From: an uncultured Clostridia bacterium
GTDB taxonomy: Bacteria; Bacillota; Clostridia; Oscillospirales; Acutalibacteraceae
NCBI GenBank assembly: GCA_947624285.1
Contig: CANQJS010000001.1
Coordinates: 186,001-250,000 of the forward strand
Reading direction: 5' to 3'
DNA: 64,000 nt
Positions 1 to 64,000 of this stretch are shown here, piece by piece. Position numbers and translations under genes: made by a program. Each line of letters starts with the position of its first letter. The first letter of the stretch is position 1. The notes below the pieces were generated by a model that saw nothing but the letters and a program-made list of their open reading frames with translations, did no database searches and had not been told where the DNA came from.

Positions 1-2040
1 CGTTATTTTGAAAAGACCTATCTGACCGCTGTTTGAAACATGTGTGCCGCCGCAAAATTCCGTTGAGAAATTGCCCGCCTTGACAACGCGCACAATATCG
101 CCGTACTTTTCGCCAAATAGCATCATCGCACCCATTTTCTTGGCTTCCTCTATCGGCATTTCCATAGTATCAACGGCGTTCGCGCCCATAATAAACGAAT
201 TTACAAGCGTTTCTACCCTGCTAATCTCCTCTTTTGTGAGAGCGTTGAAATGAGTAAAATCAAAACGCACTTCCCTGTCATTAACAAGCTGACCCGCCTG
301 CTCGACATGGTTGCCGAGGACCTCTCTCAGCGCCGCCTGCAAAAGATGCGCCGATGTGTGGTTGCGCTTTATCTTATCCCTGCGCTCACCGTCTATTGAG
401 GCCTTTGCCTTATCGCCCGCGCAGACCGCGCCGCTCTCCACTTTACCTGTGTGGAGGAAAATGCCGTCGGCGTTCTTTGTGGTATCGCTTACGGAAAATG
501 TGAAATTATCGCCTTTAATAACGCCCGTGTCGCCTACCTGACCGCCGGAAAGCGCGTAAAACGGAGTTTTATCAAGAACAATAATTCCCTCATCGCCCTC
601 GCCGAGCATTTCTCTGATTTCGCCGTCGGAAATCAGTTTTTCAACGACCGCGGCGCACTCATATGAGCTATAGCCGACAAATTCGGTGGCGGGAGCGTCG
701 ATTTTGATATTTCCGCTCTTCCAAGCGTCGGTATCGGAATCCTTGCGCGCGGCGCGTGCGGTTTGCTTTTGATTTTCAAGAAGCTCGTTGAATTTTTCCT
801 CGTCAACGGTCAAGCCCCGTTCCTCAAGAATATCCTTTGTGAGGTCAAGCGGAAAGCCGTAAGTATCGTTAAGCCTGAAAGCGTCCTCTCCGCTGAATAC
901 TTTTCCGCTCATATTCGCGATATATTCCTCAAGCAGAGCAAGGCCGCTGTCTATCGTCTTGCCAAAGGATTCCTCCTCGGCGAAAAGCACCTTTCTTATA
1001 AGCTCGCGCTTGCCGTCCAGATAATCGTAAGCGGTGAGGTTTTCATCAATGACGGTATCGGCAACCTTATAGAGGAAGGGCTCGTTTATACCGAGCAGTC
1101 TGCCGTGGCGGCACGCGCGCCTTATCAGGCGGCGCAGAACATAGCCTCTCGCGCTGTTGGAAGGAATAACGCCGTCGCCTATCATAAATACGGACGAGCG
1201 GATATGGTCGGTGATAACGCGCAGAGAAATATCTTTTTTCTCATCGTCGTGATAATTTACGCCGGCTATCGAGCATATCTTTTTCATAATATTGCGTATA
1301 GTGTCTATCTCAAAAATATTGTCAACACCCTGCAAAACGCAGGCGAAACGCTCAAGACCGAAGCCCGTGTCTATATTCTTTTGAATGAGCTCCGTATAAT
1401 TGCCGTTTCCGTCGTTATTGAACTGGCTGAAAACATTGTTCCAAATCTCAATATAACGGTCACAGTCGCACCCGGGCTTGCAATCGGGCTTGCCGCAGCC
1501 GTATTTTTCGCCGCGGTCAAAATGTATCTCGCTGCAAGGACCGCAGGGACCCTGCCCGTGCTCCCAGAAATTATCCTCCTTGCCGAGCCTTACGATATGC
1601 GACGGATCAAGCCCTATCTCGTTTACCCAAATATCATATGTTTCGTCATCGTCAAGATATATGGTTGCCCAAAGCCTGTCCACGGGCATTTCCAGCACCT
1701 CGGTGCAAAATTCCCAAGCCCATTTCAATGCCTCGTGCTTAAAATAATCACCGAAGCTGAAATTGCCGAGCATTTCAAAATATGTGCCGTGGCGGTCGGT
1801 CTTACCAACGCTTTCAATATCGGGCGTGCGTATGCACTTTTGGCAGGTAGTAACACGCTTCGCCGGCGGAGTCGCCTCCCCCGTAAAAAACTTTTTCATG
1901 GGAGCCATACCCGAATTTATAAGAAGCAGGCTCTTGTCGTTATTGGGAATAAGAGAAAAGCTCGGAAGGCGCAAGTGCCCCTTACTCTCAAAAAACGAGA
2001 GATATTTTTCTCTTAATTCATTTGCTGAAATCCATTTCAT
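1..2040 (-). CDS. alaS: Alanyl-tRNA synthetase, 3' end outside window
   Basis: Class II synthetase that charges tRNA-Ala in the cytoplasm. The minus strand reads MKWISANELR at its N terminus, followed by the catalytic core with the GQGPCGPCSEIH loop. The editing domain carries HTSAHLL near residue 560 and CGGTH near residue 662, the conserved zinc-site motifs. About 680 codons are visible and the C-terminal C-Ala region is cut off by the window edge. The ATG at 2040 is preceded by AGAGG about nine bases upstream. The 130-base leader shows no T-box. A terminator separates it from the upstream PC4-like gene. The family assignment is secure. Confidence 0.97.
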   Translation of the reverse strand, partial: MKWISANELREKYLSFFESKGHLRLPSFSLIPNNDKSLLLINSGMAPMKKFFTGEATPPAKRVTTCQKCIRTPDIESVGKTDRHGTYFEMLGNFSFGDYFKHEALKWAWEFCTEVLEMPVDRLWATIYLDDDETYDIWVNEIGLDPSHIVRLGKEDNFWEHGQGPCGPCSEIHFDRGEKYGCGKPDCKPGCDCDRYIEIWNNVFSQFNNDGNGNYTELIQKNIDTGFGLERFACVLQGVDNIFEIDTIRNIMKKICSIAGVNYHDDEKKDISLRVITDHIRSSVFMIGDGVIPSNSARGYVLRRLIRRACRHGRLLGINEPFLYKVADTVIDENLTAYDYLDGKRELIRKVLFAEEESFGKTIDSGLALLEEYIANMSGKVFSGEDAFRLNDTYGFPLDLTKDILEERGLTVDEEKFNELLENQKQTARAARKDSDTDAWKSGNIKIDAPATEFVGYSSYECAAVVEKLISDGEIREMLGEGDEGIIVLDKTPFYALSGGQVGDTGVIKGDNFTFSVSDTTKNADGIFLHTGKVESGAVCAGDKAKASIDGERRDKIKRNHTSAHLLQAALREVLGNHVEQAGQLVNDREVRFDFTHFNALTKEEISRVETLVNSFIMGANAVDTMEMPIEEAKKMGAMMLFGEKYGDIVRVVKAGNFSTEFCGGTHVSNSGQIGLFKIT

Positions 2041-2119
2041 TTTTGTTACCTCTTGTTATCTGTAATGAGCGCCAACGCTCTGTATTTAAACCGTTAAATC
2101 GGCAAAACCCGCGCAATAA

Positions 2120-2160
2120 AAAGAAATTTAAGGGCAACTTACTGAAAGCTGCCCTTAAAA
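2120..2160 (-). terminator. Rho-independent terminator after the PC4/YdbC-like gene
   Basis: A ten-base-pair stem (2127-2136 with 2150-2159) reads TTTAAGGGCA/TGCCCTTAAA. On the minus strand it is followed by a T-rich run (TTTCTTTTTATT). It lies directly after the stop at 2170 and ahead of alaS. Confidence 0.8.
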
Positions 2161-2169
2161 TCTTAATGA

Positions 2170-2385
2170 TCAGAGTTTTTCAACGAGATTTATAAGCTCA
2201 GCGATCTCTTCTTTTGTAAAGGTCAGACCTTTGCTCATTTTGGAATGATCGGGCGACCAGTCTCTTACATCTATTTTCGGCTCGCGACCATTCCATGAAA
2301 TCAGATTGACTTCTCTCGTCCATCCGCGCGGAGTTTCGGAAATCACGCCCAGATGCTCAGTGATCTCATATTTGATTTCAGGCAT
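2170..2385 (-). CDS. PC4/YdbC-family ssDNA-binding protein
   Basis: A 71-residue protein matching the YdbC-like branch of the PC4 (transcriptional coactivator p15) fold. It contains the typical stretch LISWNGREPKIDVRDW, then SKMSKGLTFT and a C-terminal helix. Bacterial YdbC-like PC4 proteins bind single-stranded nucleic acid, probably as dimers, but their cellular role is not settled. The start is supported by AAGGAGGA seven bases upstream. It sits between ackA and alaS on the same strand, with its own terminator downstream. Assignment rests on remembered family patterns. Confidence 0.85.
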   Translation of the reverse strand: MPEIKYEITEHLGVISETPRGWTREVNLISWNGREPKIDVRDWSPDHSKMSKGLTFTKEEIAELINLVEKL

Positions 2386-2419
2386 TTCTCTTCCTCCTTT
2401 TTTTATTTAAAATATATTT

Positions 2420-3646
2420 TTATTTTTTTAATTTTTCAACGATTTCTTTTGTATCTCTTGCTATCATAAGCTCCTCGTTGGTTGCGAGAATAAACACTCT
2501 TACCTTATCGTCCGGTGAAGAGAGCTCCGCCTCGGCGCCCTTTACGGTTTTCTGATTAAGAGCCTGATTTATTTCAACGCCGAGATAGCCGAGATACGAG
2601 CATATTTTTGAACGAAGCCAAAATCCGTTTTCACCGATACCGCCCGTGAATACGATAGCGTCAACGCCGTTCATCGCCGCGGCATAGCTGCCGATATATT
2701 TCGCGATTTGATACGCCTGCATTTCGTGGGCAAGGCTTGCTCTGTCGTCTCCCTCGCTCTGGAGAGCGCAAATATCGCGGTCGTCTGAATATCCACCGGA
2801 AATCGCGCTTACGCCGGATCTCTTGTTGAGTATATCCTCAAGCTGTTTGGGGGTGAGATGCTCATGCTCGGCAAGGAAAGTAACAACGGAGGGGTCGATA
2901 CCGCCGGAGCGAGTGCCCATCATAAATCCGTCAAGCGGGGTGAAGCCCATTGAGGTATCTATAACCTTGCCGTATTTTACTGCGGCGATCGATGAGCCGT
3001 TGCCGAGATGACAGGTGATTATTTTAAGTTTTTCTATCTTATGCCCCATAACATCGGCGCATCTTTGGCTGACAAACTTATGGGAAGTTCCGTGGAAACC
3101 ATAGCGGCGAATGCCGTATTTCTCATAATATTCGTGAGGAATGGCATACATATAAGCCATGGGAGGCATCGTGCTGTGAAACGCCGTGTCGAAAACAGCC
3201 ACCTGCGGGAAATCGGGACCGACTACCGAAAGGCACGCCTCATAGCCCTGAAGATTGGCGGGATTGTGAAGCGGAGCGAGCGGAGAAAGCCGCCTTACCG
3301 AATCGATAACCTCTTTGTCGATGAGCACGCTTTTCGTGTACTTATCGCCGCCCTGAACAATGCGGTGACCTATCGCGTCGATCTCATCAAAGGATTTAAC
3401 AACAGCCGTGTCGCCCGTGGTCATAAGCTCCTTAACGGTGTTGAACGCCTCGGTGTGATTTTTGACTTCCTTATCAAACATTATTTTGGGCTCGTTATTC
3501 TTGGTGTAGATTATATTGTTTTCACCGCCGTTTATCGGAAGTCCTATCCTCTCGATAGTGCCTTTGCAAACAACAGATTCATCCGTCATATCAATAAGCT
3601 GATATTTCAGTGAAGAGCTGCCGCAGTTTATTACAAGAATTTTCAC
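2420..3646 (-). CDS. ackA: Acetate kinase
   Basis: Converts acetyl phosphate and ADP to acetate and ATP, the substrate-level phosphorylation step of acetate fermentation. The protein is 408 residues, close to the usual 400. The family N terminus KILVINCGSSSLKY is present, as are the motifs GHRIVQGG, GFHGTSH, HLGNGSS, GTRSGGIDP and FTGGIGENG. No phosphotransacetylase gene is adjacent; it must lie elsewhere. A clear promoter sits at 3689-3717 and its -10 overlaps the -10 of the divergent tmcAL gene. Confidence 0.98.
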   Translation of the reverse strand: MKILVINCGSSSLKYQLIDMTDESVVCKGTIERIGLPINGGENNIIYTKNNEPKIMFDKEVKNHTEAFNTVKELMTTGDTAVVKSFDEIDAIGHRIVQGGDKYTKSVLIDKEVIDSVRRLSPLAPLHNPANLQGYEACLSVVGPDFPQVAVFDTAFHSTMPPMAYMYAIPHEYYEKYGIRRYGFHGTSHKFVSQRCADVMGHKIEKLKIITCHLGNGSSIAAVKYGKVIDTSMGFTPLDGFMMGTRSGGIDPSVVTFLAEHEHLTPKQLEDILNKRSGVSAISGGYSDDRDICALQSEGDDRASLAHEMQAYQIAKYIGSYAAAMNGVDAIVFTGGIGENGFWLRSKICSYLGYLGVEINQALNQKTVKGAEAELSSPDDKVRVFILATNEELMIARDTKEIVEKLKK

Positions 3647-3665
3647 TTTTTATTATCCTCCGTTA

Positions 3666-3693
3666 TTGCATTTTGCTTTATTTACTTTATAAT
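3666..3693 (+). promoter_or_regulatory. Candidate tmcAL promoter overlapping the ackA promoter
   Basis: TTGCAT (3666-3671), a 16-base spacer and a perfect TATAAT (3688-3693) on the plus strand. Its -10 overlaps the minus-strand ackA -10 by five bases. The two promoters could hardly be occupied at the same time. Confidence 0.45.
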
Positions 3694-3717
3694 AATATAT
3701 ATAAAATTATTAGTCAA
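3689..3717 (-). promoter_or_regulatory. ackA promoter
   Basis: On the minus strand TTGACT (3717-3712), a 17-base spacer and TATTAT (3694-3689). It is a housekeeping-type promoter in the 98-base ackA/tmcAL intergenic gap. Confidence 0.6.
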
Positions 3718-3744
3718 GAAAAGTTTTTCAAAATCGGTGAAAAT

Positions 3745-4806
3745 ATGGTTACGGGAATTGTTTGTGAGTTAAATCCTCTGCATAAGGGGCATAAATACCT
3801 GTTTGAAACGGTAAAAAGCGCTGTTGACGACGCCGTGGTATGCTGTATGAGCGGTAATTTCGTTCAGCGCGGTGAATTTGCCGTGCAGGATAAATTTACA
3901 AGGGCGGCAAACGCACTACAAAACGGCGCCGACCTTGTAATCGAGCTTCCCGCGGCATATTCCACCCTTTCGGCGGAGGGCTTTTGCAAGGCGGGAGTAG
4001 ATATTCTTGAATCTACCGGCGTGGTAGACAGAATTGCCTTCGGCGCGGAAAATGACGATATGGCGGCGCTTCGTGATATTGCGATAAAGCTGAAAGACCC
4101 TTTTATTCAAAAGCAGATCGTTCTTGAGATGAAAAGCGGCATATCGTTCCCCGCCGCGCGAAACAAAGTCCTCAATACGGATATTCTGAATTATCCAAAT
4201 AATATACTCGCCGTTGAATACCTCAAGGCGGCAAGCCTGCCCTGTGTTGCGGTAAAGCGCATAGGCGGCGGGCACAACAGTGACGATACCGATTATTCTT
4301 CGTCCGCCCTTAGAGCAAGAATGAGCAAAAACAGCATATCCTCCTTAGTAAACTGCGAGAGAGCGGTCTTATCAAAGCTCAGGACGATGACTCCGGAAGA
4401 TTTTCTGAAAATCGACGGCGTTACCGAGGGGCTTGAAAACAGAATAACGAACGCTGTAAGAAATTCCGCCGACCTTGAAGAGCTTTATTCATTGATAAAG
4501 ACAAAAAGATACCCTCATTCGAGAATCAGAAGAATAATTCTTCGGGCGTATTTGGGAATTTACGATTTCCCCGAAAGCCCGCCGTATTTACGAATTTTGG
4601 GCTTTAACGAAAAAGGCAGGCAACTGCTTTCTGATATGAAAAAATCGGCGAAAAAGCCTATCATAACAAAGCTCGGCGACTGTTGTGCGGAGATACTGCC
4701 GTATTTTGAGAGGGAATGCGCTTTTACCGACCTTTATAATTTGGGATATAAAAAACCTCTGCCCTGCGGAACAGAGCAAAGGTCGCAGATAGTTATTATG
4801 CTGTAA
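3745..4806 (+). CDS. tmcAL: tRNA(Met) cytidine acetate ligase (TmcAL)
   Basis: Member of the YlbM/TmcAL family, which uses acetate and ATP to make N4-acetylcytidine at the wobble base of elongator tRNA-Met. The nucleotidyltransferase fold is clear: GIVCELNPLHKGHKYLF at the N terminus (HxGH-type site), then MSGNFVQRGE. The conserved middle segment KRIGGGHNS and the SSSALRARM stretch follow. I start at the ATG at 3745, where the family homology begins and GGTGA lies just upstream; the frame stays open further upstream with no similarity. At 353 residues it is somewhat shorter than the roughly 400 usual for the family. It is divergent from ackA and converges on rnmV with only three bases between the stop codons. 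Confidence 0.92.
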   Translation: MVTGIVCELNPLHKGHKYLFETVKSAVDDAVVCCMSGNFVQRGEFAVQDKFTRAANALQNGADLVIELPAAYSTLSAEGFCKAGVDILESTGVVDRIAFGAENDDMAALRDIAIKLKDPFIQKQIVLEMKSGISFPAARNKVLNTDILNYPNNILAVEYLKAASLPCVAVKRIGGGHNSDDTDYSSSALRARMSKNSISSLVNCERAVLSKLRTMTPEDFLKIDGVTEGLENRITNAVRNSADLEELYSLIKTKRYPHSRIRRIILRAYLGIYDFPESPPYLRILGFNEKGRQLLSDMKKSAKKPIITKLGDCCAEILPYFERECAFTDLYNLGYKKPLPCGTEQRSQIVIML

Positions 4807-4819
4807 AACTCATTTTACA
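4802..4819. repeat. Inverted repeat across two convergent stop codons
   Basis: TGTAAAA, CTCA, TTTTACA spans the stop codons of tmcAL (ending 4806) and rnmV (ending 4810). It may be a weak shared 3' hairpin; it lacks a GC-rich stem. Confidence 0.4.
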
Positions 4820-5391
4820 CTTTCGCATAATTTGATAAATTCATCTTTGGTCATAGAGGTGTTTATATACTTCAGTAAAGAATTTGTTGAGAGAAGCTCG
4901 GGAAGCCCCATCGCTTTCAGGAGCTTCTTTTTATTTGCCTTTGCCTGCGGAGTTCCCGAAAATCCGAGATGATACAAATCGTAATTTGTAACCGGGTCGT
5001 GGTTTTCCGAATCGTCAACGGCGATCCCCTCTTTTTGAAAAAGCTCCAAAAGTATTTGAGCGTCGATGCCCTCAACGCCCAATTTTCCCTCCTTTGAAGG
5101 GGTTTTCTTTCTGCTCTCCCTGCCGAAAATATCGGGAATATAAAGATGTTTTATCCTACTTTCTGGTATTCCCGAGGAAATATAATTTCTTATCAAAAAG
5201 CCGCCGCTGTCGGAATCGGTGAGAACGATAATACCTCTCTCCTGCGCGAGAGCGCGTATGAATTTCATTTTTTCCTTATTCTTAAACACGCCGAAGCCGT
5301 CTGTCTCCACGATGAGAGCGTCAATGAGGGAGGATAGCTTTATTTTATCGTATCTGCCCTCAACTATCACCGCCTCTTTAACCTTTATCAT
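4810..5391 (-). CDS. rnmV: Ribonuclease M5-like Toprim protein
   Basis: The N terminus KEAVIVEGRYDKIKL and the later VLTDSDSGGFLIR (DxD motif near residues 58-60) define a Toprim domain of the RNase M5 type. RNase M5 matures 5S rRNA in Firmicutes. A C-terminal region of about 80 residues follows, as in Clostridial homologues (DUF4093 region). At 193 residues the length fits. Its first codons overlap the end of holA by 14 bases, so translation is probably coupled. 5S maturation is inferred from the family. Confidence 0.85.
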   Translation of the reverse strand: MIKVKEAVIVEGRYDKIKLSSLIDALIVETDGFGVFKNKEKMKFIRALAQERGIIVLTDSDSGGFLIRNYISSGIPESRIKHLYIPDIFGRESRKKTPSKEGKLGVEGIDAQILLELFQKEGIAVDDSENHDPVTNYDLYHLGFSGTPQAKANKKKLLKAMGLPELLSTNSLLKYINTSMTKDEFIKLCESVK

Positions 5392-6433
5392 ATGCTACCT
5401 CTTTGGAAATCAGGAGCAGCTTGACGAGGGTCTCCTCTAAAACGAGCCTTTTATCCACCGAGGTGCTTTTAAGGCTGTTGTCCGCCTGCATAAGCACATC
5501 AAGCGACCTGCGAAGCTGCCCGACGGAGAGCTGTGAGCTGTTGGAAAAGGCGTTTTTCATAAGAAACTCCCTGCCCTTATAATTATAATAATTGCCGACA
5601 TCGTCAAAACGCTCGCCCGCTATTTTGGCGCATTTTACTCTATACATATCAACATAACCGCCTGAAACCGCGGAAAGTATGCTCACGGGGTCCTCTTTAA
5701 GCGCGAAAAGTGTATCCAGCACAGCGAAGGCGGATTCGTAATTTCCTTTTAATATCGCCTTTGAAAGATCAAATATCCTTGCTTGAAGGCATTTTACCGC
5801 AAGCTCGTTTATCAGCTTTTTGGTTATCTCTCCGCCGTTTACATACGCGCTTAGCTTTTCCGCCTCGTTCATCAGCGTTTTTATATCGCTTCCCGAAACC
5901 GATATAAGATATTTCGCGTTTTCGGGTGAGATAACGGCGTTTCTCTTTTTGCAGCCGTCAACAAGCAATTTAATCAGCTCCTGCTCGCTTCTGCGCTCAA
6001 GCACGGCGACGCTGCCGAATTTCAAAAACAAGCTTTCAACGGCTTTCATTTTTGAATTGTTCTTTGGGTCAAAGGCAAGGGCGTCGTACCAAAAAACAAG
6101 CATTGTTGTTTCGGGTATATCCGAAAGAAATTCTTTAAGGAGCTCCGTATCCCCCGCGCCCTTATCAAAGGGATAATCACACACAAGAATAAAATTGCGC
6201 TCGCCCATCATAGGCAGCATTTCAGCATCCTTGAGAATATCGGAAAGCACCGAGTTTTTACCGTTGAAGCTGTGAAAATTAAACGCTTCAAACGCCAGAT
6301 CAACATTCTTTTTCTTAAGCCTATCCACATAGTATTCCTTTAAATAGCTTTCCTCGCCGTAGATAAGATAAGCGTTTGAAAAATCACCCGTTTTTATTTG
6401 CCGCCTTAATTCCTTTTCTCCTATTTTAGCCAT
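5378..6433 (-). CDS. holA: DNA polymerase III subunit delta
   Basis: The clamp-loader subunit that opens the beta sliding clamp. The 351-residue protein has the HolA pattern: an N-terminal NAYLIYGEESYLKEYYVDRL region (degenerate AAA+ fold without a working Walker A), NFILVCDYPF, the central VSGSDIKTLMNEAEKL, and a helical C terminus ending in a QADNSLKS segment. It overlaps both the upstream comEC-like gene (13 bases) and the downstream rnmV gene (14 bases). The comEC-holA order is common in Firmicutes. Confidence 0.93.
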   Translation of the reverse strand: MAKIGEKELRRQIKTGDFSNAYLIYGEESYLKEYYVDRLKKKNVDLAFEAFNFHSFNGKNSVLSDILKDAEMLPMMGERNFILVCDYPFDKGAGDTELLKEFLSDIPETTMLVFWYDALAFDPKNNSKMKAVESLFLKFGSVAVLERRSEQELIKLLVDGCKKRNAVISPENAKYLISVSGSDIKTLMNEAEKLSAYVNGGEITKKLINELAVKCLQARIFDLSKAILKGNYESAFAVLDTLFALKEDPVSILSAVSGGYVDMYRVKCAKIAGERFDDVGNYYNYKGREFLMKNAFSNSSQLSVGQLRRSLDVLMQADNSLKSTSVDKRLVLEETLVKLLLISKEVAYDKG

Positions 6434-8424
6434 TGATTGAGCCCCCTTTTGCTGAAGCCGTATCTGTTTACCGTCAATAATTCATCATAGCCGTCGGTAT
6501 AGTCAAGGGAAATATCGCTTTCGTCCGCGCACCCGAAAGACTGCCCGTATATTGTGAGCAATATTTCCGCCGAGCCTTTTTCGCAGTGATATTTTACATT
6601 AACCGACTGCCATAAATCAATATCAAATTCATCGGCGGCAACAATATTTTCGCATTTTATTCCCGCAAGCTCATCGGGATTTTGTGTTATGTAATTCAAA
6701 ACATCAAATTCCTGCGTCAGCCTCTTTGAATAATCGCTGTTATTCGTATCAATTATCATTGCTATATCAAGACCCTTTGATTTGGCAAGGCTTTTTACGG
6801 CGGAATACTGACTGTAATCCTCAACGCCTATCACAAGCAGACTATTACTGTCATAGACTGCGGCGGCAGTCGTGTAGTAACCGCTTATTTCCCTTATGAA
6901 AACGGAATTTGAATTTATAAACGCGCTTACACAGAACACGGCAATAAACACCGCCGCGCTTATAGGCGCGCAGATTTTTATAAGCCTTTTTCTTCCGATT
7001 ATGATCGCCGTGCCGAAAAGAAGCAGCACCGCGGCGATCGCGAGACCTATTTCAGCCGTCCCGATACTCGTCACCGCGTAAGGCAGACGGGCGCATTCTT
7101 TTGTTATACTAAGCATTGCGCCTGCTCCGCTTCGCGCAAGAAATAAGAATACCGCGCAAATCGGCGAAAGCCATTGAAATACCACAGCCAGAAGTGTGCT
7201 TACAAGAGTTATCTGCGCAACCGGTATCATTATGAGATTTAGCGCCGTTCCGATAATGCTTACATAACCGAAAAATAAAAACAAAACGGGCAAGGTTGTT
7301 ATGAATACCGAAACGGAGGCGGTGAAAATATTGCTGAAAAATCGCAATATATCATTTTTCGGCTTTATCTTTTCAGCCAGCATCGGCTCTATTGTCACAA
7401 GACCGAGGACCGCACAGACGGTGAGCAGAGCGCCCGCGTCCGTGACCGCGAACGGATTTAGGCATATCACCAAAACGGCTATGCCGAGGGAGTTGAGAGC
7501 ATCGCTCTTCTCATTTATGAGCTCACCGGCAAGCAATATTATCATCATTATTCCCGCCCTTGTGACGGACTTTGAAAAGCCCGTAAGCGCCATATAAAAC
7601 AAAACAGAAAGGACGGAAACGGCAACGCGTGGTATTTTAGGAGTTTTAAGCATTTTAAGAAAGAAAAACAGCGCTCCTGAAAGCACCGTGAGGTGCAGAC
7701 CGGAAACGGCGAGCAAATGAGAAGCGCCGCTCAATGAAAAATCCGTTTTAATTTCCTCGGAAAGCCGCGATTTATCACCGATAAGCAATGCTTCAAGCAC
7801 CGAGGCTTCCCTTTTCGGCTCGTTATTTTCTATAAAATCCCTTATTCCGCTTCTTATTTCATAAATAAGCTTTTCGGGAGTTGAAACATAAGCGTTTTGC
7901 ACGCTTACGGAAACGGGTCGCGCGGTGAGAAAAATCCCGTTGCCGAAATTGCCGTAGGAATCAAAGCCGTTTTCCGCCACAAGGCTGAGCCTCAGACTGC
8001 CTTTTATAACCTGATAACAGTCAGCCTCGATTTTTCTGCCGCTTGTGAGTTTCAGGGTCATTTTTTGCGGCGCGTTTTCATCATCCGCCGAAACTGTCTT
8101 TATTGTATAGGTAAAGTAATCGCCGATTTCACTTTCTTTAATATCGGTTATATAAAAGCTCGCGGAAACTGTTTTGCCGTCAAGCGCCTTTTGCGGCAGA
8201 AAAACGCCCGCGTACACGCCGATGAAAAGAACGCAGGCAAGAAAAGCCGAAAGCATACATATGGGAACTGCCACGGCGCGGCGTGTCTTTTTAAAGAAAA
8301 CCGACAGCGCAAAGGCGGCGCCTGTGACCGCCAAGACCGCAAACGCCGCTTTTATTCCGAAAACATTTAAAACGATAAGAGTTATTGCAAATGAAAAGCC
8401 GATATGTGCAAATACTCTTTTCAT
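6421..8424 (-). CDS. comEC: ComEC/Rec2 family membrane protein with degenerate C-terminal domain
   Basis: ComEC forms the inner-membrane channel for single-stranded DNA in natural transformation. The 667-residue protein has N-terminal membrane helices, a soluble OB-like segment (about 75-180), and the competence core. The core has the diagnostic LLIGDKSRLSEEI and SGASHLLAVSGLHLTVLSG stretches, then several helices to about residue 490. The C-terminal 170 residues correspond to the metallo-beta-lactamase-like nuclease position, but the zinc motif (HxHxDH) is missing: the matching segment reads MIIDTNNSDY. A nuclease function is therefore unlikely. The gene begins five bases after the lacZ stop codon. 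Confidence 0.85.
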   Translation of the reverse strand: MKRVFAHIGFSFAITLIVLNVFGIKAAFAVLAVTGAAFALSVFFKKTRRAVAVPICMLSAFLACVLFIGVYAGVFLPQKALDGKTVSASFYITDIKESEIGDYFTYTIKTVSADDENAPQKMTLKLTSGRKIEADCYQVIKGSLRLSLVAENGFDSYGNFGNGIFLTARPVSVSVQNAYVSTPEKLIYEIRSGIRDFIENNEPKREASVLEALLIGDKSRLSEEIKTDFSLSGASHLLAVSGLHLTVLSGALFFFLKMLKTPKIPRVAVSVLSVLFYMALTGFSKSVTRAGIMMIILLAGELINEKSDALNSLGIAVLVICLNPFAVTDAGALLTVCAVLGLVTIEPMLAEKIKPKNDILRFFSNIFTASVSVFITTLPVLFLFFGYVSIIGTALNLIMIPVAQITLVSTLLAVVFQWLSPICAVFLFLARSGAGAMLSITKECARLPYAVTSIGTAEIGLAIAAVLLLFGTAIIIGRKRLIKICAPISAAVFIAVFCVSAFINSNSVFIREISGYYTTAAAVYDSNSLLVIGVEDYSQYSAVKSLAKSKGLDIAMIIDTNNSDYSKRLTQEFDVLNYITQNPDELAGIKCENIVAADEFDIDLWQSVNVKYHCEKGSAEILLTIYGQSFGCADESDISLDYTDGYDELLTVNRYGFSKRGLNQWLK

Positions 8425-8428
8425 TCAA

Positions 8429-11400
8429 TTACTCCTCCGCCTTAATAGGCTCTATCACATAGCTGTAGCTCTGCTTTTCTCCCTTTTTCATCTTATACTG
8501 TTCACGAACGAAAGCCTGCCCCGGCATATCGCCGCCGACGCCGCAAAGCTGATGATCGATATTTACCGTAGTTATCTTTGAGTCATACGGAATATTGTGA
8601 ACATGGGTTGCCTTTTCAAGCCCCTCGGTGGTGTAATGATAGGCGCTGAAATTAAGAGGATCATTGTAGTAAGAGGATATTTTAAATCCGTTTCCAAATT
8701 TATCCGTGATAGTGAGATTACGCACATCAGCCCTGTTTGAGCTCTCCTGCGGGCGCATATAACGGTGCTCAAGATCGGTAACGGTAGAGGTATATCTGCC
8801 TATCTTTGCGCCCGTTTTTCTATCCCAATACGAAGCGTGCGGACCTCTTCCGTACCAACTGACATATTCCATAGTGCCGTTCAGTACCATTCGTGAGCCG
8901 AATTTTATCATATCCGCTTTCGGCACGGCGCTGTGATATACATAAATGCGCCCGTCGGGATACACTCTGTAAGTGGATACGGAATTTTTAAGCATCGGCG
9001 TTTTCCACGCGATATGGATCTCCACGCTGTTATCTTCATTCTGCGTAACGGCAGTCTTGACCGCCCTCGCCTTTTTGCCCGCTCTTTGCCATTTATAGAA
9101 CGGATGGAACGGGATAAGAAACGGCGTGAAATTGAGAAAATCGATATCGTTATCCGTCAAAGCTCTGAAATAATAGGGCTCAAGCGGGGCTTTGAGCATC
9201 TCTACGCCGCCGATATTGTAGTTGACAACACGCCCGTTGCTGACCTTGACCATAAATCCGTCGCCGTTGATCTCAACCTTGCTGCCGTGCTCGTTATAGT
9301 GAAGAACGCCCGCCGTTTCGGGCTCTTTCGGCTGAGGAGCGCTGTTGAGAACAAATTGATCCCACGCGATCTCGTATCCCTCATCAAGACCCGGTGAGCT
9401 CTTTGTGGTGTGAAAAGAAACCGTGAGCACAACCTCTTTATCCTTTGGAACGGAAGGATAATCGTAAGGCACGGTGATGAATGTCTCCGAAAGAGGCTCG
9501 CACTCGAATTTTTCAAGCCTGCCGGATTTAAGCTCCTCACCGTCCGCCTCAAGCTTCCATCTGCACTCATAGGCTGAAATATCGGTGAAAAGGAATTTGT
9601 TTTTAACTCTCAGAGTGCCCTTGTGGATATCGAACATCTCCGTTTTTATCTCGGCATAGACCTTTTTTACCTCGTAGATCTGAGGATGGACCGTTCTGTC
9701 AGCCGCGATAATGCCGTTGGCGCAGAAATATGTATTTGAGCCTGCCATTGCCGTGGTGTTCGGTGCGTTGATAAGCCTGCGCGGCTCGCGCTTCGCGAAA
9801 TCGTCGCCGTAAAGCCATTCGTCCTGCCCGTTTTTATTTACGCGATGAATGGTTTGGTCAACAAAATCCCATATAAATCCGCCGCACATATTGTCGTACT
9901 TCTCGAAATCGTCCATATACTCCTTGAAATTTCCAAGGGAGTTTTCCATGGAATGGGCGTATTCGCAGAGAATGACGGGCTTGCCCTCGTACATCTCGGG
10001 CTTTATGGGCTTGCTGTCCGCCGCAAGCTGATTTGCGATATTATCATAAAGAGAGATTTTTATTTCTTCCTTATTACCCAACTTTTCCATAACATCGGGC
10101 AAGGGATACATTCGGGATATGACATCGCTTTTCGTCAGGTCAAAATCCCCCTCGTAATGGAATTGCCTTGTATCGTCCAGCTTCAGGGCGGCTTCCTTCA
10201 TAGCGGCGAAATTATCCCCATCGCCCGCCTCGTTGCCGAGACTCCACATAAATATGCAGGGATTGTTCCTGTCCCTCAGCACCATTCTTTCCATTCTGTC
10301 CACAACAGCTTCCGTCCACACGGGATTGCTTCCCGGAACGCCCTTGCGCCTTACGCCGTGGGATTCCACCTCGCACTCGTCCATAACATAAAAGCCGTAT
10401 TTGTTGCACATCTCGTAAAAATACGGATCGTCGGGATAATGCGAGGTGCGAATGGCATTGATATTATTTTGCTTCATAATATCAAGATCCTGCTTATACC
10501 TTTCCCTCGGAACAGCCCAGCCGTTATCGGGGTCAAAATCATGGCGGTTTACGCCCCTTATCATCATCGGCATTCCGTTAAAATATATCTTTTCGCCCTT
10601 TATCTCTACCTGCTTAAAGCCCACATCATAGGTCTTTACGGCATAAATCTTACTGCCGCACCTCACCATCATAATGAGCTTATAGAGATTGGGATGCTCC
10701 GCCGACCACTTTCTCGGATTATGCACGGTGGTTTCAAGCTTTATCAAGGTCTTGTCGTCATTTAGCACGCCGTGCGCCGAGCCTATCGGCAGCTCCATAC
10801 CCGTATCCGACAGAAGCGACGCCTCAACGGAAACGGTATTTTTCTCGCCCGCGTAATTCTTTATTTCAAGCTGAAGCGAGGCTTTGGCGTCTGTATAATA
10901 ATTATCGAAAACCGTTTTAAAATAAAAGTCACGAATTGAAACGGGGCTTTCCGCAAAGAGATATACTTCTCTGTAAATTCCGCAAAGCCACCACATATCC
11001 TGATCTTCAAGATATGTGCCGTCGGAATACCTGTAAACCTTGGCGGATATAAGATTTTCCTCGTCAAAGCTCACATATTTCGTAATATTAAATTCGTGCG
11101 GAGTCATAGAGCCCTGCCCGTAGCCGACGAAATTGCCGTTTACATAAACCTCTATCGCCGCCTTTACTGCGCCGAAATGAACGAATATCTCCCTGCCCAT
11201 CCAACGGCGGTTTACATAGAATTTCTTTCTGTAAAAGCCGATTTCCTGCATTGCGTGGTCGATATGAGGTATCTTGCGGCGGCTTCTGCTTATTGCCCGC
11301 GGGAATGTGCTGGCATAATAGTAAGGAACGGAATAGCCCTTTGTTTGCCAAACGGACGGAACGGTTATCTCCTTCCATTTTGCATCCGAAAACCCCGGGG

Positions 11401-11593
11401 ACTCAAATCTCGCGGGCTGATTTTTCAAACCGCGCTGCCAATAGAATTTCCATGTTCCGTTCAGAGACTGCTTATATTGGCTTTGCTCACCCGAAAGCGC
11501 CGTTCTGAGATCGTCATAGGGCATGGCTATAACATGCCCGTCCTCCTTATTGATTTTAATAACCGAAGGATCTTCCCAAATCTCTTTTTTCAT
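8429..11593 (-). CDS. lacZ: Beta-galactosidase, glycoside hydrolase family 2
   Basis: A 1054-residue enzyme with the full LacZ-type five-domain layout. An N-terminal sugar-binding domain (WQTKGYSVPYY, then MTPHEFNITKYV) is followed by immunoglobulin-like and TIM-barrel domains. The barrel includes RGVNRHDFDP, RTSHYPDDP and the acid/base glutamate in WSLGNEAGDG near residue 454. The nucleophile is in LCEYAHSMENS near residue 544, and a beta-sandwich domain ends the protein. No signal peptide, so probably cytoplasmic. I start at the ATG at 11593 (MKKEIWEDP); an in-frame TTG lies seven codons upstream. No sugar transporter is adjacent; the downstream partner is comEC. Confidence 0.94.
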   Translation of the reverse strand: MKKEIWEDPSVIKINKEDGHVIAMPYDDLRTALSGEQSQYKQSLNGTWKFYWQRGLKNQPARFESPGFSDAKWKEITVPSVWQTKGYSVPYYYASTFPRAISRSRRKIPHIDHAMQEIGFYRKKFYVNRRWMGREIFVHFGAVKAAIEVYVNGNFVGYGQGSMTPHEFNITKYVSFDEENLISAKVYRYSDGTYLEDQDMWWLCGIYREVYLFAESPVSIRDFYFKTVFDNYYTDAKASLQLEIKNYAGEKNTVSVEASLLSDTGMELPIGSAHGVLNDDKTLIKLETTVHNPRKWSAEHPNLYKLIMMVRCGSKIYAVKTYDVGFKQVEIKGEKIYFNGMPMMIRGVNRHDFDPDNGWAVPRERYKQDLDIMKQNNINAIRTSHYPDDPYFYEMCNKYGFYVMDECEVESHGVRRKGVPGSNPVWTEAVVDRMERMVLRDRNNPCIFMWSLGNEAGDGDNFAAMKEAALKLDDTRQFHYEGDFDLTKSDVISRMYPLPDVMEKLGNKEEIKISLYDNIANQLAADSKPIKPEMYEGKPVILCEYAHSMENSLGNFKEYMDDFEKYDNMCGGFIWDFVDQTIHRVNKNGQDEWLYGDDFAKREPRRLINAPNTTAMAGSNTYFCANGIIAADRTVHPQIYEVKKVYAEIKTEMFDIHKGTLRVKNKFLFTDISAYECRWKLEADGEELKSGRLEKFECEPLSETFITVPYDYPSVPKDKEVVLTVSFHTTKSSPGLDEGYEIAWDQFVLNSAPQPKEPETAGVLHYNEHGSKVEINGDGFMVKVSNGRVVNYNIGGVEMLKAPLEPYYFRALTDNDIDFLNFTPFLIPFHPFYKWQRAGKKARAVKTAVTQNEDNSVEIHIAWKTPMLKNSVSTYRVYPDGRIYVYHSAVPKADMIKFGSRMVLNGTMEYVSWYGRGPHASYWDRKTGAKIGRYTSTVTDLEHRYMRPQESSNRADVRNLTITDKFGNGFKISSYYNDPLNFSAYHYTTEGLEKATHVHNIPYDSKITTVNIDHQLCGVGGDMPGQAFVREQYKMKKGEKQSYSYVIEPIKAEE

Positions 11594-11694
11594 AAAATTA
11601 GCACCATCTTTCAACCTTATAATAAATTATATTTTAAAAAAAGTCAATAAAAGCGCTCAAACAATACGCCTCGTGAGAAATTAAAAGCCTGTTG

Positions 11695-11724
11695 TAGACA
11701 AATTCAGGTGAATTGTGTTATACT
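11695..11724 (+). promoter_or_regulatory. Promoter for the femX-alr pair
   Basis: TAGACA (11695-11700), an 18-base spacer and TATACT (11719-11724). It lies about 45 bases upstream of the TTG start of the FemABX-like gene. Confidence 0.6.
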
Positions 11725-11769
11725 AAACAGAAGAATAAATTGCATATTATTTCCGACGGAGGCATTATT

Positions 11770-12804
11770 TTGATAGTAAGAGTTGACGATGGCAATCTTG
11801 CCGAATACGAAAAATTCATAAAATCTCACCCAAAGGGGCTGTTTCAGCATTCCTCGAAATGGGCGAAAGTGAAATCCGCGTGGAAATGGGAAGCAATTAT
11901 GCTGAAGGACGGCGACGGAAACATAAAGGGCACGGCGGCGGCGCTTATAAGATTTATCCCGATAATAAAGTATTCCCTGTTCTATGTCTGCCGCGGATTT
12001 ACGGCGGACGAGGACGATTTTGAAACATTCGACGCGCTTTTTGACGGTCTGCTTGAGCTTGCGAAGAAATACAAGGCTTACTGCATTAAAATCGACCCCG
12101 AGATCGTTATTGAAAACACGGCTTACAAAAAACATCTTTTGGACAAGGGCTTTATTGAGCTCAATCCCGGCTGTATGGATTTCGAGAATGTTCAGCCGCG
12201 CTTTGTCTATTGTTTCGACTACAACGGGCTTTCTTTGGACGAGTTGATGCTCACCTTTAAGCCGGATTACAGAAACAGAATTCGCAAAGCGCCGAAAAAA
12301 GGCGTTGAGGTAAAAATACAGGGCGTTGAGGCGCTTGACGATTTCGTTAAGATAATGCAGGAGACGGGAGAGCGCGACGGCTTTTCCACAAGACCGAAAT
12401 CTTATTTCGAGAGAATACTTACCTGTATGGGCGACGACGCGAGGCTCTATATGGCATATTACGAGGGCAAACCGATAGCCGGAACGATAGCGATAAAATG
12501 GGGTCAAAATGTTATGAAATATCAATACGGCGCTTCGTCAAATTCCTACAGAAATGTTTACCCCAACTATCTTCTTCAGTGGTCAATGATGCAGTGGGGT
12601 CACGAATGCGGCTGCAAAGTCTACGATTTCGGAGGTATAAGCGGCGACTGTATGAATCCCGATAATCCGCACTACGGTCTGTGGCGATTCAAGCACGGCT
12701 TCGGCGGATATATGAAAGAATTTATAGGCGAATTTGACTATGTTATAAATAAGCCGATATACAAATTGTATAATTTGGCGATGAAGCTGAAAAGCCGTCT
12801 GTAG
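11770..12804 (+). CDS. FemABX-family peptidoglycan bridge aminoacyltransferase
   Basis: FemABX proteins transfer amino acids from aminoacyl-tRNA to the lysine side chain of lipid II. The 344-residue protein shows the doubled GNAT layout. Early stretches are GLFQHSSKWAKVK and FYVCRGF. The family core RNRIRKAPKKGVEV is near residue 178, followed by MAYYEGKPIAGTI, the C-terminal YGASSNSYRN and VYDFGGISGD. The start is a TTG at 11770: GGAGG lies seven bases upstream and family similarity begins there. It is 44 bases ahead of an alanine-racemase-like gene on the same strand, which supports an envelope role. The acceptor and amino acid are not predictable. Confidence 0.86.
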   Translation: MIVRVDDGNLAEYEKFIKSHPKGLFQHSSKWAKVKSAWKWEAIMLKDGDGNIKGTAAALIRFIPIIKYSLFYVCRGFTADEDDFETFDALFDGLLELAKKYKAYCIKIDPEIVIENTAYKKHLLDKGFIELNPGCMDFENVQPRFVYCFDYNGLSLDELMLTFKPDYRNRIRKAPKKGVEVKIQGVEALDDFVKIMQETGERDGFSTRPKSYFERILTCMGDDARLYMAYYEGKPIAGTIAIKWGQNVMKYQYGASSNSYRNVYPNYLLQWSMMQWGHECGCKVYDFGGISGDCMNPDNPHYGLWRFKHGFGGYMKEFIGEFDYVINKPIYKLYNLAMKLKSRL

Positions 12805-12848
12805 TTCAGGCAAAAGATAATAAGAAATATAAAATAAAGGAATAGAAA

Positions 12849-13940
12849 ATGAGCAGATATGTAATAGATAAAGCAAAGCTTGTTGAAAATATCGAGCTGC
12901 TGAAAAAGAAAGCGGGAGTGCCGATAATCGGCGTTGTAAAAGGCAACGGCTACGGCTTCGGAATCAAGGAATTTACTTCGGTGCTTAAAGAAAACGGCAT
13001 CGAGACATTTGCCGTTACCGAGGTTGCGGACATCGCGCCGCTCAAAGAAATCGTAGGCGGCTCAAAAATTCTTGTTATGCGCTCCACCTGTGTTGAGAGC
13101 GAAGCGGAAATAATCGCGAAAAACGGCTGTATCGCTACTATCGGCTCGGCACAGGCGTGCCGCGTGATGGACGAGGTTTCCAAGCGGCTCGGCGTTAAAA
13201 CAAAGTGCCATCTTAAAATAGACACGGGCATGGGCAGATACGGCTTTATGCCGAGCGATGTGGACAAGGCTATCGAATGCTTTAAGTCGGAAAACCTTGA
13301 GTTTATCGGCGTCTACACGCATTTTTCAAGCGCGTTTACAAACACTGCGCTTACAAAGGCTCAGCAGATTTTATTCGAGGATACGGTAAAGCAAATCGAA
13401 AAAGCGGGATATTCGGTAGGCACGCGCCATTGCGCCAATTCCCCCGCTCTGCTCAATGTTGAGGATATATGCCTCGACAGCGTGCGCCTCGGCTCGGCGT
13501 TTACGGGCCGCGTTATAACAAAAAGCCGCCTGCCGCTTAACAGGATCGGCAGGTTGGAGGCGGATATTGTTGATATCAAGACTGTTCCCGCCGGCTACAG
13601 CGTTGGTTACAACGGCTCGTTTAAAACCGCCCGTGAAACAAAAATAGCCATCGTTCCCATAGGGCACTATGACGGCTTTGGGCTTGCGAAGGAAAGAGAG
13701 CGGATAACACTGCGCTCTATCCTTTCCCTCGTTAAGCAATTTCTTCAGAAAAAACGCCTTACCGTTGAGATAAACGGCAGGCAATACCCCGTAATCGGTG
13801 ATATAGGGCTTTCCCACACCGCAGTTGACATAACGGGAAGCGATATAAAATGCGGCGACACGGCAAGCGTTGATATTTCGCCGCTTATGGTAAATCCGAG
13901 AATAGAGAGAGTTTACAGCGAGGGGAGTCAAACACAATAA
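12849..13940 (+). CDS. Alanine racemase-like PLP enzyme, divergent active site
   Basis: A fold-type III PLP enzyme of 363 residues. The PLP lysine is in VVKGNGYGFG (about residue 34) and the carboxylate-site arginine in IDTGMGRYGF. The catalytic tyrosine candidate is in VGYNGSF, and VRLGSA supplies the usual PLP-nitrogen arginine. The C-terminal motif that is normally Cys-Met-Asp (residues 311-313 in the Geobacillus enzyme) reads Gly-Leu-Ser here (VIGDIGLSHTAVD). The ring-contact histidine of YGHG is phenylalanine. D-alanine synthesis is the default guess, but another substrate is possible. It probably shares a transcript with the FemABX-like gene. Confidence 0.8.
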   Translation: MSRYVIDKAKLVENIELLKKKAGVPIIGVVKGNGYGFGIKEFTSVLKENGIETFAVTEVADIAPLKEIVGGSKILVMRSTCVESEAEIIAKNGCIATIGSAQACRVMDEVSKRLGVKTKCHLKIDTGMGRYGFMPSDVDKAIECFKSENLEFIGVYTHFSSAFTNTALTKAQQILFEDTVKQIEKAGYSVGTRHCANSPALLNVEDICLDSVRLGSAFTGRVITKSRLPLNRIGRLEADIVDIKTVPAGYSVGYNGSFKTARETKIAIVPIGHYDGFGLAKERERITLRSILSLVKQFLQKKRLTVEINGRQYPVIGDIGLSHTAVDITGSDIKCGDTASVDISPLMVNPRIERVYSEGSQTQ

Positions 13941-14041
13941 GGTTTTTACGGGCTTATTTACGCAAATACTGCTTCAAACCCCTTGTCAATACTTATAGCT
14001 GAGGCGACTGAAAGCCGTTTGCAGATATTATATAATAAATT

Positions 14042-14075
14042 ACCGCCAAGGCGTTCAGCCTCGGCGGTTTTCATA
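14042..14075. terminator. Bidirectional terminator between the alanine racemase and membrane-protein genes
   Basis: Stem ACCGCC-A-AGGC / GCCT-C-GGCGGT (14042-14052 with 14058-14068) with one internal mismatch. It is followed by TTTT on the plus strand and AATTTATT on the minus strand. It separates two convergent genes. Confidence 0.8.
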
Positions 14076-14612
14076 TTATTTAAGATATTTTGTTATTCGC
14101 TTTTCAATTTTCTTTTCATAAAGCACAAGAAAAATTTTAAGAAGATAATCATACATAATGAATGTGAAATTCATTGCGGCGGCAAAGCCGATGAGCAAAG
14201 CGTATGAAAACACGCCTTCCTCAAAAAACGGTATGTTAAATACGAACACGCAGAGCAGCTCTATTACCGCTATTGACGCGTTGAAAATCAATAATTTCAA
14301 AAGAAATCTCAACGGTTTTATCTTTAATTTATCTAAAGACGATTTAATTATCGGATAATAGCCGAAAAACAAAGCGAACATAAGCACGCTCTCTTTTTCG
14401 GGAACGAGTATCAGCGATAATATGGATGTTGCGGCGTAAACGAGAACGGCGTCTTTTGCGCCGAAGGTCTTTTTTATCATAACGCAAACAAGACCCAGCA
14501 GCATAGGAGCGACATATGCAAAAATATAAAGCAAGCCGCCCAAAAGCATTATCGTTACGCTGAGCGCCGCCGCAAGACCGCACACCGCCGCCCTTACGGA
14601 TTTCTTTTTCAT
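14076..14612 (-). CDS. Uncharacterised integral membrane protein
   Basis: A 178-residue hydrophobic protein with about five membrane-spanning segments and lysine-rich termini (MKKKSVRAA at the start, KKIEKRITKYLK at the end). I do not recognise a named family with confidence. It resembles small ECF-transporter-S or DUF2232-like membrane proteins only in general composition. Its start overlaps the rpiB stop by four bases (ATGA), so it belongs to the fhs-tsaE-tsaB-rpiB transcript. A bidirectional terminator follows. Confidence 0.6.
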   Translation of the reverse strand: MKKKSVRAAVCGLAAALSVTIMLLGGLLYIFAYVAPMLLGLVCVMIKKTFGAKDAVLVYAATSILSLILVPEKESVLMFALFFGYYPIIKSSLDKLKIKPLRFLLKLLIFNASIAVIELLCVFVFNIPFFEEGVFSYALLIGFAAAMNFTFIMYDYLLKIFLVLYEKKIEKRITKYLK

Positions 14613-15058
14613 TCTATCTCTTCACCGTTTTCAAGCGCGGAAATCATATCTATTCTTCTTTGATGCCTGCCGCCCTCAAATTCTGTGTTCAGAAAAACAT
14701 CAACAAGCTCCAGCGCAAGACCGTAGCCCGTTACCCGCTCTCCGAGGCAGAGAACATTGGCGTCGTTGTGGGCGCGGGTGAGTTTTGCTCCAAAGTAATT
14801 TGAGCAGGCGGCGGCGCGTATTCCCTTGATTTTATTTGCCGCCATCGAAATGCCTATTCCCGTGCCGCAGCAGAGTATGGCTTTTTCGCACTCTCCTCTC
14901 ACGACCGCCTTGCACGCTCTGCTTGCCGCAACTGCGTAATCAAAGCTTTCGGGAGCGTAACAGCCGAAATCCTTATATTCGATTTTCTTTTCATCAAAAT
15001 ACTGTTTAATTTTTTCCTTGAGCGCAAAGCCCGCGTGGTCAGATCCCAAAGCGATCAT
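14609..15058 (-). CDS. rpiB: Ribose-5-phosphate isomerase B
   Basis: Interconverts ribose 5-phosphate and ribulose 5-phosphate in the pentose phosphate pathway. The 149-residue protein starts MIALGSDHAGFALKE and has the catalytic-cysteine region ILCCGTGIGISMAANK. RAAACSNYFGAKLTRAHNDANVL follows in segments, and the end has the phosphate-binding GGRHQRRIDMI. Length and motifs are typical. It overlaps tsaB by four bases upstream and the membrane-protein gene by four bases downstream. Confidence 0.96.
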   Translation of the reverse strand: MIALGSDHAGFALKEKIKQYFDEKKIEYKDFGCYAPESFDYAVAASRACKAVVRGECEKAILCCGTGIGISMAANKIKGIRAAACSNYFGAKLTRAHNDANVLCLGERVTGYGLALELVDVFLNTEFEGGRHQRRIDMISALENGEEIE

Positions 15059-15735
15059 TTGTTTTTCTCCTTTTTTAATTTAAGTTCACGCTCCGCCTGA
15101 CTTGGGCGAAGATAAAACGGTCTTAATTTCTCCGCCTTGATAAGCGGTTTTCCCTGCGCGGCTGAAGAAACGCCTGCTCCGTTTTGATAAATTTTATCAC
15201 CGTCGGCTAAAACTGCGTTTTTTAATTCAAGGCTTTCAAGGCAAAGCCTCGCGCCGTCTCCCGCCATAATTACCCTGTCATATTGCAGCAGCTCTTTTTT
15301 CAGGTCATCCGCCGAAATCGCCCTGTCCTCGCACAGACGCGTTATTTTGCCGTTTTCCGCCCTGAAAAGCGCGTTGTAAAACTGCATTCGCCTTGCGTCC
15401 ATAACGGCGCAAATAACGGCGTTTTCATTCGTAAAATTATAGGCTATCGCCTCAAGGGTAGAAACGGGAATGCACGGTATGCCGTCGGCAAACGCAAGCC
15501 CTTTGACTGTTGCCACGCCTATCCTCACTCCGGTAAAAGAGCCCGGACCTGCCGTTACCGCTATGGCGTCAAGCTCTTTGAAAGAGTGCCCCTCCATAAC
15601 TTTTTCGATAAGCGGAAGCAGCGTTTCGCTGTGGGTGAGCCCTTTATTCAAAAGCTCATAATTTACGATCCGTTCGCCGTCGGTAAGCGCCGCCGAGGCG
15701 GTGATTGCGGAGGAATCAACACTCAGCAAAAGCAT
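15055..15735 (-). CDS. tsaB: tRNA t6A modification protein TsaB
   Basis: TsaB (YeaZ) is the ASKHA-fold partner of TsaD in making N6-threonylcarbamoyladenosine at position 37 of ANN-decoding tRNAs. The 226-residue sequence has LLLSVDSSAITASAAL at the N terminus, GLTHSETLLPLIEKV, and AVTAGPGSFTGVRIG, all standard for TsaB. Start and the tsaE stop share one base (TAATG). tsaD and rimI, which often follow, are absent here; rpiB comes next. Confidence 0.95.
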   Translation of the reverse strand: MLLLSVDSSAITASAALTDGERIVNYELLNKGLTHSETLLPLIEKVMEGHSFKELDAIAVTAGPGSFTGVRIGVATVKGLAFADGIPCIPVSTLEAIAYNFTNENAVICAVMDARRMQFYNALFRAENGKITRLCEDRAISADDLKKELLQYDRVIMAGDGARLCLESLELKNAVLADGDKIYQNGAGVSSAAQGKPLIKAEKLRPFYLRPSQAERELKLKKEKNK

Positions 15736-16166
15736 TATTTATTTTCACCTTTTTTATATATTTTGAATTTTCTGCCGTTGTCGGAAATCTTCTCTATCTC
15801 CACTATATACGCGTCGTCGGGCAAAGCCCCGTAAATATTCTCGCTCCATTCGGCGGCGATATACGCTTTACCGCCGAGACAATCAAAAAATCCCGTTGAG
15901 TAGAGATCGTCCCAACCGTCAACGCGGTACATATCAAAATGATAAAGGACTTTTCCCCCTCCCCTATACTCATTTACAAGGGCAAAGGTGGGAGATGATA
16001 CCTCGGCGTTTATTTTGAGCCCTTTTACAAGCCCCGTGGTAAATGCGGTTTTTCCCGCTCCCAAATCGCCGAGGAAGCCTATGACGGAGCCCTCGGGCAA
16101 AGTCTCGGCGAATTTCTCGGCTTTAGCGAGAGTTTCCTCATAGCTTTGCGTAACAAAAGACAGCAT
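15735..16166 (-). CDS. tsaE: tRNA t6A modification ATPase TsaE
   Basis: P-loop ATPase that supports turnover of the TsaB-TsaD complex. The Walker A sequence GDLGAGKTAFT lies near residues 33-43, then SSPTFALVNEY and the aromatic HFDMYRV typical of YjeE/TsaE. The 143-residue length is normal. It follows fhs by one base and overlaps tsaB by one base, forming a translationally coupled pair. Confidence 0.95.
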   Translation of the reverse strand: MLSFVTQSYEETLAKAEKFAETLPEGSVIGFLGDLGAGKTAFTTGLVKGLKINAEVSSPTFALVNEYRGGGKVLYHFDMYRVDGWDDLYSTGFFDCLGGKAYIAAEWSENIYGALPDDAYIVEIEKISDNGRKFKIYKKGENK

Positions 16167-16167
16167 A

Positions 16168-17835
16168 TCAGAAAAGACCTACCGTATTGCCGTTTTCGTC
16201 TATATCTATTTTGTAAGCGGCGGGTGATTTTGAAAGACCGGGCATAGTCATAATGGAGCCCGTTTGGCAAACAAGGAAGCCCGCGCCGTTGGAAAGCGTT
16301 ACGGAGGAAACGGTTATCCTGAAATTCTTAGGTCTGCCGAGAAGAGCGGGATTATCGGAAAGGCTGTATTGCGTCTTTGCCATACAAACGGGCATTTTAT
16401 CCGCGCCGAGCTCAATAAATTCCTCGATGCTCTTCTTTGCCTCTTTCGTGTAATCCACACCGTCCGCGCCGTAAATTTCCTTCGCCACGGTTTCGATTTT
16501 ATCGTAAATCGGCATATCAAGGTCGTAAAGGCAATGGAAGTTATTTTCTTTCTCACACGCCTCCACAACTTTTTCGGCAAGCTCTATGCCGCCGTTTCCG
16601 CCCTCGGCAAAGCATTTTGTAACGGCGAAATCCGCGCCCTTTTCCTCGCAGAAATTCTTTACAAAATCTATCTCCCTGTCGGTATCGGCATAGAAATGAT
16701 TTATCGCCACCACTACGGGAACGCCGAATTTTTTGAGATTGTCTATATGCGCGCCGAGGTTGACCGAGCCCTTTTCAAGAGCCTCCATATTCTCGCCCGC
16801 AAGCTTATCCTTTGGAACGCCGCCGTTATATTTCATTGAGCGAACGGTGGACACAAGCACGATACAGCTTGGCGTTAAGCCCGCGAAGCGGCACTTTATA
16901 TCAAGGAATTTCTCAGCGCCGAGGTCTGAGCCGAAGCCCGCCTCGGTAACGCAGTAATCGGCGAGCTTAAGAGCGGTTTTTGTTGCCCTTACGGAGTTGC
17001 ATCCGTGGGCGATATTCGCAAACGGACCGCCGTGCATAATAGCGGGAGTATTCTCAAGAGTCTGCACAAGATTTGGCTTGATAGCGTCCTTCAAAAGAAC
17101 GGTCATTGCGCCGTCTGCTTTAATATCCCTGCAATAAACGGGCTTATTGTCGTAGGTATAGGCAACAAGAATATTGCCGAGCCGCCTTTTAAGGTCAAAT
17201 AAATCTTCGGACAAGCAGAGTATCGCCATAACCTCGGAGGCAACGGTGATGATGAAATGATCCTCTCTCGGCACGCCGTTGAGCTTTCCGCCGAGCGAGC
17301 AAACGATATTGCGCAGGGCGCGATCGTTGATATCAAGGCATCTTTTCACAAGAACTCTGCGCTGGTCTATCCCCAGCTCGTTGCCCTGCTGAATATGATT
17401 ATCAAGAATAGCGCACATAAGGTTGTTGGCGCTTGTGATTGCGTGCATATCACCCGTGAAATGAAGGTTTATATCCTCCATCGGCACTACTTGGCTGTAA
17501 CCGCCTCCGGCGGCGCCGCCTTTAATTCCGAAAACGGGACCGAGTGAGGGCTCACGAAGAGCGATTATAGCTTTTTTGCCTATTTTGGAGAGAGACTGCC
17601 CGAGGCCTATGCTGACCGTGGTTTTTCCCTCGCCCGCCGGCGTGGGATTTACCGCGGTTACAAGTATGAGCTTTCCGTCCTTACCGGCTTTAACTCTGTT
17701 AACAAGCTCGTCAGACAGCTTCGCCTTATAATGCCCGTATGGCTCGATCTCGCTTTCCTTAATGCCCAAAGCCTCCGCTATCTCGCTTATGGGCTTCATT
17801 TTCGCCTGCTGAGCAATTTCAATATCGCTTAACAT
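16168..17835 (-). CDS. fhs: Formate--tetrahydrofolate ligase
   Basis: ATP-dependent formation of 10-formyl-THF from formate, feeding purine synthesis and, in acetogens, the methyl branch of the Wood-Ljungdahl pathway. The 555-residue protein has the P-loop [16 protein letters not shown] near residue 65. [14 protein letters not shown] and FTGDMHAI follow, with the C-terminal [15 protein letters not shown]. No other one-carbon genes are near, so acetogenesis cannot be inferred. GGAGG lies upstream of the start, and a clear promoter is at 17915-17943. Confidence 0.98.
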
Positions 17836-17914
17836 ATGTGCTTGTCCTCCTGCAAATTCATTTGTATTAAGTCGGAAAAAACGGTTTTAACATCCTTTTC
17901 CCAACGCGTAAAAT

Positions 17915-17943
17915 ACTATAACATATCATAAAAAATAATTCAA
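17915..17943 (-). promoter_or_regulatory. fhs promoter
   Basis: Minus strand: TTGAAT (17943-17938), 17-base spacer, TATAGT (17920-17915), in the divergent gap with the SEDS gene. Confidence 0.6.
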
Positions 17944-17987
17944 CACATATTAAACTAAATAATCACTCGCTGTTAATAATTTTCAAC

Positions 17988-18016
17988 TTGAAAAAAAGCT
18001 CATACGATAATATAAT
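17988..18016 (+). promoter_or_regulatory. Promoter of the SEDS gene
   Basis: TTGAAA (17988-17993), 17-base spacer, perfect TATAAT (18011-18016). It is about 40 bases upstream of a strong GGAGG Shine-Dalgarno site. Confidence 0.65.
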
Positions 18017-18063
18017 ATATACGCGATTTAAAATGCGTGAAAAATGTATGAAGGAGGCGAAAA

Positions 18064-19233
18064 ATGGATAATAAAGCGAAAAAGACATCGCTGAGTGAAT
18101 TTTTCGGCGGTCTTGACCACCTTTCGATGATAACGGCAATCGCATGCTCCCTATACGGTTTTGTTCTTGTTTACAGCGCCTTTTACATAAGTCTTGATAA
18201 AACGGATCTGTTCGCCTCATCCGTAAAGAAAATGCTTGTTACCGTTATCGCCGCCGTTCTCGGCATAGCCGCCGCCCTCATAATATCTATGGTTAATTAC
18301 GAGGTCATAAGCAAGCTTTGGCCTATCATTGCCGCCGCCTGCGTTTTTATGATGATAATAACCTACTTTTTCGGCACGCCTCCCGCGGACAGACCCGACG
18401 CGCGCTGCTGGCTTGATTTCAAATATTTTACAATACAGACATCGGAATTTATGAAAGTGGGTTTTATAATATCCTTTTCATATCATCTTGATCTTGTAAA
18501 AGACAATATCAACCGGCTTAAATCCATCATACCGCTTGTTATCCACGGGCTTATACCGATAGCTCTGGTGCTTATCACGGGCGACGCGGGCTCTGCTCTC
18601 ATCTTTATGGTTATGTTTGTGGGTATGCTCTATGCCGCGAGAATAAACATCGGCTATTTTATCGCCGGTATATGCGCTGTATTGGTAGGCTTTATCGCCG
18701 CGTGGAAGCTGAAGATCATAGACGGCCTCCAGCGCCAAAGGATCATCGCGCTGTTTTATCCGGAGCTTTACCCCGATGTTATGTATCAGCAAAACAACGG
18801 TAAAATCGCCCTTGGAGGCGGCGGGCTTTTCGGTCAGGGTTATTTGCAGGGAAAGATGACGCAAAGCGGCTCTGTGCCCGTAAACGAAACCGATATGATT
18901 CTTACGGTAGCGGGCGAGGAGTTTGGCTTCGTCGGCGCAATGGCGGTTATCATACTTCTGTGCGTACTTATTGCGAGAGTTATAATTTTGGGGCTCAGAG
19001 CAAGAGACAATGTCGGCTATCTTATGTGTATGGGAGTCGGCGTTATGCTTATGGCTCAGCTAATAGTAAATGTGGGAATGGAGCTTTCGCTTCTGCCTTG
19101 CATCGGCATTACGCTCCCCCTGTTTTCTTCCGGCGGCTCGTCAAGCCTTTCGATATTCCTTGCGCTTGGAATAGTGCTTTCCGTAAACCGCTTCAGCAGA
19201 AATCAGAAAGATTCACTGTTTTACAGAGCTTAA
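18064..19233 (+). CDS. SEDS-family peptidoglycan glycosyltransferase (RodA/FtsW/SpoVE)
   Basis: SEDS proteins polymerise lipid II together with a class B penicillin-binding protein in the membrane. The 389-residue sequence has about ten membrane helices. RCWLDFKYFTIQTSEFMKV is the variant of the usual QPSE motif (QTSE here). ITGDAGSAL follows, and the catalytic aspartate is in NETDMILTVAGEEFG. The last helices carry PLFSSGGSS. The GSxxGFLP-type details do not separate RodA from FtsW or SpoVE, and no paired PBP gene is adjacent. The gene has its own promoter and a strong terminator. Confidence 0.9.
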   Translation: MDNKAKKTSLSEFFGGLDHLSMITAIACSLYGFVLVYSAFYISLDKTDLFASSVKKMLVTVIAAVLGIAAALIISMVNYEVISKLWPIIAAACVFMMIITYFFGTPPADRPDARCWLDFKYFTIQTSEFMKVGFIISFSYHLDLVKDNINRLKSIIPLVIHGLIPIALVLITGDAGSALIFMVMFVGMLYAARINIGYFIAGICAVLVGFIAAWKLKIIDGLQRQRIIALFYPELYPDVMYQQNNGKIALGGGGLFGQGYLQGKMTQSGSVPVNETDMILTVAGEEFGFVGAMAVIILLCVLIARVIILGLRARDNVGYLMCMGVGVMLMAQLIVNVGMELSLLPCIGITLPLFSSGGSSSLSIFLALGIVLSVNRFSRNQKDSLFYRA

Positions 19234-19260
19234 CAAAATACAAGTTCTAATCAAAAGGCA

Positions 19261-19299
19261 AAGCCGCCGACAATGCTGACGCATATCGGCGGCTTTTTT
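19261..19299 (+). terminator. Terminator after the SEDS gene
   Basis: Ten-base-pair stem AAGCCGCCGA / TCGGCGGCTT (19261-19270, 19286-19295) followed by a T run. Confidence 0.88.
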
Positions 19300-19366
19300 G
19301 CGCGTTATTGTGCAAAAATTCGTATTTTTAAAAAATATATAGGATATTGGCTAAAGCACAAACATT

Positions 19367-20644
19367 TTATTTTGCCTTCACGGTAACCGAGGCGGTGTAG
19401 TTGCCGAGCACCCAGCATCTGTTGCCGTTTACCGAAACAACAAGCCTGCAGGTTTTGGTGTTTTCGCTTATCTTTTCCTCATCGTCAGCGGGAACAAGAG
19501 TAAACGAAAGCGCCGACTTATCTATATTTTCAAGCTCCGAGCTTTCACCGATAACAGTTATCCTGTTTTGAGAAATACTGTTTACGGTTACGCTGTATTC
19601 ATTTGTATCGGCAACAATATCGTTTTTATTTATCGATATATTTTTAGAAGAGAAGCCGTCCGGCACGGTAACGGTGACGGTTATTTTATCCGTTCCGTCA
19701 AGCACCGTGACTCCGTTGACCTCGGTCGCTTTAAAATCAAATGTGTTTTTGCCGAGATTTATATTGTTGAAGGATATGTTTCCCAAATTGAGCTCGCTTA
19801 GCTGAGCCGATTCCAGCGCGCCGACCTGCACCGAGCGGACGGAATAATCTATATCGAGAAAGCTTTCGGGATTACTCGGTCCGGCAGTAAACGAAACGGC
19901 GGGAGCAAGATTCTGGACCTTGAGGATCGGCACGGTTGCCGAAAGAGAAGCCTCCCCGTCGGGTATCACAATCGAAACATTTTCCACCTTGACGCCGTTT
20001 GAATCAAATGCCGAGGGCTCAAGAGTGATTATCTGCGATTCCGTCAGCCCGCTTTCAAGATTTATATCCGCCGCCACTCTTTCTACGGTTGAAACATAAG
20101 CCGCGGCGCCCTTTACCTGCACGGTGCTTTGATTGAGGGTGGTCTCTCCCACAACATAGCCGTCGGCGGCAATATTTTTGTTCACGAAATTAAGCTCAAC
20201 GGGCAGACTGATTTCCTGCGCAACATCGTAATACCCCTGTGCGGATGACGGAAAATAGCTTACTATCGTGAAATCCGCGTCATCCGCGGCGGAAACGATT
20301 ATCGGAACGGAATAATAGCCAGCCGCGATTATTGTATTCGTTTGCAAGCTCGCGGTCAAATCGTTTTCGTCTATATCTTTTGCAAGGTATTTTTTGCAGG
20401 ATACCGTTACCTCCGTGGTGATGGACGGGTTACCGTAATACTCTATGCCGAGCTGCTCGGCGACCGTTCCCGAAAAATCGACCGACACGGGGACGGTTAT
20501 TTTTTTTGTTGTTTCAGGGCTTAAATTCATAGAGGTTACGACCCAGATGATTATTGCGGCGATAACGGAGCAAATAATTAGCGCCCTATCGTTATAAATA
20601 AGCTTTCTTAGTGAAAAGCCGATTTTCTTTTTATCATTTGCCAT
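19367..20644 (-). CDS. cdaR: YbbR-domain regulator of diadenylate cyclase (CdaR)
   Basis: An extracellular regulator anchored by one N-terminal helix (residues about 20-40, ending WVVTSMNLSPE). Tandem YbbR repeats follow, recognisable by segments such as VPVSVDFSGTVAEQLGIEY and by VQVKGAAAYVSTVERVAADI. YbbR proteins modulate CdaA from the outer face of the membrane. The protein is 425 residues. It overlaps the cdaA 3' end by 11 bases, the usual cdaA-cdaR arrangement; glmM, the usual third member, is not next in the window. Confidence 0.9.
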   Translation of the reverse strand: MANDKKKIGFSLRKLIYNDRALIICSVIAAIIIWVVTSMNLSPETTKKITVPVSVDFSGTVAEQLGIEYYGNPSITTEVTVSCKKYLAKDIDENDLTASLQTNTIIAAGYYSVPIIVSAADDADFTIVSYFPSSAQGYYDVAQEISLPVELNFVNKNIAADGYVVGETTLNQSTVQVKGAAAYVSTVERVAADINLESGLTESQIITLEPSAFDSNGVKVENVSIVIPDGEASLSATVPILKVQNLAPAVSFTAGPSNPESFLDIDYSVRSVQVGALESAQLSELNLGNISFNNINLGKNTFDFKATEVNGVTVLDGTDKITVTVTVPDGFSSKNISINKNDIVADTNEYSVTVNSISQNRITVIGESSELENIDKSALSFTLVPADDEEKISENTKTCRLVVSVNGNRCWVLGNYTASVTVKAK

Positions 20645-21518
20645 TTTTTCTCACCCTCCTTACAAGTCTCGCTATGATCTTGTCGTCCGAAGATGATCCC
20701 ATCGGGAGAAACTCATTTTTAAGAATATCTCTCAGGTCGCCGTCGGATATATTCGCGGTGAGCACCCCGCCGCGCGCAACGGAAATTGCGCCCGTCTCCT
20801 CCGAAACAACGACCACTATGGCGTCGCTCTCCTCCGAAAGACCTATGGCGGCTCGGTGGCGAGTGCCGTATGACGAATCGACCTCTTTCTTGGTGAGAGG
20901 GAGAATACAGCCCGCGGCGTAAATAGTTGCGTCCCTTATGATCATCGCCCCGTCGTGAAGAGGCGTTTTGGGATAAAATATGTTTTCAATCAAAGCGCGT
21001 GACGGGCTGGCGTTGATTATAGTTCCGCTGTTGATTATGTTTCCCAAAAGAGTTTCTTTTTCAAAGGCTATCAGCGCGCCGGTTTTCACATCGCTCATAT
21101 TTGAGCACGCTTTTATTACTGATTCAATACAATTTTCAATCGCGGCAAGCTCAACCGCCACGCCCGAGTGAATTATAGTTCCCAGGCTTTTTCTTGCCGA
21201 GCCCTTGCCTATCTGCTCAAGAATATTTCTGAGTTCGGGAGTAAATATGATCACGGCGATGAGCAGGATATTTGAAAAGATCGCTCTGAATATATATGCC
21301 GAGGCTTCCATCTGAAGCGCGTTTACAACAATATAAACCACCGCGATGAAAACGATGCCTTTAACAAGCTGCATCGCCCTTGTTTCTCTCAATATTCGCA
21401 CGCAGATGTAAATCACTACCGCAACAAGAATAATATCAAGAAAATCAGCAATGCGGAAAGTGGAAAAAACGCTCAATATTCTGTTAAAGAAATCTATTAT
21501 ATTATCTAACATAAGCAA
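20634..21518 (-). CDS. cdaA: Diadenylate cyclase CdaA
   Basis: Makes the second messenger c-di-AMP from two ATP. Three N-terminal membrane helices (residues about 10-80) precede the DAC domain. The domain carries the catalytic DGAMII motif near residue 190 and GTRHRAAIG near residue 222. PELRNILEQIGKG marks the linker. At 294 residues it is slightly longer than the Bacillus protein. Only 60 bases separate it from the upstream aminotransferase gene, so read-through is possible. Confidence 0.97.
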   Translation of the reverse strand: MLMLDNIIDFFNRILSVFSTFRIADFLDIILVAVVIYICVRILRETRAMQLVKGIVFIAVVYIVVNALQMEASAYIFRAIFSNILLIAVIIFTPELRNILEQIGKGSARKSLGTIIHSGVAVELAAIENCIESVIKACSNMSDVKTGALIAFEKETLLGNIINSGTIINASPSRALIENIFYPKTPLHDGAMIIRDATIYAAGCILPLTKKEVDSSYGTRHRAAIGLSEESDAIVVVVSEETGAISVARGGVLTANISDGDLRDILKNEFLPMGSSSDDKIIARLVRRVRKNGK

Positions 21519-21579
21519 CAGTCCTTAACTTTACTCTGCTTTTATTTTAACATATATAAAAATAATAATAAAGATGAAT

Positions 21580-22710
21580 TTATAATTTTTTTACTGTATT
21601 TATCAAAAACTCACATTCCTGCCGAGTGGTGAAAACAGACGGGCACAGCCTTACCGTGCCTCTTTCGACAGTGCCGAAATACGAATGCGCGAGAGGCGCG
21701 CAATGAAGCCCCGCCCTTACCGCTATTCCCCGTCTGCCTAAAACAGCCGCCGTTTTCTCGCTCGGATAATCCCCGAAATTAAAGGAAACTATCGGCGCGT
21801 TCTTGTATTTTTCGGGCCTTTTTGTGTACAGCACCGCGTTCTTATTTGCCGAAAGCCCGTCGTAAAGCCGTTGGGCATGCTCAAGCTCACGGGAATAAAT
21901 ATTATCCATACCGAATGAATTTATAAAATCCACCCCAGCGCCGAGAGAAATAATGCCGATATTATTGAGCGTTCCGGCTTCAAGTCTGTCGGGCAGAAAA
22001 TCGGGCTGATCGGGGTTAAGGGAGTCGCTGCCTGTGCCCCCGTCCAAAATCGTTTCAAGATGAACTCCGTCCCTTACGGCGATAAAGCCCGTGCCCATAA
22101 GCCCGTAAAGGCATTTGTGACCGGGCGCGCAGAGAATATCGATATTATCCCTTTCCGCGTCCAGCGGCATAACTCCCGCCGCCTGTGCGCCGTCAACGAT
22201 AAATCTTATTCCGTGCCTTTTTGCCATTTCTCCTATTTTACCTATGGGAAGCGCCACTCCGAAAACATTTGACGCCGCCGTACATACTATAGCCGATGTT
22301 CGGCTTTTTATAAGCCTCTCAAAATTACCGACCGTTTCGTCATCGTCATAGCTGAAGCCCGCTATATCAAAATCGGCAATGCCGTCCTTTTTAAGATGAT
22401 TTACAACACGCCACACGGCGTTGTGCTCAAGAGATGATATTATTATATGCCCGCCTTTTTTCACACTGCCCTTTATCGCCATATTCAATGCGGCGGTGCA
22501 GTTGGCTGTAAAGGCGATATTTTGCGTGGGATAATTAAAAAAATCGCCGAGCTTTTCTCTTACCGAATATATCTTCTCGGCGGTTTTTACCGACGCTGTG
22601 TAGCCGCCTCTGCCTGAATTGAAGCCGTAGTTGCGCATAGCGTCCGCCGCGGCGTTCAAAGTGTTGGCAGGCTTCGGAAAAGAGGTTGCCCCATTGTCAA
22701 GATATATCAA
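21580..22710 (-). CDS. Cysteine desulfurase-like class V aminotransferase
   Basis: A PLP enzyme of 376 residues from the cysteine-desulfurase-like group found with DUF3343 proteins (EF2568 type). It starts IYLDNGATSFPKP and has the histidine in SSLEHNAVWRV, the aspartate in VDGAQAAGV, the PLP lysine in GHKCLYG near residue 200, and a candidate catalytic cysteine in RAGLHCAPLAH. Family members mobilise sulfur or selenium from cysteine or selenocysteine. The start overlaps the DUF3343 stop by four bases (ATGA), which suggests the small protein is its acceptor or partner. The acceptor pathway is unknown. Confidence 0.88.
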   Translation of the reverse strand: MIYLDNGATSFPKPANTLNAAADAMRNYGFNSGRGGYTASVKTAEKIYSVREKLGDFFNYPTQNIAFTANCTAALNMAIKGSVKKGGHIIISSLEHNAVWRVVNHLKKDGIADFDIAGFSYDDDETVGNFERLIKSRTSAIVCTAASNVFGVALPIGKIGEMAKRHGIRFIVDGAQAAGVMPLDAERDNIDILCAPGHKCLYGLMGTGFIAVRDGVHLETILDGGTGSDSLNPDQPDFLPDRLEAGTLNNIGIISLGAGVDFINSFGMDNIYSRELEHAQRLYDGLSANKNAVLYTKRPEKYKNAPIVSFNFGDYPSEKTAAVLGRRGIAVRAGLHCAPLAHSYFGTVERGTVRLCPSVFTTRQECEFLINTVKKL

Positions 22711-22922
22711 CGGTAACCGACCCCCAAAACCCTTATGCCGTTTTTTTCAAGTATTGCGGAAACATCTTTATTTGTTTCCCCGATCTCCACAACATAACCG
22801 CACCCGTCGCCGGGCTCGGGATTTTCAAGCCGCTGAAGATAGGATTTTATTCCGTTTTTTCTCAGCGCCTCTCTTGCCCGCTGCGCGTTCGTAACGGAGC
22901 CTGCTTTTATATACATACTCAT
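22707..22922 (-). CDS. DUF3343 putative sulfur/selenium carrier protein
   Basis: A 71-residue protein of the DUF3343 family, described as putative Se/S carriers. It starts MYIKAGSVTNAQRAREAL, with an internal GDGCGYVVEIG holding the single cysteine. It overlaps the following cysteine-desulfurase-like gene by four bases. Two starts are possible, 22922 and 22916. The only plausible Shine-Dalgarno (GAGG, complement of 22931-22934) is embedded in the stem of a hairpin immediately upstream. Confidence 0.85.
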   Translation of the reverse strand: MSMYIKAGSVTNAQRAREALRKNGIKSYLQRLENPEPGDGCGYVVEIGETNKDVSAILEKNGIRVLGVGYR

Positions 22923-22966
22923 AGTAAAAACCTCACTTTCTCCATAATATGAGAAAATGAGGTTTT
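22923..22966 (-). terminator. Hairpin acting as terminator and/or sequestering the DUF3343 ribosome binding site
   Basis: Stem AAAACCTCA/TGAGGTTTT (22927-22935 with 22958-22966), one mismatch, then TTTCTC/GAGAAA (22937-22942 with 22951-22956) around an eight-base loop. On the minus strand it ends in TTTTT and lies after the GPH transporter stop. Its 3' arm contains the GAGG placed eight bases before the DUF3343 start. Confidence 0.75.
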
Positions 22967-23003
22967 GGTTTAATCGGTGAACGCCTGCCTAAAACAAAGC
23001 AGA

Positions 23004-25565
23004 TTATTTATTTATTACATCCTTTTCCTTCGATTTATTTTTCTTCTGCTCTTTTTTGAGCGCCTTTTCCTGCTTTCTTGCTTCAAGCTCCGCTTTTTCC
23101 TGCGCAAGCTTTTCCTGCTCTTCAAGCTCTCTCAAACGCTCTGCCTCTTCCGCTCTGCTTTTAGCCTCGTCGTACTTAGCGGCTATTTCGTCAAATCTTG
23201 AGAAATTTTCCTGCTGCTGAAGCAGCTTTCTCGCGGAGATATAAACCTCGGCGGCGCGGTTAAACGACGCGTATTCGTCCATCTCTTTCTTTGATGATTT
23301 TCTTGCCTCGGCGCGTTTTTGCTCCTGCGCCTTGATCTCGGCCTTTATCCTCTGCATTTCCTGAATGTCCTTGCTGCTTTTAGCGGCGGCAAGCTCTTTG
23401 GCAAGTTCGGAAATTTTCTCATCGCACTCGTCCTCAATATCAAAGAGTTTTTTGATATTGTCGATATCCGGCTCGGCAAATTCTTTTAATGAGCCGAAAT
23501 ATTTTTCATAGCTTCTGTGCGACGAAAGCTTTTTCTTGGCAAGCTCTATCTCAAACTTGCGCATTTCTTTTTCCTTAACAGTGCCCTTAGGCAGCTTTTT
23601 CGCCGCGGCAAGCTCTGCTTTTACGGCGGAAACATCCATATTTTTTATACCGTTAAGCCCATCGTCGTAAACTTTCTTATAAAGCGATACCTGACGGATA
23701 ACATTTTCCGAACTGAATTTATCAAATTCCGAGCAGACGAATTGAGATATTTCGATTTCCTCGTTAAACTCAAGCGCCTCTCTGTAAGCCTTTTTTGCCG
23801 CTTTCCATTCTTCTTTGGTTTTAGCGTTCTGATAATCCGCCTTTGACACCGACTTTGGCTCCTGCGCCGCCATTTCGCGGGCATTGTTTACAAGGTCTAT
23901 CGCCTCAACAAGCTCCTTGTCGCTCAAAGCGTCGTTTGCATAGTCCTCAAACATAGCGCGAACTTTAAGCACGCGGACAACGGATTTCTGCTTTTTCTCC
24001 GTGAGATCATAGAAGAAAAACGGAATAACATTCAGCGTAGCTCCCGCGGCGGCAACTATTATGAGAATGCGAAGCAGCGGAAGAAGCACTCCGTCAACAT
24101 CGTAAAGGGCGTTTGACGGATTGAATATATCCTGACCGTTTGCCGCCTGCTCCTGAAGCAGCTGACCAACGGTTTTGCCTACGGGAAGCAGTCTTGACAT
24201 AATCGACTGGTTGTTTACTACCTGCTCTGCGGTTGCGGCATTGAGACCGAATCTCTCCTGCAAGGCGGGGATAACGCCGGCGCTGATGAGTGTTATAACA
24301 GAGCCTATCGTGCTAACGGCGGCAAACATTCCGTCAATTCTCTCGCCCGTTTTATACTGCTGATAATCGCGTATATCAGCCTGAATGGAGGGGTTGAGAA
24401 TATGCGCGAACGCGCTGACGACGGCGTTGAAATACAGGCAGATGAGCATAAGCCAAATCGTATATTTCGTGATAGAGCCCGTAAACAGTATCATCGCGAT
24501 AATGAATACGATATTCAAAAGATTGGTAACTATCTGCACATTTTTCTTGCCCCATTTGCGTATGCAGAAAGGAGCGAGCAGCATACCCCACAGCGACGCG
24601 TTGCCGTAAACCGTTACGATGATGCCGTAAACATTACCGTCACACGCCCCGCCGTAATTATACAGCCAATAAAGAATATTGTTGTAAGCCGTTTCAAGAA
24701 ATCCTATCCACCCCGCAAACGAGATGATCCAAAAGTATTTGTTCTTCGCAACGGCTTTCAGCGCATCGATAAATTTGATTTGAATAACATGCGTTTTTGC
24801 CTGAATTATCTTTTCCTGCGTGTTTGCATAAACAATAACGCAAAGTCCTACGCCCAAAACGGCAAGGATCGGGAAAACAAGCCTGTAGACCCTGATATCC
24901 GTTTGATTGGTGTTGAGAGCCTGAGCGATAATAGGCATTATGAGATTTACAACGGTTGGTCCGAATGAATATACAACGCTCTTTATCGCGGCAACATCCG
25001 CTCTTTCCTGCGAATTGGGAGACAGAACATGGATGAGATTCTCGTATGCGTCATAGAAGAAATAGTAAAAGAACTGAAGCAGAATATTGAATAAAAGAAT
25101 GACCGCGCATTTTGCTATGTATTCTGCGCTCTTGCCGAGAATTTCCGAAGTGCCGACAATAAGACCGAGCTTATCATACGGAAACCATACCATTCCGACA
25201 AAAAGCAGTGCGGTCGGAATGCCCATCGTGAGAATATACGGGCGATATTTACCCGCCTTATTACGGGTGTTATCTATAATGTTCGCCCTTATTCCCGTTA
25301 GCGGAATACTTGAAAGCACGCCGATAACATAAAGAATATACATATCCGTGGGCGAAATGCCTATCGTGCCCGTAATAAACACATTGGTGGCGGCGAGCAA
25401 GCAGGTGTAGCTCATCTGCACGATAAGATAGAAACCTATTCCGCCGAAAGCATAGGAGGCTATCTCCTTATAGGACATATACCTGCCCTTTGCGGGTTTT
25501 TTCCAATAATACCTTATGCTGTTGAGCAGAGCGGTAACTTTTTGACCGAGTGAATTTTCTGACAT
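23004..25565 (-). CDS. GPH-family MFS sugar transporter with long coiled-coil tail
   Basis: Residues 1 to about 535 form a 12-helix MFS transporter of the glycoside-pentoside-hexuronide type. Evidence is SYKEIASYAFGGIGFYL at the N terminus, YRPYILTMGIPTAL, and an internal SIQADIRDYQQYKTGERIDG typical of this family. Such carriers import glycosides or uronides with a cation. About 315 residues of highly charged helical sequence follow, rich in Lys, Glu and Ala, ending in a poly-Lys/Glu segment. This predicts a cytoplasmic coiled coil that ordinary GPH carriers lack. The gene follows the radical SAM gene by 55 bases. Confidence 0.85.
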   Translation of the reverse strand: MSENSLGQKVTALLNSIRYYWKKPAKGRYMSYKEIASYAFGGIGFYLIVQMSYTCLLAATNVFITGTIGISPTDMYILYVIGVLSSIPLTGIRANIIDNTRNKAGKYRPYILTMGIPTALLFVGMVWFPYDKLGLIVGTSEILGKSAEYIAKCAVILLFNILLQFFYYFFYDAYENLIHVLSPNSQERADVAAIKSVVYSFGPTVVNLIMPIIAQALNTNQTDIRVYRLVFPILAVLGVGLCVIVYANTQEKIIQAKTHVIQIKFIDALKAVAKNKYFWIISFAGWIGFLETAYNNILYWLYNYGGACDGNVYGIIVTVYGNASLWGMLLAPFCIRKWGKKNVQIVTNLLNIVFIIAMILFTGSITKYTIWLMLICLYFNAVVSAFAHILNPSIQADIRDYQQYKTGERIDGMFAAVSTIGSVITLISAGVIPALQERFGLNAATAEQVVNNQSIMSRLLPVGKTVGQLLQEQAANGQDIFNPSNALYDVDGVLLPLLRILIIVAAAGATLNVIPFFFYDLTEKKQKSVVRVLKVRAMFEDYANDALSDKELVEAIDLVNNAREMAAQEPKSVSKADYQNAKTKEEWKAAKKAYREALEFNEEIEISQFVCSEFDKFSSENVIRQVSLYKKVYDDGLNGIKNMDVSAVKAELAAAKKLPKGTVKEKEMRKFEIELAKKKLSSHRSYEKYFGSLKEFAEPDIDNIKKLFDIEDECDEKISELAKELAAAKSSKDIQEMQRIKAEIKAQEQKRAEARKSSKKEMDEYASFNRAAEVYISARKLLQQQENFSRFDEIAAKYDEAKSRAEEAERLRELEEQEKLAQEKAELEARKQEKALKKEQKKNKSKEKDVINK

Positions 25566-25620
25566 TTTTTACTCCCTTTCTGTCAATAGGATTTTTCGCG
25601 CGACTTGCAACTGACGCTTT

Positions 25621-26706
25621 TTAGCGGTTAAGGCTGAGAAGATCCTGCATCTTGCTTTTTGACAAGTCAAAAAACTTTTTGTAAACTCCGCAGAAATCGT
25701 TTTCAGCCCTGCTCCGCTTGCAGCCTAAGCCTCTGCAAAGAGCGAAATAATCACATTTTTTACATTTTTCTTCAATATTAAAGCTTTCCTCAAGAAAGCG
25801 TTTAGCCTTTTTTTCTTCAAGAAGCCGCAAAAACGAGCTTTCGTTTATGTTGCCGAGCTCCCATTCGTCGGTACAGTAAAAATCGCAGGGGTAAACCGTT
25901 CCGTCGCCCTCAACGACAAACTGAACGGAGCAATGCCCGTTCATCCCGCACTGTTCCGCGTTGCGGCCGCCGAGCAAAAGCAGATAATTGTCAAAGGAGC
26001 GGATATAAAAGGGATTTCCCCTCATATTATCGTTATAGTAAAGTGTGAAAGCCCTGTCGAGAAAATTAAAGTAATCCCCGCCGTCCATATAAATATCCTC
26101 GCCGAATTGTCCGTCAAACGGTTTAAGACAATTTATGTATTGAACATTGGCAACGCCGAGGCGCTTCATAAAGCGGTAATTATCCCTGACGGAATTTGCG
26201 AGCCGTTTTGTTACTACCGAGAGTATATTAAACTCCACGCCGTATTTTTTCAAAAGCTCTATTCCCCTTAGAACATCGGGAAATGAGGGCTTACCGTCGG
26301 GATAAAGGCGATAGGCGTTTTGCTCCTCGTTTCCGTCCAGCGAAACGCCGATCAGAAAACCGTTTTCTTTAAAAAATTCGCACCATTCGTCGTTTATCAG
26401 CGTGCCGTTTGTTTGCAGGCAGTATGTGATCGGCGATGAAAAAGTGTTAAGCTCCTTTACCGCCTGAACAAATTTTTTGAAAAAATCAATGCCCGAAAGC
26501 ATCGGCTCGCCGCCCTGAAAGGTGAATATAATTCGCGTGCCTTTGGTAAATTCCACGGCGGAGCTTATTATATTTCTCGCCGTTTGCTCTGTCATAAAGC
26601 CCTTTGAATAATCATTCCTTGACGAGGAGAGCGAGGAATAAAAGCAATATTCACACCTGAGATTGCACGCCGACGAGGACGGCTTTATCATTACGGATAT
26701 AGGCAT
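25621..26706 (-). CDS. Radical SAM/SPASM protein, anaerobic sulfatase-maturase type
   Basis: The N terminus holds the [4Fe-4S]-SAM motif CNLRCEYC near residues 14-21, followed by FTFQGGEPMLSG. The C-terminal SPASM region has cysteines in CGMNGHCSVQ, VYPCDFYC, CKKCDYFALCRGLGC and the final NDFC. This is the anSME pattern: these enzymes oxidise an active-site Cys or Ser of sulfatases to formylglycine. No sulfatase is in the window, so the substrate is unknown and another peptide target is possible. It starts eight bases after the MIF-like gene with an AGGTGA site. Confidence 0.88.
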   Translation of the reverse strand: MPISVMIKPSSSACNLRCEYCFYSSLSSSRNDYSKGFMTEQTARNIISSAVEFTKGTRIIFTFQGGEPMLSGIDFFKKFVQAVKELNTFSSPITYCLQTNGTLINDEWCEFFKENGFLIGVSLDGNEEQNAYRLYPDGKPSFPDVLRGIELLKKYGVEFNILSVVTKRLANSVRDNYRFMKRLGVANVQYINCLKPFDGQFGEDIYMDGGDYFNFLDRAFTLYYNDNMRGNPFYIRSFDNYLLLLGGRNAEQCGMNGHCSVQFVVEGDGTVYPCDFYCTDEWELGNINESSFLRLLEEKKAKRFLEESFNIEEKCKKCDYFALCRGLGCKRSRAENDFCGVYKKFFDLSKSKMQDLLSLNR

Positions 26707-26714
26707 TTATTCAC

Positions 26715-27053
26715 CTAAAAATTCATATTGTTCCAGCCCCACTGAGAAGTGCCGGTGTATTTTACATAAATTCTGTCGGCAGGTAAGCCGAGCTCTCCGC
26801 CTAAAATTTTGCAAACCTCGGCGGTCATTTTCTCGCACTGAGAATCGGTTGATTTTCCAAAGACGGAAATATCGACGAACGCCGCCGGAGCGTCGCTGCC
26901 CTTAAAATACATATCGCATTTATCTTCAAATCCTATCATCAGCCAGCTCTCGCTTTTCCCCAAAAGCTCTATGGCTTTGCCGAGCTTTGATTTTATTGAG
27001 ATCTTACTGTCGTTGCTTATCGCAACATTTGTGTTCATATTGATATATGGCAT
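26715..27053 (-). CDS. MIF-like tautomerase
   Basis: A 112-residue homologue of macrophage migration inhibitory factor. It starts MPYINMNTNV with the catalytic N-terminal proline (after Met removal), and keeps a Gly-Lys at the position of MIF Lys32 and a tyrosine at MIF Tyr95 (RIYVKY). It ends GWNNMNF like animal MIF. The CXXC pair of mammalian MIF is absent, and Asn97 is replaced by Lys. Members tautomerise phenylpyruvate-type keto acids in vitro. No signal peptide is present. It is the first gene of the MIF-anSME-GPH cluster. Confidence 0.87.
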   Translation of the reverse strand: MPYINMNTNVAISNDSKISIKSKLGKAIELLGKSESWLMIGFEDKCDMYFKGSDAPAAFVDISVFGKSTDSQCEKMTAEVCKILGGELGLPADRIYVKYTGTSQWGWNNMNF

Positions 27054-27167
27054 AAAGCATTTTCCTTTCAGTTAAAAATATATAAAATAAATTTTTATAT
27101 ATTTATATTTTAGTATAAAACATACAAAAATGTCAATATAAATATACACAAATAACAATAAATAACA

Positions 27168-27198
27168 ATATAAAAAGCAGACCTTTGATAAGGTCTGC
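27168..27198 (-). terminator. Terminator of the porGDAB operon
   Basis: Stem GCAGACCT/AGGTCTGC (27177-27184, 27191-27198) with a six-base loop. On the minus strand it is followed by TTTTTATATTG. It lies just after the porB stop codon. Confidence 0.85.
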
Positions 27199-27212
27199 CT
27201 GGATTATACGGT

Positions 27213-28154
27213 TTAAGCCCCCATAAAACGGTCGCAACGCTTTGTGAGTTCGTCCCACCTGCGGTCTACTTCCTTTTGGAAAGCCTCTATCATCCATTCG
27301 TTTTCCGGCTTGAACATATGCTTGAAGCGCCCCTGTTTAGAGAGCCATTCCTCGATAGGAACATAGCGCTTCGGCTCATAGTTGAGCACCCACACGCCGT
27401 CTATAACCTCAAAAAGAGGCCAGTAGCGCGTTTCAACCGCGAGCTTGCATATCTCCATAATATCCCATGTGTTATATCTCCACCCTCTCGGGCACGGAGC
27501 CATAATATTCAGAAAAGCGGGGCCTTTTTTGTAAATCGCCTTTTCCGCCTTAATATGTAAATCACGGAAATTCTGAACGAAAGTGGTCTGCGCTACATAG
27601 GGCACCTTGTGCTCCGCGATTATGGCGGAGAGATCCTTTCTGTACTGCGGTTTTCCGCCGGAAACAGAGCCTACGGGAGTTGTTGTTGTATCGGCAAACA
27701 TAGGCGTTGCAGAGGAACGCTGAATACCCGTGTTCATATATGCGCCGTTATCATAGCACACATAAACCATATCGTGACCGCGTTCCATAGCGCCCGAAAG
27801 AGACTGAAAACCTATATCGTATGTGCCGCCGTCTCCGCCGAAGGTTATAAATTTATATGTTTCATCAAGCTTACCCTTGCGCCTCAAAACATTGTATGCG
27901 CCCTCAACGCCGCTCATAGTCGCGCCGGCGTTCTCAAAGGTGTTGTGAATATAACTGTCCTTATAAGCGGTGTAAGGATACATAAAGGTGGAAACCTCAA
28001 GGCAGCCCGTGGCGTTGCCTACAACTGCCTTATCGCCCGGTTTAAGGGCTTTGAGAACATTTCTTACGGCGATAGTGCCGCCGCAGCCCGCGCACATTCT
28101 GTGCCCGCCTGCAAGGCGCTCTTCCCTGCCGACAAATTCTTTGAAATTATACAT
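27213..28154 (-). CDS. porB: 2-oxoacid:ferredoxin oxidoreductase, beta subunit
   Basis: The thiamine-pyrophosphate-binding subunit. The 313-residue protein has the early CAGCGG cysteine motif and VVGNATGCLEV. The TPP motif is in FGGDGGTYDIGFQSLSGAMERG (in part) with the YDNGAYMNTG turn, and QTTFVQNFRDLH and PCPRGWRYN follow. This is the PorB/VorB layout of the four-subunit enzyme family. Pyruvate and branched-chain 2-oxoacid versions cannot be separated reliably from motifs alone. It is last in the operon. Confidence 0.93.
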   Translation of the reverse strand: MYNFKEFVGREERLAGGHRMCAGCGGTIAVRNVLKALKPGDKAVVGNATGCLEVSTFMYPYTAYKDSYIHNTFENAGATMSGVEGAYNVLRRKGKLDETYKFITFGGDGGTYDIGFQSLSGAMERGHDMVYVCYDNGAYMNTGIQRSSATPMFADTTTTPVGSVSGGKPQYRKDLSAIIAEHKVPYVAQTTFVQNFRDLHIKAEKAIYKKGPAFLNIMAPCPRGWRYNTWDIMEICKLAVETRYWPLFEVIDGVWVLNYEPKRYVPIEEWLSKQGRFKHMFKPENEWMIEAFQKEVDRRWDELTKRCDRFMGA

Positions 28155-28168
28155 TGAAAAGCACCTCC

Positions 28169-29350
28169 TTATTCTCTTACGCCCAAATAGCGGTAAGCGT
28201 CTCCCACTTCGCCGCTTTGCGCGATTTTTTCAAGCTCTTCATATACGCTCTCGATATCATTAACGCGCACATCGCGCCCGCCGAGACCGTAAACATAATT
28301 CACGGCAAGGCAATCGGATTTTGCTCTGTAAAGCGCCGTGGTGACTTCCGCGCCTATCGGACCGCAGCAGTCGTTGTAGCTCTCCGTTCTGTCCATAAGA
28401 GCAACGGCTTTAACGCCCTTGAGCGCTTCGGCTATCTCGCTTGCGGGGAAAGGACGGAAAAGGCGTATTTTTATAAGACCTACCTTTTTCCCCTGCTCCC
28501 TGAGCGCGTCTACGGCGTCCTTTGCGGTGCCTGCCGCCGAGCCGATGATAACTATCGCAAGCTCCGCGCCGTCCATTCTGTATTCTTCAAACAGCCCGTA
28601 TTTTCTGCCGCTCAGCTTTTCGTATTCCTTTGCGACATCGAGGGTGATTTGCTTTGCGTTTTTAAGCGCCTCCGCCTGAGCCCTCTTTGCCTCAAAATAG
28701 TAATTCGTAACGCTGTAAGGGCCGACCGCCATCGGGCATTCGGGATTGAGCAGATAATTTTCGGGCTTGTATTCGCCGACGAAATCCTTTACCTCTTTAT
28801 CCTCAAGCAGTTCGATATTCTCAACGGCGTGGGAAGTGATAAAGCCGTCCTGGCAAACCATTACGGGGAGCTTGACATCCTTATGCTCGCCTATTCTGTA
28901 AGCCATAACAAGGTTATCGTAAGCCTCCTGATTGTTTTCGGCATAAATCTGAATCCAGCCGGCGTCCCTCGCTCCCATGGAATCGCTGTGGTCGCAGTTG
29001 ATATTTATCGGTCCTGAAAGCGCTCTGTTTACAAGGGTGAGCACGCAGGGCAGTCTGTTTGAAGCGGCGAGATACAGCTCCTCCCACATAAGCGCCATAC
29101 CCGCCGATGAGGTTGCGGTGACGGAACGCGCTCCCGCTGCCTCCGCCCCTATAACGGCGGACATTGCCGAATGCTCCGACTCAACGGGAATGAACTCCGA
29201 ATCCACCTGACCGTTAGCAACGAATTTTGAGAAATACTGGGGTATCTCGGTTGACGGCGTTATCGGAAAAGCCGCCATAACATCGGGATTTATCTGGCGC
29301 AGCGCCTCGGCAACTGCTTCGTTGCCGCTCAGTCTGTCTTTTCTTGCCAT
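28169..29350 (-). CDS. porA: 2-oxoacid:ferredoxin oxidoreductase, alpha subunit
   Basis: A 393-residue alpha subunit of the PorA/VorA type. Evidence is LSGNEAVAEALRQINPDVMAAFPITPSTEI (in part) at the N terminus, FIPVESEHSAMSAVIGAEAAGARSVTATSS in pieces, and the VLMDRTESY-like VALMDRTESYNDCCGPIG. It contributes to the TPP and CoA sites. The gene lies 14 bases upstream of porB and one base downstream of porD. Confidence 0.93.
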   Translation of the reverse strand: MARKDRLSGNEAVAEALRQINPDVMAAFPITPSTEIPQYFSKFVANGQVDSEFIPVESEHSAMSAVIGAEAAGARSVTATSSAGMALMWEELYLAASNRLPCVLTLVNRALSGPININCDHSDSMGARDAGWIQIYAENNQEAYDNLVMAYRIGEHKDVKLPVMVCQDGFITSHAVENIELLEDKEVKDFVGEYKPENYLLNPECPMAVGPYSVTNYYFEAKRAQAEALKNAKQITLDVAKEYEKLSGRKYGLFEEYRMDGAELAIVIIGSAAGTAKDAVDALREQGKKVGLIKIRLFRPFPASEIAEALKGVKAVALMDRTESYNDCCGPIGAEVTTALYRAKSDCLAVNYVYGLGGRDVRVNDIESVYEELEKIAQSGEVGDAYRYLGVRE

Positions 29351-29351
29351 A

Positions 29352-29654
29352 TCATTTTACCCCCTTCATCGTAATTGCGCCGGTGTGGCACGCCTTAACG
29401 CATATGCCGCAGCCTTTGCAGTGCTTGTAATCAAACGGTCCGCGCTTTCCGTCTATAACGGGAATAACGCTGTCGGGGCATACGGGAACGCACATAAGGC
29501 AATGTACGCAAAGCTTTTCATCAAGCAGCGGTTTTACAGACGACCATTCGCCCGTGTTAAATTCTTCGGAGGTTTTGGAGCCGTATATCTGCATACCCTC
29601 CGTAAGATCCTGCCATTTGCAGTCAAGACCGAGTTTTTTCAAATCGGAACTCAT
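29352..29654 (-). CDS. porD: 2-oxoacid:ferredoxin oxidoreductase, delta (ferredoxin-like) subunit
   Basis: A 100-residue 2x[4Fe-4S] protein. The first cluster motif is CVHCLMCVPVCPDSV and the second CKGCGICVKACHTGA. It passes electrons from the catalytic site to external ferredoxin. In this four-subunit family it is a separate polypeptide, as here. It lies between porG and porA. Confidence 0.93.
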   Translation of the reverse strand: MSSDLKKLGLDCKWQDLTEGMQIYGSKTSEEFNTGEWSSVKPLLDEKLCVHCLMCVPVCPDSVIPVIDGKRGPFDYKHCKGCGICVKACHTGAITMKGVK

Positions 29655-29666
29655 AGTATTTCCTCC

Positions 29667-30239
29667 TTACTTAACTTCGTTGTAAGCCATTTCAAGGGCT
29701 TTCATATTACCCTCAATGACTTCGGGCTTAGACGCGAATTTATGCTTAAAAGAAGCGGACATTTCGGTGATAAAATCATTCCAGTCCATTACTCCGGAAA
29801 CCTTAACGATACCCGCGAGCATCGGCGTGTTGGGGAAATATTTTCCGAGGCACGCAACGGAAACCTTGCGGGCGTCTATGGTGTAAACCGCGCCCTTATA
29901 GCCGTTTAGCTTACCGGCTATCTTTTCCTTTGGCTTTGAGGTATTTATAAGTATAGCGCCGTCGGGGCTGAGCCCTTCGGTCACATCTATCGCGTCAAGC
30001 AGACTTTCGTCAACCACAACTACGAAATCGGGCTCGTATATGTTTGAATGAACGCGTATCTGCTGAGGGCTTATTCGATTATAAGCCGTTATGGGCGCGC
30101 CCATTCTCTCAGGGCCGTATTCGGGAAAGCCCTGAACGAATCTGCCTGTTTTGAATGCTACATCGGCAAGAAGCAGCGCCGCTGTTTTAGCGCCCTGACC
30201 GCCTCTGCCGTGCCAGCGGATCTCAACACAATTCTTCAT
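29667..30239 (-). CDS. porG: 2-oxoacid:ferredoxin oxidoreductase, gamma subunit
   Basis: A 190-residue gamma subunit: EIRWHGRGGQGAKTAALLLAD at the start in segments, FPEYGPERMGAPI, then VVVVDESLL. It is first in the operon. A strong GAGGAG site precedes the ATG. The T-box leader 30268-30534 lies directly upstream, so the whole porGDAB transcript is probably controlled by tRNA charging. Confidence 0.94.
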   Translation of the reverse strand: MKNCVEIRWHGRGGQGAKTAALLLADVAFKTGRFVQGFPEYGPERMGAPITAYNRISPQQIRVHSNIYEPDFVVVVDESLLDAIDVTEGLSPDGAILINTSKPKEKIAGKLNGYKGAVYTIDARKVSVACLGKYFPNTPMLAGIVKVSGVMDWNDFITEMSASFKHKFASKPEVIEGNMKALEMAYNEVK

Positions 30240-30267
30240 ACTAAAAACTCCTCTGCTGTTACTGTAT

Positions 30268-30302
30268 AAAAAAACGCCTCTCTGCCCTAAGGCAAAGAGG
30301 CG
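30268..30302 (-). terminator. T-box-controlled terminator
   Basis: On the minus strand CGCCTCTTTGCC, TTAG, GGCAGAGAGGCG followed by seven Ts. It is the alternative to the antiterminator of the T-box leader. Confidence 0.9.
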
Positions 30303-30534
30303 ATAATAAATACCGTGGTACCACTCTTATTCGTCTGAAAGACGCGCTTTATGCGAACTGACATTCGCCGCCTTGCTAACGGGGGCTACCGTTCGCGCTT
30401 ACTGATATTTCGGCGCAACCACTCAGGGAGGATATTACGGATTTCTTTTTACTGCCTTCCAGCAAACGGCAGCTCTCTGTGAAAAAGTGTAAACCGATTT
30501 TTGTTCCCGTCACTGTGTTTTTCATTTTCAAGCA
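30268..30534 (-). promoter_or_regulatory. T-box riboswitch leader upstream of porGDAB
   Basis: On the minus strand the leader contains the T-box core AGAGTGGTACCACGG (30327-30313). An antiterminator can form by pairing AATAA with TTATT around it. Upstream are the Stem I features: AGAGAGC with GCTGGAA in the distal part, and GTGACGGG...CCCTGAG forming the K-turn base. The TGGT of the T-box pairs with an ACCA tRNA end. The specifier loop 3' strand reads TAATATCC; ATC (Ile) fits best, with ATA (also Ile), TAT or TCC as alternatives. A terminator follows at 30268-30302. Confidence 0.9.
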
Positions 30535-30540
30535 GATTAG

Positions 30541-30569
30541 ATTATAATACAGGAATTTGCGTTTGTCAA
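30541..30569 (-). promoter_or_regulatory. porGDAB promoter
   Basis: Consensus promoter: TTGACA (30569-30564), 17-base spacer, TATAAT (30546-30541), minus strand. Transcription would start near 30534, just before the T-box leader. Confidence 0.85.
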
Positions 30570-30659
30570 CATAATTTGAGCATAATTTTTAACATTTAAA
30601 ATTTTGGAAATAAATAAGGAAGTCGCGGCGAAAAGCTCGGCGACAGCGGGAATTTGCCG

Positions 30660-30959
30660 TTATTCTCTGAAAATATACTTTTCAATGTCTACGGTGTAAT
30701 CGTCTCTTACCTCTATTCCGTCGGCTTCAAGCCTTCTCTTCTGCTCCTCGATACCGCCGAAGCCGAAATTTTTTGCGAGCCTTCCTTTTGCGTTTACCAC
30801 CTTGTAGCAGGGATAGAAATCGGGATACGGATTTACATGAAGAATATTGCCGACAACACGGGCAAGCCCCGGATTTCCGAGGTGATTTGCGATTTGACCG
30901 TATGTAACGACCTTACCTTTCGGTATCGTGAGCAGATAATCATATACTTTCTGTTTCAT
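30660..30959 (-). CDS. MGMT-like DNA alkyltransferase domain protein
   Basis: A 99-residue protein made only of the DNA-binding/active-site domain of O6-methylguanine methyltransferases. It has IPKGKVVTYGQIA, LARVVGNILHVNP with the arginine finger, and YPCYKVV, a variant of PCHRV in which the acceptor cysteine is kept. Alkyltransferase-like proteins replace this cysteine, so direct repair remains possible. I start at ATG 30959 (MKQKVYDYL) because homology begins there, with GAGG about 14 bases upstream. Confidence 0.85.
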   Translation of the reverse strand: MKQKVYDYLLTIPKGKVVTYGQIANHLGNPGLARVVGNILHVNPYPDFYPCYKVVNAKGRLAKNFGFGGIEEQKRRLEADGIEVRDDYTVDIEKYIFRE

Positions 30960-31054
30960 ATTATATATTCGCCTCAATTTTATTTTAAGCCGAAAAACAT
31001 TTCTTTTCAATACAGACTTTTAAAATAGAAATATAAAAATGAATTTCATAACGG

Positions 31055-31087
31055 CAAACAAAAAAGCAGAGCCGAAGCTCTGCTTTT
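31055..31087 (-). terminator. Terminator of groES-groEL
   Basis: Stem AAAAGCAGAGC/GCTCTGCTTTT (31062-31072, 31077-31087) followed on the minus strand by TTTTTTGTTT. Confidence 0.88.
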
Positions 31088-31109
31088 AAGCAATGTAAAA
31101 TAGATTTTA

Positions 31110-32750
<1,641 letters not shown>

Positions 32751-32761
32751 TTATTTCCTCC

Positions 32762-33034
32762 TTATTCGATAACGGCAAGCACATCTTTTACGGAAGCGAT
32801 CGTGTATTCCGCGCCGTCAAGCTTAACATCTGTGCCGCTGTATTTGGTGATAATTACCTTGTCCCCTACCTTAACCGTCATAGGGTTTTCCTCGGTGCCC
32901 GGACCGACTGCCGCAACCTTCATAAATTCAGGCTTTTCCTGTGCGGACGCCGCGATAAAAAGACCCGAAGCCGTTGTTTCCTCCGCCTCGACCTTCGCAA
33001 GCAAAACCTTGTCCGCAAGTGGTTTGATTGTCAT
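32762..33034 (-). CDS. groES: Co-chaperonin GroES
   Basis: A 90-residue co-chaperonin that caps GroEL. IKPLADKVLLAKVEAEE, the mobile-loop ASGLFI, VGPGTEENP and VGDKVIITKYSGTDVKLDG are typical. First gene of the groES-groEL operon. The leader holds a CIRCE operator, so repression by HrcA is expected. Confidence 0.98.
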   Translation of the reverse strand: MTIKPLADKVLLAKVEAEETTASGLFIAASAQEKPEFMKVAAVGPGTEENPMTVKVGDKVIITKYSGTDVKLDGAEYTIASVKDVLAVIE

Positions 33035-33069
33035 AAAAATTCACCTCTGTGATAAAATTTAATTTCATT

Positions 33070-33096
33070 TTAGCACTCTATGACCACAAGTGCTAA
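33070..33096. promoter_or_regulatory. CIRCE operator (HrcA site)
   Basis: TTAGCACTC, nine bases, AAGTGCTAA: one mismatch to the consensus TTAGCACTC-N9-GAGTGCTAA. It sits between the groES promoter and start codon. Confidence 0.93.
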
Positions 33097-33101
33097 CTTA
33101 T

Positions 33102-33129
33102 ATTGTAGCAAGATTTTTCCATTTGTCAA
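33102..33129 (-). promoter_or_regulatory. groESL promoter
   Basis: TTGACA (33129-33124), 16-base spacer, TACAAT (33107-33102) on the minus strand, immediately upstream of the CIRCE element. Confidence 0.8.
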
Positions 33130-33222
33130 TAGTGTTTGCGATTTTTATAAGCAGTGTTCACATATTTTTTTAATTTATTCGGGTTTTAGCTATAACTGAG
33201 GGGATGCGGGTTTAATAAGCTA

Positions 33223-33254
33223 AACAGCGAAGTCCGAAAACTCCGCTGTTTTAC
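33223..33254 (-). terminator. Probable terminator after ispF
   Basis: On the minus strand AAACAGCG-g-AGT, TTTCGG, ACT-t-CGCTGTTT forms a hairpin just beyond the ispF stop. The following T tract is weak. Confidence 0.5.
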
Positions 33255-33275
33255 ACTTTCGATATTTAAAAACCG

Positions 33276-33746
33276 TCAGTCGATAAGGCAGACGGCGTGC
33301 GCGGCTATGCCCTCAAGTGCGCCCGTAAAGCCTAACTTTTCCTCTGTGGTGGCTTTTACCGAAACCCGGCTCACCTCACACCCGCACGCTTTTGCGATAT
33401 TGGCGCGCATTTCGTCTATGTACGGCGCGAGCTTCGGCACTTGCGCTATTACGGTGGCGTCGATATTCCCAACGGAATATCCGCTGTTCTTGACTGTCTC
33501 GGCTACCTTTTCAAGGAGCGCAAGGCTGTTTGCCCCCTTGTACTTTTCATCGGTATCGGGGAAAAGATGACCTATGTCCCCCATTGCCGCCGCGCCGAGG
33601 AGCGCGTCCGCTATGGCGTGGAGCAGAACATCGGCGTCCGAATGACCGAGCAGACCCTTTTCATACGGTATATCCACACCGCCGATTATACATTTTCTGT
33701 TTTCGGAAAATCTGTGAACATCATATCCGTGACCTACCCGCATCAT
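33276..33746 (-). CDS. ispF: 2-C-methyl-D-erythritol 2,4-cyclodiphosphate synthase
   Basis: MEP-pathway enzyme making the cyclic diphosphate. The 156-residue protein has the metal-site GHGYDVHRF at the N terminus, [28 protein letters not shown] in segments, and the end region [12 protein letters not shown]. It overlaps ispD by four bases. With ispD here and ispH at 38.5-40.8 kb, three MEP-pathway steps lie within 8 kb. Confidence 0.97.
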
Positions 33747-34420
33747 AATTCTCCCCTTTGCTTTAGAATATTCTCCGCAAGCAAAATATCGCTTTTGGTA
33801 GTTATTTTTATATTGTCATAATCGCCCAAAACAACACTGACTTTCGCGCCGAGTTTTTCCGCGAGGCGGCAGTCGTCGGTATAATCCTCGCCGTCCCTTT
33901 GCGCCTGCTCAAGCGCTCGCTTATACAGGCTGAAATCGAAGATCTGCGGCGTTTGGACGGCTACAAGAGCGCTTCTGTCGGGCGTGTCCGTTATGGTGAG
34001 GTCGGAATCTACGACCTTTATTGTGTCCTTAACGGCAACGCCCGTTGCCGCCGCGCCCGTTTCCTGCGCCCTGTCAAGCGTACTCAGTATGCTCCCGCGC
34101 GTCACAAGAGGTCGCGCTCCATCGTGAATTATCAAAAAATCGCATTCGTCTATTGTTTCAACGGCGTTAGCGACGCTCTGCTGGCGCGTACTTCCGCCGA
34201 TAACAAAGCTGACTGAGTCATCGGGCAGCAATTCGGAGAATTTTTCCAAATCGCACTCGCGGCACACGACTATTATCTCGTCTATTTCGGGCATATCGGA
34301 AAACGCCTCAACGCTGCGCTCAATAACGGTTTTTTCTCCGATTTTCAACAGCATTTTGCTTATTTCTCCGCCCATTCTCGCGGAATTTCCCGCACCGAGT
34401 ATCACTGCAACATTATACAA
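33743..34420 (-). CDS. ispD: 2-C-methyl-D-erythritol 4-phosphate cytidylyltransferase
   Basis: Attaches CMP to methylerythritol 4-phosphate. The 225-residue protein begins [14 protein letters not shown] with the nucleotide-binding loop, has [13 protein letters not shown] near residue 100, [11 protein letters not shown], and [12 protein letters not shown]. It overlaps the rqcH stop by eight bases and ispF by four, within the trmK-nif3-rqcH-ispDF cluster. Confidence 0.95.
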
Positions 34421-36095
34421 TTCTCTTTATCCTTTCAAGCTCACGCTCATTCGGCGTAACAAATTCTGTTTTATAATCAACATATATCACCATTCCGGGC
34501 TTTGCGCCGGCGGGTTTTCTCACATTTTTGACGATCGTATAATCGACCGGAACATTTGATGAGCCGCGTGCCTTACTGTTGTATGCCGCGAGCATAGCCG
34601 CCTCCCTGATAACGGTGTCGGAAAACTCCCTGCCGTCGTTTGCCACGATGATATGAGAGCCCGCCGTGTCCTTAACATGAAACCACAAATCGTAATTCTT
34701 TGCCGTTTTGAGGGTGAGCCTGTCGTTCATAACATTGTTTCTGCCGACCGAGATCCTGTAGCCCTCTGTGCTTTCAAATTCCATCGGCGCAAGCGCCTTG
34801 GGCTGTTTTGAGCCTTTGCCTGCCCTGCTCTTGATAAATCCCGACAAGGCAAGCTCGTTTTTTATCTCCGTTATCTCGGCGTCCGTCTCGGCGCGTGAAA
34901 GCGCGTCGATAACGCTGTCAAGATACTTCGCTTCGGCTTCGGCATCGTCTATAAAATCGCGCAGCTTCGTTTCGGCAACCTGCTTTTTTCTGTATTCCTT
35001 ATAATATTTCTGCGCGTTTTCTCTCGGTGAAAGAGCGGGGTCAACGGGAACGCGCGTGATTTTGCCGCCGTCGTAATAATTTTCAAGGTCGTAATAAGGC
35101 ATACCCTTTTTCAATTGATATTGATTGGTCGCAAGCAAATCGCCGAAAATCCTGTATTTTTCCTTATCCTTGCAATCCTCAAGCTCCTTTTGGCGGTTAG
35201 CAGATTTTCTGACGGCGCGTTCATGGAGACTTTGAAGCGTTTTGAACAGCTCGCCGGAGCGTTGGCGTATCCTGTCCGCCCTGACCTTTTCATAATAGAA
35301 AAAGTCGAGAAGCTCAGAGAAAGTTTCAAATTCCCTCGTTTTTGCGAGCTTGCCGTATTGCGTTATCGGCATAAAAGCAAAATCCATCGGGCTTTCGCCT
35401 ATTATTGCCGTTGGAACGGGAGCGGCGGCAAATTTTTTTATTGTTTCAACGGAGACTCCGTTTTCATACTCTCGGCAGATAATGGGAGAAACGCCCATAA
35501 CAATATCCTGAAACGCCTTTGACGGCGATTTTTTGCTTTGAGAGAGCCTGTTTTGTATATCGTCGATACTGTTTGAAAAAATATTCAGCTTATCCTGCGG
35601 CGGGGGCGCGGTATAATCAAGCCCGGGCAGCACGAGCCTCACCTGAGATTTGCTCTCGTCCACCCTTTTGACCGCGTCAATTATCCTGCCGTTTCCTTGT
35701 GTTAATATTATATTGCTGTACTTCCCCATTATTTCAACGATAAGGGAAAGTTTTACGGGATCGCCGAGTTCGTTGGAAGCGTCCAGCTCGATTTTCAAAA
35801 TTCTTTCAAGGCCGTCCTGCTGTATGGCGGTGATTTTCGCACCCGTCAAATGCTTTCGCAAAAGCATACACAGCATAGGAGGCTTGGCGGGATTTTCCGG
35901 TGCGTTTTCCGTAAAATGAATACGGGCGCTGTCCGCCCTGCAGGAGATAAGGAGCTTTTGAGCTCCCTCCCTTGAACGCAGGGACAGGATTATCTCCTCG
36001 CGTGAGGGCTGATGCACCTTTTCTATGCGCGATCCGACTGCGAAAGCGCTTATTTCATTTTTGAGATGATAGAGAAATATACCGTCTAACGCCAT
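34413..36095 (-). CDS. rqcH: NFACT-family ribosome quality control protein RqcH
   Basis: The bacterial Rqc2 homologue, which adds alanine tails to peptides stuck on 50S subunits. It was earlier annotated as fibronectin-binding protein. The 560-residue sequence has the NFACT-N region (MALDGIFLYHLKNEI, VEIMGKYSNIILT), a central coiled-coil segment (about 280-400), and the NFACT-R domain with DLWFHVKDTAGSHIIV and AMLAAYNSKARGSSNVPVDY in pieces. It lies one base downstream of nif3. Confidence 0.93.
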   Translation of the reverse strand: MALDGIFLYHLKNEISAFAVGSRIEKVHQPSREEIILSLRSREGAQKLLISCRADSARIHFTENAPENPAKPPMLCMLLRKHLTGAKITAIQQDGLERILKIELDASNELGDPVKLSLIVEIMGKYSNIILTQGNGRIIDAVKRVDESKSQVRLVLPGLDYTAPPPQDKLNIFSNSIDDIQNRLSQSKKSPSKAFQDIVMGVSPIICREYENGVSVETIKKFAAAPVPTAIIGESPMDFAFMPITQYGKLAKTREFETFSELLDFFYYEKVRADRIRQRSGELFKTLQSLHERAVRKSANRQKELEDCKDKEKYRIFGDLLATNQYQLKKGMPYYDLENYYDGGKITRVPVDPALSPRENAQKYYKEYRKKQVAETKLRDFIDDAEAEAKYLDSVIDALSRAETDAEITEIKNELALSGFIKSRAGKGSKQPKALAPMEFESTEGYRISVGRNNVMNDRLTLKTAKNYDLWFHVKDTAGSHIIVANDGREFSDTVIREAAMLAAYNSKARGSSNVPVDYTIVKNVRKPAGAKPGMVIYVDYKTEFVTPNERELERIKRIV

Positions 36096-36096
36096 A

Positions 36097-36843
36097 CTAC
36101 ACCGCCGAAACAGGATTTTTTTGATCAGCGCTTAAAAACTCGACCTCGGGGAAGGCTTTTTTCAATTCGTCCGCAAGAGGCATAAACGATAAGTATTCCG
36201 TTTCGTAATGACCCGCCGCTATAACGGGATAGCCCAATTCGCGGCAATCAAGCATAATATGATATTTCAGCTCGCCCGTGAGGAAGCAATCCGCCGCTTT
36301 CATAGCGATCTCAATATATTCATCGCAAGCTCCGCCGCCGACGGCAACGGTTTTCACGGTCTTTTCACAGTCTGCAAACCTAACGGAATCACTGCCGAGC
36401 GCCTTTGCGGAAAATTCCGCCAATTCCCTAACGGTCATTTCCCTTTCAAGCTCGCCGACAAAAAGAAAGGAATCCTTTATCTGCCTTGCGTTTTTCAGAC
36501 CGAGCCGCTTTGCAAGCTCTCTGTTTATGCCTTTTTTGGAATTATCAAAATTTGTATGCGCGCTGATTACGGAAATCCCGTTTTGCGCGCAGATGTAAAC
36601 GGCGCTTCCCTTTTGAAGCGAATTAACGGGATCGAATATTATCGGGTGATGCGAAATTATCAACTGTGCGCCGTTGGCGGCGGCAAAGCGGGCAGCCTCT
36701 TTCGTTGCGTCAAGGCATACGACCGCCTTTTTGATTTCTTCGCTTTGGCTTCCTACAAGAATGCCCGAATTGTCCCATTCCTCCTGCGAGGCAAAGGGCG
36801 CGATTTTATCTATGTATTCATAAATACTTTTAACAGTTGCCAT
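36097..36843 (-). CDS. Nif3-like dinuclear metal protein
   Basis: A 248-residue Nif3/YqfO-family protein. Metal-binding motifs are SHHPIIFDP near residue 65, VISAHTNFD near 95, and a C-terminal GHYETE. The short form lacks the PII-like insert of Bacillus YqfO. Function is unsettled; related proteins bind two metal ions in a toroidal hexamer. It overlaps trmK by 14 bases, the trmK-yqfO order seen across Firmicutes. Confidence 0.92.
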   Translation of the reverse strand: MATVKSIYEYIDKIAPFASQEEWDNSGILVGSQSEEIKKAVVCLDATKEAARFAAANGAQLIISHHPIIFDPVNSLQKGSAVYICAQNGISVISAHTNFDNSKKGINRELAKRLGLKNARQIKDSFLFVGELEREMTVRELAEFSAKALGSDSVRFADCEKTVKTVAVGGGACDEYIEIAMKAADCFLTGELKYHIMLDCRELGYPVIAAGHYETEYLSFMPLADELKKAFPEVEFLSADQKNPVSAV

Positions 36844-37480
36844 TTAATTTTTCCTTTATTGCAGAGATGACTTCGGAAAGCTGAGCGCCGCCCTTTTCTT
36901 TGTTTTCAAGATGTGTAATAAGATGATTGAGATATTCCCCGTCTCCGAAATCGCTGATATTTCCGAGGTAATAACAGTATTCGGGCAGTTTTTGGGCTTT
37001 GCCGGTGTAGACCGCTTCAAAAACGCTGTAATAATGCCCGCCCTCTTTTACGATCATATCATTTCCTATCTCAAAGCCGTTTTCGTACAGGTATTTTCGC
37101 AGAATTTCGGGGTGGGTCATCGGATTGAAAACAAAATGCTTTGAGCCGTCCTTTATCCAAGGGCAGTCCTCAAGAATTTTTGCGATGAGCTCGCCGCCCA
37201 TTCCGCAAACAGCTATATCCTGCGCTTCATCCTCACCGACCGCGCGCAGACCGTCGCTCAAAACGCACCTGATTTTATCCTCGAGCCCGTACCGCTCGAT
37301 AAGACGGCGGCAGGAATTAAGAGGCCCTTCGTTTACATCTGCGGCGACGGCGCGGTCTATTTTTCCGTTGAGCACAAGATAAACAGGAAGAAAGCCGTGG
37401 TCGCAGCCTATATCCGCAAGAGAAGTGTTTTCTCTTACAAGGAGCGCCACGGCGGACAGTCTTTCCGTTAATTTAAGCAT
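36830..37480 (-). CDS. trmK: tRNA (adenine(22)-N1)-methyltransferase
   Basis: Rossmann methyltransferase of the TrmK/YqfN family, 216 residues. The SAM loop is in LADIGCDHGFLPVYL near residue 22, then AADVNEGPLNSC and the catalytic-region AVCGMGGELIAKIL and FNPMTHPEILRKYL. It is predicted to methylate A22 in tRNAs such as tRNA-Ser. The gene begins one base after the DUF1858 gene. Confidence 0.93.
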   Translation of the reverse strand: MLKLTERLSAVALLVRENTSLADIGCDHGFLPVYLVLNGKIDRAVAADVNEGPLNSCRRLIERYGLEDKIRCVLSDGLRAVGEDEAQDIAVCGMGGELIAKILEDCPWIKDGSKHFVFNPMTHPEILRKYLYENGFEIGNDMIVKEGGHYYSVFEAVYTGKAQKLPEYCYYLGNISDFGDGEYLNHLITHLENKEKGGAQLSEVISAIKEKLNGNC

Positions 37481-37481
37481 C

Positions 37482-37682
37482 TCAGCCGTTTATTGTTGCG
37501 TTGATCTTCTCAACAAGCTCGTCGGCGTCCGTTCCGTGGACGGCGCAGGCTTCCTCGATAGTCTCGCCTCTTGAAGCGGGGCAGCCCAAGCAGTGCATTC
37601 CCATTTCAAGGAAAAGCGGCGCGGTCTCGGGGCATATGTCAAGAATATCGCCTATAATAGTGTCTTTAGTTATTTCCGTCAT
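37482..37682 (-). CDS. DUF1858 small protein
   Basis: A 66-residue DUF1858 protein: MTEITKDTIIGDILDICPETAPLFLEMGMHC in pieces, then the CxxC motif HCLGCPASRGETIEEAC. Domains of this kind occur alone or next to hybrid-cluster and other redox proteins; the role is unknown. AAGGAGT precedes the start. It leads the trmK-nif3-rqcH-ispDF cluster. Confidence 0.9.
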   Translation of the reverse strand: MTEITKDTIIGDILDICPETAPLFLEMGMHCLGCPASRGETIEEACAVHGTDADELVEKINATING

Positions 37683-37887
37683 TTTAAATACTCCTTTTTT
37701 ACATACTAAAATACTTTTTTACTGATTAAAAAGCACTTCCGTCAAATTATTATAATATATAACAAAAACCTTTGCAAGTGCATAAAGTTTATGTTAATAT
37801 AGTTTTTGCATAAAATAAATATTTTAGTCACGCAAAAATCACGAAAAAGAGCGATTTTAATCAAAAAACAAAAGGAAGAATTTATAT

Positions 37888-38469
37888 ATGAACGGCAAAG
37901 ACGAAGAAAAAACGGACAGAAATCTGAATTTTGACGCTTATACCTACGGTATAGAGCCGGGCGGTCTGCGCTCAAAAAGCGACATAAATACCATTATCTG
38001 CTACGCCGTTACGAAATCCAAGGTAAAGCTCACAGAAAAAAACATTACCGATACGATGGCGCAGGGCGGTATCGCCAATTATTTTGAGGTGGCGGACGCG
38101 TTTTCGAGAATACTTAAAAACGGGCTTTTGACAAAGGACGATGAGGGCTACCTTGTTCCGTCGCCCCAATGCAGGCAGCTGCTTGAAATGGTGGAAATGG
38201 ATCTGCCGCTTTCAATAAGGGAGAAAAGCATAAACATCGCCACAAGGCTCGCGTCAAAGGAAATTTACAGCAAAGAGAACAGGGTCGATATAGAAAAAAG
38301 CGGCGACGGCTTCAGCGTTACGATGCATGTTATGGATTTAGGGCAGGATTTTATGGTGCTGAAGCTGAATGTACCCACAAAGGAACAGGCGGAGGTCATA
38401 AAAGACAAATTTCTTGACAACCCCGTAAAAATTTACGACAACCTGATAAACTCTCTTTTCTCGGAATAA
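37888..38469 (+). CDS. DUF4364 family protein, likely winged-helix regulator
   Basis: A 193-residue Clostridial protein of the DUF4364 family. The N-terminal part (SKSDINTIICYAVTKSKVKLTEKNI) looks like a winged-helix DNA-binding domain. YFEVADAFSRILKNGLL is the probable recognition and wing region, and the C-terminal half is an alpha/beta sensor-like domain. Targets are unknown. It stands alone between divergent DUF1858 and convergent ispH-rpsA and has a shared terminator. Confidence 0.82.
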   Translation: MNGKDEEKTDRNLNFDAYTYGIEPGGLRSKSDINTIICYAVTKSKVKLTEKNITDTMAQGGIANYFEVADAFSRILKNGLLTKDDEGYLVPSPQCRQLLEMVEMDLPLSIREKSINIATRLASKEIYSKENRVDIEKSGDGFSVTMHVMDLGQDFMVLKLNVPTKEQAEVIKDKFLDNPVKIYDNLINSLFSE

Positions 38470-38487
38470 AGCGCAATTTAAGGCAAC

Positions 38488-38519
38488 AAAAAATGCTATG
38501 GCTCAGCCATAGCATTTTT
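38488..38519. terminator. Bidirectional terminator
   Basis: Stem AAATGCTATGGC/GCCATAGCATTT around TCA, with T runs on both strands. It separates the convergent DUF4364 and ispH-rpsA genes. Confidence 0.88.
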
Positions 38520-38534
38520 ATTATATAATGTTTA

Positions 38535-40781
38535 TTATTCAGCCGTTTCCTCTGCGGGAGCTTCCTCTGCGGGAGCTTCCTCGGCAGGAGCTTCTTCTGC
38601 GGGAGTTTCCTCAGCGGGAGTTTCTTCGGCAGGTGCTTCCTCGGCGGGAGCTTCTTCGGCAGGTGCTTCCTCAGCAGGGGCTTCCTCTACGGGAGCTTTC
38701 TCCGCGGGCTCGTCGGTATAAGCAAGCGCTTCTATTACTTTCTCGGGCTTATCGAGCAACTCTTTCATCGAAAGGCTTACTCTCTTTTTGTCAAAGTCGA
38801 TTTCGGTAATTCTTGCTTTAACGACATCGCCAATCTTGAGAACATCGGCGGGAGTCTTTATACGATCCCAGCTTATCTGGCTGATATGGATAAGACCGTC
38901 TATACCCGGAATAACATTCGCAAACGCGCCGAAAGCGGCAAGACCGACTATCTTTGCTTCAATATCCGTGCCAACGGGATAATCTCTCTTGAGTATCTCC
39001 CACGGGTTATCCTCGATCTTCTTGAAGCCGAGAGAGATCTTTTTATTTTCATTATCAAGAGCCTTGACCGTTACCTCTACCTGATCGCCGACCTTAACGA
39101 CCTCGGACGGATGCTTGATCCTTGTCCACGAAAGCTCGCTGATATGGATCATACCGTCTATTCCGCCGATATCCACAAAAGCGCCGTAGCTTGTGAGGGA
39201 CTTAACGGTGCCATTGATGACCATACCCTCTTCAAGCTTGTTCCACGCCTCTTCCTGCGCGGCTTTCTTTTCTTCAACAATAACAGCCTTTATTGAGCCA
39301 ACGGCTCTTCTTCTTGAAGAATTTACATCAATGATCTTAAAGCGAACGGTCGCGCCCTTGAGAACATCAAGCTCCTGATTGCGGGGCACGCCCGTAAGAG
39401 ACGCGGGAACGAACACCCTGATGCCTTTAACGGTAACAAGCACGCCGCCGCGGATAACAGCGGTTACATTACCCTCAAGGATCTCGCCGCTCTCTTTGGC
39501 AGCAACGATTTCGTCCCAGCCTTTGAACGCGTCGGTCAGCTTCTTTGAAAGCTTCAGAACGCCGTCCTGATCATCTGTTTTCATAATGATGAGATCAAGC
39601 TCATCACCTACCGAAACAACCTCCTCGCATTTGTCAAAAGGCTCAGATGAGAGATCTTCGGACGCTATAACGCCTGTTTGCTTTCTTCCGGGAACATCAA
39701 CGAAAACCTCTGTTGGAGTAATGTTGACGACTATTCCCTTTACTACCTTGCTTGTGTCGTTGTCACTAAAAGATTCTTCGAGCATTTCTGCGAAGGTTGT
39801 CTCACCATCAGCAGACGCATCGACAGCAGCCTCTTCAGCGGCAGCGGTTTCTTCGGTAACTGCTGCTTCCTCGGCGTTATCAACGACCTCTGCTGTCTCG
39901 GCAACTTCCTGTGTTGCCTCAACTTCCTTTTCAATAATTTCTTCGGACATGGTTTTGAGTACCTCCTTGATGATTACCGAAGGCGTTGACGCCCCCGATG
40001 TTACACCGACCGATTTGTAAGGCGAAAAATCTATCTCCGAAAGCTCCGCCGCCGTTTCCACAAGAAAAGCGGGGCAGTTTTCGGCGCATACGCTTTTCAG
40101 CTTACCTGTGTTGGAGGAATGCTTCCCGCCGATTACAACTACGGCGTCGCACTCCTGTGACAAAGCGCGCGCTTCCTCCTGCCTGTCAGCCGTTGCACTG
40201 CATATTGTATCAAATATTTCACAATTTGTATATAGTTTTTTCAAAAAATTTTTACATTTTTTCCATTCTTTCAAAGAAAAAGTGGTTTGTGAAACGCAAA
40301 TTATACTTTTTTCCGGCGATAAATTATTTTCTGAAATGATACTTTCAAGCTCTCGCTCATTGTTAAAAACGAAATAATCGCCCTTGCAATAGGAGCAAAT
40401 ACCCCTGACCTCGGGGTGGTCTTTGTCACCCGCGATAAGTGTAACCGTACCCTCCGGACGGGCGCTCACTATTCTGTGGATTTTTTTGACGAACGGGCAA
40501 GTGGCGTCAACATAAGGAACGCCTAATCGCTCTATTTCATCAATAACATTCTTTTCAACGCCGTGTGTGCGCACGACTATCTTGTAGCCGTCCTCACATT
40601 CCGAGGGCTTTTCTATTATTTTTACTCCCCTGCCCGTCAGGTTATCGACAAGCTGGCGATTATGAATTATAGGGCCGAGTGTGCAAACTTTTTCGCCGTT
40701 GTTGACAAGCTCATACACAAGATTAACGGCTCTGTCCACTCCAAAGCAAAAGCCCGCCGTTTTCGCAAGCTTAACCTGCAT
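38535..40781 (-). CDS. ispH: Fusion of IspH and ribosomal protein S1
   Basis: A 748-residue bifunctional protein. Residues 1 to about 283 are HMBPP reductase, the last MEP-pathway step, with the three iron-sulfur cysteines in FCFGVDRAV, VDATCPFV and TICSATAD. An acidic linker of about 60 residues follows. Then come four S1 RNA-binding domains, recognisable by SYGAFVDIGGIDGMIHISEL and AFGAFANVIPGIDGLIHIS in pieces. The protein ends with about ten copies of a five-residue Glu/Ala/Pro unit. The fusion is known from Clostridia. It overlaps plsC by 11 bases in the cmk-plsC-ispH/rpsA order. Confidence 0.96.
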   Translation of the reverse strand: MQVKLAKTAGFCFGVDRAVNLVYELVNNGEKVCTLGPIIHNRQLVDNLTGRGVKIIEKPSECEDGYKIVVRTHGVEKNVIDEIERLGVPYVDATCPFVKKIHRIVSARPEGTVTLIAGDKDHPEVRGICSYCKGDYFVFNNERELESIISENNLSPEKSIICVSQTTFSLKEWKKCKNFLKKLYTNCEIFDTICSATADRQEEARALSQECDAVVVIGGKHSSNTGKLKSVCAENCPAFLVETAAELSEIDFSPYKSVGVTSGASTPSVIIKEVLKTMSEEIIEKEVEATQEVAETAEVVDNAEEAAVTEETAAAEEAAVDASADGETTFAEMLEESFSDNDTSKVVKGIVVNITPTEVFVDVPGRKQTGVIASEDLSSEPFDKCEEVVSVGDELDLIIMKTDDQDGVLKLSKKLTDAFKGWDEIVAAKESGEILEGNVTAVIRGGVLVTVKGIRVFVPASLTGVPRNQELDVLKGATVRFKIIDVNSSRRRAVGSIKAVIVEEKKAAQEEAWNKLEEGMVINGTVKSLTSYGAFVDIGGIDGMIHISELSWTRIKHPSEVVKVGDQVEVTVKALDNENKKISLGFKKIEDNPWEILKRDYPVGTDIEAKIVGLAAFGAFANVIPGIDGLIHISQISWDRIKTPADVLKIGDVVKARITEIDFDKKRVSLSMKELLDKPEKVIEALAYTDEPAEKAPVEEAPAEEAPAEEAPAEEAPAEETPAEETPAEEAPAEEAPAEEAPAEETAE
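38545..38700 (-). repeat. 15-base tandem repeat encoding the EEAPA tail
   Basis: About ten imperfect 15-base units encode EEAPA or EETPA at the C terminus of the IspH-S1 fusion. Third positions vary between units, but the peptide is nearly invariant apart from two Thr-for-Ala changes. Copy number could vary by slippage. Confidence 0.9.
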
Positions 40782-41427
40782 CCCTTTCCGCCTCCCAAAG
40801 CGCGAGAATATTATCCATCACCATATTGGCGGCGTTTTTAATATCGGAGGCGGCGCACTCCTCCTTATCAAGCCCCATTTCGGCAAGAGTCAGGAGCTTG
40901 CCGTATGAAACGGTCACCTTTTTGCCCGCCTTTATCGGTCCGTTGCAGCAAATGGCAACGGGCAGAACGGGCGCGTTTGTCGCCTTGGCTATAACGGCTA
41001 CGCCCGATTTTGCCTTTTGAGGAACGCCGTCCTTATCCTTTACCCTTTTACCCTCGGGGCAGATAGCCATAATATGCCCCTCACGCACTATTTTTTCGCC
41101 GTACTCTATCGCCGAGGTGTCGCCCTTGCCACGCTTTACGGGGAAGCCGTAGAGGTGCTCTATCACCCAGCCCACTATCGGGTTTTTAAAGAGCTCTATT
41201 TTCGCCATAAAGTGAAGCGGCGGCACATTTTTGGGAATGGCGACAAAAACGGGGTCAAGCGCGCAGGTGTGGTTTATGGCAACTATGTACTTTTCGCCGC
41301 TTTTCGGTATGTTTTCAAGCCCCTTGAATTTAAGACGGTACAACGCCCTGAACACGGGACCGAAAACACTTTTTACAAATCCGTAAAATTTATAATGCTT
41401 TACAACGGAATAATCAAAATCTTTCAT
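40771..41427 (-). CDS. plsC: 1-acyl-sn-glycerol-3-phosphate acyltransferase
   Basis: Adds the second acyl chain to lysophosphatidic acid in phospholipid synthesis. The 218-residue protein has the HX4D box NHTCALDPVF near residue 53, FMAKIELFKNP, and the EGKR-type motif CPEGKRVKDKD. Start and the cmk stop share one base (TAATG). It overlaps ispH-rpsA by 11 bases. The cytidylate-kinase neighbour supplies CTP for the same pathway. Confidence 0.94.
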   Translation of the reverse strand: MKDFDYSVVKHYKFYGFVKSVFGPVFRALYRLKFKGLENIPKSGEKYIVAINHTCALDPVFVAIPKNVPPLHFMAKIELFKNPIVGWVIEHLYGFPVKRGKGDTSAIEYGEKIVREGHIMAICPEGKRVKDKDGVPQKAKSGVAVIAKATNAPVLPVAICCNGPIKAGKKVTVSYGKLLTLAEMGLDKEECAASDIKNAANMVMDNILALWEAERDAG

Positions 41428-42089
41428 TATTCTTCCCCTTTTATTATTTTTATAATCAGCTCAATGCTCTCCTCAAGAGTGAGCTCGCTTGTGTCCGCGA
41501 TTACGGAAGTCCTGCACGGCTTCATAGGAGCTATTTTTCTGTGGCTGTCCTGATAATCCCGCTGAATGACATCGGAAAGAACATCCTCATACATTACGCT
41601 TTCGCCCTTTTCGATAAGCTCCTTATACCGCCTTTCGGCGCGTTTTTCCGGCGAGGCGGTGAGAAAAATCTTAACTTGCGCCTCGGGAAGCACAACCGTG
41701 CCTATATCTCTGCCGTCCATAATAACATTATTTTCGGCGGCGATATTCCTCTGCAAATCGAGCAGAAACGCCCTGACCTGCGGAACAGCCGATACCTTTG
41801 ACGCTCCCATGGAAATTTCGGGAGTGCGAATGAGAGATGAAACATCCTCGCCGTTGAGAATGACGCGCTGACTGCCGCTTTCATCGAATTTCAAAGAGAT
41901 TTCGGTGCTTTCGAGCATTTTTGTCAGCTTGCCGTTATCGTTAAGCGCGCCGTTTCTCTTTGCGTTGAGCGCAACCGCTCTGTAAAGCGCGCCGGTATCG
42001 ACATATATGAAGCCCAGCCGCTTTGCCGCCGCTTTGGCTATTGTGCTTTTCCCTGCACCGGCAGGGCCGTCTATCGCAACATTTATCAT
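41427..42089 (-). CDS. cmk: Cytidylate kinase
   Basis: Phosphorylates CMP and dCMP. The 220-residue protein begins INVAIDGPAGAGKSTIAKA with the P loop, and has YVDTGALYRAV, VIMDGRDIGTVVLP, LTASPEKRAERRYKEL and RDYQDSHR. First gene of the cmk-plsC-ispH/rpsA set conserved in Clostridia. Confidence 0.97.
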   Translation of the reverse strand: MINVAIDGPAGAGKSTIAKAAAKRLGFIYVDTGALYRAVALNAKRNGALNDNGKLTKMLESTEISLKFDESGSQRVILNGEDVSSLIRTPEISMGASKVSAVPQVRAFLLDLQRNIAAENNVIMDGRDIGTVVLPEAQVKIFLTASPEKRAERRYKELIEKGESVMYEDVLSDVIQRDYQDSHRKIAPMKPCRTSVIADTSELTLEESIELIIKIIKGEE

Positions 42090-42161
42090 TGATTTTCTCC
42101 TTTTTCAAAATAAGCGGAAAAGCGCGACGGTTTTCAGAAGTGTTTTCCGCGAAAAATCATT

Positions 42162-43385
42162 TTACATACTCTGCCCGCAGAGAACACCCGTTGAAAACGC
42201 TATCTGCAAATTAAAGCCGCCCGTATAAGCGTCAACATCAATTACCTCGCCGGCAAAATAGAGGTTTTCGATCAGCTTTGACCTCATCGTTTTCGGGTCT
42301 ATTTCCTTAACATTCACGCCGCCGCCCGTGACTATCGCCGCCTCCAAATCGTAAAAGTCGGTGATATTCACCTCAAAATTCTTTAAATGCGAGCCGAGAC
42401 CGAGCCTTTCGGCGCGTGTAACGGAATTGACCTTTTTTGACGGCTCGATACCGCTGAGAGATACTATAACGGGAACAAGCTTTTTCGGCAAAAGAGCAGA
42501 AAGCGAGTTTATAAAATCCCTGTTGGCGTTTTCGGCGAAATCACGCTGTATCCTCTTATCGAGCGTATCGTGATCAAGAGCCGGCTTTAAATCTATAATC
42601 AGCTTGTATCCGCCGTTTTCAAAGCCGTCTATATGGCTTGACGCGGAAAGGATAACGGGGCCGCTCACGCCGAAATGCGTAAAGAGCATCTCGCCAAAAT
42701 CCTTATAGACCGTTTTGCCGCCCTTCAGCAATTTTATTGAAATATTTTTCAGGCTGAGCCCCTGCAATTTCGGGATAAAATTATTGTCGCTGACAAGCGG
42801 CACGAGCCTCGGTTTTATTTCTGTTACGCTGTGCCCGACGGATTTTGCGAGAGCGTAGCCGTCGCCCGTTGAGCCCGTTGCGGGATAGCTTTTTCCGCCC
42901 GTGCATATTGCGACGCTGTCGCAGGGGATTTTTCCGCCATTCTCTAAAATAACGGCTGATATCCTCCCGTTTTCAAAATCAAACGCCTTTGCGGTTGCCG
43001 TTATGATTTTCGCGCCGCTGTCCTTGGCGTTTTTAACAAGCGCGTCAACTATATCGGAAGCTTTATCGGATACTGGAAAAGCCCTGTTGCCCCTCTCGAT
43101 TTTAACGGGTACTCCGAGAGCTTCAAAAAACGCCATAGTGTCTCGCGGCATAAAATTCGCAAACGCGGAATAAAGAAACCGCGGATTTGTGGGAATATTT
43201 GCCATAAGCTGAGCCAAATCGTCGCACGCGTTAGTAAAATTACATCTGCCCTTGCCCGAAATCATCACCTTGCGGGCGGGGCGCGGCATTTTTTCTATAA
43301 CGGTAACATCGTTGCCTTTTTTCGCGCTCTGAGCCGCCGCCATAAGTCCCGACGCGCCTGCTCCGATTATAACGATTTTTTTCAT
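42162..43385 (-). CDS. BaiN/RdsA-family flavoprotein (HI0933-like)
   Basis: An NAD(P)/FAD-dependent oxidoreductase of 407 residues. The Rossmann motif IGAGASGLMAAA opens the protein, then SGKGRCNFTNAC, CTGGKSYPATGSTGDGY and the C-terminal ATGGGVNVKEIDP variant VTGGGVNV, with FAGEVIDVDAYTGGFNLQ in pieces. The family includes BaiN-type enzymes, but the substrate here is unknown. I start at ATG 43385, where the FAD motif begins. A promoter lies at 43490-43518 within the end of the upstream ABC-F gene, and a repeat-like leader lies between. Confidence 0.88.
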   Translation of the reverse strand: MKKIVIIGAGASGLMAAAQSAKKGNDVTVIEKMPRPARKVMISGKGRCNFTNACDDLAQLMANIPTNPRFLYSAFANFMPRDTMAFFEALGVPVKIERGNRAFPVSDKASDIVDALVKNAKDSGAKIITATAKAFDFENGRISAVILENGGKIPCDSVAICTGGKSYPATGSTGDGYALAKSVGHSVTEIKPRLVPLVSDNNFIPKLQGLSLKNISIKLLKGGKTVYKDFGEMLFTHFGVSGPVILSASSHIDGFENGGYKLIIDLKPALDHDTLDKRIQRDFAENANRDFINSLSALLPKKLVPVIVSLSGIEPSKKVNSVTRAERLGLGSHLKNFEVNITDFYDLEAAIVTGGGVNVKEIDPKTMRSKLIENLYFAGEVIDVDAYTGGFNLQIAFSTGVLCGQSM

Positions 43386-43440
43386 ATGCCCTCTCTTATA
43401 AAAAATAAGCGTTGCTCCAAAGCAAGCCCGCAGGTAAATC

Positions 43441-43495
43441 AAATTGCGGCGGCGCTTCGCCTTGCTCGCAAAGAAAACATCCGACTTAGATTATA
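43441..43495 (-). repeat. Repeat-like leader, copy 1
   Basis: The segment from AATTGCGGCGGCGC through GCCTTGCTCGCAAAG to CATCCGACTTAGATTATAA resembles the two ends of the spoIIGA leader (copy 2, 49439-49611). The shared right end includes the -10 box of each promoter. Confidence 0.6.
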
Positions 43496-43518
43496 AATTA
43501 TTCCTCAGCCGTTGTCAA
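43490..43518 (-). promoter_or_regulatory. Promoter of the flavoprotein gene
   Basis: TTGACA (43518-43513), 17-base spacer, TATAAT (43495-43490), minus strand. The -35 is inside the last codons of the ABC-F gene. Confidence 0.75.
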
Positions 43519-45387
43519 TTCCTCGGAAAGGCGCTCCCATTCGAGATAAAGAGCGTTTTTCTGTTTTGTAAGTTCTTCAAGCTCGCGCGTTATCTCAAGC
43601 AATTCTTCATACGGCATCGCCTGTGTCAACATCATTTCAAGCTCGGAGGTTTTCGTCTCCGCCCCGTCGATTTCATCTTCAAGGCGTGAAAGCCTCGTTT
43701 TCAGCTTTCTTATATTGCTTGCCCGCTCCTTTTTCAGCTTATAGTCGTTGATTTTCGGCTCTGCGCTCTTTTTATTTTCTTTTATCTTTACTTCTCTTTT
43801 TTCGGCGTAATCGTCGTAATTTCCCAAAAACAGCTTTACTCCGTTCGTGGTTAGCTCCAAAATCGAGGTGGCGAGCTTATTTACAAAATACCTGTCGTGA
43901 GAAACTATCAGCATAGTGCCGCTGTAATTGAGCAATGTATTTTCAAGCTCCTCGCGGGAAAAAGCGTCAAGATGGTTGGTGGGCTCGTCGAGCAGCAAAA
44001 AATTGTATCTGCCGAGCATAAGCTTAAGCAAGGCGATACGCGCGCGTTCACCGCCCGAACAGCTTTCGAGCTTTTTATAGACATCGTCTCCCCTGAAAAG
44101 GAAGGCGGCAAGAGCGTTTCTGATCGCGGTTTCCGTCATAAACGGAAACGCCGACCAAACCTCGTCAAGCGCGGTTTTTTTGAGATCCAGCTTAGCCTGC
44201 ACCTGATCGAAATATCCCGTAAACACATTTGCGCCGAATTTGAATTTGCCGCCGTCGGGGAATAAATCTTTCATAAGTATTTTCAGCAAAGTGGTTTTTC
44301 CGCATCCGTTATCACCCAAAAGAAAGACTCTGTCCCCTCTTTTTATATCAAAGGAAACGCCGTCGAATACCGTTTTGCCTCCAAATGATTTTGACAGCTC
44401 ACGAACTTCCAGCACATCCTCGCCGGAGACGCATTTCGGCGCAAAATCAAACCGTATCCTGCGCGCGAGCGTATCGGGGGCGACAAGCTGCGACCTTATC
44501 CTTTCGATCACCTTTTCCTTGCTTTCGGCGGTTTTTATATTCTTTTCCCTGTTCCACTGCCTTTGCTGAGCGACAATTCCCTCAAGGCGTTCTATTTCCT
44601 TGAGGTCGTTTTCGTATTTTTCGCGTATCGCCTTTTGCTCCGCCTCTTTTTTCGCGAGAAAAACAGAATAATTCCCGCTGTATGAGCGCATTCTGCCGTT
44701 GTCTATCTCTATGGTTTTATTCGTAACACGGTCGAGAAAATACCTGTCGTGCGACACAACGATATACGCCCCCGAAAAAGAGGAGAGAAAGCCCTCAAGC
44801 CATTCAACGGCGCTTATATCAAGATGGTTAGTAGGCTCGTCGAGCAAAAGAAAATCAGCCCGTGAGAGCAGCAGCTTTGCGAGTATCAGCTTTGACCTTT
44901 GACCTCCCGACAGCTTTGAGGTGGGCATATCAAAATCCTTTTCATCAAATCCCAAACCGAGAAGGCTTGAGCGGGTGAGGCTTTTATAGGTAAGCCCGCC
45001 GTTTTTCTGAAATTCCTCGGTGAGAATATCCTGCCTTGCGATAAGCTGTGACGACGGCTCTTTCGTAAGACGGGCAGCGATCTCCTCAAGCTCCTTTTCG
45101 GCTTTTATAAGGTCGTCAAAAACAGAAATAAGCTCATCATAAACAGTTTTATTATCGGAGCAGGTATGCTGCTCCATATAGCCGAGTCTTGTGTTTTTTC
45201 CTACGAAGCAAGCGCCGTCATCGGGCTGATATTCGCCTTTGATAACCTTGAACAGAGAGGTCTTTCCCGCGCCGTTTACGCCGACAAGCCCCACTTTATC
45301 CTTATTTCCGATTTCAAAGGAAACATTTTTAAACACGGTGTTTTCGCCGAAGGAGAGTGTTAAATTCTGCACGCTGACTGCCGACAT
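43498..45387 (-). CDS. ABC-F ribosome-associated ATPase
   Basis: A 629-residue protein with two ATP-binding cassettes and no membrane domain. Walker A motifs are GVNGAGKTSLF near residue 38 and GDNGCGKTTLL near residue 345; signatures are LSGGQRSKL and CSGGERARI. The inter-domain linker is charged, as in translation-factor ABC-F proteins, and the C terminus (about 545-629) is a coiled coil as in Uup/YfmR types. ABC-F proteins act at the ribosomal E site; resistance versus housekeeping roles cannot be told here. Confidence 0.93.
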   Translation of the reverse strand: MSAVSVQNLTLSFGENTVFKNVSFEIGNKDKVGLVGVNGAGKTSLFKVIKGEYQPDDGACFVGKNTRLGYMEQHTCSDNKTVYDELISVFDDLIKAEKELEEIAARLTKEPSSQLIARQDILTEEFQKNGGLTYKSLTRSSLLGLGFDEKDFDMPTSKLSGGQRSKLILAKLLLSRADFLLLDEPTNHLDISAVEWLEGFLSSFSGAYIVVSHDRYFLDRVTNKTIEIDNGRMRSYSGNYSVFLAKKEAEQKAIREKYENDLKEIERLEGIVAQQRQWNREKNIKTAESKEKVIERIRSQLVAPDTLARRIRFDFAPKCVSGEDVLEVRELSKSFGGKTVFDGVSFDIKRGDRVFLLGDNGCGKTTLLKILMKDLFPDGGKFKFGANVFTGYFDQVQAKLDLKKTALDEVWSAFPFMTETAIRNALAAFLFRGDDVYKKLESCSGGERARIALLKLMLGRYNFLLLDEPTNHLDAFSREELENTLLNYSGTMLIVSHDRYFVNKLATSILELTTNGVKLFLGNYDDYAEKREVKIKENKKSAEPKINDYKLKKERASNIRKLKTRLSRLEDEIDGAETKTSELEMMLTQAMPYEELLEITRELEELTKQKNALYLEWERLSEELTTAEE

Positions 45388-45434
45388 AATTGATATACCT
45401 CACAAAAATATAACTTATTTTACAATATTATTAC

Positions 45435-45463
45435 TTGAATGTGAAGTAAAATTTTGATATAGT
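45435..45463 (+). promoter_or_regulatory. manA promoter
   Basis: TTGAAT (45435-45440), 17-base spacer, TATAGT (45458-45463), about 30 bases before the manA start. Confidence 0.6.
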
Positions 45464-45494
45464 AAGATAAAATCCGACGATGAGGGGTAAAATT

Positions 45495-46448
45495 ATGGAA
45501 ATTTTGAAGCTTAAACCTGTTTTCAAGGATTATATTTGGGGCGGCACAAGGCTGAAAGATGATTATGGCTTTGACTGCGACCTTGACCCGATCGCCGAGG
45601 GCTGGATGCTTTCCTGCCACAAGGACGGAAAAAGCACGGTTGACGGCGGAAAATTTGACGGCAAAAGCCTTGAGAGCATTATTGAAGAATACTCAAAGGA
45701 AGAAATTGCAGGCTCAAGAGCGCTCGATTTCCCCTATTTCCCCGTTTTGATAAAGCTTATCGACGCGAAGGATAACCTTTCAATTCAGGTGCACCCGGAC
45801 AATGAATACGCCGAGAGAGTTGAGCACGAATTCGGAAAAACGGAGATATGGTATGTGCTTGACGCCGCCGAGGGCGCGACGCTGATTTACGGATTTAAGA
45901 AAAAAATCACCTCAAGTGAATTTAAAGCCGCCATAGAAAACGACACGCTTACCGATGTGCTGAATGTTGTAAAAGTCAAAAAAGGCGATTTGTTTTTTAT
46001 CGAGGCGGGCACGGTACACGCCATCGGAAAAGGCACGCTGATAGCGGAAATTCAGCAAAACAGCAATTCCACATACAGGGTTTACGATTACGGCAGAGTC
46101 GGCAAGGACGGAAAGCCGAGAGAATTACATATCAAAAAAGCGGTAGATGTTTCCAAAACCGAGCCGCCTAAATACGAAGCCAAGCCGTTCGGAGAGGAAA
46201 CGGCGGTTGACGGAGGCAAAAAGCAGTTGCTTACAGAATGCGAGCTTTTCACCGTTTGGCGATATGAAATAAATTTAAAAATGATTTTTGAAACGAACGA
46301 AAAATCATTCAATCATATTTTAGTGCTTGAGGGCGACGGAACGATAAACGGAAGAAATTTTAAAAAGGGCGACAGTTATTTTGTTCCCGCGAATTTCGGA
46401 AAATATGAAATCGTCGGAAAAGCGGAAATTCTTATAACAAATATCTGA
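45495..46448 (+). CDS. manA: Mannose-6-phosphate isomerase, class I
   Basis: Interconverts mannose 6-phosphate and fructose 6-phosphate. The 317-residue cupin protein has KPVFKDYIWGGTRL at the N terminus, zinc-ligand motifs IQVHPDNEYA and KTEIWYVLDA, FIEAGTVHAIGKGTLIAEIQQNS in pieces, and YRVYDYGR. I choose the ATG at 45495 because GAGGGG lies seven bases upstream; another in-frame ATG at 45480 has no such site. Confidence 0.95.
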   Translation: MEILKLKPVFKDYIWGGTRLKDDYGFDCDLDPIAEGWMLSCHKDGKSTVDGGKFDGKSLESIIEEYSKEEIAGSRALDFPYFPVLIKLIDAKDNLSIQVHPDNEYAERVEHEFGKTEIWYVLDAAEGATLIYGFKKKITSSEFKAAIENDTLTDVLNVVKVKKGDLFFIEAGTVHAIGKGTLIAEIQQNSNSTYRVYDYGRVGKDGKPRELHIKKAVDVSKTEPPKYEAKPFGEETAVDGGKKQLLTECELFTVWRYEINLKMIFETNEKSFNHILVLEGDGTINGRNFKKGDSYFVPANFGKYEIVGKAEILITNI

Positions 46449-46455
46449 ATGAATA

Positions 46456-46494
46456 AAAAGCCGTCAGTATGGGCAACATACTAACGACTTTTTT
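46456..46494 (+). terminator. Terminator after manA
   Basis: AAAAG-c-CGT-c-AGTATG / CATACT-a-ACG-a-CTTTT with two symmetric C/A mismatches, then a T run. It overlaps the leader of the DUF378 gene. Confidence 0.75.
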
Positions 46495-46510
46495 ATTTGG
46501 AGATGATATT

Positions 46511-46720
46511 ATGACTGTTATAAACAGAATCGCCTTAATCCTTAACATTATCGGCGGTCTTAACTGGGGTCTGATAGGTCTTTTCAAATTCGACCTTGTT
46601 GCATGGATCTGCGGCGGACAGGACTCGGTTTTCGCAAGAATAATCTACTGCCTTGTAGGACTTGCGGCGATCTGGTGCATAAGTCTGCTTTTCAAAAGAA
46701 ACAGCATTGTTGAGGAATAG
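46511..46720 (+). CDS. DUF378 small membrane protein
   Basis: A 69-residue DUF378 protein with two membrane helices. It reads INRIALILNIIGGLNWGLIGLF, the family hallmark, in the first helix, and a second helix after the GGQDSV turn. Function unknown. ATG 46511 is chosen because GGAGATGA lies just upstream. The preceding manA terminator suggests the gene depends on read-through or a promoter inside manA. Confidence 0.88.
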   Translation: MTVINRIALILNIIGGLNWGLIGLFKFDLVAWICGGQDSVFARIIYCLVGLAAIWCISLLFKRNSIVEE

Positions 46721-46834
46721 GCCGACCTGCGATTATTTAAGGCAGGGTCACCTGCCTACATATGCTCAATCACCACAGCCCATAAAAACACATCTATTAA
46801 AATTCATTCGTAAAAACAATTATATCTTTCTGCA

Positions 46835-46873
46835 AATAACCGCACTTTTTCATAGATGTGCGGCTATTTTTTT
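46835..46873 (+). terminator. Terminator after the DUF378 gene
   Basis: ATAACCGCAC / GTGCGGCTAT hairpin followed by seven Ts, at the end of a 236-base gap. That gap also holds GGCAGG/CCTGCC near 46741-46757 and no gene. Confidence 0.75.
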
Positions 46874-46956
46874 ATGCGAATTTCAGAATTTGACATATTG
46901 TATTTATATGACATTTTGATATATAAAAAACTTATTGAAACTAATATGTTTTTAGA

Positions 46957-47715
46957 TTATTGCAGACTGTAAACATTTACAGCATTATTCCAAAAAATAT
47001 TCTCTTCCAATGATTTTTCGAGATGAAGTTCCTTAATGAGTTCTATATGCTGCTTTTGGCTGCACCCGCCGTAATCAGATCCGAATATCACTCTTGACGG
47101 AGCTTTTTCTATTATGAGTTTCAGTTTATTTGATATAGTAGGTATAATGCTTACATCATCGGCTATGGACGAAATATCGAAAAAGATATTCTGCATTTCA
47201 ACAGCTAACATACATTGTTCAAGATGTGGGTAAAAGCAATGGCAGCATACCAATTTCAGATTTGGATATTTCTTTGCCACTTCGATCACCGATAACACAT
47301 TGCTGTATTTGTCGTTACTCCATCCGGAATGAAAAAGCACAGGTACGCTGTATTGAATTGCAAGTTCATACACTTGTTTTAATCTTTCGTCTGTAAGGTA
47401 AAATTCTTCATGCCCGGTAAACAATTTAATACCGATGATCTGACGATTTTCCAAATACTTTTTCAGTTTTACAAGCTGCTCCCGATAATTGCATAACGGG
47501 CTTATTCCTCCAACAACATGAACAGTATCGCTTCCCTCAAACAGCTTTACGCAGTCATCTATAGAGCCGATGTCGCTAACGGGATAAGAGTCAGAAATTA
47601 CGATACATTTGTCTATGTGATTTCTCGCCATCTCGTGCAGCAATTGTTCTTTCTTTTGCCGGAAAGAAATGCCGTTGCATGTTACAGGCAAATGCACATG
47701 CGCATCAATAATCAT
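46957..47715 (-). CDS. Amidohydrolase-2-like TIM-barrel hydrolase
   Basis: A 252-residue metal-dependent hydrolase. The N-terminal metal motif DAHVHLP is at residues 4-10. IIGIKLFTGHEE supplies the strand-4 lysine, with the histidines VLFHSGWSN and LVCCHCFYPH, and the strand-8 aspartate in VIFGSDYGG. The substrate is not evident. Codon use is AT-richer than in the neighbours, which suggests horizontal acquisition. AGGTGA is positioned for ATG 47715, two bases after the stop of a GNAT-like fragment. Confidence 0.82.
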   Translation of the reverse strand: MIIDAHVHLPVTCNGISFRQKKEQLLHEMARNHIDKCIVISDSYPVSDIGSIDDCVKLFEGSDTVHVVGGISPLCNYREQLVKLKKYLENRQIIGIKLFTGHEEFYLTDERLKQVYELAIQYSVPVLFHSGWSNDKYSNVLSVIEVAKKYPNLKLVCCHCFYPHLEQCMLAVEMQNIFFDISSIADDVSIIPTISNKLKLIIEKAPSRVIFGSDYGGCSQKQHIELIKELHLEKSLEENIFWNNAVNVYSLQ

Positions 47716-47717
47716 TA

Positions 47718-47822
47718 TTATTCACCTAAATCATCAACTTTAACTATAATGATCTGTAATCCGTTAAAATCGCGGTCTTTAAATCCCAATTTGCCGTATA
47801 AATACCCGACAGTATGATTATA
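47718..47822 (-). pseudogene. C-terminal remnant of a GNAT-type acetyltransferase
   Basis: The minus strand just upstream of the amidohydrolase encodes a 34-codon open segment with VGYLYGKLGFKDRDFNG and IIIVKVDD, ending at a stop two bases before the next ATG. The YGKLGFK pattern is typical of the end of GNAT acetyltransferases. The frame is closed upstream by TGA and no start is evident. A loose promoter (TTGACA at 47847-47842, 19-base spacer, TATAAT at 47822-47817) overlaps its beginning. Confidence 0.6.
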
Positions 47823-47913
47823 TCATAAAAACACCTATTTTTGTCAAATTATACTTAAAAATGATATATTGTCTTGAATGTCAGAGCGGAATACTTATGA
47901 TGAATGATCGTAT

Positions 47914-48621
47914 TTACACATATTCACGCATCATTTCCGTTCTGATTTTATTTATTATCCTTTTTTCAAGCCTTGAAATATAGCTTTGAGATATTCCCAT
48001 AAGATCCGCGAGCTGTTTTTGTGTGTGCTCCGTCTCGCCCATTATGCCAAATCGCATTTTCATAAGCTCCCTTTCCTTTTCGGAGAGGGAGTTTACTATT
48101 TTCAGCAGCAGTTTTTTCTCATCGCTGTATTCTATATCCACGGATATTTCATCGGGGTCGCTGCCGAGAACATCCCGAAGGGTAAGCTCGTTGCCGTCCC
48201 AATCAATGCTGAGAGGATCGTCAAAGCTCATTTCGTGGCGGGCGTTGTTTACCTTGCGCAGGTGCATAAGTATCTCGTTTTCTATGCAGCGTGAGGCGTA
48301 TGTGGCAAATTTTATATTTTTTTCCGGGTCAAAAGTTCTGACCGCCTTCATAAGCCCAATAGTGCCGATAGAGACTAAATCCTCCGTTGAGGTTACGCAG
48401 CCCTCAAATTTTTTGGCTATATATACCACAAGACGCAGGTTATGTGTTATGAGCAGCTCACGGTGAGTCTCAACTCCCATTCTCAGCTCATTCATCACCG
48501 TTTCTTCCTCCTCCTTGGTGAGCGGCGGAGGGAGAGTTTCAGGTCCGTTTATGTAAAAACATTCTTTTTTAAACAGTCTTAATACTAACAATTTCAGCTT
48601 TTGTAACATACAGCACCTCAT
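47914..48621 (-). CDS. sigE: Sporulation sigma factor SigE
   Basis: Mother-cell sigma factor, made as a pro-protein cleaved by SpoIIGA. The 235-residue protein has a hydrophobic/basic pro-region, then [16 protein letters not shown] as in Bacillus. Region 2 reads [27 protein letters not shown] and [15 protein letters not shown]; region 4 reads [22 protein letters not shown]. Its first ATG overlaps the spoIIGA stop (ATGA). A second ATG at 48609 has a better Shine-Dalgarno (AGGTG) and may be the true start. sigG, often next, is absent here. Confidence 0.96.
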
Positions 48622-49415
48622 ACATTCAGAATTTTCGGGTTTATTATCCCCTGATACTCTCCTCTTTTCACACTGTCGCTCAAGGCTATGTATATCTCCT
48701 GTGTTTCTGCACTGCCGCGGGAGGTGCTTATTTCCACCTTATCCGGCTTGAACGCGGGAAGCACCCCCTCTCCGCCGATCGTTTTATAGGGAATAAGCCT
48801 TTGGCATTCAATATTTTCAAACAGCTTTTTTTCAGCCACAATAACGGGAAATTCCGAAAAAGGCTCTCTTAAATTATTGCCGCTGTCGGCAAAGGCAAAA
48901 AACCTTGTCTGCTTTTCACCTATATGCACGGTGATGCTGTAAAGCTCCTTTGCGGAGGTTTTGCCGTTATAAATTCTTATAACGATAACGGAAATAAGAT
49001 AAGCCGCCAGTGCGGTGACAAGCAAGACCTTGGCAGATATATTGAAATAAACCGTGGAATTATTTATTACTATCCCCTTTGGCTTGAATATGAGCCACAG
49101 GCCCACGATAATTCCGACAAAAAGGAAATTCACAAAAAAGAATATAGCCGTTTCTTTTATAAAAACTTTTATGCCCATATATTTAAAAGCCGCAAAAACG
49201 ATAATGCAGGCGGCGGCAAGCTTTCCTAAAAATGATACGGCAAAATTCAGCTCATCGGCAAAAATAACAAACGAATATGCGCCGCCTATAAACGAGGCAA
49301 GCACAAGCCGCCATATTTTACCGCTTCGTTTTGAAAGCTTTTCGGTGACGAGCAGCAAAAAGAAGGTGATAAAAAAATTCACCGAAAAAAGAACATCTAC
49401 ATATATCACCCGCAC
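48618..49415 (-). CDS. spoIIGA: Sigma-E processing peptidase SpoIIGA
   Basis: Membrane aspartic protease that cleaves pro-SigE at the sporulation septum. The 265-residue protein has about five N-terminal membrane helices (residues 1-155) and a protease domain with the catalytic aspartate in [17 protein letters not shown]. The ending is [12 protein letters not shown], typical of the family. The start codon is GTG at 49415 with GGTGG upstream. It is transcribed from a promoter with an unusually long spacer (49606-49638) and a leader of about 185 bases. Confidence 0.95.
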
Positions 49416-49438
49416 CGCTTACCACCGCCTGTAAAATT

Positions 49439-49611
49439 TAATTCGCAGCAACGCTATGCCTTGCTTGCAAGGGGCGGAGCATGCGACAGATTGCAAGCGG
49501 CGCAGGGAGCGTAAGCTCCTCAGTTTTCGGCAGGGAGATTGCCCCCCTGCCGAAATTCCGAAACACGACCCGCCGGATCTATAGGCGGGAATCATCTTCG
49601 CTTAGATTATA
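49439..49611 (-). repeat. Structured leader of spoIIGA, repeat-like copy 2
   Basis: The ends of this segment match the leader at 43441-43495 (AATT..GC.GC..., GCCTTGCT.GCAAG and CTTAGATTATAA). The middle carries extra inverted repeats: TTTCGGCAGGG/CCCTGCCGAAA (49525-49535, 49545-49555), GGAGC/GCTCC near 49506-49519 and CCCGCC/GGCGGG near 49569-49589. It fills most of the 315-base gene-free gap 49416-49730. Confidence 0.6.
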
Positions 49612-49638
49612 ACTCCTCCAAAACGAATAATATGTCAA
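49606..49638 (-). promoter_or_regulatory. spoIIG promoter with 21-base spacer
   Basis: TTGACA (49638-49633), 21-base spacer, TATAAT (49611-49606) on the minus strand. The plus strand reads TGTCAAA across the -35, one mismatch from the Spo0A box TGTCGAA. The Bacillus spoIIG promoter likewise has an over-long spacer and Spo0A sites at the -35. Confidence 0.65.
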
Positions 49639-49667
49639 AAACAAAAGCGGCTGAAAAAATTTCTGTG

Positions 49668-49697
49668 TTGACAGTTTTTTACAAATAATATTATAAT
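49668..49697 (+). promoter_or_regulatory. Promoter of the ECF sigma gene
   Basis: TTGACA (49668-49673), 18-base spacer, TATAAT (49692-49697), followed by GGAGG before the start at 49731. Confidence 0.75.
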
Positions 49698-49730
49698 TTT
49701 ATTTGCTTCAACAAATTTCGGAGGAAAATA

Positions 49731-50276
49731 ATGTTAGCATTTTTAAACGCCATAGAGGACGAAAGCGTAAAGAGCTCCCTTGAGATGCTTTACAGGCAAT
49801 ACCGTTCGCTGCTGTTTAAAATCGCATATGATTATTTAAAAAACGAGGCGCTTGCCGAGGACGCGGTGCAGGACGCTTTTCTTTACGCTGCAAAAAATTT
49901 TGAAAAGATAGATATGGCGTCCCCTCAGAGGACCCGTAACTATCTTGCCACCATCGCAAGATGCTGCGCGATAAAAAGCTTCAAGCACGGGATAAAGGCG
50001 GAGATGCTCAAGGCAAAAATAACCGAACTGCATAAATCTGAAGAAAGCTCCTTGGAGGAAAGTTATTTTAATAAAATAACGGCACAAGCCGCGAAAGACG
50101 CCATAAACGCCCTTGACGAAAAATATAAAATCCCCTTTTATTTAAAGGTGATCTACGATTACAAAAGCAAGGATATAGCGGAATTGCTCGGCATTTCAGG
50201 CGATTGCGCGCGCCAGCATATTTTTACGGCGCGCAAGCTCATAAAAGAAAAGCTTGAAAAGGAGGCGGCAGTATGA
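49731..50276 (+). CDS. ECF-type RNA polymerase sigma factor
   Basis: A 181-residue sigma-70-like factor with region 2 (MLYRQYRSLLFKIAYDYLKNEALAEDAVQDAFLYA in pieces) and region 4 (LDEKYKIPFYLKVIYDYKSKDIAELLGIS). Region 3 is lacking, as in extracytoplasmic-function factors. GGAGG precedes the ATG. Its stop overlaps the start of the next gene by four bases. That gene encodes a single-pass membrane protein, the usual arrangement of an ECF factor with its anti-sigma. Confidence 0.9.
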   Translation: MLAFLNAIEDESVKSSLEMLYRQYRSLLFKIAYDYLKNEALAEDAVQDAFLYAAKNFEKIDMASPQRTRNYLATIARCCAIKSFKHGIKAEMLKAKITELHKSEESSLEESYFNKITAQAAKDAINALDEKYKIPFYLKVIYDYKSKDIAELLGISGDCARQHIFTARKLIKEKLEKEAAV

Positions 50277-50899
50277 ATAATCTCCTTTTTGAGGCGTGTG
50301 TTGCCTCACAGACGGAATGGGTGGATTCTTTTGAGAGCAACACAGAGCATATGTTCAGTAAAAGACACGAAAAAAGAATGGAGGAATTGTTTTCAAAGAT
50401 AAACTTCGGCTACCGCAGGCTGACAAAGAATACCGTAAGATTGATCATTATAGCGGCAATTTTGCTTGCTCTCACCGTTGTGACCGCCTTTGGAATTCAA
50501 ACGGCGCTTCAAAGTAAAACGCTCAGAATGAATACCGAAACGGTTTATGATGCGCCCGATTCTGATGAGCATACAATGGATGATTTCATAGAGATAGGCT
50601 ATATACCGAATTCATACAAGCTTACCAAAATCATTGACCGTTGGCAATATGAATTAAAATTATATAAATTAAATAACAAAAGCCATTTTTATGTAGAAAA
50701 AACAATTTTAAATTTCAAAGCAATTTATTCCGTTGGAAGCAATCCCGATTTAATAATAGAACAAAACGGAACGGTTTATAATTATTATGAAAAGAAAGAT
50801 TATAGCTTTATTATTTGGAACACCGAAAAATATATTTATGTGGTTAGCGGCGATTTGCCGAAAGAAGAATTGTTTAAAGTGGCATATTCCACAATTTAA
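50273..50899 (+). CDS. Membrane protein, probable anti-sigma partner (DUF4367-like)
   Basis: A 208-residue protein with a cytoplasmic N-terminal segment of about 60 residues and one membrane helix (TVRLIIIAAILLALTVVTAFGI in pieces, residues about 61-82). An extracytoplasmic domain of about 125 residues follows and resembles DUF4367. Overlap with the ECF gene supports an anti-sigma or sensor role. I see no zinc-binding HxxxCxxC motif at the N terminus, so it is not a ZAS-type anti-sigma. The second half is visibly AT-rich. Confidence 0.7.
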   Translation: MNNLLFEACVASQTEWVDSFESNTEHMFSKRHEKRMEELFSKINFGYRRLTKNTVRLIIIAAILLALTVVTAFGIQTALQSKTLRMNTETVYDAPDSDEHTMDDFIEIGYIPNSYKLTKIIDRWQYELKLYKLNNKSHFYVEKTILNFKAIYSVGSNPDLIIEQNGTVYNYYEKKDYSFIIWNTEKYIYVVSGDLPKEELFKVAYSTI

Positions 50900-50991
50900 T
50901 TGCCATCGTTTTGTGAGAAATGACAAATTTTGACTTTTTTCATAACAAAATCGCTCCTATTTGTATTTAATGTATAGAAAGGAGGGTCAAA

Positions 50992-51420
50992 ATGAACAAA
51001 ACGGGAGCTTTCAAAAAAGTGTTGAGTATGCTTTTGGTGTTTGTTTTTGTATTATCGGCTTTTACGGCGTCGAGTGTTAAAACAGCAAGTGCCGCCGCAA
51101 AAAACCCGGAGCAGGAAATAATGCCGTGCTTTACAAGCATAGGTTCGGCATTATACTGTATAACGATCGACGGGATAACGGCGACTGTTTCGGGAATTCT
51201 GAATTCGCAGTACAATACCAATTTGCAAATAACTCTCGAGCTTCAGAAATACAAAAAAGCAGACGGCTGGTACACTGTTAAAATGTGGGCGGAAGCTGCT
51301 TACGGAACGCTTGCCGAATTGTCGGCAAGAGCAACTATCAACATTTTCTGCGATTACAGATTAAGGGCAATTTTCAAAGCAGACAATGAAACCTGTACCC
51401 GTATTATGTATCCCGATTAA
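50992..51420 (+). CDS. Small secreted protein
   Basis: A 142-residue protein with a classical signal peptide: basic MNKTGAFKK, a hydrophobic core, and AxA-type cleavage near TASAAA (residues about 32-36). The mature part has four cysteines (one in MPCFTSIGSALYC, with a second there, one in FCDYRL, one in ETCTR), which could pair outside the cell. I recall similar DUF6147-type proteins but cannot name a function. A strong AAGGAGGG site precedes the start. It lies 92 bases after the membrane partner and may be a target of the ECF factor. Confidence 0.75.
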   Translation: MNKTGAFKKVLSMLLVFVFVLSAFTASSVKTASAAAKNPEQEIMPCFTSIGSALYCITIDGITATVSGILNSQYNTNLQITLELQKYKKADGWYTVKMWAEAAYGTLAELSARATINIFCDYRLRAIFKADNETCTRIMYPD

Positions 51421-51528
51421 AACTCTGTTTCAAATTGCGTTTCGCGTTAGGAAAGACTTTCTCTTTTGGGCGGAAAAAGCGAAATACATAATGCAGCCGA
51501 TTAGTCGGAAAGTAAGGAAAAAGGCGGC

Positions 51529-51560
51529 GGAGCTTTTGCTCCGCCGCCTTCAGCGTGTAG
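51529..51560. repeat. GC-rich palindrome, copy 1
   Basis: GGCGGCGGAGC, TTTT, GCTCCGCCGCC flanked by AA/TT. On the minus strand it is followed by TTTTTCC and could terminate leftward transcription. An identical core recurs at 51829-51855. Confidence 0.85.
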
Positions 51561-51592
51561 AAAAAATTAAGGAAACAGATTTCTACACGCTG
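51551..51592. repeat. Inverted repeat
   Basis: CAGCGTGTAGAAA (51551-51563) and TTTCTACACGCTG (51580-51592) form a 13-base-pair stem with a 16-base loop. No coding sequence overlaps it convincingly. Confidence 0.75.
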
Positions 51593-51621
51593 GCAGACTT
51601 CGAGAAACGGAACTGAATTCG

Positions 51622-51673
51622 CCTTTCGGCAATTCGTCGGCGTACATAGGTACGGTAGAGTTGCCGAAAGGTG
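51622..51673. repeat. Inverted repeat
   Basis: CCTTTCGGCAA and TTGCCGAAAGG form an 11-base-pair stem around about 28 bases, which hold the shorter GTAC-containing inverted segments. Confidence 0.7.
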
Positions 51674-51681
51674 AAAGCGCC

Positions 51682-51716
51682 AAAAGCCGCTTGAATTCGA
51701 TGTTCAAGCGGCTTTT
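51682..51716 (+). terminator. Terminator-like hairpin
   Basis: AAAAGCCGCTTGAA, TTCGATG, TTCAAGCGGCTTTT: a 14-base-pair stem with terminal Ts on both strands. It may end the transcript of the secreted-protein gene. Confidence 0.75.
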
Positions 51717-51828
51717 CCAATGCAGTTGTTATTTATAATTATACCGACTGAATTTTTATCGGCAATACCGATAACGCAAACATAATTATTTTATCGGCGC
51801 GGTTCAGACCGCTTTATCGACAGTCTGA

Positions 51829-51856
51829 GGCGGCGGAGCTTTTGCTCCGCCGCCTG
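51829..51856. repeat. GC-rich palindrome, copy 2
   Basis: Same core as 51531-51556 (GGCGGCGGAGC, TTTT, GCTCCGCCGCC), about 298 bases further on and just beyond the cyclophilin stop codon. The 449-base gap 51421-51869 holds no gene I can support. Confidence 0.85.
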
Positions 51857-51869
51857 TTCTTATTTAATA

Positions 51870-52454
51870 CTATTTTATTATCTCAATGCTTTCGATAACA
51901 ACATCGTAAACGGGTTTGTCGCCAATGCCGCACTTGACCTCGGCAATACCGTCAAGCACATCTGCGCCGTCGATAAGCTGGCCGAAAACCGTGTGGTGAA
52001 AATCAAGCCACGGCGTACCGCCCACTTTTTTATAATTATCGATTACCTGCTGCGGATAGCCGTTATCCTTTAGCTGCTCCATTTGAGAAATAAGACTTTC
52101 GGGAACGGTTTTCGCCTGAACTATAAAGAACTGACTGCCGTTTGTATTCGGAACGGAATTTGCCATTGAGAGCGCGCCATAATAATTTCTCGCGTCAACG
52201 GAAAACTCATCCTCAAAGCTGTGACCGAATACGGAATCCCCGCCGCAGCCTGTGCCTGTGGGGTCGCCGCCCTGTATCATAAAATCCTTGATAACACGGT
52301 GAAAAATCAAACCGTTATAATAACCGTTTTCGCTGTGCTTAACAAAATTCTCGACCGCCTTCGGCGCCGCCTCGGGCAGAAGCACAAAGCTCATATTTCC
52401 CCTGTTGGTCTTTATTATCGCCTTGATACCGTCCTTTATCTCAAGCTGATCCAT
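51870..52454 (-). CDS. ppiB: Cyclophilin-type peptidyl-prolyl isomerase
   Basis: A 194-residue cytoplasmic cyclophilin; no signal peptide. Active-site motifs: [19 protein letters not shown] in pieces (catalytic Arg, Phe, Gln), [19 protein letters not shown] and [15 protein letters not shown]. An insert between the SQFFI and HTVFG strands makes it longer than E. coli PpiB. It begins three bases after the upstream GH2 gene and is probably co-transcribed with it. Confidence 0.94.
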
Positions 52455-52457
52455 AAT

Positions 52458-54155
52458 TTATATTTTTACCTTTCCGTTGATTTCTTTTATTGTTTCTTCG
52501 TCTATCTTCATAACCTTGCGGTCGTAGGTCATAAGCCCGTTGAGCTCATCTTCCACATCGGTAACCTGAGTATAGACGGTAGCGGAGAGCCCATCCTTTA
52601 TCTGCGGTATTATGGTTTTTTCAAAGGTCCTTTTGTAAGCCTTTGTAATGCTTTCCTTTGACTTATATATCTTGTAGCCGAACATCTTGTCGTTGAAGGT
52701 GTGCCCCTCTATTCTTCTTGAATACCCGCCGAATTCCGAAAGCACATACGGTCTGTTGCCCGCCTTTACCTTAATAGGCGTGAAATAAATGTGCTTTGAA
52801 ATCACATCGGAGCTTCCCTGATCGTGCCAGCCGGAAGTGGAATCGACAGTTCGTGACGAATCAAGCCTTTTGAGCATATCGTATGCCTTGGCGGAATCAA
52901 ACTGACCCCATCCCTCGTTAAACGGCACCCAAAGCGCGATACACGGGCAGTTGTAAAGATGATCCACCGTATCCTTTAATTCCTCGTAATAAAGGTCTCT
53001 CGCCTCTTTATCCGTTCTGTGAAAAGTCTTATATTTCGTGTCGTCAAGAACAACGCCGATAAACGGAAGCACGGATACCTCCATACCGTAATTCCCGCCG
53101 CCGTTTACCATATCCTGCCAAACGAGAATACCGTTCACATCGCAGTAGTGATACCAGAGCAAGGGCTCGATTTTAATATGCTTGCGAAGCATATTGTAGC
53201 CGAGCTCCTTGACCTTTTTAACATCGAATTCCATCGCGCTGTTTGACGGGGGCGTAAGATATCCGTCGGGATAATAGCCCTGATCAAGAAGCCCGTTGTG
53301 GAAATACGGCTTATTGTTCAAAAACAGCCTTTTCACGCCGTTTTTATCAACGCCGACCGAAAATTTACGCATACCGAAATATGATTTAATGACCTCGCCG
53401 CACGCCTTGAAGCGCACATTGTATAAAAACGGACTTTCGGGCGACCACGCCTTGAAATCGGGCAGCTTGACCGTTGTTTCCGAGGTTTCGGCTATCAACT
53501 CGTCGCCGTCATAAATCGAAGTTATTACATCGTCTGTTCCGAAAAACTCAAAGCGCACCTGCTCGTTATCGTAATCGGGCGTAATTTTTACCTTTTCAAG
53601 GAATGTTTCGGGCGTGCTTTCAAGCCACACCGTTTGCCAAATACCGCTTTGGGGGCTGTACCATATGCCGCCGCGTTTGAATTTCTGCTTTCCTCTTGAA
53701 TACTCATTTGTGTCGGAATAATCAAGCGCCGTTACATTGAGGGTGTTCTCGCCATCGATAATATGCTCGGTCAATTCAAAAGTAAACGGAGTGTAACCGC
53801 CCTTATGAGAGCCTATCTTTTCACCGTTGAGAAATACAACGGCGATCTGATCCACGGCGCCGAAATGGATAAATATTCTTCCCCTGTTGAAACCGTCGGG
53901 AAGAACGAATTTTTTTTCGTAATGCAGATATTCGCCCGGTTTCAGCACTCTGTTGACGCCCGACAGCGGCGTTTCCGGCGAAAACGGAACGGTTATATCG
54001 TATGTATAGCTCTCCGGCAAAGATTCGCATGCGCTGAATTCGCATTTCCAGCTTCCGTTAAGATTGAAATAACTGTCTCTCACGAACTGAGGGCGCGGAT
54101 ACTCGCTTAACGGAGCGCTTTTATCAAGCTCCTCGCCGAATTTTGTCAAAAGCAT
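52458..54155 (-). CDS. Glycoside hydrolase family 2 enzyme
   Basis: A 565-residue three-domain GH2 enzyme of the short beta-galactosidase/beta-glucuronidase-like type. The N-terminal jelly roll (RDSYFNLNGSWKC, VPFSPETPLSG, FIHFGAVDQIA) precedes an Ig-like domain and a barrel. The acid/base glutamate is in WVPFNEGWGQFD near residue 412 and the nucleophile candidate is in VLSEFGGYS near residue 473. No signal peptide, so an intracellular glycosidase; the sugar is uncertain. It lies 17 bases after the uncharacterised gene and just before ppiB. Confidence 0.9.
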   Translation of the reverse strand: MLLTKFGEELDKSAPLSEYPRPQFVRDSYFNLNGSWKCEFSACESLPESYTYDITVPFSPETPLSGVNRVLKPGEYLHYEKKFVLPDGFNRGRIFIHFGAVDQIAVVFLNGEKIGSHKGGYTPFTFELTEHIIDGENTLNVTALDYSDTNEYSRGKQKFKRGGIWYSPQSGIWQTVWLESTPETFLEKVKITPDYDNEQVRFEFFGTDDVITSIYDGDELIAETSETTVKLPDFKAWSPESPFLYNVRFKACGEVIKSYFGMRKFSVGVDKNGVKRLFLNNKPYFHNGLLDQGYYPDGYLTPPSNSAMEFDVKKVKELGYNMLRKHIKIEPLLWYHYCDVNGILVWQDMVNGGGNYGMEVSVLPFIGVVLDDTKYKTFHRTDKEARDLYYEELKDTVDHLYNCPCIALWVPFNEGWGQFDSAKAYDMLKRLDSSRTVDSTSGWHDQGSSDVISKHIYFTPIKVKAGNRPYVLSEFGGYSRRIEGHTFNDKMFGYKIYKSKESITKAYKRTFEKTIIPQIKDGLSATVYTQVTDVEDELNGLMTYDRKVMKIDEETIKEINGKVKI

Positions 54156-54172
54156 TTTACCCCTCCTGCTCT

Positions 54173-54580
54173 TTATTCAAAAGAATAATCTATACCGTTT
54201 TCCTCGCACCAATGCGAGATCCTTGTGTTGATGTATTGATTTTGGAAATCCTCGAAGCCGTCGCGAAATTCATAAAAGGCATTGTAATATTTCCAAAAGG
54301 AATCTACAAAAGCGTCGCCGTCCAGCTTATCAAAAACGCTGTTGAGCTTCTTATTGTTCTTTTTCGCAATGAACGCGCGCATAATTTCCTCGTTGCTTAC
54401 CGAGGCAAACGGTATGATCCCTATGGAGACGAAATACTCGGTTTGCTCCATATCATCGGGTTTATCGGCAGTCGGCAGATTTCTTATATTTCTTACGGCG
54501 TAATCCTTATAAGAAAACCAATATTCGGACATACCGTGACCGCATTTATTTTTCAGTTCGGAATTTATTATCAATTTCAT
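54173..54580 (-). CDS. Uncharacterised 135-residue protein
   Basis: I do not recognise this family. The protein is acidic and probably soluble, rich in aromatic residues (SEYWFSYKDYAV, SFWKYYNAFYEFRDGFEDF), with no signal or membrane segment. GGGGG lies about nine bases ahead of the ATG. It is 17 bases upstream of the GH2 gene on the same strand, but nothing in the sequence ties it to glycan use. Confidence 0.55.
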   Translation of the reverse strand: MKLIINSELKNKCGHGMSEYWFSYKDYAVRNIRNLPTADKPDDMEQTEYFVSIGIIPFASVSNEEIMRAFIAKKNNKKLNSVFDKLDGDAFVDSFWKYYNAFYEFRDGFEDFQNQYINTRISHWCEENGIDYSFE

Positions 54581-54600
54581 ATCATATCCCCCAACTTTAA

Positions 54601-54640
54601 ATCGGCGGCAGTGAAAGGAACAAATCGCCCTTTCGCCGAT
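54601..54640 (-). terminator. Possible terminator after leuD
   Basis: On the minus strand ATCGGCGA-AAGG and CCTTT...CGCCGAT can form an imperfect hairpin. The T tract is weak. The rest of the 177-base gap is AT-rich with no gene. Confidence 0.35.
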
Positions 54641-54757
54641 GTTTATTTAACAATCAGTTTAAAGAATTTAAAAAGCTTTAAATTAAACAATAAGACAATA
54701 TACGAAATTAAAACAGCCCACAATAAATAATAAGACCGTTTTGCAAAAATATACCGA

Positions 54758-55237
54758 TTAGCCTATTGATTTTAAGAGCCCGCCTTTTGAAATGATATTT
54801 TGAATAAAGGGAGGAAACGGCTGCGCCTTGTAGCTTTTGCCTGTTGTTATATCGGTTATGACGCCGCTGTCAAAATCAACCTCTACCTCGTCTGCTTCTT
54901 TGATTTCCCTTGCCGCCTCATCGCATTCCAAAATCGCAAGGCCGATATTTATGGCGTTTCGGTAGAAAATACGGGCGAATGTGGAGGCAATGACGCAGGA
55001 AATACCGCTTGCCTTTATTGCTATCGGAGCGTGCTCGCGGGAAGAGCCGCAGCCGAAATTCGCCTCCGCCACCATAATGTCGCCGGGTTTGACCTTATTT
55101 ACAAATTCCTTATCTATATCCTCCATACAGTGAGAAGCGAGCCACGCCTCATCGCTTTTATTGAGATAACGGGCGGGAATTATAACATCCGTATCAATAT
55201 TGCTTCCGAATTTATGCACCGTGCCTTTAGCTTTCAT
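54758..55237 (-). CDS. leuD: 3-isopropylmalate dehydratase small subunit
   Basis: Carries the swivelling domain of isopropylmalate isomerase in leucine synthesis. The 159-residue protein has [16 protein letters not shown] at the N terminus, [17 protein letters not shown] near residue 60, and [14 protein letters not shown]. The short length fits the HacB/LeuD2 type. ATG 55237 with GGAGG upstream is the start; the open frame extends further into leuC without homology. It follows leuC by 11 bases. Confidence 0.96.
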
Positions 55238-55248
55238 ATTCACGCCTC

Positions 55249-56514
55249 CTATATACTTGCCGGATCGGCGATGAATCCCTTGACTGCCGAAGCCGCCGCG
55301 ACCGCGGGAGAAGCGAGATATATCTCCGACTCCGTATGACCCATTCTGCCGACGAAATTTCTGTTTGAGGTTGAGACTGCTCTTTCGCCCTTGGCGAGAA
55401 TACCCATATGCCCGCCGAGGCAAGGACCGCAGGTGGGAGTTGATACTACCGCGCCCGCTTTTACGAATATTTCGGCAAGCCCCTCTTTTATGCAGTTCAG
55501 GTAAATCTGCTGTGTTGCGGGAATTACGATGACGCGAACACCCTTTGCTACCTTTCTGCCTTTAAGGATAGCCGCGGCAGTGCGCATATCCTCCATTCTG
55601 CCGTTTGTGCAGGAGCCTATAACGACTTGGTCTATCTTGATCTCTCCCGCTTTTATCTCATCGATAGTTTTGGTATTTTCGGGAAGATGCGGGAAAGCGA
55701 CAGTCGGGCGAAGCTTACTCAAATCGACCTTTACCTCACTGTCATAGACCGCGTCCGCATCCGCCGCAAAGACTCTGTATTCCCTTTGAGAACGCCCCTT
55801 AACATATTCGAGAGTTACCTCGTCAACGGGGAAAATGCCGTTCTTCGCGCCGCACTCTATCGCCATATTTGAAATGCAAAGGCGATCGTCCATAGAAAGA
55901 TTTTTTATGCCGTCGCCCGTAAATTCAAGGCTCTTGTAAAGCGCGCCGTCAACGCCAATCTCGCCGATAATGTGAAGAATAACATCCTTGCCGCTAACAT
56001 AAGGCGCTTTTTCGCCCGTAACGGTAACCTTGATAGCGGAGGGTACTTTGAACCATGCCTTTCCCGTTACCATACCCGCCGCCATATCGGTTGAGCCGAC
56101 GCCTGTTGAGAACGCGCCGAGAGCGCCGTAGGTGCAGGTGTGGCTGTCCGCTCCGATAACGCAGTCGCCGCATGTAACTATCCCCTGCTCCGGAAGCAGA
56201 GCATGCTCAATTCCCATATTGCCGACATCGTAATAATGAAGAATATCGTGCGTTCTTGCAAATTCGCGCACCTGCTTGCAGTTTTCGGCGGACTGAATAT
56301 CCTTGTTAGGCGTAAAATGATCCATAACAAGGGCTATTCTCGTTTTGTCAAACACTGTATTTTTATTAAACTTATTCATCTCGTTTATGGCTACGGGCGA
56401 AGTAACATCGTTGCCGAGCACCATATCCAAATCAGCCTCTATGAGCTGCCCTGCCTCCACGCGATCAAGACCGGCGTGGGCGGCAAGGATTTTTTGAGTC
56501 ATAGTCATACCCAT
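55249..56514 (-). CDS. leuC: 3-isopropylmalate dehydratase large subunit
   Basis: Aconitase-family large subunit with the [4Fe-4S] cluster. The 421-residue protein is the shorter HacA/LeuC2 type. Cluster cysteines lie in GSCTNGR (near residue 300) and TCGPCLGGH (near 360). Other motifs are [23 protein letters not shown] and [12 protein letters not shown]. Homoaconitate or other hydratase activity cannot be ruled out, but ilvBN upstream and leuD downstream point to leucine synthesis. Confidence 0.95.
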
Positions 56515-56543
56515 AATTACATCACCTGCTGTTTAAAAATATG

Positions 56544-57050
56544 TCAGATATCCTCCGTGAAGGAATCCGCGCCTCTTTCAAGAGAGGTAACGCCCGTTCT
56601 CGCAAGCTCGATAATTCCGAAGTCGGCGATAACGCTTATAAATTCGTCTATTATCTCGGGTCTGCCGGTAAGCTCCACCGTTATGCTTTCAAGAGTAACA
56701 TCCATAATTCTCGCGCCGTATTTTCTGTTTATCTCAATAAGGGCGTTCTTTTTATCAATGCCCTTTGCGCTTATCTTGATAAGAAGAAGCTCGGAGGAAA
56801 CGGCATTATCGTATGTAAGCACCGCCACCTTTTTAACTATCTCAAGCTTTATGAGCTGCATCTCTATCTGGCGTATCATTTCGGGCTCTGTTTCGGTCAC
56901 AATGGTCATCCTCGAAAAAGAGGGATCCTCCGTTTCGCTAACAGTAAGGGATTTAATATTATAGCCCCTGCGGCTGAACAGGCTCGCGACCCGCTGAAGC
57001 ACACCGCTCTGGTTATCCACAAGAACGGATAAAGTTAATTTTTCAGCCAT
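56544..57050 (-). CDS. ilvN: Acetolactate synthase small (regulatory) subunit
   Basis: ACT-domain subunit that gives valine feedback inhibition to acetolactate synthase. The 168-residue protein begins LTLSVLVDNQSGVLQRVASLFSRRGYNI (in pieces), with the ligand-site N-terminal ACT fold, then a second ALS_ss_C domain from about residue 80. It lies 17 bases after ilvB and 29 bases before leuC. Confidence 0.95.
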   Translation of the reverse strand: MAEKLTLSVLVDNQSGVLQRVASLFSRRGYNIKSLTVSETEDPSFSRMTIVTETEPEMIRQIEMQLIKLEIVKKVAVLTYDNAVSSELLLIKISAKGIDKKNALIEINRKYGARIMDVTLESITVELTGRPEIIDEFISVIADFGIIELARTGVTSLERGADSFTEDI

Positions 57051-57067
57051 AGTAAACCTCTCCTCTC

Positions 57068-58729
57068 TTAAAACTTTACGATTATGTCGTCTGCCGAGCC
57101 GCCGGGCGGGATCATCGGAAGAACATTGGAATCCGGCGAAATACGGCAGTCGATAACCACGGGGCCGTTATGCTCCAGCGCCTCTTTGATGACCGCGTCT
57201 ATCTCGTCATTGTAATTTATGCGCAAACCCTTAACGCCGAACGCCTCCGCAACCTTAACGAAATCGGTTTTTCTGTTCGGGTCGGTGTCCGCAAAGCGGT
57301 TGCCGTAAAACAGCTTTTGCCACTGGCGTACCATTCCCAACACCTTGTTGTTCATAACTATCATCACAACGGGTATATTGTAGGACGCCATCGTCGCAAG
57401 CTCGTTTAGATTCATATGGAAGCCGCCGTCGCCCGCGAAGAGAACAACGCGCCTGTCGGGTCTGCCGTAAGCCGCGCCCATCGCCGCGCCCATCGAATAC
57501 CCCATAGTGCCGAGACCGCCGCTGGTGAGAAGCGTGCGCGGCGTGGTGAATTTATAAAACTGCGCCGCCCAAAGCTGGTGCTGACCTACATCGGTTACGA
57601 TTATCGTATCGTCGGGAGTCTGCCTGTCAACAGCCTCAATGACCTTCTGCGGATTTACAAAATCATCTATCTGATTTTGCATAAACGGACGCCTCCAGCC
57701 GTTGATCTCCTGCCTCCATTCGGCATGCGACTGCTTATCTATGCTCTCCGTCAGCACGGGGAGAATTTCTTTAAGAGAGCCTCTGAGATGATAGCGAGAA
57801 TAAACATTCTTGTCCATCTCGGCAGGGTCGATATCAATATGTAAAACATCCGCCTTGGGTGCAAATTTAGCCCTGTTGCCGGCAACACGGTCTGAAAATC
57901 TCGCGCCGCAGGCTATGAGCACATCGCACTGAGAAGCCGCTTTATTTGACTCAAATCTGCCGTGCATACCGATAAGCCCCGCGTACAGCTCGTGAGCGCT
58001 GCTGAAAGCGCCGAGACCCATAAGAGAAGAAACAACGGGAGCGTCCAGCTTTTCTGCAAACGCCCTTATTTCCTCGCTCGCGTCGGAAGATATGGCGCCG
58101 CCGCCGAGATAAATCAACGGCTTTTTGCAATTTTTGAGAAGCTTTATCGCTCTTTCGACGCATTCCGTTTTCGGATAAACATTTTCGTCGGGCTGCTGCT
58201 TCGGCGCGGGATAATACTCACACTCCGCCGAAGTTATATCCTTTGGAATATCCACAAGAACGGGGCCTTTTCTGCCGCTTATGGCAATTCTGAAGGCGTT
58301 TCGCAGAGTATCCGCCAGCTCCTCGATATGCGAAACCATATAGTTGTGCTTTGTTATCGGCATCGTAATGCCCTTTATATCCACCTCTTGGAAAGAATCG
58401 CGCCCGATGAGAGCCGTGCCTACATTGCAGGTTATGGCAACCATCGGAATGGAATCCATATAAGCGGTGGCTATACCGGTAACAAGATTTGTTGAGCCCG
58501 GTCCCGAAGTCGCGAAGCACACGCCGACTTTGCCCGTGGCGCGGCTGTAGCCGTCCGCCGCGTGAGAAGCGCCCTGCTCGTGAGCCGTGAGAATATGATT
58601 GAAAGTGTCGCCGTATTTATACAGCTCGTCAAAAATATTCAGAATAGTTCCGCCGGGATAGCCGAATATGGTATCCACTCCCTGTTCCTTTAAAACCTCC
58701 AGAACTATTTGAGAACCGTTTAATTTCAT
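57068..58729 (-). CDS. ilvB: Acetolactate synthase large subunit
   Basis: TPP enzyme for the first common step of valine, leucine and isoleucine synthesis. The 553-residue protein has IFGYPGGTILNIFDEL, the catalytic glutamate in HEQGASHAADGYSR, RDSFQEVDI, and the TPP motif GDGGFHMNLNELATMASYNIP (in pieces). I start at ATG 58729 with GAGGAT five bases upstream; the GTG five codons earlier overlaps that site. First gene of ilvB-ilvN-leuC-leuD. No T-box or leader peptide is evident. Confidence 0.97.
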   Translation of the reverse strand: MKLNGSQIVLEVLKEQGVDTIFGYPGGTILNIFDELYKYGDTFNHILTAHEQGASHAADGYSRATGKVGVCFATSGPGSTNLVTGIATAYMDSIPMVAITCNVGTALIGRDSFQEVDIKGITMPITKHNYMVSHIEELADTLRNAFRIAISGRKGPVLVDIPKDITSAECEYYPAPKQQPDENVYPKTECVERAIKLLKNCKKPLIYLGGGAISSDASEEIRAFAEKLDAPVVSSLMGLGAFSSAHELYAGLIGMHGRFESNKAASQCDVLIACGARFSDRVAGNRAKFAPKADVLHIDIDPAEMDKNVYSRYHLRGSLKEILPVLTESIDKQSHAEWRQEINGWRRPFMQNQIDDFVNPQKVIEAVDRQTPDDTIIVTDVGQHQLWAAQFYKFTTPRTLLTSGGLGTMGYSMGAAMGAAYGRPDRRVVLFAGDGGFHMNLNELATMASYNIPVVMIVMNNKVLGMVRQWQKLFYGNRFADTDPNRKTDFVKVAEAFGVKGLRINYNDEIDAVIKEALEHNGPVVIDCRISPDSNVLPMIPPGGSADDIIVKF

Positions 58730-58772
58730 AAATATCCTCTCCACAACATAATCTTACTTAATTTTAATCTCT

Positions 58773-58801
58773 ATTTTATTATTTTTATCTAATTATGTCA
58801 A
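58773..58801 (-). promoter_or_regulatory. ilvB operon promoter
   Basis: TTGACA (58801-58796), 17-base spacer, TAAAAT (58778-58773) on the minus strand. The leader is only about 35 bases, too short for a T-box. Confidence 0.7.
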
Positions 58802-58815
58802 GGCAATTTTTCTTC

Positions 58816-58844
58816 TTGTAAAACTGCGCGTCGCGTGGTATAAT
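58816..58844 (+). promoter_or_regulatory. Promoter of the lipoprotein gene
   Basis: TTGTAA (58816-58821), 17-base spacer, TATAAT (58839-58844) preceded by TGG, giving an extended -10. Confidence 0.7.
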
Positions 58845-58874
58845 TATTTCATAAAAAAATAAGGAGTGAACAGT

Positions 58875-60455
58875 ATGTCAAAAATCAAATCTTTAACCGC
58901 TTTATTGCTTGTTGCCGCCGTGTTACTGATGAGCGGCTGTTCAAATATTCAGGCTTTGTTCAACAAGAAGCCGGAGAGCGACCTTTATGAGATCACCGCC
59001 GTTTCCGAGAAATTTACGAATTTCTCGTCCGTTGATGTTATGGGCGATTACGCGATGTTCCTTGCGTCAAAGGATCTTGACCCGTACGAGCTTGTTGTTT
59101 TTGATATACCAAACAACAAAATATTTAAGGAAATAAGCCTTTCCGACTGCCCACTTAAGAGCATAAACGAAGCCAAATTTTCGGGTGAAAACGAAATTAC
59201 GGTCATCGACAATGAAAACGAAGAATGCTTCAAATACGATCTAAATCTTAACAAAATCGGCAACGGTGAATATAAGCCTTTTAATTACGACGCGTTTAAT
59301 GAATGGCAGGAGGCTGACTTTATCAGCTCGCGTTTAGGCCAGAACGAGACCTATGCCTACGGCTATGAAAACGACAATATGATAATCGTCTTTGCCGATG
59401 ATGTAAACGCGTTTTACTTCTGCGACGGAGAAGGAAACCTGATCAGCGAGAAAGACAAAAAGATCCTTGTAAATTACAGCGACTTTTCGGAAAGCGACAA
59501 TTCCACCTCGGTAAGGCTGGCGCTTCACGATATCGAAAACGCAAAAACGATAAACGAAACACTTCTCGGCACTACGAAATCGGGTCAGTATATTGATGTT
59601 ATCGCAAGCGCTTTCAATGATAATTACGCCTGCTTCATAGAGCAAGTCGGAAACGAAACTACCGGCGGGCAAAAAGTTGCTCCTTACATATGGAAATACA
59701 ACGAAAATCCGAAAAACGAGGATTTCAGCGTAAGAAAGCTCACCGAGATAGGCAAAGAAAACGATGCGATTATCAAAGAGCTCGAAAATGATTACCCGAT
59801 AAAAATCTATGTTAACAAGCCCACGGAATGGGGCACTTACAATGATGTAACGGAATTCAACGCCTCGCCGATTCAGGTGAATATAATTCTAAACGGCTTA
59901 AAATCCGCGATGGGTCTTTTCCCGAAAGGTTTTGTGGATGATATCTTAGATATGCCCTTTGTGGAGAAGCTCAATATATATTTATCCGGCAGTATAAACG
60001 GCATTGACGCTTACACCGATGATTTCTCGGAAACATTTGAACTGATGTTTTCTTTCACGGGCTTTACGAAAGACGTTGTATTCCATGAATTTATGCACCT
60101 TATAGATAACAGAATACAAAGCCATTACGATGATACCAACAGGGATTTCTTCGCCGAATGGGAAGCGCTCAATCCCGAGGGATTTGAATATTTAGAGGGT
60201 GAGGACGGCGACCTCAACGAGAATTATTTTGTATCGACCTACGCTATGACCAACAGCGGCGAGGATCTTGCCGAAACCTTCGAGGCTCTTTATCAGGCAT
60301 ATGAAAACGAAGATTATAATTCGATAAACAATTATGACGGCGTTCACAAAAAGGCGGAACTGCTTGTAAATGCCATCAGGGACTCCTTCCCCAGCATGAA
60401 AGACGCAAAGGATGTGTGCTGGGAGGCGGCATTAAATCAGCAGAACGCACAATAA
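58875..60455 (+). CDS. Lipoprotein with putative zinc metalloprotease domain
   Basis: A 526-residue protein with a lipoprotein signal: hydrophobic core then LLMSGC, lipidation at Cys of that box (about residue 22). Residues about 40-290 look like a beta-rich domain and the following part is helical. HEFMH near residue 406 is an HExxH zinc motif, and a downstream glutamate in EDLAETFEALYQ about 70 residues later could be the third ligand, a gluzincin-like layout. I cannot name the family. It is extracellular, membrane-anchored and strongly acidic. ATG 58875 has AAGGAG eight bases upstream. Confidence 0.75.
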   Translation: MSKIKSLTALLLVAAVLLMSGCSNIQALFNKKPESDLYEITAVSEKFTNFSSVDVMGDYAMFLASKDLDPYELVVFDIPNNKIFKEISLSDCPLKSINEAKFSGENEITVIDNENEECFKYDLNLNKIGNGEYKPFNYDAFNEWQEADFISSRLGQNETYAYGYENDNMIIVFADDVNAFYFCDGEGNLISEKDKKILVNYSDFSESDNSTSVRLALHDIENAKTINETLLGTTKSGQYIDVIASAFNDNYACFIEQVGNETTGGQKVAPYIWKYNENPKNEDFSVRKLTEIGKENDAIIKELENDYPIKIYVNKPTEWGTYNDVTEFNASPIQVNIILNGLKSAMGLFPKGFVDDILDMPFVEKLNIYLSGSINGIDAYTDDFSETFELMFSFTGFTKDVVFHEFMHLIDNRIQSHYDDTNRDFFAEWEALNPEGFEYLEGEDGDLNENYFVSTYAMTNSGEDLAETFEALYQAYENEDYNSINNYDGVHKKAELLVNAIRDSFPSMKDAKDVCWEAALNQQNAQ

Positions 60456-60473
60456 ATAATTACGGAGCAATTT

Positions 60474-61568
60474 ATGAAACTTGGAATCGTGGGTCTCCCG
60501 AATGTGGGAAAAAGCACCCTGTTTAACGCGATAACGAACGCGGGCGCGCAAAGCGCGAATTATCCCTTTTGCACCATAGAGCCCAATGTGGGCATGGTGA
60601 GCGTGCCCGATGAGAGGCTTGACAGGCTCGCCGAGATGTACTCGCCGGATAAATTCACGCCTGCCACTATTGAATTTGTTGATATAGCGGGTCTTGTTAA
60701 AGGCGCTTCTAAGGGCGAGGGGCTCGGAAATAAATTTCTCAGCCATATCCGCGAGGTCGATGCGATAATCCATGTGGTAAGATGTTTTGAAAATGACGAT
60801 ATAACACATGTTGACGGCTCTATCGACCCCGCGAGGGATATTGAAACGATAAACATTGAGCTTATTTTAGCCGACCTTGAAATACTTTCAAGGCGGATTG
60901 ACAATAAGAAAAAAGCTCTCAAGGGCGATAAGACCGTGGCGGCAGAGCTTGCGTTTCTCGAAAGGCTTTACTCCGAAATGGAGCAGGGAAAAACCGCCCG
61001 CTCCGTTGAAATGACCGACGATGAGCGCGATTTTCTCAGGGATGTTTCCCTGCTGACGATAAAGCCCGTGATCTACGCCTGCAATATGAGCGAAGAGGAT
61101 TTTGAAAACGGAATCGACGGCAATAAAAATTTCAACACGGTAAAAAACATTGCCGCCGCAGAGGGTGCGGAAACGCTGCCGATATGCGCCGAAATGGAGG
61201 CGGAGATCGCCACCCTTGAGGAAGATGAAAAGAAAATGTTTCTCGCCGATATGGGGCTTGACAAAAGCGGGCTCGACAGGCTCATAAAAAAGAGCTATCA
61301 CCTGCTTGGTCTGATTTCGTTCCTGACCGCGGGCAAAAAAGAAGTGCGCGCGTGGACGATAAAGGAAGGCACAAAAGCGCCGCAGGCCGCAGGAAAGATA
61401 CACTCGGATTTTGAGCGCGGATTTATACGGGCGGAGGTCGTTCCCTTTGAGGTGCTCTCGGAAAACGGCAGTCTTTCCGCCTGCCGAGACAAGGGGCTCA
61501 TAAGAAGCGAGGGCAAGGAATACATTATGAAAGACGGAGATGTGGTTGAATTCAGATTCAATGTCTGA
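60474..61568 (+). CDS. ychF: YchF/OLA1-type ATPase
   Basis: A conserved Obg-family P-loop protein that prefers ATP and is implicated in stress and ribosome functions. The 364-residue protein has GLPNVGKSTLFNAITNAGAQSANYPFCTIEPN in pieces at the N terminus, DIAGLVKGASKGEGLGNKFL, the NMSE variant of the base-recognition motif (CNMSEED), and a C-terminal TGS domain ending DVVEFRFNV. Length is typical. Confidence 0.97.
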   Translation: MKLGIVGLPNVGKSTLFNAITNAGAQSANYPFCTIEPNVGMVSVPDERLDRLAEMYSPDKFTPATIEFVDIAGLVKGASKGEGLGNKFLSHIREVDAIIHVVRCFENDDITHVDGSIDPARDIETINIELILADLEILSRRIDNKKKALKGDKTVAAELAFLERLYSEMEQGKTARSVEMTDDERDFLRDVSLLTIKPVIYACNMSEEDFENGIDGNKNFNTVKNIAAAEGAETLPICAEMEAEIATLEEDEKKMFLADMGLDKSGLDRLIKKSYHLLGLISFLTAGKKEVRAWTIKEGTKAPQAAGKIHSDFERGFIRAEVVPFEVLSENGSLSACRDKGLIRSEGKEYIMKDGDVVEFRFNV

Positions 61569-61629
61569 TTTACGGGCGATGTTTCGGGAAAAACCACGCC
61601 GTTCATCTGCAAAAACAGGATAACCTAAA

Positions 61630-62208
61630 ATGCTGAACGAATTAAAAGAAAATGAAATATTGAGGCTTTCAAGGCAGGGGGATGAGGCGGCGGTAACGCT
61701 TATCATTTCAAAATATAAAGCGTCCGTTGAGGCGGCGGTATCCCGAATTTCCGACTCGCCGATCGAACGGGAAGATCTCATTCAGGAGGGGCTTATCGGT
61801 CTGCTTGCCGCGGTCAGATCCTTTGACGGCGAAAAAAAAGCCTCCTTTCGCACCTATTGCTACACCTGCATAAGCAATGCTCTGCAATCGGCGCTCCGCA
61901 AGGTCAGCAGAAAAAAGGATGTGCCTAAAAGCAAGGTAATTTCTCTTGAAAACGATTTTGAAACGCCAAACGAGGCAAGCGTAAATACGGCGATAAGCGC
62001 GGAGGACGCGTTTCTTGCGAAAGAGAGCGTTGAGTCGTTGAATGAATTTCTTGACAACGAGCTTTCCGCCTTTGAAAACGAGGTTTTAAAAATGCACATC
62101 GCGGGTTGCAGCTATAAGGAAATTGCCGACAGAATGGGTAAAACTCCCAAGGCGGTGGACAACGCGATACAGAGAATAAGAAAAAAGCTTAAAGAAATAT
62201 CGCTTTAA
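61630..62208 (+). CDS. sigH: Sigma-70 family factor, SigH-like
   Basis: A 192-residue sigma factor. Region 2 reads LIISKYKASVEAAVSR, EREDLIQEGLIGLLAAVRSFD and SFRTYCYTCISNALQSALRK; region 4 reads LSAFENEVLKMHIAGCSYKEIADRMGKTPKAVDNAIQRIRKKL in parts. The pattern and the C-terminal ISL match SigH of Bacillus, which directs early sporulation and stationary-phase genes. It is shorter than Bacillus SigH and lies outside that gene's usual context, so the name is tentative. Confidence 0.7.
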   Translation: MLNELKENEILRLSRQGDEAAVTLIISKYKASVEAAVSRISDSPIEREDLIQEGLIGLLAAVRSFDGEKKASFRTYCYTCISNALQSALRKVSRKKDVPKSKVISLENDFETPNEASVNTAISAEDAFLAKESVESLNEFLDNELSAFENEVLKMHIAGCSYKEIADRMGKTPKAVDNAIQRIRKKLKEISL

Positions 62209-62222
62209 AAAACATACATAAA

Positions 62223-62257
62223 ACGGAGAGACGGTCGTTGCCGTCTCTCCGTAATTT
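62223..62257 (+). terminator. Terminator after the sigH-like gene
   Basis: Twelve-base-pair stem ACGGAGAGACGG/CCGTCTCTCCGT (62223-62234, 62241-62252) followed by AATTTTAT. The rest of the 222-base gap to the next gene shows nothing definite. Confidence 0.8.
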
Positions 62258-62430
62258 TATATTCTGAAATATTGACGCGGTGAAAAAAACAAATTTGCCT
62301 TTTCCCGCGCTTTTTTTATATTTGCGCCACATGCCGCGATTTTTCGCTCAGATGCGGGAAAACTCAATTCCCTTTAATAATTCATTTTTCCTCATTTTTC
62401 GGAAAGACTTAATAATGTGGGGGTGAAAAA

Positions 62431-62619
62431 ATGAAAAGAGGCGAACCGCCTTTGAGCTTCGTGATGAATTTGGCGCAAAATGACGCGGCGAGGAAAAAAT
62501 TTCAGTCTATGACGGACGAGGAAAAGGAAAATCTAATTAACAAAACTTACGACATACACTCTCGTGACGAAATGCGAAGCTTTGTAAACGGACTTTCGGA
62601 CTTGCCGACGGAGCAATAG
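62431..62619 (+). CDS. Small conserved protein of unknown function
   Basis: A 62-residue protein, MKRGEPPLSFVMNLAQNDAARKKF at the start in pieces, with DEEKENLINKTYDIHSRDEM and a helical pattern throughout. Similar short proteins occur in other Clostridia, to my recollection, without assigned function. A strong GGGGGTGA site lies six bases ahead of the ATG. It stands between the sigH-like gene and the tRNA. Confidence 0.6.
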   Translation: MKRGEPPLSFVMNLAQNDAARKKFQSMTDEEKENLINKTYDIHSRDEMRSFVNGLSDLPTEQ

Positions 62620-62624
62620 AGCAC

Positions 62625-62662
62625 AAAAAAGCCGCCGCAAGCGATATTATGCTTGCGGCGGC
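62625..62662 (-). terminator. Terminator of the tRNA-Ser gene
   Basis: Stem GCCGCCGCAAGC/GCTTGCGGCGGC (62631-62642, 62651-62662) followed on the minus strand by TTTTTTG, three bases after the CCA end. Confidence 0.85.
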
Positions 62663-62664
62663 GA

Positions 62665-62752
62665 TGGCGGAGAGGATGGGATTCGAACCCATGTGGCTTT
62701 TGGCCAAACGGTTTTCAAGACCGCCTCGTTATGACCGCTTCGATACCTCTCC
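62665..62752 (-). tRNA. tRNA-Ser (TGA anticodon)
   Basis: On the minus strand an 88-base class II tRNA with acceptor GGAGAGG/CCTCTCC, encoded CCA end and G discriminator base. The T arm reads GGGTTCGAATCCC. The anticodon loop CTTGAAA has TGA at 62717-62715. A long variable arm follows (TGGCC..GCCA), typical of serine. It reads UCN codons. Confidence 0.95.
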
Positions 62753-62766
62753 GTATCCGCTCAAAT

Positions 62767-62795
62767 ATATTAGCACAACAGAATATCCTTGTCAA
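62767..62795 (-). promoter_or_regulatory. tRNA-Ser promoter
   Basis: TTGACA (62795-62790), 17-base spacer, TAATAT (62772-62767) on the minus strand, a few bases upstream of the tRNA 5' end. Confidence 0.65.
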
Positions 62796-62891
62796 GAAAT
62801 ATTATTGCTCGACTCGCGCCTTTCTTATTCCCTCACCGCGCGGAAATTCAGATTTTTCATACATACACGGCTCTTTTTAGAACTCCTTGCC

Positions 62892-62921
62892 TTGACTGTA
62901 TAAATACCATTGTGATATAAT
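62892..62921 (+). promoter_or_regulatory. murT promoter
   Basis: TTGACT (62892-62897), 18-base spacer, TATAAT (62916-62921). The leader of about 120 bases contains TTTTTCGG/CCGAAAAA (62946-62969). Confidence 0.7.
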
Positions 62922-63049
62922 TTGATAAATATGATAAGAAAGCGGATTTTTCGGGATATTTTCCGAAAAAACGACAATATTTTGCCGCAAGCTACAGCCT
63001 ACGGCTATGTTTTGACGATACACAAAATCTTTTGGCAAGAGGTAAAACA

Positions 63050-64000
63050 ATGGGAAAATTAAGATTTCTCGCCGCAGTAATAATAGGCAAAATTTCAGCG
63101 TTTTTGCTGGACAAGCTGTTTAAGAGAGGCACAAATACCCCGGGAGTAATAATGCTAAAGCTCTGCCCGGACGCGCTCGCGAGATTTAAAATGCCGCCGG
63201 TAACGGTTTGCGTTACGGGAACGAACGGAAAAACAAGCACTTCAAACCTAATAACGCATATAATACGCGGTAGCGGCAAAACAGTTGTAAACAATTCAAA
63301 GGGCTCTAATATGGCGTCCGGCATAGCCTCGGCTCTTGTAGCCGATTGCACGCTTTCGGGCAAGGTAAAGGCCGATGTTGCCGTTTTGGAGGTGGACGAG
63401 CGTTCCTCCGGGTATATTTACACAAAATTTACGCCCGATTACATTCTTTGCACAAATCTGTTTCGCGATTCGATAAAAAGAAACGGGCACAGCGGATTTA
63501 TATTTGACAAAATAAACGACAGTCTTTCGGAAAAAACAACGCTTGTACTCAACGGAAACGACGCCATATCCGGTCTTTTGGGCGAGGAAAAATGCAGGCG
63601 TGTCTATTATTCGGTTGGCAAAACGGAAAAAAGCACCGACAGTTGCGTTGACACCGTATGCGATATTATCGCCTGCCCCAAATGCGGGCACATATTAAAA
63701 TACGAGTATTACCATTATAATCACATCGGCGTGCCGCACTGCCCCGAATGCGGCTTCAAAATGGACGAAAGCGTTTACACCGCCACGGATGTTGATTTTG
63801 AAAACGGCACTTTCGTTTTTAACGACAGCGACGGAAAAACGGCTGTTCTCCCCTTTCAGAAAGAAAACTTTTTCAATGTTTTCAATATCACCGGCGCGTG
63901 CGCTCTTTGCCGTCTTATCGGCATAGACCTTGAAACCATAAGCAGCGGCATTGAAAATGTGGCGGCGAAAACGGGCAGATTTATTGATAAAAAGTACGGC
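63050..64000 (+). CDS. murT: Lipid II isoglutaminyl synthase subunit MurT, 3' end outside window
   Basis: Mur-ligase-like subunit that, with GatD, amidates the D-glutamate of lipid II. The visible 317 codons have the ATP loop VTGTNGKTSTSNL near residue 58, NNSKGSNMASGIAS, VLEVDERSS, and FTPDYILCTNLFRDS. The zinc ribbon unique to MurT is in CPKCGHI and CPECGF (about residues 205-235). The C-terminal DUF1727 region is cut off. AGAGG lies seven bases ahead of the ATG. gatD would be expected just downstream. Confidence 0.95.
   Translation, partial: MGKLRFLAAVIIGKISAFLLDKLFKRGTNTPGVIMLKLCPDALARFKMPPVTVCVTGTNGKTSTSNLITHIIRGSGKTVVNNSKGSNMASGIASALVADCTLSGKVKADVAVLEVDERSSGYIYTKFTPDYILCTNLFRDSIKRNGHSGFIFDKINDSLSEKTTLVLNGNDAISGLLGEEKCRRVYYSVGKTEKSTDSCVDTVCDIIACPKCGHILKYEYYHYNHIGVPHCPECGFKMDESVYTATDVDFENGTFVFNDSDGKTAVLPFQKENFFNVFNITGACALCRLIGIDLETISSGIENVAAKTGRFIDKKYG

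Follow-up and report, generated by a model that had tools for sequence, protein, structure and literature searches.

In T-box leaders of the terminator type, transcription is ON when the tRNA is uncharged (PMC11477304), and the list of Clostridioides difficile T-boxes in the available part of the same article contains no oxidoreductase. No report of a T-box on a ferredoxin oxidoreductase gene, or on a gene for an acyl-CoA ligase of the kind described below, was found in the open-access literature searched, and the classic T-box surveys may possibly mention one. For oxidoreductases of the PorA type, the accessible part of a review describes a Clostridium sporogenes porA mutant that loses 2-methylbutyrate, isobutyrate, and isovalerate (PMC11271093). 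This phenotype, as far as it is covered there, indicates that a PorA-type enzyme handles these branched substrates. MbcS of Staphylococcus aureus is described as selective in its activation of 2-methylbutyrate and isobutyrate (PMC10026030).

Biochemical work has shown since the 1960s that rumen anaerobes convert branched volatile fatty acids to amino acids by reductive carboxylation. Formation of isoleucine from 2-methylbutyrate by rumen anaerobes is credited to Robinson and Allison 1969, as cited in the available part of a later article, where the 2-methylbutyrate route is also invoked for Methanobrevibacter (PMC2812497). The analysis reported here links this conversion to candidate genes.

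A complete T-box leader precedes porGDAB

The window analyzed here is a 64,000-nt stretch (positions 186,001-250,000 of contig CANQJS010000001.1, assembly GCA_947624285.1) from an uncultured Clostridia bacterium of the Acutalibacteraceae, whose genome (G000) amounts to 1.59 Mb in 27 contigs and is 75% complete. A sequence-only reading of this DNA had placed a T-box, with a consensus promoter and a competing terminator, on a porGDAB operon, and the Rfam scan bears this out. Model RF00230 matches 30522..30293 (-) over its full length (1-219 of 219) with 119.9 bits, above the gathering score of 93 (E 5.7e-26), and this is the sole T-box in the 64-kb window at that score. The leader motifs listed in that reading (GTGACGGG, AGAGAGC, GCTGGAA, CCCTGAG, and AGAGTGGTACCACGG) are all present. 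The features of the locus are collected in Table 1.

Table 1 Features of the porGDAB locus and its leader, in window coordinates
Feature	Position	Strand	Basis
-35 hexamer TTGACA	30564..30569	-	12/12 consensus, 17-nt spacer
-10 hexamer TATAAT	30541..30546	-	Same 12/12 sigma-70 promoter
T-box leader RNA (Stem I, II, IIA/B, III, antiterminator)	30293..30522	-	RF00230, 119.9 bits, and covariation
5' strand GGGA of the Stem I helix adjoining the specifier loop	30505..30508	-	Helix 1, 100% of cells paired
Specifier triplet ATC (Ile, anticodon GAU)	30431..30433	-	Register taken from T-boxes of known genes; AUC in all 45 distinct leaders
3' strand TCCC of the specifier-adjoining helix, one base past the triplet	30426..30429	-	Covaries, GGGA/TCCC with GAGA/TCTC
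Antiterminator AAGAG / CTCTT around the T-box bulge	30295..30328	-	Helices 8 and 9 of the covariation analysis
T-box UGGU, pairs with a tRNA end having discriminator A	30320..30323	-	Sequence
Intrinsic terminator and T tract, competing with the antiterminator	30268..30302	-	Terminator scan and folding energy
porG, gamma subunit, 190 aa	29667..30239	-	PF01558; TIGR02175, 210.8 bits (cut-off 81.1)
porD, ferredoxin-like delta subunit, 100 aa	29352..29654	-	TIGR02179, 83.6 bits (cut-off 60.05)
porA, alpha subunit, 393 aa	28169..29350	-	PF01855 and PF17147
porB, thiamine-diphosphate-binding beta subunit, 313 aa	27213..28154	-	PF02775

The promoter (TTGACA-17-TATAAT, 30569-30541 (-)) lies upstream of the leader and matches the consensus at 12/12 positions. 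It is one of four promoter-like sites in the 901 bases scanned, versus 1.4 in shuffled sequences, and the other three score 9-10. The terminator stem comprises 12 pairs (30302-30275 (-)) followed by TTTTTTT and folds with -23.6 kcal/mol (z -6.87); it is the one terminator-like site found, against a shuffle average of 1.1. The UGGN bulge sits in an antiterminator that excludes the terminator, as in members of RF00230. Since the terminator occupies the CTCTT strand that closes the antiterminator, the leader is of the transcription-terminating type, ON with uncharged tRNA.

Taken by themselves, the Stem I region (z 0.25) and the antiterminator (z -0.33) have folding energies no better than those of shuffled sequences; the argument for the structure is carried by the covariance model and by covariation. 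The structure was placed on the window sequence following Rfam's alignment and compared over 19 orthologous leaders. Across these, 96.0% of cells pair and both sides have changed in 19 of the 43 pairs. The covariation score of 0.393 compares with 0.158 for shuffled alignments and 0.066-0.147 when the register is slid; no shuffle in 500 reached this score, and one in 500 reached the count of further pair types. The leader is a complete, ordinary T-box.

The specifier is an isoleucine codon

Six T-boxes in the window's genome score above the Rfam cut-off, and the five on genes other than por (identified by eye) served as register anchors: valS with GUA, pheS with UUC, cysE (cysE-cysS) with UGC, leuA with CUC, and trpE with UGG. 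In the Rfam alignments, all five anchor codons sit one base ahead of a four-pair helix that is followed by N-GAG. The equivalent position in the por leader is AUC (Ile), the triplet that the sequence-only reading had thought the likely specifier.

A script applying this one-base-before-helix rule was run on 36 T-boxes from six genomes. With other genes downstream (31 T-boxes, genes assigned by eye), the script arrived at the matching codon 22 times; it took the wrong helix or register in five (L120, L127, L128, L132, and L135) and made no call in two (L117 and L122), and the matching codon can be recognized by eye in each of these seven. The remaining cases are L130, where the gene is ambiguous, and L055, a T-box without a gene in the stretch analyzed. 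L120 (pheS) has two spacer bases rather than one, showing that the spacing rule admits exceptions.

Of 66 por leaders, 45 are distinct. The script recognized the helix in 40 of these and read AUC in each (40/40), and the remaining five show AUC by eye; for L012 and L080, the script and the leader alignment both give AUC. The base preceding AUC is T in 39 of the 40 script-read leaders and A in L158. AUC is also present in 7/7 of the diverged por leaders of Lachnospiraceae, six of them located by Rfam match (in L178 the codon was read by eye within that match) and one, L219, by pattern. Here it stands in GAA-A-AUC-A or GAA-T-AUC-A, with A in 6/7, and GAA-N-AUC-A is the textbook specifier context. 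The specifier is therefore AUC in every por leader read. Of the three outcomes that would have contradicted the earlier reading, two, absence of a T-box model match and random variation of the specifier among orthologues, did not occur. The T-box bulge reads UGGU before por, and UGGC (trpE) and UGGA (cysE) elsewhere in the window's genome, variation that is expected if the bulge follows the tRNA discriminator base. No Ile T-box other than a por or VorB leader was seen among the T-boxes of the six genomes examined.

Shifting the frame by one base would give UAU (Tyr, upstream) or UCN (Ser, downstream). UAU is likewise present in the window leader and in 39 of the 40 script-read leaders, it could be read from the plain Rfam column alignment, and the two spacer bases of L120 show some freedom in spacing; the A before AUC removes the Tyr reading for L158, though, and A in six of the seven Lachnospiraceae leaders and C in 18 of 30 ligase leaders (see below) also speak against it, whereas Ser needs zero spacer bases before the helix, as in none of the anchors, and a tRNA ending in A to pair with UGGU, where the window tRNA-Ser ends in G. 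Both readings were dropped on these grounds and are scarcely credible. Isoleucine control of por is solid, with binding of the tRNA itself presumed from it.

Distribution of por and its T-box

Of 36 further genomes from the window's genus, 20 contain PorA orthologues with 81-98% identity (one partial). Across 60 genus genomes, por is present in 40 (counting the window's genome, a partial copy in G014, and a broken copy in G064), a VorB-type operon, with an oxidoreductase of three subunits, in seven, neither in 13, and both in none. This co-occurrence of 0/60 compares with an expectation of 4.7 (P 2e-4).

The scan of PorA in public genomes covers 80 of 541 relatives. Thirty-seven of these group with the window in one clade (100/99), under records such as Eubacterium sp., Oscillospiraceae, uncultured Clostridia, Candidatus Eubacterium faecigallinarum, Clostridium sp. 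CAG:678, and others, and 36 of the 37 loci have the T-box motif. The exception, L142, is a close orthologue in which a terminator-like remnant, GGCAGAGAGGCGTTTTTT, lies before porG (L142:1700-2110) with no T-box at the Rfam gathering score; we describe it as a natural loss of control.

The other 43 of the 80 relatives are mainly Lachnospiraceae with 72-81% identity. A plain motif search found no T-box in these 43 loci, and the resulting notion of a Lachnospiraceae por without a T-box was overturned by six Rfam matches and by L219. T-boxes of divergent sequence precede por in 6 of 19 Lachnospiraceae-side loci scanned by Rfam, with L219 a seventh by pattern, and the other 13 of the 19 have none at the gathering score. 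At E <= 0.01, nine Lachnospiraceae loci (eight of them rescans) have no T-box before por, the match in L184 being on the opposite strand. In all, 20 of the 43 loci were scanned by Rfam and 23 by pattern only, including L219 and L176 (103 bases upstream). Because T-boxes are present in Lachnospiraceae por leaders, the idea of a single T-box gain in the window's genus was dropped. The gene neighborhoods of 15 Lachnospiraceae-side loci give no clue to function. In both groups, then, the Ile T-box accompanies this por family, with some members as exceptions.

A VorB-type operon under the same specifier

The alternative operon has the order T-box, ligase (about 755 aa), ATPase (about 216 aa), small ferredoxin (L101), VorB, TPP subunit, and gamma subunit. 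AUC is found in 6/6 complete leaders, which score 64-82 bits, below the Rfam cut-off of 93; the seventh contig is too short. In the copy at L098, the VorB subunit matches NF005507 (3-methyl-2-oxobutanoate dehydrogenase VorB) with 551.8 bits (cut-off 399). The top family for the ligase is methylbutyryl-CoA synthetase MbcS (NF047394), at 456.5 bits and under the cut-off of 850, and we refer to the ligase as MbcS-like, a putative likeness in activity.

All seven VorB genomes (68 to 97% complete) are without ilvA, six of the seven are without ilvC and ilvD, and none has por. Compared with the other 53 genus genomes, these absences have Fisher P values of 2e-6 (ilvA), 6e-4 (ilvC), and 2e-4 (ilvD). 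Over the order as a whole, 186 of 295 genomes contain a match to the ligase at E <= 1e-150, and an AUC T-box precedes the ligase in 30/30 of the best-scoring loci (L220-L249). In L235 and L249, the AUC T-box leads into the ligase, the ATPase, the ferredoxin, and the beginning of VorB. Nineteen of the 30 loci contain a second T-box, at about locus position 4000 (reading orientation), with a Val specifier in each (GUA in 18, GUC in one). Where sequence beyond it was read (L220 and L222), the Val T-box is followed by a second ligase-like frame, and the tandem second ligases share about 58-65% identity with the query ligase. This Val-T-box ligase is a candidate for an isobutyrate-to-valine branch.

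An Rfam T-box match was obtained in 10/10 ligase loci tested, at E <= 1.3e-12 and below the curated score. Together with those of L091, L092, L094, L096, L098, and L101, these ligase-operon T-boxes score about 64-92 bits against the cut-off of 93, and standard annotation may therefore miss them. In a separate observation, a Leu (CUC) T-box of G030 stands ahead of a short gene resembling 2-isopropylmalate synthase (472 aa) and of a protein of 841 aa whose C-terminal part is an AMP-ligase (L091:2977-7155); this arrangement may be a leucine counterpart.

Substrate and direction of PorGDAB

All four subunits match models of four-subunit 2-oxoacid:acceptor oxidoreductases above cut-off (TIGR02175, TIGR02179, PF01855, PF17147, and PF02775). 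Models that name a substrate stay below theirs. For pyruvate synthase, the equivalogs reach 494.6 of 550 (NF040682), 332.5 of 405 (NF008819), 188.9 of 270 (NF040683), and 70.1 of 120 bits (NF040684), and for 2-ketoisovalerate ferredoxin oxidoreductase 347.4 of 646 (NF006232), 284.9 of 405 (NF008818), and 60.5 of 166 bits (NF007202). The top equivalog models for PorA and PorB are those of archaeal pyruvate synthase, under their cut-offs, and the closest solved structure is the pyruvate oxidoreductase 9bt4 (E 2.7e-94). The porB motif DNGAYMNTG has Gly where aligned pyruvate and oxalate oxidoreductases have Glu (DN-E-AYMNTG / DT-E-VYSNTG), and the alpha motif has Asn in place of the aromatic residue of INIWNDH / SIFGDH in aligned pyruvate enzymes. 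In the 80 loci from the 541 relatives, the alpha motif has 80 matches and the beta motif 76, with Gly in 75 and Glu in one.

Other genes in the window include a MIF/tautomerase-family gene (PF01187) after porB (26715-27053 (-)), with look-alikes near por in G021, G029, G035, G020, L163, and L173 as judged by eye. A 748-aa frame at 38535-40781 (-) appears by eye to fuse an IspH (HMBPP reductase)-like part to S1 repeats and an Ala/Glu/Pro-rich tail.

We consider it probable that isoleucine shortage induces reductive carboxylation of 2-methylbutyryl-CoA by PorGDAB to the 2-oxoacid of isoleucine. The AUC specifier would read tRNA-Ile(GAU); the CCA end of uncharged tRNA-Ile would hold the antiterminator and allow transcription of porGDAB, and with charged tRNA-Ile the terminator would form. 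A supply of 2-methylbutyryl-CoA, presumably from 2-methylbutyrate, would be joined by PorGDAB, acting as an anabolic synthase, to CO2 with two reduced ferredoxins to give 3-methyl-2-oxopentanoate, which a transaminase would convert to isoleucine. In this way, 2-methylbutyrate that other gut microbes release would serve to rebuild isoleucine, either alongside the threonine route or in its place.

Reductive carboxylation to an isoleucine precursor had also been proposed in the sequence-only reading, and the proposal fared unevenly. In its favor, a VorB operon with an MbcS-like ligase and an Ile T-box occurs only in genomes without por and ilvA, and this parallel operon provides strong indirect support for synthesis of the isoleucine 2-oxoacid. 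Against it, ilvA, ilvC, and ilvD are all kept in 34 of 40 por genomes, an acetolactate-synthase-like gene (identified by eye from its translation) lies in the window at 57068-58744 (-), without a T-box at the gathering score, and the best ligase match in eight por genomes reaches 157 bits. The archaeal pyruvate synthase models as top equivalogs of PorA and PorB, the Lachnospiraceae por loci in which no T-box was found, and the 13 genus genomes with neither por nor VorB also count against it. The retained ilv genes and the window acetolactate synthase imply that isoleucine can be made without por. In those 34 genomes por is an addition rather than a replacement, and loss of the ilv pathway is ruled out as a general explanation for por. 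No strong MbcS-like ligase that could feed PorGDAB was found among the eight por genomes searched: six (G000, G024, G029, G070, G077, and G008) have none at E <= 1e-30, and the AMP-ligase matches of G021 and G035 are weak (106-157 bits). Nonetheless, reductive carboxylation by PorGDAB remains the likely reading.

The same leader would fit equally well if PorGDAB made 2-oxobutanoate from propionyl-CoA and CO2, with acetolactate synthase, IlvC, and IlvD finishing isoleucine. Such a route would use the genes that por genomes keep (ilvC in 36/40, ilvD in 38/40, counting as present ilvD fragments below cut-off in G018, G020, and G023 and an ilvA near miss in G066). Its small substrate suits the pyruvate-synthase-like family profile, and one genome (G020) has por, ilvC, and ilvD (in two pieces) with no ilvA at cut-off. 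However, ilvA, already a source of 2-oxobutanoate, is present in 37 of the 40 por genomes, and the equivalent operon behind an Ile T-box is of the VorB type with an MbcS-like ligase. In addition, G029 (98% complete) and G035 (92%) have por with an AUC T-box and ilvD, with both ilvA and ilvC absent, although these two genes lie within about 8 kb in several genomes, so that one assembly gap could remove both. Taken together, the 2-oxobutanoate route appears unlikely.

Decidedly unlikely is an oxidative role, in which PorGDAB would convert branched-chain 2-oxoacids to acyl-CoA, for catabolism or as anteiso fatty-acid primers, with the T-box merely limiting this activity. The C. sporogenes porA mutant phenotype, as described in the available part of the review (PMC11271093), is in line with oxidation. 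A terminator-type T-box that is ON with uncharged tRNA-Ile has the wrong polarity for isoleucine breakdown, and the parallel VorB operon opens with an acid-activating ligase, which points towards the 2-oxoacid.

The equivalog scores, which lean to pyruvate synthase below cut-off, and the structural match to 9bt4 would also be expected of a second pyruvate:ferredoxin oxidoreductase whose Ile T-box served as a general response to amino-acid limitation. Yet 36 of the 40 por genomes also encode a single-chain pyruvate oxidoreductase, in frames that span 851-1230 aa and are mostly about 1180, and por is therefore not the housekeeping enzyme there. The single-chain enzyme was not found in G000 (75% complete), G033, G072, and G079, and G021, a 98% relative of G000, has it. 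Every por leader that was read has an Ile specifier, and Gly and Asn replace the Glu and the aromatic residue common to the aligned pyruvate enzymes, positions with a putative role in substrate choice. We regard a second pyruvate enzyme as very improbable, and reductive carboxylation of 2-methylbutyryl-CoA as the preferred reading of PorGDAB.

Discussion

Taken across species, these observations lead us to lean, by a modest degree, towards a tRNA-sensing regulon in gut Clostridia that turns scavenged branched short-chain acids into amino acids. An Ile T-box would control a 2-methylbutyrate-activating ligase, a ferredoxin-dependent 2-oxoacid synthase, or both, and a Val T-box would control an isobutyrate-activating ligase. 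The PorGDAB and VorB types, distantly related, would interchange between species under the Ile specifier, and the route would replace the ilv pathway in some. Three aspects deserve attention: an oxidoreductase as the target of a T-box, the exchange of one oxidoreductase for another behind one specifier, and the pairing of Ile and Val leaders on the ligases.

For bacterial genes annotated por or vor, substrate and direction are difficult to tell, and a tRNA-specific leader is a genetic label for both. If the proposal is true, it points to testable genes for the exchange of 2-methylbutyrate and isobutyrate by cross-feeding among gut microbes, and auxotrophy predictions change for genomes without ilvA, ilvC, and ilvD. 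T-box specifiers could then serve in the functional assignment of 2-oxoacid oxidoreductases and acyl-CoA ligases whose role is ambiguous.

Among known systems, the ligase of the parallel operon has S. aureus MbcS as its top-scoring family (456.5 bits). It differs from that enzyme, which serves fatty-acid synthesis, in scoring below the 850-bit cut-off, in having about 230 extra N-terminal residues, and in being T-box controlled. C. sporogenes PorA, a VOR-like enzyme that makes branched short-chain acids, is likewise PorA-type and acts on Ile, Leu, and Val, as described in the accessible part of the review; the likeness is one by description, and that enzyme works oxidatively, opposite to the direction proposed here (PMC11271093). 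With the pyruvate/2-ketoisovalerate family at large, the window enzyme shares gamma, delta, alpha, and beta subunits, the ThDP site, and a delta ferredoxin, whereas it falls below the compared equivalog cut-offs and has Gly and Asn in place of Glu and an aromatic residue. The leader itself has all the structural elements of the RF00230 T-boxes of Firmicutes, with the terminator/antiterminator pair, the specifier register, and the ON state with uncharged tRNA. Its specifier loop is without the AGUA/GAA loop-E letters, as are those of the trpE and leuA T-boxes in the window's genome. RF00230 T-boxes usually precede a synthetase, a transporter, or an ordinary biosynthetic gene, whereas the target in the window is a ferredoxin-dependent 2-oxoacid oxidoreductase.
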